Position numbers and translations under genes: made by a program. From Diploptera punctata (Eukaryota > Arthropoda > Insecta > Blattodea > Blaberidae): a stretch of 64,000 nt of DNA. Location of the stretch: the NCBI GenBank assembly GCA_030220185.1, contig JASPKZ010009687.1, positions 62,001 through 126,000 on the forward strand, read 5' to 3'. The stretch's first letter is position 1. The number at the start of each line of letters is the position of its first letter. Shown here in pieces: positions 1 to 64,000 of this stretch. A model generated the notes under the pieces. It saw only the letters and a list, made by a program, of their open reading frames with translations. It was not told the DNA's origin and made no database searches.

Positions 1-59
1 CTTCTCTCAAGTTATCTTTTATCTCCTTGAGGCATCTTGAAATAATTAACCTACCTCAA

Positions 60-240
60 AAGCAATATTTTCTTCTTGCTCTAACCTCAGTAACCCTTCA
101 TTCATGTTCTCAGCAGTCTTCCTTTTTTTTGTTGTCTTGATGGAATCCATTCATAAGCCAACCTTGGTAACCTCTTCTAATTAGGTGTCCATACCATATG
201 AGTTGTCTTGTTGAGATATCTATGATAATATTATTTTTAA
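60..240 (-). pseudogene. LINE C-terminal remnant
   Basis: The minus-strand reading ends with residues such as RQLIWYGHLIRRGYQGW. This is the tail motif (R-x-L-x-W-x-GH-x-x-R) found after the reverse transcriptase of many non-LTR retrotransposons in this window. Upstream the frame is AT-rich and unlike a protein, so only the last 30-40 codons are believable. Family assignment is not possible. Confidence 0.4.
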
Positions 241-780
241 TTACCATTCTTTGTTTTATTGTATTAACAGATAAGATGTTTAAAAATATAAAATTACTAT
301 TTGTTATATATATATATTGAAGGTGGTTATTGGATGTGATGTCCCACGTTGTGGATATATGATTGTAATAATTTAGATCACTGTTATTTGCCATGGCACT
401 GATGAGTCCCTTCAGGGGAATGACTAAAAGTTTCTTACATAAATAAGTAATGACACTTTTGTTAACAGTTAAATTAAATATTATTTTATTAAAGTTGAGA
501 TGAGTCTTGTAAATGTTCAAGAGTTTCGAAAATTCCGGCTCAAATTAATTAATTTTACTTAGGAGCAGATTATTACTTCATCTGTGTAATGGATGACTAT
601 TTCCAACGGTCAATTTTTCACTCACAAACACATTATTTCCACTTTATGGATTATTTATACTACAATATTATTTTCCATCACTTTTACACCATTTTGTTAA
701 CTGGTATCAAGAAATGAACATTAATTCTCTTAATCAATTGAATTGGTGTTTATTTGATGAAAATCCATATTTATTAATTA
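241..780. other. AT-rich spacer, no gene seen
   Basis: No coding sequence is recognisable. A segment at 399-425 on the + strand has CTGATGA followed by a short GTCCC/GGGGA hairpin. That resembles the first two-thirds of a hammerhead ribozyme, but the GAAAC element is replaced by AATGAC, so at best it is a dead copy. Confidence 0.3.
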
Positions 781-794
781 AATAAAAATAAAAC

Positions 795-965
795 TTAGTT
801 TTATTTGATTTTCATATTTATTAAGATATAATTCAGTTACAGCTGTTTCGTTACACTGTACATCATAATTTGTTAACATGTCTGAAGAAGGTACAATATA
901 CCGAAAACAGCTGTACTGAATTATATCTTAATAAATATGAAAATCAAATGAAACTGTAAGTTTTA
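795..965. repeat. Foldback with hammerhead-like core
   Basis: Two arms (about 797-851 and 903-960) are near-perfect inverted copies around a spacer of about 50 bp. On the + strand CTGAAGA at 882-888 is followed by a GGTA/TACC hairpin, then GAAAAC and AGCTGTA, which is hammerhead order with one extra A after GAA. The opposing arm on the minus strand has a regular GAAAC-AGCT-GTA at 838-849 but lacks the CUGANGA half. The layout matches the Penelope-type opposing ribozyme pairs further on in the window. Confidence 0.45.
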
Positions 966-1413
966 TTTTTATTTAATTAACTAATTCTCTTATTTCTCAA
1001 TGACCTGTTGTTTTACATGTCTAACTTCTTTCAAGTATTGTAGCCATCTTGTTGTTCTGGGAAAAATCCCATTTCGTTTCTGTTATAATCTGTAAGTTCT
1101 GATTGGTCCAACTGAAAAGGAAGGAGTACTACTGGCTGACTCCCATCCAATTCATCCAATCCCATTTATTTGTTTATAAACAAATTGTCAATTCAAATAT
1201 TCAAAGTATTTTTACTTATATTAAATCAGTTAGAAATACATCTAACTGTATTAACAGTTTATATTGACCAGTTTGAATTTTTTATATACTTATAAAAAAT
1301 TGAATTCTCTAAATCAATCTTATTTCCATTCTTAATAGAAATAATATAATTACATTTAAATATTAAATAAAAAAAAACCTTATTATTTTTATATGTGGAT
1401 AAATATTCGGTTT

Positions 1414-1415
1414 TA

Positions 1416-1469
<54 letters not shown>

Positions 1470-1475
1470 GTTATA
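1414..1475. repeat. (AT)n microsatellite
   Basis: About 60 bases of almost pure AT dinucleotide. The short reading frame over it, full of Tyr and Ile, is a by-product and not a gene. Confidence 0.85.
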
Positions 1476-1533
1476 ATTAAATGTTTAACATTGAGCAATG
1501 CAAGCTTAATATGGAATGATAAGAAAAATAAAT

Positions 1534-1602
1534 GCCTGGACGGAATTCGAACCCGGATCTCTGAGTCTGTACCTCAGCGTGATATCCATTACACTACCAG
1601 GC
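1534..1602 (-). tRNA. tRNA-like sequence, inverted copy
   Basis: Reverse-complement partner of the unit at 1654-1722, with the same arms. One base differs in the T-arm (GGAATTCGAAC against GGGATTCGAAC on the strand shown), which weakens the B box. It is probably part of a repeat and not a working tRNA gene. Confidence 0.35.
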
Positions 1603-1653
1603 TAATCCAATTCAAACACTTATTTTTTAATTTTAAGTGTTTGAATTGGATTC

Positions 1654-1722
1654 GCCTGGTAGTGTAATGGATATCACGCTGAGGTACAGACTCAGAGATC
1701 CGGGTTCGAATCCCGTCCAGGC
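1654..1722 (+). tRNA. tRNA-like sequence, anticodon ACA if real
   Basis: The six outer bases GCCTGG pair with CCAGGC. An A-box-like D arm (TAGTGTAATGGATA), a five-pair anticodon stem CTGAG/CTCAG with loop GTACAGA, and a canonical T loop GGGTTCGAATCCC follow. U33 is present. The anticodon would be ACA, which is not a usual animal tRNA, and the D arm resembles tRNA-Arg types. A decayed or repeat-embedded tRNA is more likely than a functional gene. Confidence 0.4.
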
Positions 1723-2081
1723 ATTTATTTTTCTTATCATTCCATATATATATATAATTATAATGCCAAAGTAATAAGGAAATTAAAATTCATACTTGTT
1801 TTCATAATTTTTTTCTGAATACACAAAATTTTATTGAAAGTACAAGTTTTTCCATAAGAGATTTTTACTTCAAAATAGCCAAATCTTGGTGTCTTTTATT
1901 TTCCTTTACTTAAAACAAAAGTGATCCCCATTGATATCACAATGAAGCAGGTTAATTTTTTTCAAAAACATAGTTTTTGTACAGTTTTAGTACAAAATTG
2001 AGTACAGCTTTTTAGTAGAATACTTAGAAAAACCCCTTCAAATTATTTACAGCCATAACAATGAAATAATATATATTCCAT

Positions 2082-2082
2082 C

Positions 2083-2141
<59 letters not shown>
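2082..2141. repeat. (TTA)n microsatellite
   Basis: About 60 bases of TTA trinucleotide repeat. Nothing else is visible in the surrounding AT-rich stretch 1750-2440. Confidence 0.9.
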
Positions 2142-2446
2142 TAATGAAAATAAATCCTTCAAACATTTGGAGAGTGAGTTTAATTATGTGCTTTTCATCT
2201 TTTAATTGCAATTTTTTAATATCAAATCTCGTACAATAGTATATTGTGATACAAGTATCTTTACAGAATCGAGGAGTTAGAAAAAAGATACAAAGTCTAG
2301 TTTTTTTCTATTTCCAAGGTTCTATTAAGACACTTTATACACATGCTATTTCTTGGACGAGTGTTGATATTGATTAAAATATAGTAATAATTGAAATAAA
2401 TTATTACCATGAGGGAGAAACAGATGAAAGTTATACTTTAGTAAAC

Positions 2447-2745
2447 TAACTAACTCACTGACACTATCGAGCCCATAGGCTCATGGCTGCACAAACTAAA
2501 CTCTCCATACATCCCTATTCTGAGCCAATGCTTTCCAATCATCCCCTGTTCATCCCCTGTATAATCTACTTCGCTCAAATCATGGTTAGAGTTTTTTCCC
2601 CACCTCATTCTTGGTCTACCAACTAGGAGTTTGCCCTCAAGTTTTCCTACAAGAAGCTTTCATGCATCTCTTTCATTTCCCAATTGTGCCACATGTCCTG
2701 CCCATTGTAGTCTATGAGACTTATCTGTTCTTATTATATCAACTT
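2447..2745 (-). mobile_element. RTE-like LINE 3' fragment
   Basis: Antisense copy of the last ~95 codons of the RTE-like protein that is intact at 57.2-60.2 kb. It starts at the stop codon with the conserved 3' end (CACTGACACTATCGA on the + strand, preceded by ACTAACTAACT) and runs to the RR-LRW-GHVA region. Frameshifts and a local duplication (CCCCTGTTCAT) are present. Confidence 0.75.
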
Positions 2746-2754
2746 CCTATATTT

Positions 2755-3290
2755 AGAACAAAAATAGAAGATAAAGTGTTGGAACAGGTTTCATATTTCC
2801 AGTATTTGGGCTGTGATATAATTTATGAAGAACAGGATATAAATAAGAAAATACAGAAATTCTAACATATTTGTACAACAATCAGACAGACACTGAGGAA
2901 CAAAGAAAGTTAAAAAGGAGACACAGCTAAGTTTTTACTCAATGATGGCACTACCAATGGCGATGTATGGAAGTAATGCCTGGGTCCTGAAGGAAAAAGA
3001 AAAAATTAAAATTCAGGCAGTGGAAATGAGATTCCTATGGGCTGTGAAAGTTTGTACAAGAGAAGAACATATTGGAAATGAGAATATTAGAGAGGAACTA
3101 AAAGTACAACCACTTCTTCAACAAATAGAAGAACACAGGAACAATTGGATAGAACATCTGCAAAGAATGACAGAGGATAGGCTACCAAAGATGGCACTGA
3201 TGTATAATCCTAGAGGACGAAGATCGGTGGGAAAACCAAGAAAGTGCTGGGCTGAACAGATGTGAAATCACAACAGGCAAATACCTAATC
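2755..3290 (+). pseudogene. LINE reverse transcriptase C-terminal fragment
   Basis: Forward frames read QVSYFQYLGCDI, then, after breaks, MYGSNAWVLKEKEK and a tail with WIEHLQRM and GRRSVGKPRKCW. This order (YLG motif, YGS-W motif, GH/EHLQRM tail, GRPRK-W) is the post-palm part of RTE/CR1-like reverse transcriptases. It abuts an antisense RTE fragment, so two unrelated copies are joined here. Confidence 0.7.
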
Positions 3291-3334
3291 CATGAAGGAT
3301 GATGATCCTATATTTAGTACAGCTAAAGAGATTT

Positions 3335-3425
3335 TTTTTACCTAAACTGGTATTTGAACCCAAGATATCCAGCTTCATATGCTGCTACACTAAACCACTG
3401 TGCTATTTGTGCAATCCAGGAAAAG
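3335..3425 (-). repeat. Degenerate tRNA-like / SINE sequence
   Basis: On the minus strand a B-box-like GGGTTCAAATACC precedes a short tail, and upstream is an A-box-like stretch. It resembles the degenerate tRNA-like unit at 54600-54680. There is no complete cloverleaf. Confidence 0.3.
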
Positions 3426-3517
3426 AGAGAAATCTTTCTCTATTTGAAATTTCTGTGTGTCCCCATCAGTGAACTTCCATTAGAACAGACATAATGGGAA
3501 TTTATTCAGTGCCACAT

Positions 3518-4265
3518 GATCTTCTTCTTCCTTCCAAGTATTAGGCCAAGGCCTGTTACGATCCTATAGAAAATTTTCCCTCCAGCATTTTATAGGACGG
3601 CCCAGAGATCTTTGTCCTCTTGGTATATAATTATAAACAGCTTTGGGGATCCGATTTGAACTCATTCTTTCAAGATGGTGTTTCCAATTTAGTTGGTACT
3701 GTTTAATATATTCCAAAATTGGCGTAGTTTTCAATTCTTTTAAGATATTGGTGTTTCTTTTCCGATCCCATCTGGTGTAACCTGCTGTTCTGCGCATGAA
3801 TCTCATTTCACAAGCCGTTATTCTGCTTTTATGTTGTCTTTTTAGTGTCCGTGCTTCACTACCATAGGTCAACACTGGTCTAGCCAAAGTGTTATATAAA
3901 CATAATCTGGTGTTTTTTTGTACAAGGGATGGTTTCATAACTTGATTAATAATTCCCAAATTACTATAACTAGTAATTTTTTCAGGGATATCCTTTTCAT
4001 CCCAGATAGAGAGATATTATCCAAGATATTTAAACTGATTAGATCTCTCTAAAATTTTATTCTGCAGACAGATTTTACTTTGTATGGGGTACTTCTCATG
4101 AAATGCCATAATTTTAGTTTTGTTAATTGATATTTCCATATTAAATTTGGCAGCTATTTTTGTAAAATATAAATTGATCGTTGCAAATAATTTTTGGAAA
4201 GTGCCAGAAGTGCTAAATCGTCTGCAAAAAAGAATAGCATCAAGTTTGAGGTTCAGTGGTGTTGT
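3518..4265 (-). pseudogene. LINE 3' half, antisense
   Basis: The minus strand encodes FFADDLALLA (about 4200-4250), a degenerate stretch, then a frame (3564-3959) with YNTLARPVLTYGSEA, a DRKRN segment, LNWKHHLERM and RSLGRPIKCWRENF. It is about 95% alike in reading to the copy at 54.8-55.5 kb. The 3' end carries GAA repeats (CTTCTTCTTCC on the + strand). The YADD equivalent is FADD. It is broken by frameshifts near 3960. Confidence 0.75.
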
Positions 4266-4639
4266 ATTAACTATTGCATGCTAATAGCAAGCCTAAGTAC
4301 ATTAATTTCAATACAACGTTTGTAACAATTTAATTTACCACTCATGTTAGGAAATATTCATTTCAGTACTGCATTTTCTTTTGTTTGCATAGCAACCAGG
4401 TTAGATGTAGGAATGTCAACTTTTGATGTATGTCAATACAATATACTAGTTATTTTGTCTAAAAAATGTTTAAATGTGTGATACTGCATTCAGGGATTAC
4501 TTATTTGAGCTTAATGAAATTAAACTCATTAATAAAATTACTTTTATACTACTTATATACGAGTACTTTTTCAACACTTGTGATTTTATCATTACTTATG
4601 ATATCATCATCATTATTTAAGTTCAGGTAATTTTAGCCT

Positions 4640-5115
4640 TTACCTGTAAGATTTCGAGATGTGGTTGGTCATTTCATCTTAATTTTTGTCTTCCTTTATC
4701 ACAAAATCCTTTAGGTTGATACTGCATTACTAATTTGGTAATATGAAATGAGTCCATTCTTTGGACATATTATAACCAATTGAGTTGATAATTTTGGATT
4801 TTTATATTTTTAATTTATCGTGTATGTCTGTGTTTCTTTGCCCATTTTTGTTAAACCTAGTTGTGGTTGTAAAAATCTCATGTGTGCTGCTTGCAATTTT
4901 GATTTGATTTTAGAATTTAGTATATTTCAGTCCTGATTTTCCAGTTACATTGTGTAACCTCAATTTGGTTGCAGTTGTCATTTGTTTGCCAAAACTTCTT
5001 TTTATGTCTCCATTTATTAATTATATTTCTGTAACTTTATCTCTGTGTCATTTCTTATATCAGATATTAGGTGACCGAGGTAATAAAGTTCAGAAACTTG
5101 TTCTATAATTTTTCA
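4640..5115 (-). pseudogene. Decayed LINE C-terminal region
   Basis: Antisense reading gives scattered motifs of a non-LTR tail (a GYN-x-SKEW/GH-like segment, then KGFCDKGRQK). No frame is open for long. It is an old copy, and its family is uncertain. Confidence 0.4.
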
Positions 5116-5725
5116 TAAGTAATGCCACGAGTGATTTCCAATTTATCTAGAGAATTTGGAAATCAAGAGTGGCATTTGTTAGGACTATTTAATGAATAAA
5201 ATTAAGCTGTTTACTCGCAAATCATTGTTTAACTATAGTTATTTAAAAATATTTATGTATTTAATGTAAACGGCGATGTTGGATAACAAATCAGAAATGT
5301 GAGGTTATGTTCATTCATGCAACTAGATCATATTATTTATTGCCAAATAAGATCACAATATTGTAAGAATGTACCCAAGTGGAGAAATAATGAAACATAT
5401 CAAACTATATATCATAATCAACATTACGGGTTATTCATTTATTTTTTTAGTAAACAACTCAGTAAAATCAAGGAATCTGTTCATTATTTGCTATATTCAA
5501 ATATTTGTTGGAGAAAAATAATGTTCTGTCCTGTTGAGAACATTAAAAAGGAGGAGCTTTCTTCATCACAAAAGCAGGAGCTGATAAAGAGAAATCGATA
5601 AAGAGCGAGGTGAAACACGACTGTCATTGGTTGTAAAAACAACATTCATTGAAACGTGATTGGTCATTGACTAGCATTTGTGGCATGAGTTAAATAGTCC
5701 ATTTAATTCTATTGTAACTCATCAT
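5115..5725. repeat. Interspersed repeat, unknown class
   Basis: Pieces of this segment recur in inverted orientation: 5115-5285 against 40100-40275, 5285-5375 against about 37660-37740, and 5400-5720 against 35960-36235. Each piece differs by substitutions and indels. The 100-residue open frame at 5299-5601 has no recognisable motif and I do not call it a gene. Confidence 0.6.
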
Positions 5726-5754
5726 AAGAGGGAGATACTTTATCTGCGACATTA

Positions 5755-6330
5755 TTCTATATAGTAATGGATATGGTCTTAAAACAACTTGATTTAAGAG
5801 GAAATATTTCAACAAGACTACAATGTCTTGCATATGCTGATGATGTAATAATAACAGCAAGAACAAAAAATTCCCTACTGGAAACCTTTGACAAATTGCA
5901 AAATGAAAGTATAAAATATGGGCTTGTAATCAATCTAAATAAAACAAAATATTTAAGATGTATGAGAAATAAAACAAATTTGAATGAACTAACTATAAAT
6001 AGTGACTGTATTGATCAAATTAACTCCTTTAAGTACCTAGGCACAATACTAAACGATAATAATACTGTTGAAGAAGAAATCAAAACAAGAATATCGCAAG
6101 GGAATAAAGCATATTTTGCTAATTTCGATATATTCAAAAGCAAATTAATATCAAAAAATGTTAAATTCAAATTATATACAGCAATAATAAGACCAATCAT
6201 ATGTTATGGAGCTGAAACCTGGGCACTGAAAGAAGCAGATAAATTAAGACTATTAACGTTTGAGAGAAAAATATTTAGAAGAGTGCTTGGTCCAGTAAAG
6301 GAAAATGGAACTTGGAGGTTAACCCCTCAG
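5755..6330 (+). pseudogene. LINE reverse transcriptase fragment (YADD)
   Basis: An open frame with LAYADDVIITA near its start (catalytic palm), INLNKTKY, SFKYLGTIL, CYGAETWALKEADK and IFRRVLGP. It is truncated at the N-terminus of the palm and cut off around 6325, where the frame enters unrelated repeat sequence, so the last ~30 residues of the frame are not LINE. About 50% similar by eye to the RTE-like element at 57 kb, so it is another family of the same type. Confidence 0.8.
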
Positions 6331-6479
6331 CGTGGTTTGCCGTACATATACGAGACTGGTTTCCTCCCTTCTGTGCAGTCATTTAAAACTCCATGTAATA
6401 TCCCTGTGTGGTAGTACTTTTAAACTCTACTCACCCAGTAACTTATTTTAGATACATATCAAATTGTGATTAATAGATT

Positions 6480-6630
6480 GTAAACAATGAATGACCATTC
6501 TATCCTATTCTATTCTATAGTGTTCTGTCCAAGGGCAGGTCTTTTACTGCATTCATAGCATTTTCATTCTATGCTTTATAGCTTTACTAGGGAATTATAG
6601 GTGTGGTAGCTTTCCATTGCTTCCACACCG
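6480..6630 (+). repeat. Interspersed repeat, inverted partner at 7908-8050
   Basis: TCTATAGTGTTCTGT, AGGTCTTTTACTG and AATTATAGGTGTGGTAGCTT recur in reverse complement at about 7908-8050. The two copies bracket SINE-related sequence. Confidence 0.6.
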
Positions 6631-6631
6631 G

Positions 6632-6805
6632 TGAATGATAATGATGATGATGATGGCCGGATGATTTTCGGGGACCGTTGGGCCCTAAACGTCTTGACAT
6701 TTGTCTTACAGGTGAGGAAAAACTCCGAAAAAAACCTCACCCAGGAGCCTGTCCCGATCAGGAATCGAAAACCAGACCCGCTACCTCGAGACCATATACC
6801 CAGTT
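6632..6805 (-). mobile_element. tRNA-derived SINE copy
   Basis: Antisense copy of the repeat seen best at 63350-63565. On the minus strand it has a box A region (TGGTCTCGAGGTAGCG), a weak box B, then the shared body with GGTGAGGTTTTT and CCTGTAAGACAAATGTCA and the CCCAACGGTCCCCG segment. The box B is mutated. Confidence 0.65.
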
Positions 6806-7144
6806 CTAGATTCACACAATTCATAAGTTTTAAAATCAAATTTGGCAGTTTTAAGTGGAGGAATTGTTTGCCCCTCCATAACCTTAATGATTCATTAATT
6901 ACAATATCTTGATTTGGAAGGTAGAGAGATTGGAATTTATTATTAAAATATTCAATGAAAGGGACAATTTTGAAAAAAGAATGAAGGACATTGGAAACCA
7001 AATTGTTTTGTGTTGACTTGAAATTAATGGCACCATCGAACATGGAGGTCATGATTATGCATACATAACATCTCCATACATTGCTATCCCAAATAATGTT
7101 TTCCAATTATTCCTGTATAATTTATAATAATATCTTCAATTCGT

Positions 7145-7425
7145 GTCCAAGTCAGGGTCGAGGGATGAGATGTGAAGAAGCCGCTATATATAGAGGTCTG
7201 TGAATGACAAGGGTGTGGCCGACCACGACTGACACACCAGTACAGAGGCAGATGAACGAAATGAATGTGATGAGATGAGTATGGAGAAATGGTGGAATGA
7301 AATTGTGGCAGCGGAAGATGGGAGAAAACCCCGAGAAAAACCTGTCCAAGATCCGTTTTTTTCTGCCACGAAACCAACATGGAGTGACCGAGACTCGATC
7401 TCGGGAACCCAGCAGTGAGGGTCCT
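7145..7425. repeat. Diverged SINE-like repeat
   Basis: The segment keeps the SINE-like body (GGGAGAAAACCCCGAGAAAAACC) and a T-arm-like GACTCGATCTCGGGAA on the complementary strand. The three overlapping antisense frames here are not proteins. Confidence 0.4.
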
Positions 7426-7625
7426 GTATAATTTATCTCCTTCAAATCCTGGTTAATATTTTTCTTGCACTTTATGGTTATCCCTCCGTACTGGACACTT
7501 TGCTTCTAGTTTTCGTACACGAAGTTCCTATATAATTTCCTATTCGTGCCATATGCCCTACCCATAGCAGCCTACGAGACTTGCAATGTTTTATTACATC
7601 TAGATTTCATAGATATCACGTTGCT
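7426..7625 (-). mobile_element. Old RTE-like LINE 3' fragment
   Basis: The + strand matches, with many changes, the antisense of the conserved RTE-like C-terminus (GTATAATTTATCTCC, then CCATATGCCCTACCCATAGCAGCC). It has no open frame. Confidence 0.55.
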
Positions 7626-7799
7626 CTGTGTTATGTTCGTCTTTCTTCCAAGTTACACCTTAATTTCCTAATAGATCTCTCGTTGAGGCAATGTGCTAAC
7701 CACATGAATCTTGTTGACATGTTGGTAAATAAGTGTAAGTGTCAATAAATAAAAAAATAATAAAATGAAAGAGTCAATAAAATAGCAATTATTATATAT

Positions 7800-7900
7800 G
7801 TGGTCTCGAGGTAGAATACTGTCTTGTCATGCAGTGGGCTTTTGGGCCCAAACGATCCATGGACATCATCTGGCTTTAATATCATTTTTACCATCATTAT
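7800..7900 (+). mobile_element. Internally deleted SINE
   Basis: Head (TGGTCTCGAGGTAG) and tail (GGGCCCAAACGATCC, CATCTGGCT) of the SINE at 48.7 and 63.4 kb are joined directly. The box B and the middle are missing. Confidence 0.55.
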
Positions 7901-8059
7901 CATCCCCTGGGTGGGAAGCTACCACACCTATAATTCCCTAATGAAGTAGCAATCATAGTATGAAAATTCTATGATTACAGTGAAAGACCTGTACTAGAAC
8001 AGAACACTATAGAATATAGTATCGAAACATAGAATGATATAGAATGGTGTCTTTGATCG

Positions 8060-8405
8060 GTTAATTACAAGTTATATTTAATTGTAGATGGAGCTTTCCT
8101 TGTACTTTCATCAAGATATAAGTTAAAAAGCATTCATTTTTTAAATTAATGCTAATGGTTTACTTATAATTCATAATTCTAAACATCATCTATTTATCAT
8201 TCATTCATGTTTTTAAATTAAAGATTTTCATAATTCCACACATCAGATTCACTATGTACAATATTTATAAAAGTTGGAGAATCTAAATTTTATTTGTGAT
8301 ATAAATTCATTTATATAATTACAGAAATTTATTCGTGTAGAATGGGTTACCTTGGTTAATAAAATCCCGCTAGGGAGCACCTGTGTTCGAAGTGTGCAGT
8401 ACATA
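8060..8405. other. AT-rich spacer
   Basis: No gene, tRNA or recognisable transposon domain is seen here. It ends in an ATT-rich run where the next LINE is inserted. Confidence 0.4.
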
Positions 8406-8429
8406 CATTAATATTATTGCTATTGCTAT

Positions 8430-11010
8430 TATTATTATTACTTACTTACTCACTGGCACTATCGAACCCGTAGGTTCATGGCCGCGCGGACATAAGCTCT
8501 CCATACATCCCTATCCTGAGCTAATGCTTTCCAATCATTCCCTGTATAATCTACTTCCCTCAAATCATAGTTAATGTTGTTCTCCCACCTCATTCTTGGT
8601 CTACCAACTGGGCGTTTTCCTTCTGGCTTTCCTACAAGAAGTTTCCATGCACGTCTTTCTTTCCCCATACGCGCAACATGTCCTGCCCATCGCAGTCTAC
8701 GAGACTTAACTGTTCTTATTATATCTGGCTTCCTATAAAGACCATGTAGTTCATTGTTATGTAGTCTTCTCCATTCACCTGTCTGTTCATCTCTCTTTGG
8801 TCCAAAAATTTTCCTAAGAACTTTATTCTCAAATACTCGCAATCTCCTTTCCTCCCTTAAAGTAAGAGTCCATGTTTCGCACCCATATAATATAACTGGT
8901 AGAATAATAGTTTTATATATTTTCAGCTTAACGTTTTTTGAAAGGAGTTGGGACATCAAAAGTCACTGTAATGCATAATAGCACGCATTTCCAGAATTGA
9001 GCCTATGTTTAATTTCTTTGTGCATCTCATTCCTATTTGTGATTATTGTTCCTAGGTATTTGAATTCAGCCACTTCCTCAAAATTTCCCTCATTTGTCCT
9101 TAGATGTCCATTTCCATTATATACTGAATTTCTACGTGTGACCATATATTTAGTTTTATTGATATTTACTTCCAGTCCCAATTTCTTAGTGTTACTCAAT
9201 AGTGTGTGCGTGTTGGCCTTTAGTATCTCCTCGCTATCGGACAGTAGTACTACATCATCAGCATAAACTAACAGCTTATTAATACCATTCAGTTGTAAGC
9301 CTTCCTCATTCTCTAAAGATTTAATGGCATGCTCTAGTACAAAATTAAATAGTAGAGGAGATAGTGCATCTCCTTGCTTCAACCCATTCTGGATTTCAAA
9401 AGTGTCTGAAAACTGTTTGCCTACACGCACCCTACTCTTTGAGCCATTTAGACACATTCGTATAAGTCTAACTAACTTTTTAGGAATTCCGAACTCCAGC
9501 AGGATACTATATAACTTCTCCCTCTTAATTGAATCATATGCTTTTTTGAAGTCTACATATAGTTGATGTACAGTACCATTATATTCCCATTTCTTTTCTA
9601 AAATCTGTCTTATACTAAAAATCTGATCTGTTGTAGACCTGTTTCTTCTAAATGCACATTGATGATCTCCTAGAATGTCATCAATATAGGGAGTAAGTCT
9701 GCTTAATAATATATTTGTTAGAATTTTGTACGAAGTTGAAAGTAATGAGATGCCCCTGTAGTTGTTGCAATCAGTTTTATCTCCTTTCTTATAAATTTGG
9801 TAAGATAATTGATTCCTTCCATTCATCTGGAAGAGCTTCTTTTTCCCAAATCATACTAAGCAACCAACGTATCTTGTCCATCAATTTTTCTCCCCCTGAT
9901 TTTATCAGTTCTGCTGGGATCTCATCTGAACCTGATACTTTATACATCTTCAATTTTTCAATCGCCATTTCAACCTCTAATGCACTTGGCTCTGCGACAA
10001 GCATTTCTGCTGTCTGTAACTTATCCTCTTCAATGTCTTGTTCTGTATGTACATTTAATAGCTGATTAAAGTAACTTTTCCATCTATTTAATATACTCTT
10101 AGAATCTGCAATCATATCCCCATTTTCATTCCGAATTATGTTTGTTCTAGCCTGAAACCCTTTCTTCTCTATACTAATTCCATGATATAATTCTCTAATG
10201 TTCCTATTTTTTGCGTTCATTTCAAGATCATTAATCTTCTCTCTCAAATATTCCCTCTTTTTACTCTTTAGTAACTTGGTGGTTTCCCGTCTAACACTAC
10301 CCAATTGCTCTAAATTTACCTCATTTGAATTATATTATTTTTGGTCTGGACATCTTACCTCAATATTAATGTTGATTTGTTCTTGGACATGTTTCAAAAC
10401 ATGTTTTGAAACATGTCCAAGAACAAATCAACATTAATATTGAGGTAAGATGTCCAGACCAAAAATAATATAATTAAAATAACCTCAAAATATAACTTCC
10501 TAAAATTAAATATTAATATTACCTCATTTGGCTCGTGTAACCATTTCATTTTTGTTAGCTTTCTTTTCTTTACAATGTCGGCACATTCCTCATCAAACCA
10601 TTTCTTGTTTTGCCTCTTTTTTAAACAACCAATGCTTTCTGATGCTGACAATTTAATAGTATCTCTTATAGCCTCCCATTCTTTATTTATATCAGTTTCT
10701 TCTTCATTTGCCACATTGTCATCTGAAGATTCCAGTACTTCAAATCTATTAGCAATTTTGATTTGGTATTCTTGCCGCATTTCATCATTTTTCAAGTTTT
10801 TTAATTCATATTTTACAGAATCATCTGTAGCGTTTGTTCCTCTCATAAGCGATAGCCGTTGTCTGATTTTCACTCTGACCAGATGATGATCCGAATTGCA
10901 GTCTGTCCCTCTAACTGATCTAACATCAATGATGCTACTGTGCCAGCGTTTATCCACTAATACATGTTCTATCTGGTTCCGAGTTTCTCCATCTGGAGAC
11001 GTCCAGGTGT
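8430..11010 (-). pseudogene. RTE-like LINE, 5'-truncated and frameshifted
   Basis: Second-best copy of the 57-60 kb element. Reading from 11010 down: the end of the endonuclease domain (TWTSPDGETRNQIEHVLVD and SDHHLV), the linker, RT motifs YRGISLLSTSYK, VDFKKAYDSI, GLKQGDALSPLLFN and LVYADDVVLL, then YGCETWTL and the tail. It is split into frames 10394-11068, 9789-10304, 8963-9826 and 8459-8959 by frameshifts near 9810 and 8960 and by a 191-bp insertion (10328-10518). One EN residue differs (NQIEH for NQIDH). The 3' end is the stop codon plus 16 bases and TAAG repeats. Confidence 0.9.
10328..10518. mobile_element. Penelope-type palindromic insertion with 12-bp TSD
   Basis: TTACCTCATTTG is present at 10316-10327 and again at 10519-10530, but only once in the intact LINE copy at 59 kb, so 10328-10518 is an insertion. 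Its first 148 bases (10328-10475) form a perfect palindrome centred at 10401/10402. The remaining ~43 bases carry AACCTCA...ACTTCCT, the tail shared with Penelope-like ends at 40050 and 53900. The arms match the sequence downstream of the ribozyme cleavage site of the Penelope copy at 39870-39915. Confidence 0.9.
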
Positions 11011-11064
11011 AAATTATTATTATTACCATTACTATTATAACTATTTTTATTATCATTATTATTA

Positions 11065-11113
<49 letters not shown>

Positions 11114-11116
11114 CCT
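11011..11116. repeat. (ATT)n microsatellite between two LINE copies
   Basis: About 100 bases of ATT/TATC trinucleotides. It borders the truncated 5' end of the LINE copy at 8430-11010 and the 3' tail of another copy at 11124. A similar ATT run flanks the 3' tail at 8405-8435. Confidence 0.9.
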
Positions 11117-11117
11117 T

Positions 11118-11395
11118 CTATTACTTACTTACTTACTCACTGGCACTATCAAACCCGTAGGTTCATGGCCGCGCGGACATAAGCTCTCCATACATCCCTA
11201 TCCTGAGCTAATGCTTTCCAATCATTCCCTGTATAATCTACTTCCCTCAAATCATAGTTAATGTTGTTCTCCCACCTCATTCTTGGTCTACCAACTGGGT
11301 GTTTTCCTTCTGGCTTTCCTACAAGAAGTTTCCATGCACGTCTTTCATTCCCCATACGCGCAACTAGTCCTGCCCATCACAGTCTATGAGACTTC
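11118..11395 (-). mobile_element. RTE-like LINE 3' fragment
   Basis: The last ~80 codons of the RTE-like protein (MGNERRAWKLLVGKPEG to MNLRV) are open from 11149. It has the terminal TAAG repeats at 11124-11138. The 5' part is missing beyond about 11392. Very close to the copies at 8.4 and 57.2 kb. Confidence 0.85.
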
Positions 11396-11985
11396 TATTA
11401 TAATTTTTATTCATTTTTTTCATAATTCTACACATCAAATTCGCCACGTAAATTTTTATAGAAGTTGGAAATGTCTGAGACATGTTTTTGTGTATACACA
11501 CGATCCACGTCAGTTTTAAAAGAAAGGTTAGTTATGAGACCACACAGTGAGACACTTTACAGATATTTCTTTTCGGCAAAATAGGGCATTCACTAGTTCG
11601 AACGAAGGGCGTAGCTGAAGAGGAAAAAAAATACAAAAAGTATCTCCTTTCACTAATAAGTAGCGAACTCACTCCACATGCCTGTCGTAAATTATGTCAT
11701 AACATGGAGGGGGATTTCCCTACCACAGCAGCAACAAAAAACAAGTTATCCAGAATGTTTAACAAACTCCCTATAGGCCTTGAAAATCATAGATGTACCA
11801 ACGCGTGATGACATGGCAATCTGCATTTGGATATTTAAAAAACAAGGGGGGGTCCAGGACATGTTAACACGTCCTTCTGCATCTGGTAAGGGAACGCCAT
11901 GTGTAAATGTCCACGCTGTGAGGGGTGTAGAAGGAATAACTATACCTCAAGAATAATAAAGAAAATATAGTTAGTTTCATCAAAT
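11396..11985. other. Spacer without recognisable gene
   Basis: I see no coding frame, tRNA or terminal repeats here. It is mixed-composition intergenic or intronic sequence. Confidence 0.3.
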
Positions 11986-12248
11986 CCAAAAGATTGCAAT
12001 GGTTTGGACATGCACTAAGAATGCCAAAGGGAAGATTGCTGAATGATATTTTAAATTGGAAGCCACAGGGAACAAGACCAAGAGGAAGACCTAAAGATCG
12101 ATGGGAAGATGACGTAATTGAAGATTTAAGAGAGATGGGGATTTTTGATTTGAAATCTACTGCACAAGATAGGAAGAAATGGCGTAAACTAGTTGAGAAG
12201 GCCAAGACATTCCACTGGAAGTCGTAGAGCCTGACGAAGAAGAAGAAG
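11985..12248 (+). pseudogene. LINE 3' end with GAA tail
   Basis: The forward frame reads QWFGHALRMPKGRLLN, then GTRPRGRPKDRWEDDV and DRKKWRKLVEKAKT. This is the tail of a CR1/RTE-like reverse transcriptase, ending in GAAGAAGAAGAAG. It is 5'-truncated, leaving only about 75 codons. Confidence 0.75.
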
Positions 12249-12431
12249 TAACTCATCATAAGTGTTTTCCACATACAGGCTATCCATAGAGTTTGTGTTT
12301 TGAGAAGAAGTTTTCAAATTGAACTCTTCGCCTATTCTATTTAGTTAATGATATTAATGTATTGTAATGCTTGATTTCACAACTTATACTCAGTCTTCCT
12401 AATAGTCTGACTGAAAGTTTGTGTTTTACAG

Positions 12432-12608
12432 GTGCTGAATGACTTAGTAAGAAACAGTGAGTGTTGGCCACTCATAATATCCAACTGTGAACTAGTGTGT
12501 GATAGAGTTCACATATACTTGGATAAGAATTCTACTTTCCAGAATGTATTCACATCCATTTTATCTAATAATTCTACATATGGACATTACAATCCTCCTG
12601 AAAGAAAG
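12432..12608 (+). CDS. Dalrd3: DALRD3 exon (N-terminal region)
   Basis: The exon is bounded by TTTTACAG before 12432 and GTAACT after 12608, is 59 codons long, and is phase 0 at both ends. It reads VLNDLVRNSECWPL, then VHIYLDKNSTFQNVF and YGHYNPPERK. By memory this matches the segment of DALRD3 with the LQR-x-x-VF-x-RV-L motif, just before the strand-helix region encoded by the next exon. DALRD3 is a catalytically inactive relative of arginyl-tRNA synthetase that recruits METTL2 to tRNA-Arg for m3C. The upstream exon(s) with the start codon are not recognised in the window. The borders are seen directly; the identity is inference from motif order across four exons. Confidence 0.7.
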
Positions 12609-13684
12609 GTAACTGTTTCACATTTTACATGTGTATTAATACTTCATCATGTCACTATTTTTTTTTAAATATTGATTATAATTGTTTTACAGATTGTTAC
12701 AGTTGGTGTTTTTCTGTTCCCAATTTCCATTTCCTTCTGTCTAAGTAGTCATTCTGTACCAATCACCTTCCTTTCATGGCTTGCTGGTTATTCTTTCAAC
12801 TTTGTTTAGGTCGTCCCAATCTTTCTCCCTTCTGGTTTTCATTCGAAGATCTTCTTTGGTCATCTTACGTTATGGGTCGTTAAGTGGTCTAATTTTTAAA
12901 GTCATCCACGCTGACCATCACCAATTTTCCTGAAATTTTGTGTGGCTTCAGGTCCACCCTAAAAATTAACCTCTGCAAAATTTCAAATCTAATATCAACT
13001 GGGTTGGAAACTAAGGCCTTCCATTTGGAGGATTTTTGATAAATCTGTGGAGAAACCGAATAAAAGTCAATATTTGACTCTTTGTTACTACAAGGCAAAC
13101 ACAAATAGTAACCTCTTACTCCAGTGCCTTGCACAACTTTTGACCCTGAATCAGCAAATTCACTTTAGGGGTCCAGCAGCATGGATCAAAATGCCTAACA
13201 AAATCTGTCGCGGAAGCATATATTAAATTTTAGTCCTTCCTTTAGGGCCAAATATCTCAAGAACTGAAAACAGATGGAGGCCAATACTTGGTAAATAGGT
13301 TAGAGGTATATGAGACAATGTTCTGTCCAACTATCTTTATTCATTGCCACTTATCAAGGATTATACTAGATCATAAACATGATGCCAAATATGTAATTGT
13401 CAAAAAGTGAGTTGTGTTCACGCTCAAATAAAATGACTAATGTCATCTAAAATGTTTTTTTTGGTACCATTAGAAAGAGCACATTTTCATCTACTGGAAT
13501 CAATTTATTTTATTTTTGATTCTATTCAACTAAGGGATGAAAAATAAGCTTGAACCCAATGAAAATTGCTTATGGTCCACCACACTAATAATATGACTTA
13601 CTCAATACTTTCTAGTCAGACAGGAACTACAATTTTCTCTTGTTAATTTATCCCTAGAAGTTTAATAATTGGTACTTTTTCTTT
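12609..13684. other. Intron sequence with decayed repeats
   Basis: Intron between DALRD3 exons. About 12690-12890 has CT-rich sequence like the antisense of a LINE 3' region. From 12900 to 13680 I see only non-coding sequence of unknown origin. The minus-strand frame at 12889-13134 has no recognisable motif. Confidence 0.4.
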
Positions 13685-13739
13685 CAGAACAGCATTTGAT
13701 TTTATTTGAATAATTATTTGATATTTCCACGTTTATGGA

Positions 13740-14340
13740 TAATTGTACTGATACAGAGGAGCTTCCAGAATGTAGCATTGAACGAGCCAGCAATTCTAAA
13801 TGCCATTTAAAATTGTTTAATTCAGTCCCAAAGTAATCTAAAGCTCATCACTCGCTTCAGCTTAGAAGATCAAGATCTCATACGTCGACACAGTGGTGTA
13901 TCTACGGATGACCACTTGCAGATTTGCTTACATCATAAAGCCACAGTTTTGATGAATATCAGTTTCTTCAAAAACGTGTTGCAATCCTTTCCAGAAAAAA
14001 AGTCATTCAGCAAGGAAAGGATTACACCGTGTTAGTATAGCTACAGCTGACAGACTAAAGCAGATAACAAAAGTGGATGTGAAACCTGGTCAAAAGTTGT
14101 GTCCAAATTGCCGAAGAGATTTTGCTCGTAAATCTGCAGCATAAAACTTTCAGTGGTCCCTTTTGTTCTGATAATGATGAGGATGAAAATTTCAGTAACA
14201 ATTTAAATGAAGATTCCAATATTGCAGAAAAAATGGATTCAAGTCTGACATCTCTTGAGCTCCCCTTTGAAATTTCGGCGCATTAAGAGCAGTTATGCAA
14301 AGTGTAAAATAAGTCAGGTTCAGGAAACTGTTTTTATCCT
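13740..14340 (+). pseudogene. Remnant of a zinc-motif protein, copy 1
   Basis: Frames read LQICLHHKATVL, FFKNVLQSFP, then TADRLKQITKVDVKPGQKL and CPNCRRDFARKSAA. The spacing of C, H-x4 and CPNC suggests a small zinc-binding domain of the sort seen in uncharacterised transposon-linked insect proteins. It is frameshifted relative to copy 2 by an extra A (K-rich run at 13995). I do not recognise the family. Confidence 0.4.
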
Positions 14341-14399
14341 TCAGTGAGAAGTGTTAAATTAATAATAATAAAAAACATCAAATTATTTTAATGTTGCAG

Positions 14400-14465
14400 T
14401 TGATCTCTGTGGTGTGTGCGTCGCAGGAGAGAGAGGACATGGATCTGACTGATCTCAGACAACAG
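14400..14465 (+). pseudogene. Decoy copy of DALRD3 exon start
   Basis: The acceptor ATGTTGCAG and 22 codons (LISVVCASQERED...LRQQ) are identical to the start of the true exon at 15176. The exon then breaks into unit-2 sequence and meets TGA at 14475-14477 in frame. No donor GT follows within the copied part, so exon definition should favour skipping it. If used, it would truncate the protein. Confidence 0.85.
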
Positions 14466-14517
14466 AACAGCATTTGATTTTATTTGAATAATTATTTGAT
14501 ATTTCCACGTTTATGGA

Positions 14518-14921
14518 TAATTGTACTGATACAGAGGAGCTTCCAGAATGTAGCATTGAACGAGCCAGCAATTCTAAATGCCATTTAAAATTGTTTAATT
14601 CAGTCCCAAAGTAATCTAAAGCTCATCACTCGCTTCAGCTTAGAAGATCAAGATCTCATACGTCGACACAGTGGTGTTATATCGGATGACCACTTGCAGA
14701 TTTGCTTATATCATAAAGCCACAGTTTTGATGAATATCAGTTTCTTCAAAAACGTGTTGCAATCCTTTCCAGAAAAAAGTCATTCAGCAAGGAAAGGATT
14801 ACACCGTGTTAGTATAGCTACAGCTGACAGACTAAAGCAGATAACAAAAGTGGATGTGAAACCTGGTCAAAAGTTGTGTCCAAATTGCCGAAGAGATTTT
14901 GCTCGTAAATCTGCAGCATAA
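14518..14921 (+). pseudogene. Remnant of a zinc-motif protein, copy 2
   Basis: Same remnant as in unit 1. Here the frame from 14694 stays open for 75 codons to the stop after FARKSAA. Upstream the reading is closed. Its location within a DALRD3 intron and its lack of a start suggest a transposon-derived fossil and not a gene. Confidence 0.4.
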
Positions 14922-15175
14922 ACTTTCAGTGGTCCCTTTTGTTCTGATAATGATGAGGATGAAAATTTCAGTAACAATTTAAATGAAGATTCCAATATTG
15001 CAGAAAAAATGGATTCAAGTCTGACATCTCTTGAGCTCCCCTTTGAAATTTCGGCGCATTAAGAGCAGTTATGCAAAGTGTAAAATAAGTCAGGTTCAGG
15101 AAACTGTTTTTATCCTTCAGTGAGAAGTGTTAAATTAATAATAATAAAAAACATCAAATTATTTTAATGTTGCAG

Positions 15176-15420
15176 TTGATCTCTGTGGTGTGTGCGTCGC
15201 AGGAGAGAGAGGACATGGATCTGACTGATCTCAGACAACAGCTTTTAAAGAATTCTAGCATCAAGTTACTTGAAGCAGCTGGTTATAACATAACTGACAC
15301 ATGCAGCACTTCACACACGTGTCTACACATCTCTAATAAACCTACAGGCACCACATGTCATAATGTGGTTTGTGGTGCAGTCATCAACAGCCAGCACCGC
15401 ACTGCCAGAGATTACATCAG
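15176..15420 (+). CDS. Dalrd3: DALRD3 exon (middle region)
   Basis: The acceptor TTTTAATGTTGCAG ends at 15175 and the donor is CATCAG|GTACCT. The exon enters in phase 0, matching the exit phase of the 12432 exon, and leaves in phase 2. It reads LISVVCASQEREDMDLTDLR, then LLEAAGYNI, corresponding by memory to the V-L-L-HC...LRL-x-QLR...RALRAHG stretch of vertebrate DALRD3. Later it reads CHNVVCGAVI and TARDYIR, corresponding to the HLICGPV...TAPEYYEFR stretch. The ~170 residues that lie between these in vertebrates are reduced to about 20 here, which is either a real insect shortening or a missing internal piece. Confidence 0.7.
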
Positions 15421-16126
15421 GTACCTTGTAATGATCATGTTCAGGCAAAATGATATTCGGCACAATTAATAGTGCCTGTAACCAGACTGCATCATTATGA
15501 CTTTCTGGCAGGTCTCCGTTTTGTACGTTACTAGATTCTCAATTAGAACAAAGAATTTTTATGTGAGTATTTATTATACATGCATTACGTAAATGCTTTT
15601 ACACGTTTCAAACAAAATGGCTCTCTTTGCAGTGGAGCAACAAAACAAAATGCCTGCCTCCCATGAGTTGTTTCTTGACAATACATCCATTCCCTGTGAT
15701 GGTCGCTTCTCGATTACAGAACTGCTCAATGCCATTGGCAGATAATATGTAGGTGCAATACTCAACTTCACTCAGATAACATATTCAAATTGTGCAATGA
15801 TTGCCATACTAATGTGGCCACCAGGAAAATATATGTAGGTTAATGCCTATCTGGGCAAATATAACAAATACAAATTATTACTAAATAAATCAACATAATT
15901 GAGTTTAATATCTTAACATACTTCCCCCTTTGACCATCTCAACATGAATAAAATTGAATTCACAAACAATAAAGTGCAAGACCCTGAAAAATGCAAACCA
16001 AGTCAAAAAACAAAAGAAATCATATTTTACATTAAAATCTTAATATATCTTGCTTCACAAATGTTAAATCAAGTTCTTTCTTCACTGGAAAAGAACAAAA
16101 CAAATAAACAAAAGCAAGAGACAATC
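15421..16126. other. Intron with repeat pieces
   Basis: No exon is seen. The stretch 15600-15660 (CAAAATGGCTCTCTTTGCAG and following) recurs, diverged, at 56335-56375. An ACTTCCCCCTTTG motif at 15923 and an A-rich body follow; these might belong to the retroelement whose integrase lies just downstream on the minus strand. Confidence 0.4.
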
Positions 16127-16960
16127 TTATAATAAATAAGAATTATGTTGTTTCTTGATTATTGCTTTAAAATATAATTCAAAAGGAACACAAGTATAAA
16201 ATACTTGAAAACAAATAGATTTTTTGAATATTATTGTTCTCTTTTCTGTTTTGTGACACAAATTTTTAAACTTATGTTGAATAACTTTATTAATTGCTTT
16301 TATTTCACTTCTGTGGTAACAGACTAATTTATTTATTGTCCGAAGCACAAGTCCATTTTTAGTCTTCACTGTCAACATACAAATTATATTATCACAGCCG
16401 GGATGAGTTTTCACAATCACACCTGACTTCCAAATTAAGGGAGGAAGATTGTCTTACCTTAAAATTACAAGATCACCTAGAGTCCATTTTTCATGAGAGG
16501 GCGATTTTTGCCTCTGCTCTGAAGATTTCAAATAGATTGTCGACCAATTTTTAAAAATTCTGGTAGAGCTGCTGCAACTGATTCCACTTAATAAAATGAG
16601 AGAAATGTTATTGGATATGTATTGAGAAGGGACAGAAGTACGCAATCAAATCACAAAATGACCAGGAGTCAAAAATACTTGACCATTCGTATCATGGAAG
16701 AAAAAAATAGCTGAGAATTCATAATAGATTCAATTTGGTACAATAGAGCGTTTAACTTCTCAAAATTAAGTTGACTACTACCAATTTTCTTCTTTAACAA
16801 TGTTTTGGCATATTCCTCCAAAGTGAGGACTGGAGGGTGGAATAAATTTTCAATCTAACTTTAAGTTGTCAGAAAACTCTTGGATTTCAGCATCACTATC
16901 AGTTGATCAAACAAAATATATACCATTATGATTGTGTAAGCCTCTGTAGTCCACAAATCT
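16127..16960 (-). pseudogene. BEL/Pao-type integrase C-terminal remnant
   Basis: The minus strand reads LTPGHFVI (about 16650), then a frame with NWSTIYLKSSEQRQK and LGDLVILR (16454-16645), then IVKTHPGCDNIICMLTVKTKNG (16340-16420). This is the order of the region after the integrase core in BEL/Pao elements: L-TPGHFLIG, W-x-x-YL-x-x-LQ-R-KW, VGDLVLI, G-R-I-x-x-x-HPG-DG-VRVV-V-T-NG. Frames are interrupted, and no LTRs or protease/RT are seen. Confidence 0.65.
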
Positions 16961-16974
16961 TCAAAGGGCAGCAA

Positions 16975-17350
16975 AGAATTGCTTAACCAATTCCAAATGG
17001 ATTGCTTTAGTGGTGAGACAAACAAAAAATGTAATATAAGCCTTGAACTTAGCTTTGCTTCTAGGGTTGTTGCCCTTAAGGAAAATCATCATCACCCTCA
17101 CATGTCACTACAGCCCATATTGAGCTTGGCCTCCCAATCCTCTTCCTCCACACTTCTCTATCCAGCGCAGCTGGATACCAAGCATCTGGTTAGCATCCTT
17201 TCTTACTGCATCCTCCCATCTATCATTTTGGTCTTCCTTGAGATGTTTTCCCATAAAATTTTGCATTCTTTACCTTCTTTGGATTCTTTGATCCTGCATT
17301 CTATGCACATGTGCAACTTATTGAAACCTCTTAAGGTGGATTATGGTGAC
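16975..17350. repeat. Probable LINE-derived repeat
   Basis: The block CTCCCAATCCTCTTCCTCCA to AAACCTCTTAAGG is GC-richer than its surroundings and reads, on the minus strand, as short pieces rich in Cys and Lys with stops. It resembles a non-LTR repeat, but I cannot assign it. The forward frame at 16979-17353 is not a convincing gene. Confidence 0.3.
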
Positions 17351-18155
17351 TAAATTAGACATTCCATATAATTGTTTAATTTACAAATAAGTTTATGTAA
17401 CAATAAATATGTGTTTATAATCCAGGTAAAGGTAAATGTACAGAATTTTATGAAAATCTCCAGAAACAAATTAATAAAGTTAATCCAAATGACTATTTAA
17501 TAATAGCTGGAGATTATAATGCAAGGGTAGGCAATAGACCTATTAAAAAATATAATAGGAAAGCATGTAGAAACAACCCAAAACAAAAATGGAAGACTTC
17601 TAATTGATTTTATAAATTATAATAATTTAAGAACAACAAAAACCTTTTTCCACATCGGAATATACGTACATACACTTGGTCCGCAAGAGGACAAAGATGC
17701 ATAATAGACTATATTATAGTTAATGAAAAATGTTTTAACTTAGTGCTCGATACAAGAGTATCTAGAGGATGTGACATTGGTTCTGACCATTACCTTCTAA
17801 TTACTAAATTAACAATACCAGCAAAGTGGAAAGGAAGTAAAGTTAATATGGCAAACAAAACAAATGCAGAAACTTTTAAAGTACACCTACTTAAAGATGA
17901 ATGAATTAGAAATTTATATCAGCAACAATTGGATCTATATATAAAACAAAAAGCTATAAGTAGAAATATTAATACAGAATGGGAAGAATTAAAAGATATA
18001 TAATATAATACATGCTGCTTCTGAATCACTTGGAACTAAAAATAAAATATATAATAATTAAAGATTAAAAATTTGGAACAATGAAATAGTAAAAACTGGT
18101 TAAAGAAAAAAAATGCATACTTCAGTTACTTGAATATGAGAACAGATGAAAACCT

Positions 18156-18349
18156 TTTTTTATATTTAAATTAATATTGGGAAGTAAAACATTATGAGGT
18201 TATATCATTAATAGTGAGTGGAGAACATATTTTTAACGACTCACCTCATATAATTTCAAATTTCTTTGATACCAGCGGTTTCAGACAATATCTTGTCCCT
18301 CTTCAGTCATGGCTTCCATGTGTTAAAAATATGTTCTCCACTCACTATG
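18156..18349 (-). mobile_element. 194-bp hammerhead-bearing mini-element with 11-bp TSD
   Basis: GATGAAAACCT lies at 18145-18155 and again at 18350-18360, interrupting LINE-A. The insert begins T-rich, with GGGAAGTAAAACATTATGAGG, which is the same end motif as the 191-bp insert at 10328-10518. It contains an inverted repeat of about 26 bp (18211-18236 with 18322-18348) and a minus-strand hammerhead core. It looks like a short non-autonomous Penelope-type element. Confidence 0.85.
18270..18306 (-). ncRNA. Hammerhead ribozyme core (subfamily 3)
   Basis: On the minus strand: CUGAAGA (18300-18306), stem II GGACA/UGUCU, GAAAC, stem III ACC/GGU with loop GCU, cleavage triplet GUA ending at 18270, then UC pairing with GA before CUGAAGA. 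All conserved core bases (CUGANGA, GAAA, UH) are present. Stem I is only about 3 bp, as in Penelope-type hammerheads. Confidence 0.7.
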
Positions 18350-18659
18350 GATGAAAACCTATTTGAATACAAAAAGAGCCCTTGCTCATAGAAAAATTAG
18401 AAAAATTAAAAGGAGTTCGTGGGAAAAATAATATTAGTGACCTGGAACATGATTTACATGGATGACAAGAAAAAACCTACAAGATTCTGAAACACATTAA
18501 TAATGAGGAAAAGGGTAAAATCATATTGAACATAATTTCAGAGGATAAATTGATATCTTATTTTAAACATCTTTGGATAGAACAATCAGATGATGAGGAA
18601 ATAAATGTATCATTAATTGATGAAAATATAGATAAAATTTCTTTTGAAGAACTAATAAC

Positions 18660-21600
18660 TAGGGCAAGGCATTTAATGGCCTATAAATTGGTAAAAAATG
18701 CAAAATAAAAAATGCATTTATGACCTAAAAAATGTTGGTTGGTTGGTATCTAATGTCGAGCACTTGATAATGAAATCATTCGCTCTCTTGCACTCCAATA
18801 TTTAGCAGAAGAAGGTGGTCTCTTCTACAAAAGCTGGACAACGGAGGAGATGATTTCTTTCCATATCTTCATTTAAATTGCAAAAAGGGCATTTAGGTGA
18901 ATCTGTTATGCCAATTCTGTGTAGGTTGTTTATTCAAGCAGTCATGTCCCGTTAGCAGTCTGAATGTTGCTACTGCAGATTTTCTTTGTAATGTAGTAAT
19001 GTCATAAGCTTGTAGATTTTCCCATTCCTTTCCAGATGTTTTGGTGGTGTATTCTTCTCTAAGATTATTGATGTATTTATTTGAGATAATTCTTTTGATA
19101 GAGTGAAAGGAAACTGGAGCAGAAGTTGGGTTTGAAACAATTTTGCTACCCTTCTTGGCTAGAAAATCGGCTATTTCATTGCCTGTCACTCCACAATGGG
19201 CCGGAATCCATTGAAGTACAACTTTTTTATGTAGACGGGATAACTGTTTTATCATTTTGTGACATTCGATAATTTTGATGCTTTTGGTGTGTGTTGTCTC
19301 GTGTTATAGCAAGAATGGCTGCTTTGGAGTCACATAGAATTACAACTTTTGTAAATTTTTGGATGTGATATAAAAGATTTTGTAAACTTAAGAAAATTGC
19401 TAGAATTTCGCCATCAAAGTTTGTTGAATTTGTGTTTAGTTTACGATAAAAGGAAAAAAAGTGGACATACTGCACCAGCACCAGTGCCACCATCATTTGG
19501 TAGGCTGGAGCCATCTGTAAAAATATGTATCCATTCAGGAGCTGGGTATCTTAGATTTATCATTTCCAGTGACATTTGTTTTTAAAATATATGGAGGAGT
19601 TTCAGATTTCTTGATGTCTTCTGTTAAATGAAGGTTATATTCGATTTCCAAAAATTCTAGAGGGTTGTTTCTCATCTGCATATTTTCTTTTGAATGTGGA
19701 AGTTGCAATTTCTGTTTGATTTCTTGTACAATGCTTAGGAAGCTTTGCTGAGATTTTAAACATACTTGTGGTTTTCTTTGGGTCCAGTTATTATGGGGTA
19801 GCCTTAAAAATTTTTCATACTGTGTGACTGCTGTTTTCTCAATTTCAGATGCTATGTTTGGGTTATTTGTTAAGATTTGCATGGCAGTGATTGTGTGTTG
19901 TTTTAACGGCTCCTGTTATCAGACGGAGGATTTGGTTCTGCAATTTATTAAGTTTTTCCACTTTAGTAGTTACTAGGATTTCTTCACAATATTGAAGTAC
20001 AGGTTTTATGTACATTTGGTAGAAGGTGTTTAGGGTTTGGTGTGTTGCAACCCCACTTTTTCCCTGCTAATCGTTTTAATAATGGTAACCTTGTTTCTAT
20101 CTTTGTACATATATTCTCTATGTGTTTCTTCCATGTTAATTTTGTGTCCAGAGTTATTCCTAAATATTTTACTTCATGTGTTTGAGTTAATAATTCACCC
20201 TCCAATTTCAGAGTGATGGGTAGTGGTTTCTTTCTTAATGTAAATAGTTGATAATTTGTTTTCTGTATATTTATCTTCATTAAGTTCTGGGATGTCCAAT
20301 TCTCTAACTGTATTAGTGATTGTTGGGCTATGGTTATTAATTGTTGACTTTGGTTTTTCGGTTGGAGACCCATATTACAACATCATCAGCAAAAAGTAGG
20401 GTTTTCGTTTCGAGCTTTTCTATATGCTTAGGTAGATCATTAATGTAGATATTGAAGAGAATGGTACTGAGTACAGAACCCTGTGGTAAACCTCGATGTG
20501 TTTTGTTGGTATTTAGAGAGGTGATTATTATACTTTGTAGCGATGAACCGTTGGATGAGAAAATTGCTGATCCAGAGTAGCAATATTCCCTTGAATGCCT
20601 AAAGTCTGCATTTTTTCTAATAATTTATATCTCCAAATAGAGTCATATGCTCCTTGGAAATCAACGAAAATTGCCAGCGTGTCTTCTTTTCTGTTGAAAC
20701 TGTCTTTAATAGCTTGACTTAGGTGTACAATTTGTTGATTTGTTGATTTGTGGAATTCTCTAAATCCAGCTTGATTGGGTGAAAGTAAATTATTGGTTTC
20801 TAAATACCAATTTAATCGATTTGAAATCATTTTTTCCATAGTTTTAACAATTACACTAGTTAGTGCTAATTGGGCGATAATTTGAAAAAGTATTTGTTGA
20901 TTTTTTTGTTTTCGAAATAGGTATTATAATAGCTTTTTCCAATCATCAGGAACTTTTGTGTTCCAAGAAAGATTATAAAGGGAGAGCATTGAGTTTTGGC
21001 TTATTTGCCAAGGTGTTTGAGAAATTCTGCATGTATTATTATCTGCTTCCTGGAGATTGTTTTGATTTTAAACTATTAATGGCTATGTTTAACTCTTTAA
21101 TGTTGAAATTCTTATTAAAGATATTATCTTTTGTACTGCTTGTTGATTTTATGTAATTTTTTAGGGTTCTCTTTTATTGTTTTTTTGTTCTTTTTTGTAC
21201 AAAATGACTAATAAAATAAAAAAAATGACAAATAAAAAGTTAAGAATTACCAATAAAAATACTATTTATTAGATTACTGAATCACATAAAATTTAACTTA
21301 ACATCAAAATATTAAAAGAAAAGTATTTAAAAAATACATATTACAGTATCTTTTATTGCAGAAAATCCATTTCAATTACACAGTGCACTTTTACAGCAAT
21401 TCTGAATTGCAGTTAACAATCAGAATAAGGGTAGAAGCTAGCAGAAGCTCTAAGAAATTGAATAAAATTCCTAGAAGTGGGCAAGATCATACATACCTTG
21501 AAAAATAGGGGTAGTAGTTAGCAAATCAACCACTTAATTCAAAGAAATTGTATTGACAAGACTGAATTATAATAAAAATCTTAAATCAAATACAAATAAT

Positions 21601-21805
21601 GTCACAGCCTTCCAGAAAAGTGTAAAAAATGCTCAAAATGACCTAAAAATTGCCAAAAAATGACCTATCCCTAAAAAAGGTAAAAAAATGCCCTAACAAA
21701 TTGCTTTTATTTAATCTGTTTTTAATGCCACCTATTTTCATATATGCAAGCAATGTTTCAACCTTCATATGAAAAAGATGCAAAAGCATTAATTGTCTTG
21801 CCCTA
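18660..21805. mobile_element. hAT-type element 1 with nested LINE
   Basis: The ends TAGGGCAAGGC and GCCTTGCCCTA-like (CTTGCCCTA) are inverted and flanked by an 8-bp duplication CTAATAAC (18652-18659 and 21806-21813), as hAT transposases make. Internal non-coding sequence 21200-21805 matches hAT element 2 (22009-22725) in inverted orientation. The left 75 bases are separated from the rest by an I-like LINE inserted in the opposite strand. No hAT transposase is seen, so it was non-autonomous. Confidence 0.85.
18735..21190 (-). pseudogene. LINE-B, RT and RNase H (I-like)
   Basis: Minus-strand order: RT with NRLNWYLETNNLLSPNQAGF and VDFQGAYDSIW (20528-20839), then the region NLMKINIQKTNY and VKYLGITLDTKLTWKKHIE (19984-20373), a spacer frame (19535-19882), then RNase H with LCDSKAAILAI (19227-19514) and VLQWIPAHCGVTGNEIADFL (18893-19255). 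RT followed by RNase H puts it near the I/Loa/R1-type LINEs. The catalytic FADD-like site is in the broken interval near 20390. The 3' end is at about 18735, with CCAA repeats. Frameshifts separate the frames, so it is dead. Confidence 0.85.
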
Positions 21806-21813
21806 CTAATAAC

Positions 21814-22000
21814 TTATCAATCATTGTAAAAACAAAAAAAAACCTTGGCATTGATATTATTAATAATGAACGAATAAAATATGGCTCTATTCAACTAAAA
21901 CAACGTCTCCTAGATTTATTGAATATATGCTGGAAGACTGGTCATATCTCAGAAGAATGGAAGATGGCCAAAATATATCCTATTTATAAAAAAGGAGATC
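21814..22000 (+). pseudogene. LINE-A fragment between two hAT elements
   Basis: Reads IDIINNERIKYGS, LLDLLNICWKTGHISEEWK and AKIYPIYKKGDRHN. This is the finger region of the reverse transcriptase (W-x-x-A-x-I-x-PIYKKGD), continuous in sense with the fragments at 18.6 and 22.7 kb. Confidence 0.8.
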
Positions 22001-22008
22001 GTCATAAC

Positions 22009-22725
22009 TAGGGCAAGGCAATTAATGATTTTGCATCTTTTTCTTATGAAGGTTGAAACATTGCTTGCATATATGAAAATTATGAAAATGTACGGCATTA
22101 AAAAACGGATCAAATAAAAGCAATTCGTTAGGGCATTTTTTTGCATTTTCTTAACTTTTTTAGGGATAGGTCATTTTTTGGCAATTTTTGGGTCATTTTG
22201 AGCATTTTTTACACTTTTCCGGAAGGCTGTGACATTATTTGTATTTGATTTAAGATTTTTATCATAATTCAGTATTTTTCCTTGTAATTCTTTGAATTAA
22301 GTGGTTGTTTTGCTAACTACTACCCCTATTTTTCAAGGTAAGAATGATCTTGCCCACTTCTAGGAATTTTATTCAATTTCTTAGAGCTTATGCTAGCTTC
22401 TACCCTTATTCAGATTGTTAACTGCAATTCAAATTGCTGTAAAAGTGCACTGTGTAATTGAAATGGATTTTATGCAAACAAAAGGTACTGTAATATGTAT
22501 TTTTTAAATACTTTTCTTTTAATATATTGATGTTAAGTTAAATTTTATGTAATTCAGTAATCAAGTGAGTACTTAATCTAATAAATAGTATTTTTATTGG
22601 TAATTCTTAAACTTTTTATTTGTAATTTTTTTATTTTATTCGGTAATTTTTTGCATTTTTAGGTTGTAAATGCATTTTTATATTGCATTTTTACCAATTT
22701 AAAGGTCATTAAATGCCTTGCCCTA
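22009..22725. mobile_element. hAT-type element 2 (MITE)
   Basis: 717 bp with inverted ends TAGGGCAAGGCA and ATGCCTTGCCCTA, and an 8-bp target duplication GTCATAAC at 22001-22008 and 22726-22733. It is the reverse-oriented relative of the non-LINE part of element 1, sharing e.g. GTGCACTGTGTAATTGAAAT. It has no coding capacity. Confidence 0.92.
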
Positions 22726-22733
22726 GTCATAAC

Positions 22734-23300
22734 TGTGAAAATTATATAGAGGCATAAATGTCTTGGGTATACCTGTTATAAAATCTATGCATCTATATTG
22801 AAAAAACCGTTCAAATGCAGTTATGGAAAGCATTATTCTAGAAGCCCAAAATGGATTCAGAAAAGGCAGATCCTGTTTAGATTGCATTTTCAGTATTAAT
22901 CAAATAATTGAGAAACATAGAGAATATAATCTACCAACTTTCATGGCATTTATAGATCTTGAAATGGCATTTGACAAAGTTAACAGAAATAAATTGTGGA
23001 ATATAATGAAACAGAAAGGCATGCCACAGCACTTAATAACTGCAATAAAAAGTCTATATGTAGAAAATAAAATAACAATAGAAACTGGAGTAAAAAATAA
23101 AAAGAATATAACAGCAACACTAACTAGAGCTATAAGACAGGGATGCCCGCTTTCATCCTCCCTTTATAATATATATATTAACAATATATATAATTGGCAA
23201 ATAAATTTGAACTCACATTTCAAAATAAGAAATCAGATCTTTTAGACACCTTACTTTTGCTGACGACCAAGTTCTAATAGCTAGCTCAGAAGATTAAATA
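22734..23300 (+). pseudogene. LINE-A fragment, RT palm
   Basis: The open frame 22823-23245 reads QNGFRKGRSCLDCIFSINQI, AFIDLEMAFDKVNRNKLW and RQGCPLSSSLYNIYIN. It continues after a frameshift as LTFADDQVLIASSED (palm catalytic FADD, about 23247-23295). It is cut by the tRNA-like array. Confidence 0.85.
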
Positions 23301-23335
23301 ACATTATACAGTATATTTGAAGAGAAAAATTTTTC

Positions 23336-23408
23336 GCCTAGACCAAGACTCGAACCCGGGACCCTTGGCTTTCCGGGCCAAGTGCTCTACCAACTGAGCT
23401 ATCGAGGC
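23336..23408 (-). tRNA. tRNA-like unit 1, loop CCGGAAA
   Basis: On the minus strand it reads GCCTCGATAGCTCAGTTGGTAG, an anticodon stem TTGGC/GCCAA with loop CCGGAAA, then GGGTTCGAGTCTTGG. A-box and B-box are good. The anticodon would be GGA, but U33 is C and the acceptor has a mismatch, so it is probably a SINE-type promoter and not an active tRNA gene. Confidence 0.4.
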
Positions 23409-23640
23409 GAGTTACGATCTAGATGCAAATTTTTCTCTTATATACGTTATAATTCCCTATCGCCAAATGCTTTTGAAACCATTGCTTCTATCATTGCAAA
23501 TGGCGGCTTCTTAGTTAAGAAGACATTTATTGGGAATTTAACATTACTTTATAAAGCTAGTAAGGCTTCTAATGATGTTTTTATTATTGATTTAACATTT
23601 CTCACTGAAAGATAAATTATATTTGAAGAGAAAAATTTTC

Positions 23641-23713
23641 GCCTAGACCGAGACTCGAACCCGGGACCCTTGGCTTTCCGGGCCAAGTGCTCTACCAACT
23701 GAGCTACCGAGGC
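23641..23713 (-). tRNA. tRNA-like unit 2, loop CCGGAAA
   Basis: Same structure as unit 1, with D-stem TAGCTC restored (GCCTCGGTAGCTCAG). Acceptor GCCTCGG pairs with TCTAGGC except for one C-T mismatch. Confidence 0.4.
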
Positions 23714-23945
23714 GAGTTACGATCTAGATGCAAATTTTTCTCTTATATATGTTGTAATTCCCTATCGCCAAATGCTTTTGAAACCATTGCTTCTATCATT
23801 GCAAATGGCGGCTTCTTAGTTAAGAAGACATTTATTGGAATTTAATGCTACTTTATAAAGCCAGTAGGGCTTCTATTGACAATTTTATTATTAATTTAAA
23901 CACTTCTCACTGAAAGATAAATTATATTTGAAGAGAAAAATTTTT

Positions 23946-24018
23946 GCCTAGACCGAGACTCGAACCCGGGACCCTTGGCTTTCCGGGCCAAGTGCTCTAC
24001 CAACTGAGCTACCAAGGC
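23946..24018 (-). tRNA. tRNA-like unit 3, loop CCGGAAA
   Basis: As unit 2, with one change in the acceptor (GCCTTGG). The array ends about 150 bases downstream, where an inverted unit begins. Confidence 0.4.
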
Positions 24019-24199
24019 GAGTTACGATCTAGATGCAAATTTTTCTCTTATATACGTTGTAATTCCCTATTGCCAAATTCTTTTGAAACCATTACTTCTA
24101 TCATTGCAAATGGCGGCTTCTTAGTTAAGAAGACATTTATTGAGAATTTAACATTACTTTATAAAGCTAGTAATTACGATCTAGACGCAAATTTTTCTC

Positions 24200-24500
24200 T
24201 TATATACGTTGTAATTTTTCTCTTCAAATATAATTTATCTTTCAGTGAGAAATGTTAAATCAATAATAAAAACATCATTAGAAACCTTACTAGCTTTATA
24301 AAGTAATGTTAAATTCCCAATAAATGTCTTCTTAACTAAAAATTTGCATCTAGATCGTAACTCGCCTCGGTAGCTCAGTTGGTAGAGCACTTGGCTCGGA
24401 AAGCCAAGGGTCCCGGGTTCGAGTCTCGGTCTAGGCGAAAATTTTTCTCTTCAAATATAATTTATCTTTCAGTGAGAAATGTTTAAATCAATAATAAAAA
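24200..24500 (+). repeat. Inverted tRNA-like unit closing the array
   Basis: Carries the same 305-bp unit in the opposite orientation, with the tRNA-like part at 24364-24436 (loop TCGGAAA). Together with the preceding units it can fold into long hairpins. LINE-A sequence resumes after it. Confidence 0.8.
24364..24436 (+). tRNA. tRNA-like unit 4
   Basis: GCCTCGGTAGCTCAGTTGGT, anticodon stem TTGGC/GCCAA around TCGGAAA, T-arm CCGGGTTCGAGTCTCGG, end CTAGGC. It lacks U33, as the minus-strand units do. Confidence 0.4.
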
Positions 24501-24713
24501 AACAACATTATACAGGATTATAATTTCAAAATATCAATAACTAAAATGAAAATCTTAGCTTTTAAAGGATCAGATACCGTAAGAGCTAAAATAATTTTGG
24601 AGGGGAAACTTTTTGAACAAGTGAAATGTTTTTATTACCTCACCTCCTATCCTTTTCTTCTCTTAAATTAAACCTCATACTGTTCTTTCCCTGTGAAAGT
24701 TAAATTAATTACA
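24501..24713 (+). pseudogene. LINE-A fragment plus Penelope-end piece
   Basis: Reads FKISITKMKILAFKGSD and QVKCFYYLTSYP, the Y-LG region after the RT palm. From about 24639 the sequence becomes CCTCACCTCCTATCCTTTTC to CCCTGTGAAAGTTAAA, which recurs at 50200-50350 next to the Penelope-type ribozymes. So a further small insertion lies here, directly against the mariner. Confidence 0.65.
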
Positions 24714-24715
24714 TA

Positions 24716-26049
24716 CGAGGTGTGATCAATAAGTTTCCGGAATGAGGCCATAAACACAACACAACACTTCAAAGTTTCTATTCAGCACTGTCACCCTCGA
24801 AGTAGTCACCTTGGGAGTTGATACACTTGTCCCAGCGCTTCTGCCAATGCTGGAAGCACTTCTGGAAGTCGTCTTCTTTAAATGTGTCCAATGCCTTCTG
24901 CGATTCGCGCTGGATGACATCAATGTCCTCAAAACGATGTCCTCGGAGCCAAATTTTTAGCCGTGGGAACAGGAAAAAGTCTGCTGGAGCCAGATCTGGA
25001 GAATAGGCTGGATGGGGAACAGTACTCATCCTATTTTTGTCCAAAAACTAGCGGACAGAAATTGCTTTGTGCGCGGGCGCATTGTCGTGATGTAGGAACT
25101 AGTCACCAGTCCTCCATTTCTCTGTCCGTTTGCGTCGCACACTCTCCCTCAATCTTTGCAACACTTGTTTGTAGTACACTTGATTCACTGTTTGACCCCG
25201 TGGTACAAATTCCTTATGCACAATTCCATTAATGTCAAAAAAAACAATCATCATTGACTTCACATTCGATCAAACTTGTCTGGCTTTCTTGGGGCGTGGA
25301 GATGCAGGACTCTTCCATTGCGAAGACTGTTGTTTAGTTTCTGGATCGTAGCCATAAATCCATGTTTCATCACCAGTAATAACCTTTTCCATGAACCGTG
25401 GGTCATTTTTAAGCTGTTCTTTAAGATCTGTGCAGGCAATCACACGACTTTCCTTTTGGTCATTTGAAAGGAGGCGGGGCACGAACTTTGCAGCAATTCT
25501 TCGCATGTTCAAATCGTCTTTCAAAATGCTTTGAACACTTCCAAACGAGAGTGCTAGTGCATCATACAGTTCTTGTATTGTAATGCGCCTATCATTTAAT
25601 ACCATTTCCCTCACTCGATCGATATTTTTATTGGTTTTGCTGGAAGTTGGTCGTCCCAGACGATTTTCATCCTTAACCGATGTCACGTCCCTTTTAAATT
25701 TCGAAAACCACTCAAATGCTTGAGATTTGCCCATTGCTTCCTCCCCATAAGCTGTTCTTAACATTTGATATGTTTCTGTTGCAGTTTTACCAAGTTTAAA
25801 GCAAAATTTGATGCATGTTCTTTGTTCCTCGTAATCCTGCATTGTTGCTACACAGAGAAATTGCCGCATGCACAAAACACGTCTTCACTTCAGAGCTTCT
25901 ACCAGCATACTGCAAGGTCAGAGAAGGTCGTGCGACCCCTCAAATTCATCACAAGGAAATTCTGAGTGTACAGCCTGGGTGAAAATTAAAAACTCCTCAA
26001 TGGCATAATTGTTTTGAAGCCATTCCGGAAACTTATTGATCACACCTCG
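24716..26049 (-). mobile_element. mariner transposon, complete ends
   Basis: 1334 bp. The inverted ends CGAGGTGTGATCAATAAGTT and its complement extend to about 28 bp (CCGGAATG). They are flanked by TA at 24714-24715 and 26050-26051. Length, TA target and transposase fit the mariner family. Confidence 0.95.
24778..25875 (-). pseudogene. mariner transposase, inactivated
   Basis: The N-terminal helix-turn-helix part (QRTCIKFCFKLGKTATETYQ, SFGSVQSIL) and first catalytic Asp (VITGDETWIY) are in frame 25270-25875. The second Asp (FLHHDNAPAH) is near 25090. The third is in HPAYSPDLAPADFFLF (24778-25044), 34 residues after the second, so D,D34D. In-frame stops follow ARQV, TGD and SVR in the interval 25040-25270, each explainable by one base change. 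The element cannot make full transposase. Confidence 0.93.
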
Positions 26050-26051
26050 TA

Positions 26052-26450
26052 TGTTGCACAATTAAGAGAATATTTAAAAATACAGGAAAGGAAACAAAAC
26101 TAAAATTTTATAAAGCAGTGGCAGTCCCCTTACTGTTGTATGGTAGTGAATTTTGGGTTTTAACTAAAAGAAAAGAGAAGATCATAGAAGCAGCTGAAAT
26201 GAGATTTCTGAGAAATGTAGTTGGCTGCAAACTTCTAGATAAAAGAAGAAGTGAAGATGTTAGAAATGAGTTAAATATATTTAAAATTTTAGGTAAAATA
26301 AAATAATTTGGAAAAAAACTGGAAAGAACATGTTCAAAGAATGAAAGCTGAACACATACCAAAAATTATAGTTAATTACAAACCAAAAGGAGACAGAAAT
26401 GATGGTAGACCAAAAAAAGAAATGGATTCAACTTTTTGAATGAGAATCTA
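26052..26450 (+). pseudogene. LINE-A 3' end
   Basis: Reads AVAVPLLLYGSEFWVLTKRK, IIEAAEMRFLRNVVGCKLLD and, after frameshifts, a GKKLERTCSKNES and DGRPKKE tail. It completes the element begun at 17.4 kb. Confidence 0.8.
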
Positions 26451-26514
26451 TGAGACCGGAACAAGCCACATGGGCTTAATCTGTGATTGTTGATGTTGAC
26501 AAATAAGTTTTGTC

Positions 26515-26860
26515 TATCTTCATCTTACCTCATAAATAGTTGTCTCTTGTAAAACATGTTTCAAAACTTCTTACTTTCATCTTGAGTTGTTACAGACTGA
26601 TCTCTAAGTTGTTGGCCCTGGATCTCGACTCCAGGGACTATAACTTAAGGAGCATCAGTCTGTACCAATAATGTATGTAGCTAATGCTCTGGAGTTAACA
26701 ACAAAGTTTTTCTCCTTGTCTGTACCAATGAAGAAGGAGCAAAGATGCTTTGAAACATGTCTTACAAAAACAGCAAAATGTGAGGAAGATGAAGCAGACC
26801 CAACAAATTTATTGAGTAGAACATATTATAATGTTAGTTCCTATTATATTTTCATAATAA
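26515..26860. mobile_element. Decayed Penelope-type end with opposing ribozyme remnants
   Basis: Minus-strand GAAACAUGUU (26545-26558 region) is preceded by a degraded CUCAAGA. Plus-strand AAUGAAGA...GAAACAUGUC lies at about 26733-26775. The two face outward around a spacer with its own small palindrome (CCCTGGATCTCGACTCCAGGG). The end ATAATGTTAGTTCCTATTAT matches other Penelope-type ends. Both cores carry a substitution in CUGANGA. Confidence 0.6.
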
Positions 26861-27240
26861 TAATAATACACCCACATCCTCAAATCAGAATTTGAATGAA
26901 TGCTAGATTCCGGAACTGATGCTAGATATTATAAATTTAAATCTCTCAGAATATTCTTAACTTCAGTACAGTGTGAAGTGGCTACTGTCAGAGGACAAAG
27001 ACTGAGTCCATTAATCCCAAATAATTTAGATTGTAAATATATTTGTGACACTATGGCTCCACTATATATTGTGGCCTATATGGTGAATGTAGGTAGGTAT
27101 GTTATTTGTAGTTCTATATTTATCAAAATAAAAATTTAATAATTATTTAAATTTTGGTTAAGTTACCTTGACAGTTTACTTGGAGATAGATGGTGATCCA
27201 TCCATCAGCCAATGAGAAACAAGTATTTTTAGTATTTTTT
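26861..27240. other. Spacer, no gene recognised
   Basis: The forward frame 26900-27139 has no family motif that I can name. No splice-bounded exon matching DALRD3 is visible. Confidence 0.3.
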
Positions 27241-27244
27241 TATA

Positions 27245-27800
27245 CATAACTAGCTAATACCCGGCGTGCGCTGCTACTCCTAAATAGATGTTAATGTGTC
27301 TTTACCACCAGCCGTGTTCAATTCTGTGTACATCAATTTGTGTATTTGTTATGCTTTAGGCAGCATAAGCCATTTATGCGTCAAAATAGGGACTTTATTT
27401 CATGTTTTTCACTACAAAGGGTGATTTTTAGGGGTGAAGTGGTTGAGTATTACAACTCTCTTATAGCCTATGTTCATTCCCGGAATCTTCTGAACATTTT
27501 TGAAAAAGCCCCATCTCAATCGGATGAACGGTATGGCAGAGCACGCTTGCCCGGAATCTACTTATCCCAATCTTCTTGGTATCAAAAAAAAACTCAAAGC
27601 GCGACAGGCCTAGAAGACTTTTGGCTGACCTGTCGGCTGTTGGCCTCACATCCACATGTGTTAATCACAGATGTAGACGATCATCTAGCCAGTGTATGGT
27701 GACATGTGGTCAGCATGTCGGATCCTCCAGCCATTAATAGCTGGTATTCTCAACCTGGAGTCGCTACTTATAGCTACCCAAATGCCTCACGATGCTGGGT
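27245..27800. repeat. Interspersed repeat (CTAGCTAATACCCGG type)
   Basis: Begins ACTAGCTAATACCCGGCGTG. Sub-blocks recur: the ATTCTGTGTACAT...GGCAGC block at 30190, 30700, 31150 and (inverted) 42210; the CTCTTATAGCCTATGTTCAT block at 35385; the GTTGGCCTCACATCCACATG block (inverted) at 47215. The long frame at 27340-27702 is a reading of this repeat. Confidence 0.65.
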
Positions 27801-30005
27801 GGGCACTGCACAGTGGGCCAGATATGAAATCTAGCTGGAAAAAATTATTTTACTAACTCTGGCCAATTCATCTTTCTTCATTCTAAAACTATTGCCAGAT
27901 GACTGTTCTTCACTTACCTGCAAAGGAGGGTAGAATTCTAAAATTTATATAGACAATATATTACATCGGAAGTTGCCAATAGTTAACAACTCTTCTGGTC
28001 CACATCCCAGTTGTGTACCGAGCTGTAGAAATAAATACGTTTTTCATTAAAGTTCAGTGAGTTATTCTTCTTATTCTATATGGATACTTTACCTCAAGGT
28101 TTCTACTTTTCATTGGTATATTTAACATGTTTCGAAACAATCAGATATTTTGTTGAATACACGTGGAATCATATATTCGAAACACTAAAAAATGTACACA
28201 ATCGTTTTACTTTAAAATGAGTTACAAAAAAAAAACAGTTTTGAACAGAAGGACAAATTTTAGTTAGAATATAGAGTGATTTATGGACTTCAATTCCCAT
28301 ACAATAACATGTGTGCAAATTATTGCTTTTTTTGTAATTAGCTTTTTTATTACAGGAGGCGGCCGGCAGCTGAGGCCTATCATCGTGTGCAGAGAAATTG
28401 TTTGATTTAATATATGAAGAAAAGTGGTCGATAGAGGCAATAAGTGATCCTCTATTAATAAATTACAGTTAGGGGATGTTCGAATGTTTTAAAAAAAATT
28501 AAAATTTTTTTTAAAGCGATTTTCTAGAACATAAGTTGTGCGAGAGAAACAAAGTTTGATTTCTACTGAAATATTCTGATTGGCTAAAAGTAAATGTAAA
28601 CTTTCCCGTTATTAAGAATTTAGAACCCTGATAGTTGTTGGAAAATCCTGTTCCATCTGCTTATGGAATTGTAAGACTCGAAATATCTTTTGATGAGGCT
28701 GGAACAAAAACAAAAAAAAGGTCTTATTTCTGCTGAAATATCTATCTTGGGAATGGTAGTATAACAAATTTGCTTCCCTAGAAGTGTTATAGGGTGGATA
28801 AAATATCACAACCTCTCTTTTTGACACCTAGTCTCATGTTAATATATCGACATATTGACATTTTATTGTCAAAAAAGACAATGCTTCGTCCGACATAGAA
28901 GATAGGGGAGTTGAGCTGAGTGATTTGTAATGTTTATTATTATTTTGAAGCTATTTTCTGTGTTTTTTTAGGAATGTCTTTAAAACATCAGCAGTATCCC
29001 ATTTACCATATGACCAAAGTTATATTTCTGTTGCAAGAGCAAGTTCATCGTGAGAGAATTCCTGCTTAAGTGAACATTTCTTTTATTCCAGCCTCTTCGA
29101 AAGTTATTTTGGGTCTTACAATTCCATAAGCAGATGGAACAGAATTTTCCAATGACTGTCATTGTTCTAAATTAATTCTTCATAACGGGAAAGTTAACAT
29201 CCACTCCTAGCCAATCAGAATATTTCATTAGAATTTTTTTTTCTCATGCACAACTTTGTATGTTTGAGAAAATCGCTTTTCAAAAAAATATTGATTTTTA
29301 ATATCATTTAAAACATTCTGCTAACATCCCCCTACCCCTAATTTATTTACTAAATGATAACTTATTGCCTCTATCTAACATTTTTATCCATATTAAATCA
29401 AACATTTATTCTCTGCGCGCAACGGTAGGCCTCAGTTGCTGGCTACCTCCTGTAATGAGAAAGCTAATTAAAAAGAACACAATAATTTGCACACATGTTA
29501 TTATTGTGCGGTAATTAAAGTCCATAAATCACTCTATATTATAACTAAAATTTGTACTACTGTTCAGAACGTTTTCTTTGTAGCTCAATTTAAAATAAGA
29601 TGATTGTGTAATTTTTTTTAATGTATGGAAGGTATGATTCCACATTCATTCAACATAATATCTGGTGGTTATATAGAAAAAAATTAAATATATCAGTAAA
29701 ATTACAAACCTTGAGATGAAGTATCCATATAGAATAAGAAGAATAGCCACTGAACTTGAACACACAACGCTAATAACACAACTGCGATATAAACCAGATG
29801 AGTTCTTAACCATTGGCAACTTCCGATGTTTATATTGTCTTCATAAACATTAGAATTGTACCCTCATTTGCAGATAAGTTAAGAACCAAAGTGAAAAAAA
29901 AAAATAATTGATGAGGGTGAGTGAAAATAGTTTTTTTTTTTTTTTCCAGCTAGATTTAATTTCTGGCCCAGTGTGCACCAGTCCCATACTGGCTGAAATT
30001 CCATG
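27800..30005. repeat. Large foldback, ~1-kb arms
   Basis: The left arm, about 27805-28830, is the inverted copy of about 28985-30005, with ~150 bp between. Matching landmarks: GGAAGTTGCCAATAG with its complement at 29808-29823; ATTCTTCTTATTCTATATGG (28068) with 29730-29750; CATCTGCTTATGGAATTGTA (28655) with 29115-29135; CTAGCTGGAAAAA (27832) with 29944-29957. Similarity is perhaps 80-85% with indels. No transposase is seen. Confidence 0.85.
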
Positions 30006-30185
30006 AGAAACATTTCTTCCCCCCATGGAGACTCGAACCAGCATAAGTGTCGTAGTTCTGCACCAAGATTTCTTGCCTTAACCACTCTTCTGCAGTGTGG
30101 GACTCTTGGTATCAATGAAAGATAAAAATGGTTATTGTGAGTTATCTGTAAGAGATAAACATATGCTGTTGCGGACATTTTTGTA
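29930..30185 (-). repeat. SINE-like repeat, copy 1
   Basis: Shares CTAGATTTAATTTCTGGCCCA, CCATGGAGACTCGAACCAGC and TTCTTGCCTTAACCACT with 30400-30560. The tRNA-like B box is on the minus strand (GGTTCGAGTCTCC). A related block lies at 46985-47050. Confidence 0.6.
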
Positions 30186-30329
30186 GAGCTTTTTGTGATA
30201 TTCAATTCTGTGTACATTAATTTTGTGTATTTCTTATGGTTTAGGCAGTGTAAGCAATTTAAGCGTCCAAAGAGCTACTTTTTTCACATTAGAATTCTAC
30301 CCTCCTTTGCAGATAAGTTAAGAACCGTC

Positions 30330-30600
30330 ATATAACAATTATATTAGAGTGAAAAAAAAAGATAAATTGATGACGGTGAGTGAAAATAGTACTTTTTCAG
30401 CTAGATTTCATTTTTGGCCCAATGTGTACCGGTCCCATACTGGCCAAAATTCCACGAGAAAAAATTTTTCCTCCATGGAGACTTGACCCAGCGTAAGTCC
30501 CGTAATTATGCACCAAGACTTCTTGCCTTAACCACTTGGCTACAGCGTGGGACTCTTGGTATCAATAATAAAGATGAAAGGTTTACCCGAATGGGCATTA
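30330..30600 (-). repeat. SINE-like repeat, copy 2
   Basis: Second copy of the 29930 repeat, about 85% alike. The forward frame at 30414-30686 is a reading of it. Confidence 0.6.
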
Positions 30601-30682
30601 TTCTCTTGGTATCAATGAAAGACAAAAATGGTCATTGTGAGTTATCCGTAAGAAATAAACATATGCTGTTGCGGACTTTTTT

Positions 30683-31572
30683 GTAGAGCTTTTTGAGATA
30701 TTCAATTCTGTGTACATTAATTTTGTATATTTCTTATGGTTTAGGCAGCGTAAGCCATTTAAGAGTCCAAAGAGCTACTTTTTTCACGTTTTCCACTACA
30801 AAAGACGATTTTAATAATAGTAATAAATGTGCACTAATGTGCATACAATATTATATTACAGAACAGAACTGTGTAAGTGATTCGCTTCTCTGCGAGCAGT
30901 TCATAGCGTGGTAGGTATCACACGGTTCCCCACATCTCTCGCATACACAATCCAGTCCAGGTTGGTGGTATCCCTTTTTTCTACATATTCCGTGATGGAA
31001 CCCATGCACAGAAAATCTTGTTACAATGTGTCTCAAGTCATAGCCCGCACGCTGCCAATCAGTAGATGTCATTGCATCCGTGTTATAGAACTCGGCCGGG
31101 GTTTCTTCTCTCTTCTCCTCTCGTTTTGTAGAGCTTTTTGAGATATTCAATTCTGTGTACATTAATTTTGTGTATTTCTTATGGTTTAGGCAGCGTAAGC
31201 CTTTTAAGAGTCCAAAGAGCTACTTTTTTCACGTTTTCCACTACAAAAGACGATTTTAATAATAGTAATAAATGTGCACTAATGTGCATACAATATTATA
31301 TTACAGAACAGAACTGTGTAAGTGATTCGCTTCTCTGCGAGCAGTTCATAGCGTGGTAGGTATCACACGGTTCCCCACATCTCTCGCATACACAATCCAG
31401 TCCAGGTTGGTGGTATCCCTTTTTTCTACATATTCCGTGATGGAACCCATGCACAGAAAATCTTGTTACAATGTGTCTCAAGTCATAGCCCGCACGCTGC
31501 CAATCAGTAGATGTCATTGCATCCGTGTTATAGAACTCGGCCGGGGTTTCTTCTCTCTTCTCCTCTCGTTCC
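30683..31572. repeat. Tandem duplication, 445-bp unit
   Basis: GTAGAGCTTTTTGAGATATT starts both units (30683 and 31128). The units differ at only a few bases (TATATTTC/TGTATTTC, GCCATTT/GCCTTTT). Each contains the antisense C-terminus of the LINE that continues upstream to 35 kb, so the 3' end of that LINE is present twice. Confidence 0.92.
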
Positions 31573-34500
31573 CTTAAAACCGCTTGAAGGCACTTCGTGT
31601 ATGGGAGTAACATTTTAAGTCTTAGGTCTTCCAATAGAAAGGTTTCTCTAGCTAATACATAGACTAATCGGGATGCCGTGTGCTTAGTCCCAACGCTCTT
31701 TTAAGGAATCTCGCCTTGAGATTCTCTAACTCTGCTAACTGTTTTCTTGTTAGATGTTCCAAGCCTTATGTGACAGTCGGAAGTTCTTTGACATTGAAGA
31801 GCTTCATTGCAATTTCTACCGATATCCTTTGCAAATATTTGATATCATTTATACTATGTGTTGCCGCTACCATTCTTTCCTTCAGATGTATAGAGAATGA
31901 TGTCCCAGTCATCTGTATACTTATTCCCAGGTATTTAAATGAGTTACTGGTATGTAGTCTTTGACTTCTGTACGTTATGTAGTTACTCCCTGCTAGTTTT
32001 TCCACCTTTTCTGAATACCACTACATCTGTCTTCCTTTCATTCAGATATATATCATTTTCTTCTGCCCAGTCCGACAATATGTCCACGGCTCTTTGTAAT
32101 TGTTGCTTGTTACCGGAAGCTAGTGCCATATCATCTGCATATATATTCATGCAGACTTCAGGTGTCTCTCTCTTAATGTTGTCAGTCACATCGTGTGTGA
32201 GTACATTGAAGAGTAGCGGGCTAAGTGGGTCCCCTTGTAATACGCCGTTCATCTGTCTGATCCAATTTGATGTGCTTAGGTTATCACTTATTTGCACATA
32301 GTTTTCTACCAGTATATTCTCTATTATTCATGTCATCCAGTTATAACCTATCATAGCTTCAAGTTTCTGCATTAATTTCTTTCTGTTGACAGTATCAAAA
32401 GCCTTGCTATAATCTACAAATACGACATATATCTTGCCCTTCCCTTCATCGATTTCTGTATGTATGTCTTTCAGTAGGTTTTCGGCTGCCATTATCGTTG
32501 ATCTTCTTGGTCAGAATCCAAATTGTTCCTCAGGTAGGAGCGGGTCTATTAGCATTCCTATTCTCCCAGTAATGAGTGTTGTCAGTAGTTTGAAGGCCAC
32601 TGATTCTAGAGCCTCACCTCTGTATGAGTCAGGGGGACCCACATCCCCTTTTCCTTTATAAAGGAGCTTAAGCTGTGATCTTCTCCATCTATCTGGAACC
32701 ATGCCCAATTCTAGACATTTATTCAGTAATGCTGTCCATATCTTACTCAGATAGGGCGCTGAAGATTTCAGGTGTTCGTTGTAAATTCCATCAATTCCAG
32801 GTGCTCTCTCTAATCCTTTGATGCCCTGATTGTTTGGTGTACCTCCGCTACTGTGAATGGTTTACAAGGTTCTATCAGGCCTGTTATTTTATCGATTGGT
32901 CGTGTGTCTTTCTGAGCGATGGTGTTGCGTATATGTAACTCCCGTGTTTCCATCGGTATATCTGCTGGGAATCGTGGTTGTCTTGGACGTAATGCACGGT
33001 ATGGGTCTTTCTTTATATCCTCTATCTCTCTGAGTTGTTATTCTTCTATATATTCTGCCATTTTTTTGTTTTAATATCGATTTATATTTCCTCTTTGACA
33101 CTTGATACTCCTCGAGATCTACGTCATTCATAGTTTGTCTGACCTTGTGTAATATGCGTAGTGTATTTTGTCTTTCTAGGTAGCATTCTTTGTCAAACCA
33201 TCTCTGTGCTTTGCGATCCTTCTTCCTTGTATTAGCTGCCTCTATTATATAGGTTTCTATATGTGAAACTGCTCCTTCTATTTCTCTATTTCTCCGCATT
33301 CTATTTCATTGAGGATAGTGTTTAGAGTTCCTTTGTTTTCTTCTAATACTTGTGGATCTAGTATTCTACCTCGGTGGGTTCGTCCTATTTTATTCTCTCT
33401 GTGGTATTCCATCAATACATATAATCGTCAGTAGTGGTATATGTTTTCTCATCAGAGAATAATCCGTTTCTAGGATCAACTTCTGTTCTTGCACTTCGAA
33501 GCCACGGACGAAGACCAGATCTATTGTACTTCCACCATTATGACATATGTACGTTCTTTCATTTTGATTGTTTACAAGTGTCATTCCCTCCCCATTTAGG
33601 TAATCTATGACTAATGTTGTCATTCTGCTCATTTTGTCTATAGGACAATTCAAGTCTCCGGCTAGGATTACTTTATCTGTTCTTGGTATACAGTCTATTG
33701 CCTGTTGTGCGCAGTCTACTACATCTGCTGGTGTGCAATCTGGCCTACAATACATAGCGCAATTGTCCCAATTCCAGTTCTTATTGCCTTTTCAGTATCA
33801 CTTCAAAAGGACATATTTCCGGTTTTATGAGACACAATACTCCGCCCGACGGCCTTCCTCTGGCATCTTTTCTAGCTAGTGTATGTATGTTATAAAAGCC
33901 ATTCACTTCTACATCTGTATCAGATGTCACAAATGTTTCTGTTAGAACACATATATCATAATCCTGAAAAATCTCCCTCGGTGTACTGTTGAGCACTCCC
34001 TTTAGTCCCTCCACATTCCAGCTCAGTGCCTTGGTAGTTCTAATCACTGTGTCCATGGTATCTCCATGGAGCACGAAAGGGCCGACATATTACATTTGTG
34101 GGCCAGAAAGATCCATCGTATACTTTTTCCATTTCCCTTAGTGGTATTCCTATTTTGAATGGCTCTGCTTGTTTCAGTGTTACTAACCATCGTGTAACTG
34201 GTCCTCCCTGTGATGCCATTTTCTAGTAAGTACTCCTGTATGTCCTCCTTTGTAGTTTCTGGGTCTAAACGGCCAACATATATCCATGCTAAGCTTTCCG
34301 CTGCTTTCAGTTAGCTATCTCCTTCACTTGTTCCTGTTAATGTCTCTTTCTTTTGTCGATGTGCCATATCTCTTCCTGTCGTCGATTTGAGTCTTCTGCG
34401 ATTTCTTTGTTGTTGCCATTCCCCTTCATCGTCCTCCTATAGTAAAAGTACTGAGTGTCTATCCCTCTCATCAATTATTTCTGTATCTGCTCTTGATTTT

Positions 34501-35060
34501 ATATCATCTTTTGAAATATTTATAGTCACTTGATTCATTTCATCGGATTTCTCATTGATCTGTATTCCTTTTTGTATTTCACTAGTGTTTCTTTTTGTCT
34601 TCTGTTCTGAATTATTCTCTTCTTTATTTGTGCTTTGTATGATGGGTGGTCGTATCTGTGCACATTCTTCTACAGTTGTTCCCCTTCGGTATCGATGTTC
34701 GAATCCTGTCTTCCATTTCTATCTTCATCACTTTTTGTATTTCTGATGAAATAGTGTCTCGTATTGTGTTTTTAATTTCTTGTAATTCCATGTGGATGGC
34801 CGCGAGTTCTTCTTGTCCACTCTTGTATGTCAAGATATCTTGTTTGCACACTTTACATATCCATGTTAGTGAGCAGCTCGGTTTCTTTAGCGCGCTGTAG
34901 TCCCCGGCGCTAATTCCAGTGCATTCTTTGTGAAACCATAGATTGTACATTCCTTCACTTCCCACTGCTGCTTCATTTGAGTCTATTGATTTTCGGAATT
35001 CTCCGCAAGAGACATTAATATCACTACTTGCCATTCTGGATGTTTGCACTCTCTGTACTA
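30851..35060 (-). pseudogene. CR1-like LINE, decayed
   Basis: Minus-strand order: a PHD-finger-like ORF1 end (NLWFHKECTGISAGDYSAL, WICKVCKQDI; 34624-35049), endonuclease (LSWNVEGLKGVLNSTP, 33781-34074; VILAGDLNCPIDKM and STIDLVFV, 33390-33755), a linker (32889-33299), RT (RWRRSQLKLLYKGKGD, 32511-32708; LQGDPLSPLLFNVL and MNIYADDMALAS, 31983-32297), KYLGISIQMTG (31766-32005) and a Cys/His tail (CVCERCGEPCDTYHAMNC). A PHD finger in the first protein is known in CR1-type LINEs. Each segment is in a different frame, so it is inactive. Confidence 0.85.
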
Positions 35061-35339
35061 TGCTTATGGTCTCTGCCGTCTGATCAGATTGGAGAATCTA
35101 GTATTAGCTGGAATTCAATATGGTTGTCGGGCGCAGCAATACTTAGCCTTTACTCAGCTTGCCGTCAAAAAATTATAATTATTAAACTATTATATGTATA
35201 AACGAGATTTATAGCTCAAAATGAACAGAATAAAAAGCACTATAAGGTGACATATCACTTTGCACTTAGTACTCGAATTTTACCACTTTCTTCACACAGT
35301 GAATCAGAGCACGTTACACACTCACTTATATATGAACCA

Positions 35340-35500
35340 ATAAAAGTTCCTATTTTAAGGGTGCAGGAGTTGAGTGTCACAACTCTCTTATAGCCTATGT
35401 TCATTCCAGGAATCTCCTGAACATTTTGAAAAAAAACCCCATCACAATCGGATCAACGGTATGGCCGCGCATAAGTATGAACAAACAAACAAATTATATT
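35340..35500. repeat. Piece of the 27.3-kb repeat
   Basis: AACTCTCTTATAGCCTATGT and GAACATTTT...CCCCATC recur from 27450-27520. It abuts the inverted tRNA-like pair. Confidence 0.55.
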
Positions 35501-35517
35501 TGAAGAGAAAATTTTTT

Positions 35518-35590
35518 GCCTAGACCGAGACTCGAACCCGGGACCTTTGGCTTGCCGGGCCAAATGCTCTACCAACTGAGCTACCGAGGC
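35518..35590 (-). tRNA. tRNA-like unit, loop CCGGCAA
   Basis: Minus-strand anticodon stem TTGGC/GCCAA with loop CCGGCAA. The anticodon would be GGC, with C at position 33. Part of a repeat. Confidence 0.4.
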
Positions 35591-35728
35591 GAGTTATGAT
35601 CTAGATGCAAATTTTTCTCTTATGTACGTTGTAATTCCCTCTTGCCAAATGCTTTTGAAACCATTGCTTCTATCTTTGCAAAGATATATATGTATATAAG
35701 AGAAAAATTTGCGTCTAGATTGTAACTC

Positions 35729-35801
35729 GCCTCGGTAGCACAGTTGGTAGAGCATTTGGCCTGGCAAGCCAAAGGTCCCGGGTTCGAGTCTCGGTCTAGG
35801 C
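35729..35801 (+). tRNA. tRNA-like unit, anticodon GGC
   Basis: GCCTCGGTAGCACAGTTGGT, anticodon loop CTGGCAA (U33 present, anticodon GGC, which would be Ala), T-arm CCGGGTTCGAGTCTCGG. One mismatch in the acceptor. It is the best tRNA candidate of the family along with 45683-45755, but repeat-embedded. Confidence 0.45.
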
Positions 35802-35954
35802 GAAAATTTTTCTCTTCAAATATAATTTATCTTTCAGTGAGAAATGTTAAACCAATAATAAAAACAAACATACATTAATTTTTATATATAAGATATGTTT
35901 TGTATATTATATTAGTGAATTATGTTGTGTTATGCAGTGTTTTATATTAGTTTC

Positions 35955-36332
35955 TATGTGTGGCTATGAATTTCAGTTATTGGGTTTAATTTATTTGACC
36001 ATTTAACTCATGTCCCAAATGGGAGTCAATGACCAGCCACGTTTCAATGAATTTTGTTTTACAACCAATGACAGTCAAGTTTCACCTCAATATTTATTGA
36101 ATTCTGTTTACCAAAATAAAGAAAGCTCCCCTCCTTTTAATATTCTGAACGATGAGAGCATTATTTTGCAGTGACTGACTATCCAACAAATGTGTTGAAT
36201 ATAGCAAATAATGAACAAATTCCTTCAAACTACACATTTGATAATTGTGTGTTCAATAATAAATAGTGTTTTTAAATTATGATTTTACCTAGTTGTTTCG
36301 TAAAAAAAATTAATTAATAACCAATAATGTTG
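35955..36332 (-). repeat. Inverted copy of the 5.4-5.7 kb repeat
   Basis: ACCATTTAACTCATG, GTCAATGACCAG..CACGTTTCAATGAA and TTGAATATAGCAAATAATGAAC are complements of 5465-5720. It is interrupted at 36341 by a hAT element and continues at 37624. Confidence 0.7.
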
Positions 36333-36340
36333 GTTATAAT

Positions 36341-37615
36341 TAGAGCTAGGAATTTTAGGTGCTGCACCTTAATTTTATTTTGTTACCTACAATGCTCAAA
36401 TTATCTTGTTTTGCAAAGAAAACATTAAATAAATGCCCATAAATGTGTTTTAGTTGCACCATTTTGCACATTTTTTCAATGCTAGCACTTTTTCCCACCT
36501 TTTTATGAATGCAAGCACATTTTGCACTTTTCTAAACCTTTTTTGTCTCTTGGCAGCATTGTATTCCCAAACTAATGTGTATATTTTTTTTACATTTCTT
36601 CAAATATGCTTTCAAGGATTGGTAATGATGTGTGGTATCAGTCCACATCGCATTACTTCCACTTTAGTGCAGTCTCATTAGGCTATTCCTTTAAAATTAT
36701 TTTGCACCTTCTTGCACCACAGTTATGCGAAAGCTATTGTTTAAGCAAGGGAGATTGTTGAGTGCGTAAACAAATATTTCAGTTCAAAATAATATTTGAC
36801 TTGTGCAGTCTGCTATTTTCCTGAGTGACCAGTATACAGTATGCCAAAACCAAATGTGAACTCCTACAAACTACATGATTTTGTAAAACAGTATAGTGCA
36901 GATGGAATTCAGAGTGACAGATCTGTTATGAGGTGCATTCTTGTAATATTTCAATAACAATTGATGAAAAACACCAACACAATCGTGTTACGCAGCATAT
37001 AAGTAGTGCAAAACACAAAAATAAGGAACTATAAAGCAGTAAATATGTATTGTGACAACAGTTTATTGGCGAGGCACTGCCATCTTCAAATTTAATAAAT
37101 AAAAAATATTTTTTAATGATACAGCAAAGACATTTATGGCATGTGGTATTCCTCTTTCCAAACTTAACAACTCTATTATGAAAGCATATTTGGAAAAATA
37201 TACTGGGAAGTCTGTCCCTCTGTATGAAGAAAAATTAAAACAGATCAGTCAAGTAGAAGGTAAAAAAAAACCAGTATATTTTACATTAGACGAAACCACT
37301 GATAGTTGAGATATTAAACTTTTTTAGATATGTTCTAAACATTTGAGTTGTTGAATAATATCTGCTTTAACAGTTTTCTGGACTTGTGATTTCAGTAACA
37401 TAATGTTCTGGGACTTGTCTTACTCAGACTTTTTAATATATGACAACATGACTGAATTTTGTGTCGTGAGTTACTTGATGTAACTGGTTTTGGTACTCTT
37501 TAATGATAATTCACATAGGAAATTTGCACCTTATATTTAAAAAAAATGCACCTTTTTTGCACCTTTTTCTGCTAAATTAAAGCACCTTTTTTTGCACCTA
37601 AAATTCCTAGCTCTA
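36341..37615 (+). mobile_element. hAT element remnant (CGGBP1-like), 8-bp TSD
   Basis: 1275 bp with inverted ends TAGAGCTAGGAATTTTAGGT and its complement, flanked by GTTATAAT at 36333-36340 and 37616-37623. Interior frames from 36841: MPKPNVNSYKLHDFVKQYSA and SDRSVMRC, then GIPLSKLNNSIMKAYLEKYT, GKSVPLYEEKLKQ and FTLDETTDS. This is the N-terminal BED/CGGBP1-like and helper part of a hAT transposase, with stops and frameshifts. The catalytic core and dimerisation region are deleted. Confidence 0.9.
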
Positions 37616-37766
37616 GTTATAATATACAATTTGATGTGTTTTATTTTTTCTCCATTAGGGTGCATTCTTACAATATTGCGATCCTATTTTGCAATAAATA
37701 ATATGATCTAGTTGCAGTGGATGAACAAATGAAGAAGCATAACCAAACATTTCTAATTTTTTCTTG

Positions 37767-37800
37767 AACATGTTTCAAAACAGTTCTATTTTATCGTCAG
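37767..37800 (-). ncRNA. Hammerhead ribozyme core at Penelope 3' end
   Basis: Minus strand: CUGACGA (37794-37800), stem II AAAAUA/UGUUUU with a GAAC loop, GAAAC (37772-37776), AU, then GUU (37767-37769) as the cleavage triplet. All conserved core bases are present. Stem III is two pairs with a two-base loop and is self-complementary (ACAUGU), so dimer action is plausible. Confidence 0.75.
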
Positions 37801-39160
37801 CTTGTCCAGACTGGTTTTATTTATGTTGTATTATGTTGCATACCCTGGATGTCGATGTCAGCTCCATCCTGTGGTTGGCCAAAGAACCTCCAAACAAGGT
37901 CACGCTCCATCGGTACATCAAAATTCATAACTCTGTTTTTGTTCTTCTGAATATAAATTTTTTCCCAAATAGTTAGCTCTTTTGTATTTTCTAACTGTTT
38001 TAATAATTTAGTGTCTGAATTTATATTATGTTTTTCAGACGAAACATGAGCAGCAACTGCAGATTTTTCTATTTCCCCATTTTTTATATTTCTTATGTGT
38101 TCTTTGGTTCTAATTTTTAGGTTTCTTTTTGTTTTTCCTATACATATCTTTTCACAACCCATGCATTCAATTTGATATATTCCTGACTTTTTATTTTCAT
38201 CAGTTTTTTCATTTTTGTTGGTTTTCATTAGTTTATTTAAACTGTAGTTATTTTTCGGTGCTAATTTAATATTAAACTTCTCAAATATCTTTTGGATTTT
38301 ATTATGTACTCAAGTGTGATATGTGAATTTCCTATATTTTTTCGTAGGTGGTTCTTCTCTTTCAGCTGTACTTCTGTTCATATTTTTTGTTTTTAATACT
38401 TTTCTATTCTTTTTTGTACCATTTTTTCATCAAACCCGTTTTCTCTTGCTACTTTGATTATGTGTTTTTTCTCATGTTTGAAATCTTCTTCGTTTAAGGG
38501 TAAGTTTACCAATCTATGAGTTAAACTATTGAAGGCTGCTAATTTATGTCCAATTGGATTGAACCCTGTTGATTTAATAAAATTTTCCGTATGAGTTTCT
38601 TTCCTATGAATCCCAAATTCAATTTTTCTTTTTTCTTCGTTTGTGATCAATTTAAGATCCAAAAAAGGTATTTGTTTATTTTCTTCTATTTCTTTGGTAA
38701 ATTTGATGTTTGTACTCTGTAAATTTAACAGTTTTAGGGAATCTTCTACATGTTTTTCTTTTACAATACAAATTATATCATCTACATATCTGCTCCAAAA
38801 TTTAAACATTGTGGGATGTGCTTTAGTGATTTTACATTCAAAATTGCTCATAAATAAATTTGTCAGGAAAGGTGATAATGGGTTTCACATTGAGAGCCCT
38901 GATTTTTGTCTATAGAAACTTCCATTGAATGTAAAAACATTTGGTCAATACATAACTCAGGTAATTTCAAATAATCTTCTTTGATCTCTCTGTCTATGTT
39001 GTTTTTACTTAACCAGTTGTTCAATAACTCCAAAGTTTTTTGTTTCAGTACATTTGTGAACAATGAAACGACATCAAAGGAAACCAACCTATCTGTAGGT
39101 GCAATTTCCACTTTTTCTAATTTCTTAACTAATTTCCAATACAAAATTTCAAAAATGGAT
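37767..39160 (-). pseudogene. Penelope-like element, RT and GIY-YIG (left copy)
   Basis: Minus-strand frames: RLVSFDVVSLFTNV and LPELCIDQMF (38863-39144), FKFWSRYVDDIICIV (palm YVDD) and NIKFTKEIEENKQIPFLDLK (38393-38851), then a linker, then the GIY-YIG domain (37821-38228) with KSGIYQIECMGCEKICIGKT, RNLKIRTKEH (Arg, His), EKHNINSD and IWEKIYI (Glu). This RT plus C-terminal GIY-YIG layout defines Penelope-like elements. It is 5'-truncated and has breaks near 38855 and 38240-38390. It ends in a hammerhead at 37767-37800. Confidence 0.93.
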
Positions 39161-39926
39161 GAATAATGAATTTAAAAGAATTAATAATTTTGAAAGTCTG
39201 CAGATTGAAAATTCATTGGAATGGTACAAAAAAGAATAGAAAAGTATAAAAAACAAAAATATAAACAGAAGTACAGTTGAAAAAGAAGAACCACCTACAA
39301 AAAAATATAGGAAATTCACATATCACCCTTGGGTACATAATAAATTCCAAAAGATATTTGTGAAGTTTAATATTAAATTAGCACCGAAAAATAACTACAG
39401 TTTAAATAAACTAATAAAAACCAACAAAAATGAAAAAAACTGATAAAAATAAAAAGTCAGGAATATATCAAATTGAATGCATGGGTTGTGAAAAGATATA
39501 TATAGGAAAAACAAAAAGAAACCTAAAAATTGGAACCAAAGAACACACAAAAAATATAAAAAATGGAGAAATAGAAAAATCTGCAGTTGCTGTTCATGTT
39601 TGGTCTGAAAAACATAATATAAATTCAGACACTAAATTATTAAAACAGTTACAAAATACAAAAGAAAAAATCTATTTGGGAAAAAATCTATATTGAGAAG
39701 AACAAAAACAGAGTTATGAATTTTGAAATATCGATGGAGCATGACCTTGTTTGGAGGTTCTTTGGCCAACCACAGGATGGAGCTGACATTGACATCCAGG
39801 ATATGCAACATAATACAACATAAATAAAACCAGTCTGGACAAGCTGACAATAAAACAGAATTGTTTTGAAACATGTTCAAGAACAAATCAACATTAATAT
39901 AGAGGTAAGATGATCAGACTAAATAT
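39161..39926 (+). pseudogene. Penelope-like element, GIY-YIG part (right copy)
   Basis: Opposite orientation to the left copy, sharing the RT-GIY linker and the GIY-YIG domain (39430-39696: KSGIYQIECMGCEKIYIGKT, NLKIGTKEHTKN). The Arg of the RTKEH motif is Gly here, and a frameshift at about 39665 separates the EKIY region. It starts at about 39161 right after the left copy's RT start, so the two are head to head. Confidence 0.9.
39844..39877 (+). ncRNA. Hammerhead core, mutated
   Basis: CUGACAA, stem II AAAACA/UGUUUU, GAAACAUGUU. The second conserved G of CUGANGA is A, which is expected to abolish cleavage. Otherwise as in the left copy. Confidence 0.7.
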
Positions 39927-40014
39927 CTATCTATCTTCGGGTTTTTTACAGCTGCTGCCATCTTCCCATGCCAAACCTCCAAAGCCTACGGTCTTGGGCA
40001 TCTAGCTTGCATTA
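39927..40014. mobile_element. 88-bp insertion with 14-bp TSD
   Basis: ATCAGACTAAATAT occurs at 39913-39926 and 40015-40028. The parallel Penelope end at 10451-10480 has the site only once. The insert starts CTATCTATCTTCGGG, i.e. an (ATAG)n-type tail if read on the minus strand, as expected for a severely 5'-truncated LINE or SINE. No family recognised. Confidence 0.8.
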
Positions 40015-40079
40015 ATCAGACTAAATATAATATAATTAAAATAACCTCAAAATATCACTTCCTAAAATTAAATATTTAT

Positions 40080-40290
40080 TTCTAATTTGTTTTGAAACAT
40101 CGCCGTTTACATTAAATATATACATATTTTAAATTAGCTATATTTAAATAATAATTTGTGAGTAAACAACTTAATTTTATTTGTTACATAGACCTAAACA
40201 AATGCCATTCTTGATTTCCAAATCCTCTAAATAAATTGTAAATCACTCGTGGCATTACTTACGATAAATATTTTGATTATCAGCCAATCA
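40080..40290 (-). repeat. Inverted copy of the 5.1-5.3 kb repeat
   Basis: CATCGCCGTTTACATTAAAT, GTGAGTAAACAACTTAATT and AATCACTCGTGGCATTACTTA are complements of 5110-5285. Confidence 0.7.
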
Positions 40291-40294
40291 GAGC

Positions 40295-41165
40295 AGAGCT
40301 TGGGCTTTGCCACGGCTTAGGATATGGAGATGGTAGGTTATGTGCTCGCTCTGGGGAATACTGCTTTCTTGATGATGTCATTATGATTAAGAAATTTTTT
40401 ATTGTTTGAATTTCGAACTTAGAATTTTTTTTCATAAGTGGATCCTTAGAATTTCGCATTTAGAGCAAGGAGGTTGCATCAGAAGTTTTTTTATTTTAAT
40501 TTAGAATTGTTTCGTTATTAAATAAATAAATAAATCGAAAGGGACCATTCCAACATTACATTAAGGTAACTTCGAGAATGGTGTGGATTTATAATTGAAG
40601 ATTTAATAGTAAAATTGCCCAAAATTGAGTCTGGGCTTGAACTTGATTAATTTTATATTTAGATACGGTTAACCTTTCATTTAAAGGATTATTTTGGGGC
40701 TGTGAAATCACAAATTTAGTTTTTCGAAGACATGTTTAAACTAAAATATGCTTATAACACTTGAAATTTTATTGATACAAATGTTTTATTTACACATGTT
40801 TATTTATGCTGCAGAAAGCATCATAAGAAAGTTGCTTCTGTATTATTAAAGATCCAAACTGTGTAAAATGGACATAATAAGCACACACTTCTGGATCTGA
40901 ACACTCACCTACGAACTCTATACTGTTTCTTATCACTGATAATTTAGGACCCTCTGTAATATTGTCATCCACTTGTTGATTGTTGTGTAGAACAGATGGT
41001 GTGATTTCTTCTTGGCTCATGGTTTTTAACCTGAATCGTTCTTGCCCAAGCTAGTTCTGTTCTCCGTTATTCTTCACGAGCCTTCTTTACAGTTTTCAAG
41101 AAATTGGATGTTTCAAATCCTCTGTAAACAGTAACACTGTTTCCCCATCCATTACCCAGTGTTGC
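40295..41165. other. Spacer; one weak minus-strand exon candidate
   Basis: No transposon domain seen. On the minus strand an ATG at 41018-41020 opens a 76-codon frame (MSQEEITPSVLHNNQQVDD...) that passes a good donor (GTAG|GTGAGT, about 40908). This could be a first exon of an unknown gene or chance. No homolog is known to me. Confidence 0.25.
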
Positions 41166-41171
41166 TTTCCA

Positions 41172-41880
41172 TGCTTACTTCCTTACTCACTGGCACTATT
41201 GAACCTGTAGGTTCATGGCCACGCAGAAATAAGCTCTCCACACATCCCTATCCTGAGCTAATGCTTTCCAATCATTCCCTATATAATCTACTTCCCTCAA
41301 ATCATGGTTAATGTTATTCTCCCACCTCATTCTTGGTCTACCAACTGCGTGTTTTCCCTCTGGTTTTCCTACAAGAAGCTTCCATGCACATCTTTCATTC
41401 CCCATTCGTGCCACATGTCCTGCCCATTGCAGTCTATGAGACTGAACTGTTCTTATTATATCTGATTTCCTATAAGACCATATAGTTCACATGTAAGTAG
41501 TCTTCTCCATTCACCTGTCAGTTCATCTCTCTTTGGTCCAAAAATTTTCCTAAGAACTTTATTCTCAAATACTCGTAATCTCCTTTCCTCCCTAAAGTAA
41601 GAGTCCATGTTTCGCATCCATATAATATAACTGGTAGAATAATAGTTTTATATATTTTCAGTTTGTTTTATCAAAGCAGTTGGGATGTCAAGAGTCCCTG
41701 TAATGCATAATAGCATGCATTCCAGAATTGAGCCTATGTTTAATTTCTTGTGCATCTCATTCCTATTTGTGATTATTGTTCCTAGGAATTTGAATTCAGC
41801 CAAATTCCTCAAAATTTCTCTCATTTGTCATTAGTTGTCCATTTCCATGATATAATCATGCAGCAACAAAATTAAACATG
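41172..41880 (-). pseudogene. RTE-like LINE 3' fragment
   Basis: Antisense of the RTE-like C-terminal 230 codons. The open part 41196-41414 reads MARMGNERCAWKLLVGKPEG to the end. Indels near 41480, 41595, 41670 and 41740 break the rest. It has the terminal motif (ACTCACTGGCACTATTGAAC). 5'-truncated inside the post-palm region. Confidence 0.85.
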
Positions 41881-42129
41881 GCTAATTATGTTCTGTATGC
41901 AAGCGTTCTAATGTCTCTTCTGCCATTATCACCATCTTGTTTGTCATCCATCATAACAATCACCTCTTCAAGAAACTTAACTTCTTGTACACTATTTTGC
42001 AGCCAACAATTACTCTTTGATCCATCTTTATACATAAAAATGGTTGTCTCACATTTATGAACTCAAAAACTACTTGACTTATTTGAATGGGGTTTTTCCA
42101 TCATTACATAATTTTTCTGGGACAATTAG

Positions 42130-42425
42130 GGTATATTACCCTACATACTTGTAGGGCCAGAGCTAAAAAAAAAGCATCAATGCACTAAAAATGTCACTTC
42201 TTGGACGCTTAAATGACTTATGCTGCCTAAACCATAACATATACATCAAATTAATGTATGCAGAATATCTTTAAAAAATCTACAAAAATGATCACGACAG
42301 CATATGTCTATCTTTTATGGATAACTCACAATAACCATTTTTGTCTTTCAGTTCATTGATGCCAAGAAGTTTAGGATAAGTAGATTTCCAGGCAATGCTG
42401 GGTAATCAGCACAGGGTATCTAAAA
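42130..42425 (-). repeat. Inverted copy of the 27.3/30.2 kb repeat
   Basis: GCTGCCTAAACCATAACATA, GATCACGACAGCATATG and AACTCACAATAACCATTTTT are complements of 30120-30260 and 30600-30740. Confidence 0.65.
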
Positions 42426-42545
42426 TAATTACGATATAAATTTATAATTATTGTTCTTTTTACTTATTAAACTAAACATAAAAAAAAACATTTTGTTATT
42501 TAGGCATAGCAGTGCACTCTGGGTATTAGCTAGTTGCTTATAAAA

Positions 42546-43186
42546 TTGAAGTGGTATTTCTGAATTCAAATACCTAGGAACAATAATCACAAACAGGAAT
42601 GAGATGCACAAAGAAATTAAACATAGACTCAATTCTGGAAATGCGTGCTATTATGCATTGCAGAGACTCTTGATGTCCCAACTCCTTTCAAAAAACGTTA
42701 AACTGAATATATACAAAACTATTATTCTACCAGTGATATTATATGGGTGCGAAACATGGACTCTTACTTTAAGGGAGGAAAGGGGGTACAAGTATTTGAG
42801 AATAAAGTACTTAGGAAATTTTTGGACGAAAGAGAGATGAACAGACAGGTGAATGGGGAAGACTACATAACAGTGAACTACATGGTCTTATAGGAAGCCA
42901 GATATAATAAGAACAGTTAAGTCTCATAGACTGTGATGGGCAGGACATGTGGCACGAATGGGGAATGAAAGATGTGCATGGAAGCTTCTTGTAGGAAAAC
43001 CAGAGCGAAAACGCCCAGTTGGTAGACCAAGAATGAGGTAGGAGAATAACATGAACTATGATTTGAGGGAAGTAGATTATACAGGGAATGATTGGAAAGC
43101 ATTAGCTCAGGATAGGGATGTATGGAGAGCTTATGTCTGCGCGGCCATGAACCTAAGGGTTCGATAGTGCCAGTGAGTAAGTAAGT
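42546..43186 (+). pseudogene. RTE-like LINE 3' fragment, sense
   Basis: Reads EFKYLGTIITNRNEMHKEIK, LYGCETWTL, then after a frameshift at about 42780-42900 the tail GHVARMGNER, GRPRMR and the final MNLRV-x-R-stop. It ends with TGCCAGTGAGTAAGTAAG. Good match to the full-length copy. Confidence 0.87.
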
Positions 43187-43189
43187 TTG

Positions 43190-43630
43190 CAGGGAGGAAA
43201 ACCATTTTGTTTTTTTCATTATTGCTAACTAACCAGTATATTATCCAGCAGTAAACTGGCTTTCACAGCAGTAAACATCGCACTTCAGGCACAAAATAAT
43301 TAAAGAAACCAGTCTGGAAAATACTGGATGTAAATTATTCAATATTTTAACTCTGATAACCGACTGGTTCTTCATTGAATGAATATGAGCCACGTATGCC
43401 TGTGTATTCCAGACTTTTCAACAGTAAAAATGCACATTTGTTTCTAATAGTTATGAACTACCTCCAAATTTAAATACAACAAAGGACTTAAAATATTTTA
43501 TCGTGATTTTTTGTCTCAGTTATTTAATTTTTACATTTTTTGTTCATTCAATTCTATTTGTAAATTCTGAAGCCTGTTAAACTGAGATCCGTTAAACAGA
43601 GATTTTGCTGTATAATTATTTTTCCTACAT
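43190..43630. other. Spacer, no gene seen
   Basis: AT-rich intron sequence. Nothing is recognisable apart from an AT microsatellite that follows at 43634-43668. Confidence 0.35.
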
Positions 43631-43633
43631 TAT

Positions 43634-43668
<35 letters not shown>
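43634..43668. repeat. (TA)n microsatellite
   Basis: 35 bases of TA repeat. A second, longer run is at 44120-44166. Confidence 0.85.
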
Positions 43669-43670
<2 letters not shown>

Positions 43671-43794
43671 CACCCGGGATGATGCCCAAAGATTACCATC
43701 TGCATGGAAAACTGCTCTAGCTGCCCCCACTATGTCATCCCCAGAACAGCGAAGAAGATATGAAGAAAACCTCGGTTCAGCAACATGGAGTGTG

Positions 43795-43955
43795 GTCAAT
43801 GCTTGGATGGTGTACGGCTTCTGAAATGGACCACACTGCAAACTGAAGGTGTTTAATTACATAAGAACTAAACCTAGGATGGGTGTATGGCTTCGGAAAT
43901 GGACCACAGCGAAAACTCTATGTGTCTAATTATATAAGACCTAAACCCATGACTC
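43795..43955 (+). repeat. Short diverged tandem repeat
   Basis: GGTGTACGGCTTCTGAAATG with the following ~70 bases recurs immediately as GGTGTATGGCTTCGGAAATG. Both end in ACATAAGAACTAAACC or a variant. The two units are about 80% alike. Confidence 0.6.
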
Positions 43956-44118
43956 AAACTTATCATTTATTGATAATGACATGTGGGATCATGCCGAAAC
44001 ATAAGAATCAGTGGCCAGAGGCCAAACTTGAATCCATAATGCGGAAAACCCAAGAAAACTTTTTTTATATATATATATATGGAATGATAAAAATAAATGC
44101 GTGGACGGGATTCGAACC

Positions 44119-44119
<1 letters not shown>

Positions 44120-44166
<47 letters not shown>
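44120..44166. repeat. (TA)n microsatellite
   Basis: 47 bases of TA repeat that interrupt a third copy of the 1.5-kb tRNA-like foldback (44080-44122) and abut a Tc1-type insertion. Confidence 0.85.
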
Positions 44167-44169
<3 letters not shown>

Positions 44170-44749
44170 GGTTCCCACAAATGCTCTTTCGGGTTTCGAA
44201 CACGTGTAACTTGCTTTTAAATAAACTTACAAACATGAAACTAATACTAATGGAAAGAGAAACTCGAAAAGTTTTGGTGACAGTACCTTACAGAGTTCAA
44301 GGTGAGCTCAGTTGGTAACATGACACAGATCAAACCTGTAGTCCATTTCCGCTCAGGAATGTTGTAGCATATCATGGTCAACTGTTTCGATGGCTGCTGT
44401 GATGCATCCTCTTAGATCAAGGACGGTCTGTGGAAGAGGTGGCTTATACACAAGATCTTTGACGTAACCCCACAAAAAGCAGACAAGGGGTGTGAGGTCT
44501 TTTTGAACAACAATAACAGATTGATGAACATGATAATTGAGAACACAGACACGCTTGCCTATCCTCTATACCAGGCATTTTCTCACTTTCAACAATACAC
44601 AATAATTATATGTCATTGTTGCCAACTGTGATACTATAACCAAAACTTTTTGAGTTTCTCTTTCCATTAATACTAGTTTCATGTTTGTAAGTTTATTTAA
44701 CACAAGTTACACGTGTTCAAAACCCGAAAGAGCATTTGTGGAAACCCTG
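44167..44749 (-). mobile_element. Tc1/mariner-superfamily remnant with long TIRs
   Basis: 583 bp. Inverted arms of about 120 bp (44167-44290 and 44630-44749; CACGGTTCCCACAAATGC with GCATTTGTGGAAACCCTG) lie between TA sites. The interior minus strand reads DLTPLVCFLWGYVKDLVYK, PPLPQTVLDLRGCITAAI and ETVDHDMLQ (about 44320-44495), the C-terminal part of a Tc1-type transposase. The usual Asp of PCDFFLWGYVK is replaced (LVCFLWGYVK). The N-terminal part is deleted. Confidence 0.85.
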
Positions 44750-44754
44750 TATAT

Positions 44755-45180
44755 AATGGGTTCTTGTTGTTATATTATATGGATGTGAAAAGAAACATGG
44801 TCTGTTACTTTAAGGGAGGAGGAAATATTATGAGTTTTAGATATTAAATGCTTAGCAAAATTTTTGGACCAAAAAGAGGCAAAATTACAGGTAAATGGAA
44901 ATAACTACAAGCAAGCTACATGATCGTTATGAAGAACCAGATGTAATAACAATAGTTAAATCTCATAGACATGTGGCACAAAATAGGGAATGAAAGAGAA
45001 ACATGGAAACTTATTTTAAGAAAATGCCCAGCAGGTAGGCAAAGATCATCTGGGAGAATAATATTTACTGTGATTTGAAGGAGGTGAATTACGTGGAAAA
45101 TCATTGCAAACATTAACTGAGGATAGCAATATATGGAGAGCTTATATCTGCAGTGTCAGACTGCAAAAGGCAGGAAACTT
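44755..45180 (+). pseudogene. Old RTE-like LINE 3' fragment
   Basis: Forward strand shows degraded LYGCE (TTATATGGATGTGAA), GRQR-SSGRI and the DYVENHC region. All frames are broken. It is an older copy of the RTE-like tail. Confidence 0.6.
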
Positions 45181-45409
45181 GTAGGAAAGTCATAGGGAAA
45201 GTGGCCAATAGAATGAGATTCTACTGAGTGCTTTCCCTCTCATTTAACCATGTTTCCTCTTCAATTGACTGCTGCTACAAAAATAATGTCTTTTTACATT
45301 TTCCAGTCATTCGCTGTATAGTAGGAGTATAACATATACAGGTAAATTAGGGAATTATGTTTGTAGTTGCAGTCATTGGACAGGAAACATGGTTAAACGA
45401 GAAAGAAAA

Positions 45410-45490
45410 CATCCAGTAGATTGAGATGGGAGAATAATATTAACCATGATTTTAGGGAGGTAATTTGTGCAGGGAATAATTTTAAAATAT
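45410..45490 (+). pseudogene. Short RTE-like tail fragment
   Basis: GATGGGAGAATAATATTAACCATGATTTTAGGGAGGTAAT reads RWENNINHDFREV, the end of the RTE-like protein. It is cut by the next tRNA-like unit. Confidence 0.55.
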
Positions 45491-45830
45491 TATATTTGAA
45501 GAGAAAAATGTTAAATCAATAATAAAAGCAGTCAATAGAAGCCTACTGGCTTTATAAAGTAGTGTTAAATTCCCAATAAATGTCTTCTTAACTAAGAAGA
45601 TAGAAGCAAAGGCTTCAAAGCATTTGGCGTGAAGGAATTACAACGTATATAAGAGAAAAATTTGCATCTAGATCGCAACTCGCCTCGGTAGCTCAGTTGA
45701 TAGAGCATTTGGCCTGGCAAGCCAAAGGTCCTGGGTTCGTGTCTCGGTCTAGGTGAACATTTTTCTCTTCAAATATAATTTATCCTTCAGTGAGAAGTGT
45801 TAAATTAATAATAAAAACAGTGAAAAATAT
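45486..45830 (+). repeat. tRNA-like repeat unit, plus orientation
   Basis: Single complete unit of the 305-bp family, with a TATATTTGAAGAGAAAAA start, the ATTCCCAATAAATGTCTTCT block, the tRNA-like core (45683-45755) and the terminal block CTTCAGTGAGAAGTGTTAAA. That terminal block is also found just upstream of the DALRD3 exon at 15176. Confidence 0.85.
45683..45755 (+). tRNA. tRNA-like unit, anticodon GGC
   Basis: GCCTCGGTAGCTCAGTTGAT, anticodon stem TTGGC/GCCAA with loop CTGGCAA, T-arm CTGGGTTCGTGTCTCGG (B box A to T change). U33 is present. It is likely a repeat component and not a tRNA gene. Confidence 0.4.
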
Positions 45831-45834
45831 TAGT

Positions 45835-46475
45835 TCAGGGATATAGTTGTATCTCTGTTTTTGAGAATGCTGGTCAGTTAATATTATATATTTTTTTTAT
45901 TTTATGATATTTTTTGACTGATGCAGGGGAAAAAGAAGTCCATACTGCCTTAAACTTTGTGATTTTAAATAATGAAATAATGATAGTAATTAATAATTTG
46001 GGATGTATACAGACAGAGACGTTCAGACTTGCCGACAATGGGGTGAAACACAAATGTGTGTATGAGACGGCAGTGATTCAGCTTGGCTGAAAGCATCTGT
46101 CAACATGAGTTACTTTGCAATTCAAGTTAAACGCACTCGCACAGTCTGTGTTACCAATGACAGAGGTAAGTACTTGAATGTATAAATAAAAATAAAACAT
46201 TCCCACCTGTAATTGAGAAGTGGCATAAACAGCACGACTCATGTCGCACCGTATGGATGAACAGACACAGATGGATAGTGATGATGTTTGAGAGGGACGG
46301 CAACCTATTACTACTTGAGGATGTTATGATGTTTTTTTTTTTGTACTTGTCTGTACACAAATAATATTTAATTATGTGCTTGTCAGGTTCTTCCAACAGT
46401 GTGCTACAAAATGTAGCGGGAGTTGGACTCAATAGTTTAAATAAAAATTATATTTTTGATCTGTTACCACTTCCC
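45835..46475. other. Spacer with a possible unrelated first exon
   Basis: On the + strand ATG at 46105 opens MSYFAIQVKRTRTVCVTNDR and meets a perfect donor GAG|GTAAGT at 46166. There is no recognisable homolog and no acceptor partner, so this is only a candidate. The rest is AT-rich. Confidence 0.2.
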
Positions 46476-46985
46476 GTGGCTGAATTAAAATACCTAGGAA
46501 CAATAATTACAAATAAGAATGAGGTTGTAGAAAAAAAATTAAACATAGGCTCAATTCTGAAAATGCATGTTATTATACATTACAGAGACTCATGTCGTCC
46601 CAACTTCTCTAAAAAAAAAAGTTAAACTGAAAATATGTAAAACTGTTATACTATATGGGTATTAAACATGGACTTTTATTTTAAGGGAGGAGAAAATATT
46701 ATGAGAATAAAGTTCTTAGAAACATTTTTAGATCAAAGAGAGATGAACAGATTGACAAATGAAACAAATACTTTATGATCTTTATGGCAAACATATAATA
46801 AGAACAGTGAAGTCTTGTATATTGCAATGAGCAGGACATGTGGCACAAATGTAGAATGAAAAAGAGACTGGAAACTCTTTGTTGGAAAACCAGAGAGAAA
46901 GCACCCAGTAGGTGGCCAAGAATAAGGTGGGAGAATAATATTAATCATGAATTGAGGGTGGTAATTTATACAGGGGATGATAGGA
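46475..46985 (+). pseudogene. Old RTE-like LINE 3' fragment
   Basis: Reads VAELKYLGTIITNKNEV, then broken copies of the YG-ETW, GHVAQM and RWENNINHELR regions. 10-15% diverged with many indels. Confidence 0.7.
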
Positions 46986-47300
46986 GCACAGAACTACGGG
47001 ACTTGTGCTGGTTTAGGTCTCCATGGGGAAAGAAATTTTCTCATGGAATTTCAACGGATATGGGATCAGTGCCCCCAGTTATCGTGAGGCATTTGAGTGG
47101 CTACAATAAGTAGTGGCTCCAGGTTGAGAAAACTAGCTATAATAGCTGGGGGACCCAACATGCTGACCACATGTCACCCCTACATTTGCTGGATGATCAT
47201 CTATCTCTGTGATGAACACATGTGGATGTGAGGCCAGCAGCCGGTTGGAAGGCCAAGGGCCTTCTAGGTCTGTCGTGCCATGGAGTAAGTTAGTTACCTC
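46985..47300 (+). repeat. SINE-like repeat, opposite orientation to 27.7/30.0 kb
   Basis: CTCCATGGGGAAAGAAATTT and GACCACATGTCACC..CTGGATGATCATCTA are complements of blocks at 30010-30030 and 27680-27720. Confidence 0.55.
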
Positions 47301-47556
47301 TTCTGTATTTAAAGTTGCTGGTCCCTTGGTTGGTTGGATGACAGACAGGTGGGTGGATGGATGAATGAATGATGAATGGAGTGAGTGTGTAATGTGTGTT
47401 CTTTAACAGCTAAAGTCATTAGCATTGCAATTCAAATCTGGTCGTGAAGGGGCCGACAGATTTTAGTGAGAGGCCTTGTTTTTTATATTATTAAGTTCTT
47501 TGACATGTTGTGTATAAAAGATAAAGGATTACACAGTTTAGTTTCCTTCCACTCAG

Positions 47557-47623
47557 GATTTCTACACTCTGAAAATTTCAGCAATTCCAGCCAGATTTGA
47601 AGATACAAATGTCGGAATCACAG
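47557..47623 (+). CDS. Dalrd3: Possible short DALRD3 exon
   Basis: Acceptor TTTCCTTCCACTCAG ends at 47556 and donor CAG|GTGATG is at 47624. The 67 bases read DFYTLKISAIPARFEDTNVG and leave in phase 1, exactly what the exon at 47745 needs. The vertebrate protein has a V-A-x-I-KFE segment a short way before GTFVMYNC, and SAIPARFE could be its counterpart. The entry phase (0) does not fit the exit phase (2) of the 15176 exon, so at least one exon would still be missing between them. It may be chance. Confidence 0.35.
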
Positions 47624-47744
47624 GTGATGAGCACTAGTTCTTCAGGATGGATGTGTAATCAGACAGAATGGATAGAGAGACAGACAGATTGACTGGTCAG
47701 TAGATGGGTAGAATGTATTTGATGAGAGTAGTTTTGTGTTGCAG

Positions 47745-47872
47745 GAGGTGTGTTTGTGCTGTACAACTGTTCCAGAATCTCAACATTGCTCAACCAGTTC
47801 CAACACAAACTGAACACAGGTTATTATCCCCCACCACCATGCCATCTGGACTTCACAACACTAACTAAACAG
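47745..47872 (+). CDS. Dalrd3: DALRD3 exon (start of DALR domain)
   Basis: TTTTGTGTTGCAG ends at 47744 and donor CAG|GTATAC is at 47873. It enters in phase 1 and leaves in phase 0. It reads GVFVLYNCSRISTLLNQFQH, then GYYPPPP and LDFTTLTKQ. This corresponds to the GTFVMYNCARLATLFE...LDFSLL stretch of DALRD3, the first helices of the DALR anticodon-binding domain. YNC-R and the helix pattern are the strongest family signals in the window. Confidence 0.75.
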
Positions 47873-48690
47873 GTATACTTGTCATCAATAAAACATGACA
47901 GTTGATTCATTGATAAAAAAACATTTGTCGAAATATTAAAAAACTCCATGTAATTATTTATTTTTCTTCCTTTGCCTCTATAGACCTCTGTCTCCTTTAT
48001 AACAACTATCCATTCTTCTTTGTTCATTGTATTTAGTCACTTCCTTTTAATCTTCAGTTTTAAAACCTTCCTTATCCCTGTCCAACATCTTAGTTTCTGT
48101 CTTCCAACCTTTCTTCTTTGTTCAGGTTTCCTTTCCAAAATCCTTCTTAGTGTTGTTTTTTTGTTCCATGTCCTGCCCACTCCATTCTAAAAATATCTCC
48201 AATCAAGGGTCTATTACACAAAAGTGTGATTTAACTGTTGAGCAACAGCAAGGTTTAAATCAATTCCCACTGCATAGAAGTAGGAGATTTAATTTTTATT
48301 TTCTTATTAAGTAGGAGATCTTATTTAAATCTTATTTTACCAATTATTTTTAAATATTATTGAATTTTAATAACATTTGGACTAAATTTTTTACAAAAAT
48401 GTGGAAAAAAAATATATACAATGCATTACATTTGTTGTGTAAAATATAAAGAATTTATTACAATATTTTTTTTTTAATGTGAGTTATTAAAATGCATTAT
48501 CTAGGCCCTACTTTGGACAGTCCTGTCCTATTAGAACCATGAATTTTACTGAGTCTGTTACTTGTTTCATAGCAGCTGTTTGTGTTTGAATGTCAAACTC
48601 AAGCAACAAGCAATTTAAAAATATAAAATGAGCAAACCTTTGGATCACACTGATAAACTTAGTCAAAACACACTCAATTCAAATATAATA
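47873..48690. other. Intron, no gene seen
   Basis: A CT-rich stretch at 47950-48190 may be the antisense of an old LINE 3' region. AT-rich sequence without domains follows. Confidence 0.35.
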
Positions 48691-48694
48691 TGTC

Positions 48695-48905
48695 CACCAC
48701 TGTGGTCTCGAGGTAGCGTGCTGCCTTGTCACACAGCGGACCTGGATTCAATCCCTGGTCAGGACAAGTTCCCTGGGTGATATTTTTTTCCCTGGGTTTT
48801 TTCTTCACCTGTAAGATAAATGTCAGGAAATTTTAAGGCCCAAACGGTCCCCAAATAGCATCTGGCTATCATTATCAACATTAACATATTCATTAAGTTT
48901 AAGGA
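48695..48905 (+). mobile_element. tRNA-derived SINE copy
   Basis: TGGTCTCGAGGTAGCGTGCT (box A region), GGATTCAATCCCTGGT (box B, one change), then CACCTGTAAGATAAATGTCA and CCCAAACGGTCCCC as in the 63.4-kb copy. Confidence 0.75.
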
Positions 48906-48929
48906 AAATATGCAGCTCTGTTATTAGAG

Positions 48930-49165
48930 AAGACTATGAAATTGAACCTATAAACCTCTGGATAAGTGATAGAGGACTAAATTGGAACGATCACATAGAT
49001 AGAATGGAGAACAGTAGATTAGTGAAGAGAGTACATGACTGAACACCTCAGCAGGAAAGGCCATTATGAAGACGATAACTACGATAGAAGGACGTTCACC
49101 ATAACCCGGACCTGAAGTGAATGAACATGCAACAAGCTGCCAGCTTTCATGCATAGAAGAATAAG
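48930..49165 (+). pseudogene. LINE 3' tail, decayed
   Basis: Reads RGLNWNDHIDRMENSRLVKR before a stop and ends in AGAAGAATAAGAAGAAGAAG. It resembles the tails at 3.5 and 12.2 kb. Confidence 0.55.
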
Positions 49166-49734
49166 AAGAAGAAGATTAAGTTTAGGATTAATGCATCATT
49201 ACTATCATCACCTATCATTAGAGATCCGTGAAATATGCGAATTGTGATAATGCGAAATGCTCTAATTCTGTCATTTTCTTGTACCATTTCTTAAATCCAC
49301 TTTTCATAATCTCATAAAAAGCATTTATGAATTGCGAAATCCTACGATAATGCAAAATAATGCCTAAATTAAAATTTTTCCACGAATTCCAGAGATTTTT
49401 TTTGTTCTATTGGCAAAATTTTCATAATGCATTTTTTAAAACACTGTTTTCGGATTTAATCTTCTTTTTAACTGCCATATCTGCTTCCTCCATGCACTCT
49501 TGAAAAGGGAAATGGTTGCAACACAGTTCACAACATAGAGATAATATTTTCTGTCCTTCTCATGCTCAAATATGGACTCTCCATAGATTTTAAGTTCTAT
49601 GGCCAATATGAATTCCAAGAAATAATGAATTATATTAATGTGTAAGATAAGTTTTTTCCCCCCCTAAATTTTTGCAGACATAATTATCAATTTTATATCA
49701 ATCATTATTAAGTAATGGTAAACATTTCTTCCAC

Positions 49735-50095
49735 TTACTTGTGTTTTGCACTCTTTTAACTTTACTATCTAACCTCTCTTGGTTAACTCTTGTTTTTTTC
49801 GACCCCAATGCTATTAGGACATCCGAGGGCTAGGGAGTCTTTCCTTTTTTCCATTTCTTCTTTCCTTTATTTTCTTTTCTTCTCCAGAAAAGCCTGACCA
49901 GAGGCTATAAGATGGCAGCCCCATAACTGGTCTTGCCTTCCTTTGGCCAGCAACCAATCGAAGGTACTATTATTATGCTTTCAAGTCTTATACGAGAATT
50001 TCCCGGACACTGGGCCGTCCTATGAAACGCTGGAGGGAAAATTTTCTATAGGATCATAACAGGCCTTGGCCTAATACTTGGAAGGAAGAAGAAGA
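49735..50095. pseudogene. Rearranged LINE fragment
   Basis: 49735-49980 is the antisense of the part seen at 55378-55620 (GACCCCAATGCTATTAGGAC, AAGATGGCAGCCCCATAACT). At about 49983 the strand switches and the sense 3' end follows (GGCCGTCCTATGAAACGCTG to CTAATACTTGGAAGGAAGAA). An inversion or template switch during insertion explains it. Confidence 0.7.
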
Positions 50096-50146
50096 ATAAG
50101 AAGAAAACAGCCAAGATATGACATAACATCGGTTGATGAGAGGCTA

Positions 50147-50179
50147 TTGATGATGGAGATATAGCTCCAAAACTGCAGT
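50147..50179 (+). ncRNA. Hammerhead core, inactivated
   Basis: Same subfamily as 50453-50485, with UUGAUGA for CUGANGA, CAAAAC for CGAAAC and GUG for GUA at the cleavage site. Any of these should stop cleavage. Stem II GGAG/CUCC is intact. Confidence 0.6.
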
Positions 50180-50357
50180 GTAGAAGAAAATTATTAATTT
50201 AACTCTTAAATTAAACCTCATATGTTTTTTTTTTCCCTGTGAAAGTTAAATAAGTAATGGTATTTATTTAACTTTCACAGGGAAAGAACACTATGAGGTT
50301 TAATTTAAGAATTAAATTAATGTTTTTATTACCTCACCTCATATCCTTTTTCTTCTA

Positions 50358-50390
50358 TACTGCAGTTTCGGAGCTTATCTCCATCGTCAG
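50358..50390 (-). ncRNA. Hammerhead ribozyme core (subfamily 2), minus
   Basis: Minus strand identical to 50453-50485: CUGACGA (50384-50390), stem II GGAG/CUCC, GAAAC, UGCA, GUA (50358-50360), then UAG pairing with CUA. Confidence 0.8.
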
Positions 50391-50452
50391 TAGCCTCTGG
50401 TCGACTGGTGTTATGGCCAAGAAACGACATAACACCGGTCGACCAGAGGCTA

Positions 50453-50485
50453 CTGACGATGGAGATAAGCTCCGAAACTGCAGTA
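50453..50485 (+). ncRNA. Hammerhead ribozyme core (subfamily 2), plus
   Basis: CUGACGA (50453-50459), U, stem II GGAG-AUAAG-CUCC (50461-50473), GAAAC (50474-50478), UGCA, cleavage triplet GUA (50483-50485). Stem I begins CUA/UAG. Stem III ACUGCAGU is self-complementary. All conserved bases are present. Confidence 0.8.
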
Positions 50486-50496
50486 TAGAAGAATAA

Positions 50497-50975
50497 ATAA
50501 TAGTTTTAAAAAACTAAAACAGCACGCTTTATTAGAAAACCGAACTCAAAAATGAAAATAATTTTAATTTCCAACACGCTTGCGATAAATTTAAAGTGAT
50601 CAACAAAAACATCATCTCCAACACATATAGAATAAAACTAGAATTATCAACAAAAAGAAAATAATTTTACTATCAAAAGCGTGGGGTGCTCTATATCAAT
50701 TAATATATTTGATAATAAACAGATATTGGTAAAAGTAAAGTCTCTAAGAAGAACATGTAAAAATCATAAAAAGCACCCCACGCTTTTGATGGTAAAATTG
50801 TTTTCTTTTTGTTGATAATTCTAATTTTATTCTATATGTGTTGGAGATGATTTTTTTGTTGACCACTTTATTTTATCCCAAGCGTATTGGAAATTAAAAT
50901 TATTTTAATTTTTTAGTTTTCTAATAAAGCGTGTTCTTTTAGTTTTTTAAAACTATTATTTATTTTTTATTTTTT
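50497..50975. repeat. Foldback, ~195-bp arms
   Basis: 50497-50690 and 50775-50970 are inverted copies (e.g. TTTTAAAAAACTAAAACAGC with its complement; AAGCGTGGGGTGC at 50678 with GCACCCCACGCTT at 50770). The spacer of ~85 bp is unrelated. It directly abuts the ribozyme pair and probably belongs to the same element. Confidence 0.85.
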
Positions 50976-51071
50976 AGTTTTAATATTTTACAGAATAAGA
51001 TAAAAATGTAAATATCTTTAAATTCGATACTATTGTAGTATGAGCTAAAAGTAATACTCTTCTATAAAAAA

Positions 51072-51172
51072 AACCCCTCCCAGCCGGATTTGAACCAGCG
51101 ACGTATGGATTACTGAAATTACATACCACTAAGAGTTCACTGCTCTACCAACTGAACTCTTACAACGATTGA
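51072..51172 (-). tRNA. tRNA-like sequence with long middle
   Basis: Minus strand: AGAGTTCAGTTGGTAGAGCA (box A), a middle of ~35 bases longer than a normal anticodon arm plus variable loop, then GCTGGTTCAAATCCGGC (box B/T-arm). Either a tRNA with an intron that I cannot fold, or a SINE head. A C-rich end (CCCCTCCCAGCC) is on the acceptor side. Confidence 0.35.
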
Positions 51173-51204
51173 CTAAAAACTCGACAAGTCCGCAACCTAT
51201 TATA

Positions 51205-51730
51205 CCAGTTTTCATTTTTTTTGATTTTCGGATGATTCTGGCCAGGTTTTTAGAAACAAAATATGAAATTATTGTATTGTCACGGGTCCTCTACACGTAT
51301 ACAAAGTTTCAAGTCGATCCAATGTTTCTAAGTGGGTGAAAATCGTGTTTGAAAGATTCCGTTACATTGATAGAAAAACACTTTTTTTGATTTTCTGATG
51401 ATTATGGCCAGGATTTTAGAAAATAAATATGAAATTATTGTATTGTCACGGGTCCTCTACAAGTATACAAAGTTTCAAGTCGATCCAATGTTTCTAAGTG
51501 GGTGAAAATCACGTTGAAAGATTCTGTTACATTTATACAAAACACACGTTTTTTGATTTTCTGATGATTATGGCCAGGATTTTAGAAAATAAATATGAAA
51601 TTATTGTATTGTCACGGGTCCTCTACAAGTATACAAAGTTTTCAAGTCGATCCGATGATTTTAAGTGGTGTGAAAATCGCGTTGAAAGATTCCGTTACAT
51701 AGATAGATAGATAGATATATAGATAGATAC
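51205..51730. repeat. Tandem repeat, 166-bp period, with GATA tail
   Basis: GATTTTC-GATGATT-TGGCCA begins at 51223, 51389 and 51555. Each unit has GTCACGGGTCCTCTACA and AAGTCGATCC-ATG-TT. The array ends in ATAGATAGATAGATA. There is no credible protein; forward frames across it are coincidental. Confidence 0.88.
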
Positions 51731-52150
51731 AGGTCAAGCTAATATAAAGCGTGTAAAAAGGATATGAGGTGAGGTAATAAAAACATTTATTTAATTCTTA
51801 AAGTAATGGTATGTTCAAATCTGAAGAAAACATTTCTTTAAGTATAAGCAGTAACCTGACGAATTTGAATAAGCCAACAATGGACAATGAGTAATTATAT
51901 CATATTGATAAATATTATTTTTTCCAATTTAATTAAAACAATTTAATTACATAAACATTTTTTCTATTGGATTACATACATACATGGATTTTTAACAAAT
52001 GTAACAAAACAAATACTGAACAACAATGATCATGCACAATTTTAATTCCTCCTCTTTCCCCCTTCAAACTTTGTTTCAATCAACAGATACATGTGAAATT
52101 TATACCTTAGTCAATATGTGTTTTACTTAAGTCTCAAGTAATTTTCATTA
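51731..52150. other. AT-rich spacer
   Basis: GGATATGAGGTGAGGTAATA at 51759 is a Penelope-type end motif, also seen in complement at 50325 and 24640. Nothing else recognised. Confidence 0.4.
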
Positions 52151-52189
52151 TCATTTGTTTTTTGTTTTTTTTTTTTAAATTTCTACCTA

Positions 52190-52552
52190 TTGTCATGCCA
52201 AACCAAGTTTATCAGCCACAAGTAGGCACACAAATTCAGCAGTGAAAGTTTTTTTGTAAATGATAAAGAAATATTGATGTGTTGGTACTATGACAAAAGA
52301 CTAGAATATGAAAGAAAGGACACATTGCTAAAACATATAGCTAGTGAAAATCACAAAAACGCTAAGAATAAGAAGACATCAATGAAGCGCCAGTTATCTG
52401 TTGAAGGGTCATTTTTACAGGCTAAAAAAGCAAAAGAAGACAACAGAGTTCATTGTTGACACTACGGAGGCATTTTTGGGTGCAGGAATTTCTGTGGAAA
52501 AGTTAGATCATCCCAAGATGAGAGAATGGTTGGGCAAATATATAAAGGCATA
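52190..52552 (+). pseudogene. hAT/CGGBP1-like remnant
   Basis: Reads NDKEILMCWYYDKRLEYER, TLLKHIASENHKNAKNKK (zinc-finger His spacing), then after a frameshift FIVDTTEAFLGAGISVEKLD and HPKMREWLGKYI. This is the BED-like N-terminus plus the D-x-x-EAF-x-x-x-I-x-L-EK-DH motif of hAT/CGGBP1-like proteins. Cut at 52553 by an RTE fragment. No terminal repeats seen. Confidence 0.7.
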
Positions 52553-52700
52553 AGTTTTCTATACATCCCTATTCTGAGCTAATGTTTTCTAATAATCCCC
52601 TGTATAATCTACTTCACTCAATTCATGGTTAATGTTATTCTCCCATTTCATCTTGGCCTACCTACTGGGTGTTTTCCTTCTGGTGTTCCTATAAAAAACT
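52553..52700 (-). mobile_element. RTE-like LINE 3' fragment, short
   Basis: TAAGTTTTCTATACATCCCT, TGTATAATCTACTTCACTCA and TCTTGGCCTACCTACTGGGT are the antisense of the RTE-like tail. Only about 50 codons remain. Confidence 0.7.
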
Positions 52701-53400
52701 GTCCTGGCAGTTATATTCTTATATCTGTAATACTGTATTTTGAAGCCATAAAATTGAATGTTATCTTTAAATTTTTTTTTTCATTAAACTATTTAAAGAT
52801 CGTAACTGGCCAGTAGGCCTAAGACTTGGTTGGATAAAGAAGAAGGCATATTGTTTTTAAAGGACTATTTTACTGAATCTCTTCCAGGAGCTTTATCGTG
52901 TAGTGAATAAAGTGTCCTGAAAATCAACTACTTCCTGAGAAAAGTGTACCAATAGATTAAAAAAAATGTGATTTTTCCAGAATTATTGAAAAATTAATGT
53001 AGGCTGAATGATGTCATGTAGTTAGAATAAAAAATAATGATGTGCAGAACTGTGCCCTGTCTCTAGTTCTAAGGTTTGGAGGTACAAACCTGGCCAGTAT
53101 CATTTCAGGGCATTAAATCCAAATCCTGATTATGGGTAAAGCTGTGTCTTACAGAACATAAACAACCTGAAGCCTGAAATACAAGGGCTTTAAACAAGAT
53201 TTTGTTAGCCATTTCAATCTTGTACTTAAATTGTGATGCTAGAGTGTTAAATAAAATACTATATATAGCTCACAGTTGGAATCTGTATGTGAAAGCTCTT
53301 GTTCTCACTTGACTCTGTTTTAAATCTTCCAAACTAACTGATACTCTGCTTGGGTTTGAACATGCAAACCTTGGAACCAGAGGCAAGCACTAATCCACCA
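52701..53400. other. Intron, no gene seen
   Basis: No exon or transposon domain recognised. It ends in a (GT)n run, 53402-53420, which overlaps the acceptor region of the next exon. Confidence 0.35.
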
Positions 53401-53426
53401 GAGTGTGTGTGTGTGTGTGTTGGCAG

Positions 53427-53585
53427 GAGGAGTGGGAGCTGGTGTTTGTATACCTGCTGTGTTATCCAGGTGTAGTGCAGAGCTGTGTAGCAGGCGGCAG
53501 GTTGTCTCCCAACCTCATGTGCAAGTTCATTAAGGAACTGACTAACTGCTTCAGTGTCTACTACAGGAGAATTCGCATCCTCACT
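53427..53585 (+). CDS. Dalrd3: DALRD3 exon (DALR domain)
   Basis: The acceptor TGTTGGCAG ends at 53426, right after a GT repeat, and the donor ACT|GTAAGT is at 53586. 53 codons, phase 0 at both ends, in phase with the 47745 exon. It reads EEWELVFVYLLCYPGVVQSC, LCK-like MCKFIKELTNCFSVYY and RRIRILT. It corresponds to the GEWLLLFN-ILPFPDLL...[22 protein letters not shown] stretch. The SxYY-R-R-IL motif is typical of the DALR fold. Confidence 0.78.
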
Positions 53586-53770
53586 GTAAGTTACACCAAT
53601 CATTTTAATTTGTACACTTAGCAATTATATTTGCAGTTTTGAATTTTGTAGCATTCTGAAAAAAATAAACATAACAAAATTTTATGAGTTATATCTAATG
53701 ACAGGTAATGAGTTTTAATAAATAAGGTGAATCTGTTGCATCTTACTTAATAAAACTTGAATTCTTTTAT

Positions 53771-53804
53771 GACATGTTTCAAAACAATTCTGTTTTATCG
53801 TCAG
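53771..53804 (-). ncRNA. Hammerhead ribozyme core (subfamily 1), minus
   Basis: CUGACGA (53798-53804), stem II AAAACA/UGUUUU with loop GAAU, GAAAC (53776-53780), AU, GUC (53771-53773). Canonical core and cleavage triplet. Stem I is weak on this strand. Confidence 0.78.
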
Positions 53805-53814
53805 TCTGGACAAG

Positions 53815-53848
53815 CTGAAGATAAAACAGAAGTGTTTTGAAACATGTC
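53815..53848 (+). ncRNA. Hammerhead ribozyme core (subfamily 1), plus
   Basis: CUGAAGA (53815-53821), stem II AAAACA/UGUUUU with loop GAAG, GAAAC (53839-53843), AU, GUC (53846-53848), then CU pairing with AG before the core. It has the full set of conserved bases. Confidence 0.8.
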
Positions 53849-54283
53849 CTAAAAGAACTCTTATATGAAGTAACATGCAACAGACTCACTGTATTTATTA
53901 AGAAGAACCTCATAATGTTACTTCCTATTGTAATTTTATAACAACTTTTAAACTTAAAATCACTTTTTAAAGGGAAATAAATTGTATTGTCCATTTATTT
54001 TAAATTGATCAGCACACAGAAAAATATAATAAAGTGATGAAGGTTAAACATCAAAACAGAAAAAAACATAATTTTATATTGATATCAAACCCAGAATAAT
54101 ATAAAGAAATTAGCTTAAGAGCCAGTTTCACCAACATAGGTAATGTCAGTTTCCCTGTGTATAATGCATAGCATAAAATGGCGTAATGCAGTTACCTCTG
54201 TTGGTGAAACCGACCCTTAGTCATGAAAGTTGAATAATGTTGAATGAAATCATTTGGTTTCTTATATTCACACTTTCTTGTAG

Positions 54284-54319
54284 GACCCAAAATACATGGC
54301 AGAGTTCCTTGGTTATTGA
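54284..54319 (+). CDS. Dalrd3: Possible DALRD3 terminal exon
   Basis: After CACTTTCTTGTAG the phase-0 reading is DPKYMAEFLGY followed by TGA at 54317. In vertebrates RVHIL is followed by G-EPRPHLF and about 40 more residues, so DPK could be the counterpart of EPR, but the rest does not match and the C-terminus would be short. It may be a chance acceptor, with the real last exon beyond or hidden. Confidence 0.22.
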   Translation, partial: DPKYMAEFLGY

Positions 54320-54589
54320 AGCTTAACATCCAACTACTCATTAATTTTTCTGAAGTTTTTTGAAGAAAAGAAAGAAAAATTTTTTTTTTTATTTATATCA
54401 TATTTTGGTGTAATTTTCACATTTTAGCCAATTTTACATTTTATCATACTTTCAAAACACAACAAAAAGTATTTTGCAGTTCATGAAAATTGAAAATATA
54501 AGTATCCAAGATTTTGTGAGCATGTAACACTATTTTTGATATTTTTATTTCAAATTTGTCACTTACATTGAAGGACAAATTAATATTTC

Positions 54590-54700
54590 AAGAGAAAAAA
54601 TTATGCCTAAACTGGGATTTGAACCCAATATCTCTTGTTTTCCATACCAGTGTTCTACCATTGAACTATTTAGAGATCTGAATTTAGATGGAAAATTTCC
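54590..54700 (-). repeat. Degenerate tRNA-like unit
   Basis: AAGAGAAAAAATTATGCCTA and GGGATTTGAACCCAATA resemble the start and T-arm of the 305-bp tRNA-like family at about 75% identity, and the body continues with TTTTACTGGGATTTTAAC. Confidence 0.55.
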
Positions 54701-54819
54701 AGTCTCTTAAACAATCTCGAGGCCTTTCATTCTACACACCTTTTAGCAACTTCTTATTCAAGAAGATATTTTACTGGGATTTTAACACTACTTTTATAGC
54801 TTAAATCATAATAGTCTTC

Positions 54820-55625
54820 TCTTCTTCCTTCCAAGTATTAGGCCAAGGCCTGTTACGATCCTATAGAAAATTTTCCCTCCAGCGTTTCATAGGACGGCCC
54901 AGTGATCTTCGTCCTCTTGGTATATAATTATAAACAGCTTTGGGGATCCGATTTGAACTCATTCTTTCAAGATGGTGTTTCCAATTTAGTTGGTACTGTT
55001 TAATATATTCCAAAATTGGCGTAGTCTTCAATTCTTTTAAGATATCGGTGTTCCTTTTCCAATCCCATCTGGTGTAACCCGCTGTTCTGCGCATGAATCT
55101 CATTTCACAAGCCGTTATTCTGCTTTCATGTTGTCTTTTTAGTGTCCATGCTTCACTACCATAGGTCAACACCGGTCTGGCCAAAGTGTTATATAAATGT
55201 AATCTGGTGTTTTTTTGTACAAGGGATGGTTTTATAACTTGATTAATAATTCCTAAACTTATATTATAACTAGTAATTTTTTCAGGGATATCCTTTTCAT
55301 CCCAGATAGAGAGATAATATCCAAGATATTTAAATTGATTAGATCTCTCTAAAATTTTATTCTGGAGACAGATTTTTTCTTTACTATCTAACTTCTCTTG
55401 GTTAACTCTTCTTTTTTCGACCCCAACGCTATTAGGGCATCTGAGGGCTAGGGAGTCTTTCCTTTCTTCCATTTCTTCTTTAATTTATTTTCTTTTCTTC
55501 TCCAGAAAAGTCTGACCAGAGGCTATAAGATGGCAGCCCCATCACTGGTCTTGCCTTCCTTTGGCCAGCAATCAATCGAAGGGACTATTATTATGCTTTC
55601 AAGTCTTATACGAGAATTTCTTCCC
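54820..55625 (-). pseudogene. LINE fragment, best copy of the GAA-tail family
   Basis: One open frame (54861-55472, 203 codons) reads LERSNQFKYLGYYLSIWDEK, YNTLARPVLTYGSEAWTLKR, YTRWDWKRNTDILKELKT, LNWKHHLERM and GRPMKRWRENF. Upstream the sequence jumps to another part of the element (CGACCCCAACGCTATTAGGG) with an internal deletion. Same family as 3.5-4.3 and 49.7-50.1 kb. Confidence 0.8.
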
Positions 55626-55779
55626 GGAAGGATCAAATCATAATAGTATAATAATAATTGTAAAAGTTATGATGGTAATAATGACAATAACACTAATAAC
55701 AATATTTATAATAACAATAATACATTTTTGTCCAATGTTTCCAGTTTTTCTTATGACATTTGTGCCATTCTCTCATTGC

Positions 55780-56420
55780 ATTACAGGAATTGTAACCCAC
55801 TTCTGAGGTTTGGTACCTGGAAGTTGGATTTACGTTACCTTGATGATTTGAGTATGATGTGTGATGAATGATAACCTAAATTTCAGACTATGGTCAACCA
55901 CAGGATCACGGATACCCTTTAAGGAAAAATTCCTATTGACTCAGGAGGAAATGAACCCAGGACCTCATGAACCATAGTCAGAAATGTTGTCCACAAGACC
56001 ATGAAGCCTATCACAATAATAATAATAATAATAATAATTCCCTGTTGAGAAGCCCTCTGTTGGTACTTTCAACTTGTCGTAGTGGTGTGGTTTTACTACT
56101 CAAATAACCCCAAGACCTATGCTGGCAGTAGGACTACTGCCAAAAGGGTTACCCATATCAGATATTTCAAAGGCCATGAGCCAGATGAAAAAAGTGGCTT
56201 TGTCGAAAGAGTAACGATCTTTCACCAAAAAATACACCCATGAAGTAACATGTACATGGATTCCAGTGAGGTAAGATTTTCTGGAGATAAAAGAATCCCC
56301 AATTCAGATCTTCCAAGAGATTGCACATTTTAAAACAAAATGGCTCCCTTTGTAGCGGAGTAACAAAACATTTAGATTTAGATTTAGATTTATTTAGCCT
56401 GGTGTCCATCTTGTATCACT
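55780..56420. repeat. Cluster of SINE-like pieces
   Basis: 55790-55830 (GTAACCCACTTCTGAGGTT) recurs in complement at 63650-63670. 55930-56010 has a minus-strand B-box-like GGTTC-x-x-x-CC region (GAACCCAGGACCTCATGAA on +). 56013-56037 is an AAT microsatellite. 56335-56375 matches 15605-15645. No gene seen. Confidence 0.4.
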
Positions 56421-56515
56421 GTTGATTCTTCAACGTTGAAGACATGTGCAATGCCTGATGGAGAGAGAATATGATGAAATAATTATCAAAGCGTGGCTAC
56501 CAACAAAATATATAT

Positions 56516-57061
56516 TGTAGAAGTTGACCGGGGTTTGTATTCACATAGTTTTAGCGTAAATAATCCACACAGATTTCGTGTAATGTTTTCACAATCACTT
56601 TATTTACTTCTACAATTTATTACTAGTAAATTAATCACAATTTGCACTAACAATTAATCTTGATTCAATATTTATCTAACTCTCAATTAATTCACAGTTT
56701 CTGATGAATACACTCCCTCTTCTCAGACTTTATCTATTGCAACCAAAAACACAAACTAACTGCTATTGCTGTCAAACCAAGACTGACTGATCTCCTGCCA
56801 TCGCCACAGATATATAGAAACTTTCTAGACTTGAGGTCAGGACACTTCTGAAAACAGGAAGTTTCTAGCCACCAATCTTTCCTGAAAGGGAAAGGAGATG
56901 TGCATAGAATTATCGAGACTGAGGGCTCATATACTTCGTTGCTTGCACAGTCCTTTTGACTCACGAATGGGTGACTCGCAAATATATTCCAACCCATGCG
57001 AGACCAATATTCTCACCTTGCCCGCATAACTGAAACATCATCATTACGACGAGTTGTAACA
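56516..57061 (-). mobile_element. Probable solo LTR
   Basis: On the minus strand it runs from TGTTACAACTCGTCG to CGGTCAACTTCTACA (TG...CA). It has a TATA-like stretch (TTCTATATATC) about mid-way and AATAAAGTGATT near the end as a possible polyadenylation signal. Length and composition fit an LTR of the gypsy/BEL sort. I find no clear 4-6 bp target duplication (TATAT against TAAAC), so the boundaries are tentative. Confidence 0.5.
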
Positions 57062-57145
57062 TAAACCAATTTGCATAAATATAATAATTACAATTATTGA
57101 GTAAATATAATAATTACAATTATTATTTTCATTTGTTTCCTTGAT

Positions 57146-60100
57146 ACTTACTTACTTACTTACTCACTGGCACTATCGAACCCGTAGGTTCATGGCCGCA
57201 CGGACATAAGCTCTCCATACATCCCTATCCTGAGCTAATGCTTTCCAATCATTCCCTGTATAATCTACTTCCCTCAAATCATAGTTAATGTTGTTCTCCC
57301 ACCTCATTCTTGGTCTACCAACTGGGCGTTTTCCTTCTGGCTTTCCTACAAGAAGTTTCCATGCACGTCTTTCATTCCCCATACGCGCAACATGTCCTGC
57401 CCATCGCAGTCTACGGGACTTAACTGTTCTTATTATATCTGGCTTCCTATAAAGACCATGTAGTTCATTGTTATGTAGTCTTCTCCATTCACCTGTCTGT
57501 TCATCTCTCTTTGGTCCAAAAATTTTCCTAAGAACTTTATTCTCAAATACTCGTAATCTCCTTTCCTCCCTTAAAGTAAGAGTCCATGTTTCGCACCCAT
57601 ATAATATAACTGGTAGAATAATAGTTTTATATATTTTCAGCTTAACGTTTTTTGAAAGGAGTTGGGACATCAAAAGTCTCTGCAATGCATAATAGCATGC
57701 ATTTCCAGAATTGAGCCTATGTTTAATTTCTTTGTGCATCTCATTCCTATTTGTGATTATTGTTCCTAGGTATTTGAATTCAGCCAATTCCTCAAAATTT
57801 CCCTCATTTGTCATTAGCTGTCCATTTCCATTATATAATGTATTTCTACGTGTGACCATATATTTAGTTTTACTGATATTTACTTCCAGTCCTAATTTCT
57901 TAGTGTTACTCAATAGTGTGTGCGTGTTGGCCTTTAGTATCTCCTCGCTATCGGCCAGTAGTACTACATCATCAGCATAAACTAACAGCTTATTAATACC
58001 ATTGAGTTGTAAGCCTTCCTCATTCTCTAAAGATTTAATGGCATGCTCTAGTACAAAATTAAATAGTAGAGGAGATAGTGCATCTCCTTGCTTCAACCCA
58101 TTCTGGATTTCAAAAGTGTCTGAAAACTGTTTGCCTACACGCACCCTACTCGTTGAGCCATTTAGACACATTCGTATAAGTCTAACTAACTTTTTAGGAA
58201 TTCCGAACTCCAGCAGGATACTATATAACTTCTCCCTCTTAATTGAATCATATGCTTTTTTGAAGTCTACATATAGTTGATGTACAGTACCATTATATTC
58301 CCATTTCTTTTCTAAAATCTGTCTTATACTAAAAATCTGATCTGTTGTAGACCTGTTTCTTCTAAATGCACATTGATGATCTCCTAGAATGTCATCAATA
58401 TAGGGAGTAAGTCTGCTTACTAATATATTTGTTAGAATTTTGTACGAAGTTGAAAGTAATGAGATGCCCCTATAGTTGTTGCAATCAGTTTTATCTCCTT
58501 TCTTATAAATTGGTACGATAATTGATTCCTTCCATTCATCTGGAAGAGCTTCTTTTTCCCAAATCATACTAAGCAACCAGCGTATCTTGTCCATCAATTT
58601 TTCTCCCCCTGATTTTATCAGTTCTGCTGGGATCTCATCTGAACCTGATGCTTTATACATCTTCAATTTTTCAATTGCCATTTCAACCTCTAATGCACTT
58701 GGCTCTGCGACTAGCATTTCTGCTGTCTGTAACTTATCCTCCTCAATGTCCTGTTCTGTATGTACATTTAATAGCTGATTAAAATAACTTTTCCATCTAT
58801 TTAATATACTCTTGGAATCTGCAATCATATCCCCATTTTCATTCCGAATTATGTTTGTTCTAGCCTGAAACCCTTTCTTCTCTATACTAATTCCCTGATA
58901 TAATTCTCTAATGTTCCTATTTTTTGCATTCATTTCAAGATCATTAATCTTCTCTCTCAAATATTCCCTCTTTTTACTCTTTAGTAACTTGGTGGTTTCC
59001 CGTCTAACACTACCCAATTGCTCTAAATTTACCTCATTTGGCTCGTGTAACCATTTCATTTTTGCTAGCTTTCTTTTCTTTACAATGTCGGCACATTCCT
59101 CATCAAACCATTTCTTGTTTTGCCTCTTTTTTAAACAACCAATGCTTTCTGATGCTGACAATTTAATAGTATCTCTTATAGCCTCCCATTCTTTATTTAT
59201 ATCAGTTTCTTCTTCGTTTGCCACATTGTCATCTGAAGATTCCAGTACTTCAAATCTATTAGCAATTTTGATTTGGTATTCTTGCCGCATTTCATCATTT
59301 TTCAAGTTTTTTAATTCATATTTTACAGAATCATCTTTAGCGTTTGTTCCTCTCATAAGCGATAGCCGTTGTCTGATTTTCACCCTGACCAGATGATGAT
59401 CTGAATTGCAGTCTGTCCCTCTAACTGATCTAACATCAATGATGCTACTGTGCCAGCGTTTATCCACTAATACATGATCTATCTGGTTCCGAGTTTCTCC
59501 ATCTGGGGACGTCCAGGTGTATTTATGAATATCCTTATGCTGAAATGTTGTGCTCTTAACAATGAGATTCTTTGATGTGGCAAATGTGACTAATCTAACC
59601 CCGTTGTCGTTACTATCTTCATGAAGACTGAATTTGCCTATTGTTGGTTTGAATATATCTTCCCGCCCCACTTTTGCATTAAAATCTCCTAAGACAATTT
59701 TCATATGATATCGTGAAAGGCTATCAAATAAGCATTCTAATTCTTCATAGAACTCATCCTTGATCTTGTCATCTTTATCTTCTGTGGGGGCATGTACATT
59801 TACAATTATAAAATCATGTCGTTTACCCTTTAGAATTATGTATGATATCCTATCACTAACAAACTTAATATCTCGGATAGCGGATAGGATCCTCCTTCTG
59901 ACTAAAAAACCCGTTCCAAATGCAGGTCTTTCTGCACCCCCATAGTATAATGCAAAGCTTCCTGATTCCTGACTACCTTCTCCTGGCCACCTAACTTCCT
60001 GTAAAGCGACTATATCCAAGGGCGATTTATCCAATTCCCGCGTTAATATCTCTAGTGCCCCGCTATTGTATAAAGTCCTAACATTCCATGTTCCTAGGAA

Positions 60101-60540
60101 CATGTCCCTGTGTTTGAGCCTTTGGCATGGGTTCCCTGAAGTAGTCCCCGCCCGGAGAACCGAATGGGGGACTATTTGACCTCCGGAAAATTTTACCCCA
60201 GTAGAACCCATGTCCGCATTTCTTGACGGTTGTATTTTTACGGTGAAAGATCGTCACTCTTTCGACCAAGGTACTTATTTTCGTCTGGCTTATCACCTTC
60301 GACCAGTCCGGCATGGGTAACCCTATCGGCAGCAATGCTACCGCCGGCATAGCTCTCAGGATCATTTAAGCACACAAGCCACTCCACCACGACAAGGTAA
60401 AGATACCATGGAGGGATTTGTTTGTCACAATAGAATCTTTTCCCTGGCAGTTCATTGTATCCTGATACTGACAATACACACAAAAAAACAGTTTCGTTCC
60501 CTGTTTTGAAACAAAGCATATTTCTGAATTTTACTTATCA
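57146..60540 (-). mobile_element. RTE-like LINE, full-length candidate
   Basis: Contains an uninterrupted protein and ends, on the minus strand, with the stop codon, 16 bases (TGCCAGTGAGTAAG...) and TAAG repeats at 57146-57162, with no poly(A). The 5' leader extends to about 60540 and carries a conserved-looking segment (60080-60520) with readings such as VTHAGLVEGDKPDENK. I could not fix the 5' end by a target duplication. Confidence 0.88.
57173..60211 (-). CDS. Endonuclease-reverse transcriptase, 1012 aa
   Basis: Apurinic-type endonuclease at residues ~36-280: WNVRTL (Asn43), QEVRW (Glu72), GDFNAKV (Asp176, Asn178), NQIDHV (Asp245), SDHHLV (Asp271, His272). The linker 300-520 is Lys/Glu-rich with likely coiled coil. 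Reverse transcriptase ~555-800: PIYKKGDK, YRGISLLSTSYK (580-590), VDFKKAYDS (648-656), GLKQGDALSPLLFN (705-718), YADD (745-748), EFKYLGT (811-817). Then YGCETWTL (871) and a tail with LRWAGHVARM (935-944) and GRPRMRW. The single ORF, AP endonuclease and repeat tail fit the RTE group. It nicks and copies its RNA into DNA at the target. The start is the first ATG of the open frame; an earlier start is blocked. Possibly still active, as no stop or frameshift is present. Confidence 0.95.
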   Translation of the reverse strand: MGSTGVKFSGGQIVPHSVLRAGTTSGNPCQRLKHRDMFLGTWNVRTLYNSGALEILTRELDKSPLDIVALQEVRWPGEGSQESGSFALYYGGAERPAFGTGFLVRRRILSAIRDIKFVSDRISYIILKGKRHDFIIVNVHAPTEDKDDKIKDEFYEELECLFDSLSRYHMKIVLGDFNAKVGREDIFKPTIGKFSLHEDSNDNGVRLVTFATSKNLIVKSTTFQHKDIHKYTWTSPDGETRNQIDHVLVDKRWHSSIIDVRSVRGTDCNSDHHLVRVKIRQRLSLMRGTNAKDDSVKYELKNLKNDEMRQEYQIKIANRFEVLESSDDNVANEEETDINKEWEAIRDTIKLSASESIGCLKKRQNKKWFDEECADIVKKRKLAKMKWLHEPNEVNLEQLGSVRRETTKLLKSKKREYLREKINDLEMNAKNRNIRELYQGISIEKKGFQARTNIIRNENGDMIADSKSILNRWKSYFNQLLNVHTEQDIEEDKLQTAEMLVAEPSALEVEMAIEKLKMYKASGSDEIPAELIKSGGEKLMDKIRWLLSMIWEKEALPDEWKESIIVPIYKKGDKTDCNNYRGISLLSTSYKILTNILVSRLTPYIDDILGDHQCAFRRNRSTTDQIFSIRQILEKKWEYNGTVHQLYVDFKKAYDSIKREKLYSILLEFGIPKKLVRLIRMCLNGSTSRVRVGKQFSDTFEIQNGLKQGDALSPLLFNFVLEHAIKSLENEEGLQLNGINKLLVYADDVVLLADSEEILKANTHTLLSNTKKLGLEVNISKTKYMVTRRNTLYNGNGQLMTNEGNFEELAEFKYLGTIITNRNEMHKEIKHRLNSGNACYYALQRLLMSQLLSKNVKLKIYKTIILPVILYGCETWTLTLREERRLRVFENKVLRKIFGPKRDEQTGEWRRLHNNELHGLYRKPDIIRTVKSRRLRWAGHVARMGNERRAWKLLVGKPEGKRPVGRPRMRWENNINYDLREVDYTGNDWKALAQDRDVWRAYVRAAMNLRVR

Positions 60541-61114
60541 CCATATCATAAATTTCATTGTCAAAGAAATGCAACAGGAGAAAAAATCTCTGTACATAGA
60601 ATAATTCCTCCGGGAACGTAACACGGGAACTCTTTATATTATTCTATGTCCACTTTTGCTTCTTTTCTCCAAACATTTAATTTTACTTTTTTAGATTGAC
60701 CTTGTACATCCATTTCTTCCAGTTCATCTTCTTCTGGCATAACATCGCAATCATAGAGAAAACAAATAGAGGGAAAACTGCATACAGTGACATTTAAAAA
60801 TTTACAGTCGTTTACGAAGAACTAAAATGAGCAAACTACAATGGTAGCGCTTTTTCATAGTAACAGAATATGTAACTAAATAAAACAATGTAAGGCACAT
60901 GGTGTGTTAACTCGGGGATTATGGGAAATTAGCCTATTTTGTAAATTAAAATTTTTAACTGCTATCCTTTCGTTCTATGTAGATGGTACTGTAAAAATTA
61001 TATATTATCGAAAGTTAAAAATCTTAACTTAGATTTTATTTTACTCTAATTCGTAAGTAAATTCAAACTTGTTTACGTTTTTAATGTGAATCTATTTTCA
61101 AAGATAAGCATACT
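60541..61114. other. Spacer with one weak minus-strand frame
   Basis: A minus-strand stretch (60639-60740) reads MPEEDELEEMDVQGQ...VWRKEAK and stops. Upstream codons are open toward a CAG at about 60786. It could be the last exon of an unknown gene or a transposon piece; no motif identifies it. Nothing else is seen. Confidence 0.25.
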
Positions 61115-61124
61115 AGAAATGATT

Positions 61125-62422
61125 GTTTAAAAAAGAGGCAAAACAAGAAATGGTTTGATGAGGAATGTGCCGACATTGTAAAGAAAAGAAAGCTAGCAAA
61201 AATGAAATGGTTACACGAGCCAAATGAGGTAAATTTAGAGCAATTGGGTAGTGTTAGACGGGAAACCACCAAGTTACTAAAGAGTAAAAAGAGGGAATAT
61301 TTGAGAGAGAAGATTAATGATCTTGAAATGAATGCAAAAAATAGGAACATTAGAGAATTAAATCAGGGGGAATTAGTATAGAGAAGAAAGGGTTTCAGGC
61401 TATAACAAACATAATTCGCAATGAGAATGGGGGTATGATTGCAGATTCTAGGAGTATATTAAATAGATGAAAAAAGTTATCTTTAATCAGCTATTAAATT
61501 TACATACAGAACAGGACATTGAGGAGGATAATTTACAGACAGCAGAAATGCTAGTCGCAGAGCCAAGTGCATTAGAGGTTGAAATAGCAATTAAAAATTG
61601 AAGATGTATAAAGCATCAGGTTTCAAATGAGATCCCAGCAGAACTGATAAAATCAGCAGGGAGAAAAATTGATGGACAGATATGCTGGTTGCTTAGTATG
61701 ATTTGGGAAAAAGAAGCTCTTCCAGATGAATGGAAGGAATCAATTATCGTACCAATTTATAAGAAAGGAGATAAAACTGATTTGCAAACAACTACAGGGG
61801 CATCTCATTACTTTCAACTTTGTACAAAATTCTAACAAATATATTAGTAAGCAGACTTACTCCCTATATTGATGACATTCTAGGAGATCATCAATGTGCA
61901 TTTAGAAAAAAACAGGTCTACAACAAATCAGATTTTTAGTATAAAGACAGATTTTAGAAAAGAAATGGGAATATAATGGTACTGTACATCACCTGTATGT
62001 AGACTTCAAAAAAAGCATATGATTCATTAAGAGGGAGAAGTTATATAGTATCCTGCTGGAGTTCGGAATTCTAAAAAGTTAGTTAGACTTATACGAATGT
62101 GTCTTCAATGGCACAAAGAGTAGGGTGCCAGATATAATAAGAACAGTTAAGTCTCGTAGACTGCGATGGGCAGGACATGTTGCGCGTATGGGGAATAAAA
62201 GACGTGCATGGAAACTTCTTGTAGGAAAGCCAGAAGGAAAATGCCCAGTTGGTAGACCAAGAATGAGGTGGGAGAACAACATTAACTATGATTTGAGGGA
62301 AGTAGATTATACAGGGAATGATTGGAAAACATTAGCTCAGGATAGAGATGTATGGAGAGCTTATGTCCCCGTGGCCATGAACCTACGGGTTCGATAGTGC
62401 CAGTGGTGTAAGTAAGTAAGTA
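61125..62422 (+). pseudogene. RTE-like LINE, 5'-truncated and internally deleted
   Basis: Flanked by AGAAATGATT at 61115-61124 and 62423-62432. Starts in the linker (KKRQNKKWFDEECADI), runs to the RT finger/palm (MCLNG), then jumps at about 62130 to the tail (PDIIRTVKSRRLRWAGHVAR to MNLRVR, 62125-62397), losing about 700 bases that include the YADD box. Several one-base indels. The 3' end is the usual TAAG tail. Confidence 0.93.
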
Positions 62423-62432
62423 AGAAATGATT

Positions 62433-62895
62433 AAATTCTAAGATTTGTTAGGATAGGAAGAGTGCTTCTAGTGTAACAGCCATTATATAATAATAACATT
62501 TTAAAAATGTGAATGACTTTATAATGGATTTCAGATGTACAACATGGCTAAGGTTATATTAATAAATATTGTATACAACATAATACATAGTGTATAAAGA
62601 TGTATGTGAGAATAAAGGGGTGTAGGTCAATTGTACATATTTAAAAGAGCTCCATAATGCACGTTTTTAAATTTTAAATAAACGAAAATAAGTTAACATG
62701 TTTTATTTATTTCCATTCTTCCCTTCTGTTAAAAATTAAAAAAAAAAAGACTTTTAGGTCTGAGAGGCTGGGTGCAAATAATTCCATTATTTAAGATAAA
62801 TTAAAATGTTATTTATTCCTATAAAAGTTCAGTTCCATAATTTTTCACCAGATGATGCTGAATTTCATATTAGTACCACAAAAAATAAAAAAAAC
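62433..62895. other. AT-rich spacer
   Basis: No coding or repeat structure recognised. Confidence 0.35.
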
Positions 62896-62899
62896 AATT

Positions 62900-63215
62900 A
62901 GATGTCGTTAGTTAGTTCTACACTAGTGCCACCTGTGGTTGTACGCAAAAACTTGTACACTTTCTCCTCTGGTTTCTCTGTGATCGCAACCTCCAATTCG
63001 CATCTGATTTGAAATCACAACTTCTGTATCCAATTTTAGTTTCCTTCCACTCAAATTATCATTCCTCCATCATCTTTGTCAGCAGAATCTTTCATTGGAA
63101 ATATCATTTCCTTCCCAGAGGCTCTATAATTAACTGTTGTATTTCTTTCATCCTCAAAATGAGTATCATTTTCCAGCTCTGCTAATAACTCATGAACTGT
63201 CAAACTCCTAAATAA
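62900..63215 (-). pseudogene. piggyBac-like transposase N-terminal remnant
   Basis: Minus strand reads SLTVHELLAELENDTHFEDE, then KDSADKDDGG and, after a one-base shift, NLSGRKLKLDTEVVIS. The order (RPLT-x-E-E-L, acidic, DSADEDEGG, NLSGRQL-x-AEAE) is that of piggyBac-derived proteins. There is no DDE core. Confidence 0.5.
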
Positions 63216-63347
63216 TAAAGTAGAATGTAATTATACTTACAGGTAGTGTCAAGAAAAAAAATAGCAAGTTTGTACTGATATTGCAAGGGCCTAGCGTGAC
63301 CTTATGGTAATGTAAGAAAAAAATGACTCATTACAGATTCAAATTAT

Positions 63348-63600
63348 AATGATTAGTGGTTTCGAGGTAGCGTGCTGCCTTGTCACGAGCGGGCCGGGTT
63401 CGATCCCCGGTCGGGACAAGTTTTTCTGGGTGAGGTTTTTATCGGGGTTTTTCCTCACCTGTAAGATAAATGTCAGGGAAACTTCAAGCCCCAAACGGTC
63501 CCCGAAATCATATGGCCATCGCAAATCACCATCATTCATATTCATCTTAGATTAAGCTTAGGATTATGGACTCTCCTAGCGCACCCACTATCATCATCAT
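63348..63600 (+). mobile_element. tRNA-derived SINE, best copy
   Basis: GGTTTCGAGGTAGCGTGCTG (box A), GGGTTCGATCCCCGGTC (box B, intact), then a body with GGGTGAGGTTTTTATCGGGG, CACCTGTAAGATAAATGTCA and CCCAAACGGTCCCCG. The tail drifts into TCATCATCATC repeats. Relatives at 48.7, 7.8 and 6.7 kb. Pol III transcribed and mobilised by a LINE in general; the partner is unknown. Confidence 0.82.
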
Positions 63601-64000
63601 CACCCATCATATCATCGGGGCAACGTAACTGTGCCTTCCAGGAGCCCCAACCTCAGAAGTGGGTTACAAGTACGCCATGCCAGGAGAGAATACCAGGATT
63701 GTCGAAAGACATTTGAAAAAAAAAAATTAACAATTTTATGCTTATATTAGAAGTATGTACATAAATATGAACAACACATTACATTAGTTTCATCAACAAT
63801 GAGATATGAGATACAATTTCTTACATTTGAAGGTGACCACTGCTATTATTACACAACAGACTTGCATGGCTCCTCATTTCAAACTGAGTCAACACAATCG
63901 CAATTTATCACCAAATGTTTGTAGGTTGATCCAGCCAATGACATCTTAGAGAAGGAAATTTAAATATCTGCACATAAAGAAACACTACAAATTAAGTTAT
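63601..64000. other. Repeat edge and spacer
   Basis: 63640-63670 (CCTCAGAAGTGGGTTACAAG) is the complement of a block at 55790. The rest shows no gene. Confidence 0.35.

Follow-up and report, generated by a model that had tools for sequence, protein, structure and literature searches.

We have identified a short palindromic element (C) that is very probably a decayed head-to-head pair of Penelope-like pLTR-type ends, lodged in an intron, derived from minimal dimer-type hammerheads and probably functionless. It was found in the window, i.e., the whole stretch of 64,000 nucleotides of Diploptera punctata DNA that was analysed. Counting against decay is the intactness of both cores of C, though five of eight homologous units have lost theirs. 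The initial annotation had placed two hammerhead cores on opposite strands, 10 bp apart and inside an inverted repeat; both were found exactly there, and the repeat contains both of them (Table 1). They do not represent two separate ribozymes: since both are arms of one palindrome, the two cores are mirror copies and not independent. The two 36-nt core stretches differ at three positions (N7, loop II and N1.1), all of them positions at which the hammerhead core tolerates change, which likewise counts against decay; the change at N1.1 abolishes stem I on the minus arm.

Table 1 Features of the window: element C, homologous and other units, and the host gene
Feature	Position	Strand	Remarks
Palindrome B	10323-10480		98.7%; junction within stem II loop; both cores without 5' half
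Head-to-head copy D	26501-26860		cores mutated: ATGAAGA, CTCAAGA
Core of unit A-	37767-37800	-	intact core, cleavage triplet GTT; after ORF pieces
GIY-YIG endonuclease piece, locus A ORF	37824-38309	-	Pfam GIY-YIG 17.3 bits, E 0.0061 (below cutoff of 22.6)
Reverse-transcriptase piece, locus A element	38396-38884	-	Pfam RVT_1 25.1 bits, E 1.6e-05 (below cutoff of 29.6)
Core of unit A+	39844-39877	+	G8 -> A; after second, inverted copy of ORF end
Back-to-back pair E, palindrome	50347-50496		cores 50390-50358 (-) and 50453-50485 (+); CTGACGATGGAGATAAGCTCCGAAACTGCAGTA
Probable penultimate coding exon, DALR-domain (DALRD3-like) gene	53427-53585	+	open, 53 aa; GTAAGT follows, GT donor at 53586
Inverted repeat of element C	53715-53901		83% identity over 190 aligned columns; arms 53759-53804/53815-53860, 91%; 53715-53755/53861-53901, 85%
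Hammerhead-like core, minus arm of C	53804-53771	-	CTGACGA-TAAAACAGAATTGTTTT-GAAA-CATGTC
Junction spacer TCTGGACAAG	53805-53814	+	natural 5' flank of C plus unit
Hammerhead-like core, plus arm of C	53815-53848	+	CTGAAGA-TAAAACAGAAGTGTTTT-GAAA-CATGTC; sense to host gene
Penelope-type 3' tail AACCTCATAATGTTACTTCC...	53902-53943	+	right side of C only; motif common with 10482 and 40044
Block TTTGAAACATGT	10405, 26749, 39865, 53836	+	
Block TTTGAAACATGT	10398, 26565, 37779, 53783	-	
Putative last exon, DPKYMAEFLGY-stop	54284-54319	+	11 codons, from sequence reading; AG acceptor 54282-54283

The spacer between the two cores also precedes the cores of units A- (37810, minus) and A+ (39834, plus). 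It probably adjoins the inversion junction, with a possible 3-nt overlap (CAG) there. Exact matches of the tail motif in the window number three (10482, 40044 and 53907), all on the plus strand and none on the minus strand. The ACCTCA...ACTTCC end, which the initial annotation called shared, lies only to the right of C and is common to other elements and not to the two arms. No clear target-site duplication was seen when the flanks of C were inspected by eye.

A blast search of C against the window returned relatives (E <1e-4) near 10.4, 26.5-26.9, 37.8 and 39.8 kb. Altogether, eight homologous units are present at four loci (A, B, C and D, two units each), and the right unit of C aligns together with its tail to D and A. 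Units A- and A+ follow pieces of a Penelope-type ORF, and the Penelope origin suggested in the initial annotation is thereby supported within the same window. The ORF of locus A consists of interrupted pieces (37.7-40.1 kb); the presence of a reverse transcriptase and GIY-YIG ORF next to the repeat is a property of the homologues A- and A+, not of C itself, and its Pfam matches are sub-threshold. Searching proteins with the endonuclease piece yielded 25 homologues among 104 candidates. Eight of the 25 are from Diploptera punctata (three of these named GIY-YIG domain-containing), including the best one (E 2.8e-62, 68% identity), and 17 are unnamed. Locus A is itself arranged head-to-head: the segment 39220-39888 repeats 37756-38423 in inverted orientation (94%), with one core at each outer end. 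Inverted head-to-head pLTRs with an optional one-sided tail were likewise found in C. Sequence comparison thus supports the derivation of C from a Penelope-type element.

The CTGANGA string is intact in three of the eight units (C plus, C minus and A minus), and in the remaining five (A+, D+, D-, B+ and B-) the core has lost either a base or its 5' half. In contrast, the block TTTGAAACATGT in the 3' half is identical in all eight. This difference may point to a non-ribozyme role of the block, or may be due to small numbers.

Covariation was analysed in an alignment of six units from three loci (A, C and D, two each); when E and F were added to give nine sequences, E was misaligned, and the three E/F rows do not enter the pair counts. 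Over the closing stem I pair, stem II and the two ACAUGU pairs, 96.3% of 54 cells are paired in the six units, with two-sided changes in three of nine pairs. Stem II has 5-6 bp, with 97.2% of its cells paired in six copies and two-sided changes in two of six pairs. The closing pair of stem I, the only pair of this stem counted, covaries and is unpaired in one of six copies (C minus), and the two stem III pairs are invariant across the six units. Neither the covariation score nor the percentage paired of the hammerhead structure was reached by any of 500 shuffles, and six slid versions of the structure all fell below it on both. Two of the five covariation measures are less clear: the number of two-sided pairs was reached by 10 of 500 shuffles, and that of further pair types by 315 of 500. 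Covariation supports the descent of the C cores from a hammerhead; the support is not conclusive, as the six sequences represent only three loci. A rival local hairpin, GGACA/UGUCC, which is the MFE structure of the isolated C plus unit, was rejected: 66.7% of its 30 cells are paired, without any two-sided change, and it is lost in D.

The model trained on the six A, C and D units (R1) gave 15 matches at E up to 10. Its matches to C (73.0 bits for the minus core, 78.6 bits for the plus core) are to members of the training set; in a held-out test, B was recovered on both strands (E 4.8e-06 each). Seven matches belonging neither to the training set nor to B had E values of 0.25 or more, and loci E, F and G were not among the 15. 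R1 therefore represents one family and not hammerheads in general, as it finds B and misses E, F and G.

A strict hammerhead descriptor, which requires stem II and a short stem III and was drawn up once the motif was known, matched the window six times, compared with a mean of 0.14 and a maximum of two in 300 first-order Markov sequences. C and E account for two of these matches each, A and F for one each; grouped into three sequence families, they correspond to a Poisson P of ~4e-4. The loose pattern, comprising core strings only, had five matches in the window against 0.93 expected, a number reached by one of 100 shuffles; three of the five lie outside C and fail the strict descriptor. A chance origin of the C cores was rejected on account of the descriptor excess, the ORF-adjoining homologues, the one-sided tail and the covariation.

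The initial annotation predicted a self-cleaving RNA from whichever strand is transcribed and made this depend on a hammerhead covariance-model match, which Rfam did not provide. At gathering thresholds, the whole window yielded 11 matches, all of them tRNA and none a hammerhead; at E up to 10, the region 53600-54050 yielded 15, none of them a hammerhead and all under gathering scores. Both C cores possess the CUGANGA ... GAAA ... NUH arrangement with the triplet GUC, together with stem II, and to this extent the complete set of conserved bases claimed for them stands. It does not extend to the flanking helices. The contiguous stem I has 2 bp on the plus strand and 0 bp on the minus strand, where the inversion junction stands in place of the natural 5' flank. 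The stem III sequence, ACAUGU, is palindromic. Within one molecule it could pair only around a 2-nt loop, and such a monomeric stem III is predicted to be unlikely; two molecules might pair through it, in keeping with the dimer mode reported for Penelope hammerheads. Each strand of C carries one sense copy and one complement, therefore a same-strand dimer is impossible within C.

When folded in isolation, four sequences surrounding the cores did no better than shuffles (z 0.10, -0.31, -0.73 and -1.64). For the 246-nt C, the best fold of the plus strand is -96.3 kcal/mol versus -51.9 kcal/mol when constrained to the hammerhead, which puts the hairpin ahead by 44; on the minus strand, with only stem II enforced, the values are -100.4 and -68.0 kcal/mol, and the hairpin leads by 32. 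Double-hammerhead dimers reach -5.0 for C+ (best dimer -21.6), -10.4 for C- without stem I (best dimer -28.0) and +2.6 for the ORF-adjoining A- (best dimer -21.0). All these energies take no account of tertiary contacts or protein help, and some activity might occur despite the weak predicted fold, since the C dimer energies are negative and the Anolis hammerhead needed its protein. The lack of an Rfam match, the stem I of 0-2 bp and the hairpin advantage of 44/32 kcal/mol nevertheless make self-cleavage of C from either strand unlikely in these models. RNA spanning the whole element should, by the same predictions, form a single long hairpin from the two arms, with both cores hidden. Most likely, C has no present-day function.

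The upstream exon matches Pfam DALR_1 with 19.3 bits (E 0.0013), and a PDB sequence search with it gave no match at E 0.05. The assignment of the host gene to DALRD3 in the initial annotation is plausible, with the DALR_1 match being weak and under the Pfam cutoff of 22.3. C probably sits in the last intron of this gene, because a GTAAGT donor is found upstream, and an AG acceptor followed by 11 codons and a stop downstream. The cores start 185 and 229 bp past the donor and together span 185-262 bp downstream of it; the annotated position within 150 bp of the donor applies to the left end of C (129 bp), not to either core. The same probable intron contains another short, MITE-like inverted repeat (54116-54219), with 28-nt arms of 86% identity.

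The location raises the question of a role in the host transcript. The plus core is intact, in sense orientation and in a probable intron, and human genes with intronic hammerheads have been described (PMC6155905), all of which would suit an active ribozyme that cuts the pre-mRNA of the host gene and modulates its splicing. We consider this very improbable: the contiguous stem I of this core is 2 bp, its stem III loop would be 2 nt, the competing hairpin is better by 44 kcal/mol, Rfam gives no match and C has no second copy on the same strand. Alternatively, C might matter as a long hairpin, i.e., as intronic dsRNA, a small-RNA source or an editing substrate, unrelated to the ribozyme. The fold energy of -96 to -100 kcal/mol over 246 nt would fit such a role, as would several sub-threshold Rfam matches to microRNA precursor models (53600-54050). 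However, all 15 Rfam matches are under gathering, long hairpins would be expected to yield matches of this kind, and a role as a hairpin seems decidedly unlikely. The narrower reading of C as a microRNA precursor was rejected, as the Rfam microRNA matches are all under gathering scores.

A DNA-transposon origin, with C as a MITE whose arms carry a hammerhead-like string by chance, could account for a short palindrome with AT-rich ends and for the vicinity of another short inverted repeat (54116-54219). It is scarcely credible and largely refuted by the homologous unit that follows Penelope-type ORF pieces, the tail on one side only, the stem II covariation and the descriptor matches above chance. 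C was also rejected as a retrozyme, as no direct repeats were found in 53400-54300.

The opposing pair in C is accounted for by head-to-head pLTRs, an arrangement already known from Penelope elements. According to published descriptions, the pLTRs of Penelope are inverted, their head-to-head junction is palindromic and one of them may carry a 31-bp tail, and self-priming has been proposed for these junctions (PMC3846280); hammerheads are not mentioned in the main text of that article. In the origin that we favour for C, each end would have consisted of a minimal dimer-type hammerhead (stem II, a stem I of 1-2 pairs and the palindromic stem III ACAUGU), followed by the tail. A Penelope transcript with such a unit at its end would have been reverse transcribed, the inverted partner would have arisen close to the unit's 5' end through self-priming or template switching, and the short head-to-head product would then have been inserted.

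At the junction of C, the first core base of the minus arm borders on the plus-arm flank TCTGGACAAG; in B, the centre separates the two strands of stem II, whose loop is missing. These positions suggest, and do not show, that ribozyme structure helps to place the junctions. We consider it unlikely that the hammerhead aids its own mirror image in this way, with stem II or the 5' edge of the ribozyme stopping the reverse transcriptase and seeding a self-primed junction; the junction of A, which is inside the ORF, counts against ribozyme-placed junctions. Should junctions be ribozyme-seeded, solo back-to-back pairs would be a regular by-product of the replication of ribozyme-bearing Penelope elements. 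If junctions across the genome proved to be concentrated at the ribozyme, it would become possible to test the role of Penelope hammerheads, which has been called still a mystery (PMC7761336).

Minimal dimer-type Penelope hammerheads and head-to-head inverted pLTRs are both already published, and C is a decayed addition to them. A dimer mode has been reported for Penelope hammerheads (PMC6466107, PMC7761336). C shares with the minimal Penelope-like hammerheads, as described by Cervera & de la Pena 2014 and Lunse et al. 2016, the core, the short stem II, the reduced palindromic stem III and, in its family, the adjoining GIY-YIG/RT ORF; unlike them, it has a contiguous stem I of 0-2 bp, and its copies are head-to-head without a same-strand tandem. 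With Pen2a of Adineta vaga it has in common the inverted pLTR pair, the junction palindrome and the one-sided optional tail, whereas C has no ORF between its ends (PMC3846280). The Poseidon element PAc of Anolis likewise carries pLTR hammerheads of Penelope type; its hammerhead was reported active only with its protein, without which no cleavage was seen, and dispensable for insertion in vitro, and C has a weak predicted fold (PMC11167929). PAc is tandem and expressed, has the assistance of a protein and is conserved across species of Anolis (PMC11167929), whereas the ORF here is in interrupted pieces. Metazoan retrozymes are, like C, short non-autonomous repeats with type I hammerheads, and differ in consisting of tandem direct repeats (170-400 nt) whose type I hammerheads are canonical and make loop contacts (PMC7229834), C being inverted and minimal. 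No description of opposing or miniature Penelope hammerheads was found in titles and the beginnings of abstracts; Cervera 2014 or Lunse 2016 might hold one.

The present analysis adds a cockroach genome in which several Penelope-type families with hammerhead-like motifs are arranged head-to-head. As a signature of paired, opposite hammerheads arises from inverted pLTRs, it is alone no sign of bidirectional self-cleavage.

Another back-to-back pair in the window (E) appears, from the structural predictions, to be a better candidate than C. Its arms are 97% complementary, stem I has 3 bp on both strands, and the double hammerhead of the plus unit is predicted at -19.3 against -25.7 for the best dimer. 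Rfam gave 21 matches in 50300-50560 at E up to 10, none of them a hammerhead. The right tail of E (51755-51806) is ~1.26 kb away across other repeats, probably nested insertions.

A palindrome at 774-980 carries CTGAAGA-AGGTACAATATACC-GAAAA-CAGCTGTA at 882 on the plus strand (with one extra A) and GAAACAGCTGTA at 849 on the minus strand. Judged by sequence, it is possibly a further Penelope hammerhead family, with a stem III that is also palindromic. A single hammerhead-like motif is present at 18306-18270 on the minus strand, with a possible 3-bp stem III and a 3-bp stem I; GAGGTGAG is found downstream of it, as in other units of the window. Head-to-head palindromes in the window also include tRNA copies in opposite orientation, namely two tRNA-Cys (aca) at 1509-1747 and two tRNA-Ala (ggc) at 35491-35828, with repeats of 95% and 84%, respectively.
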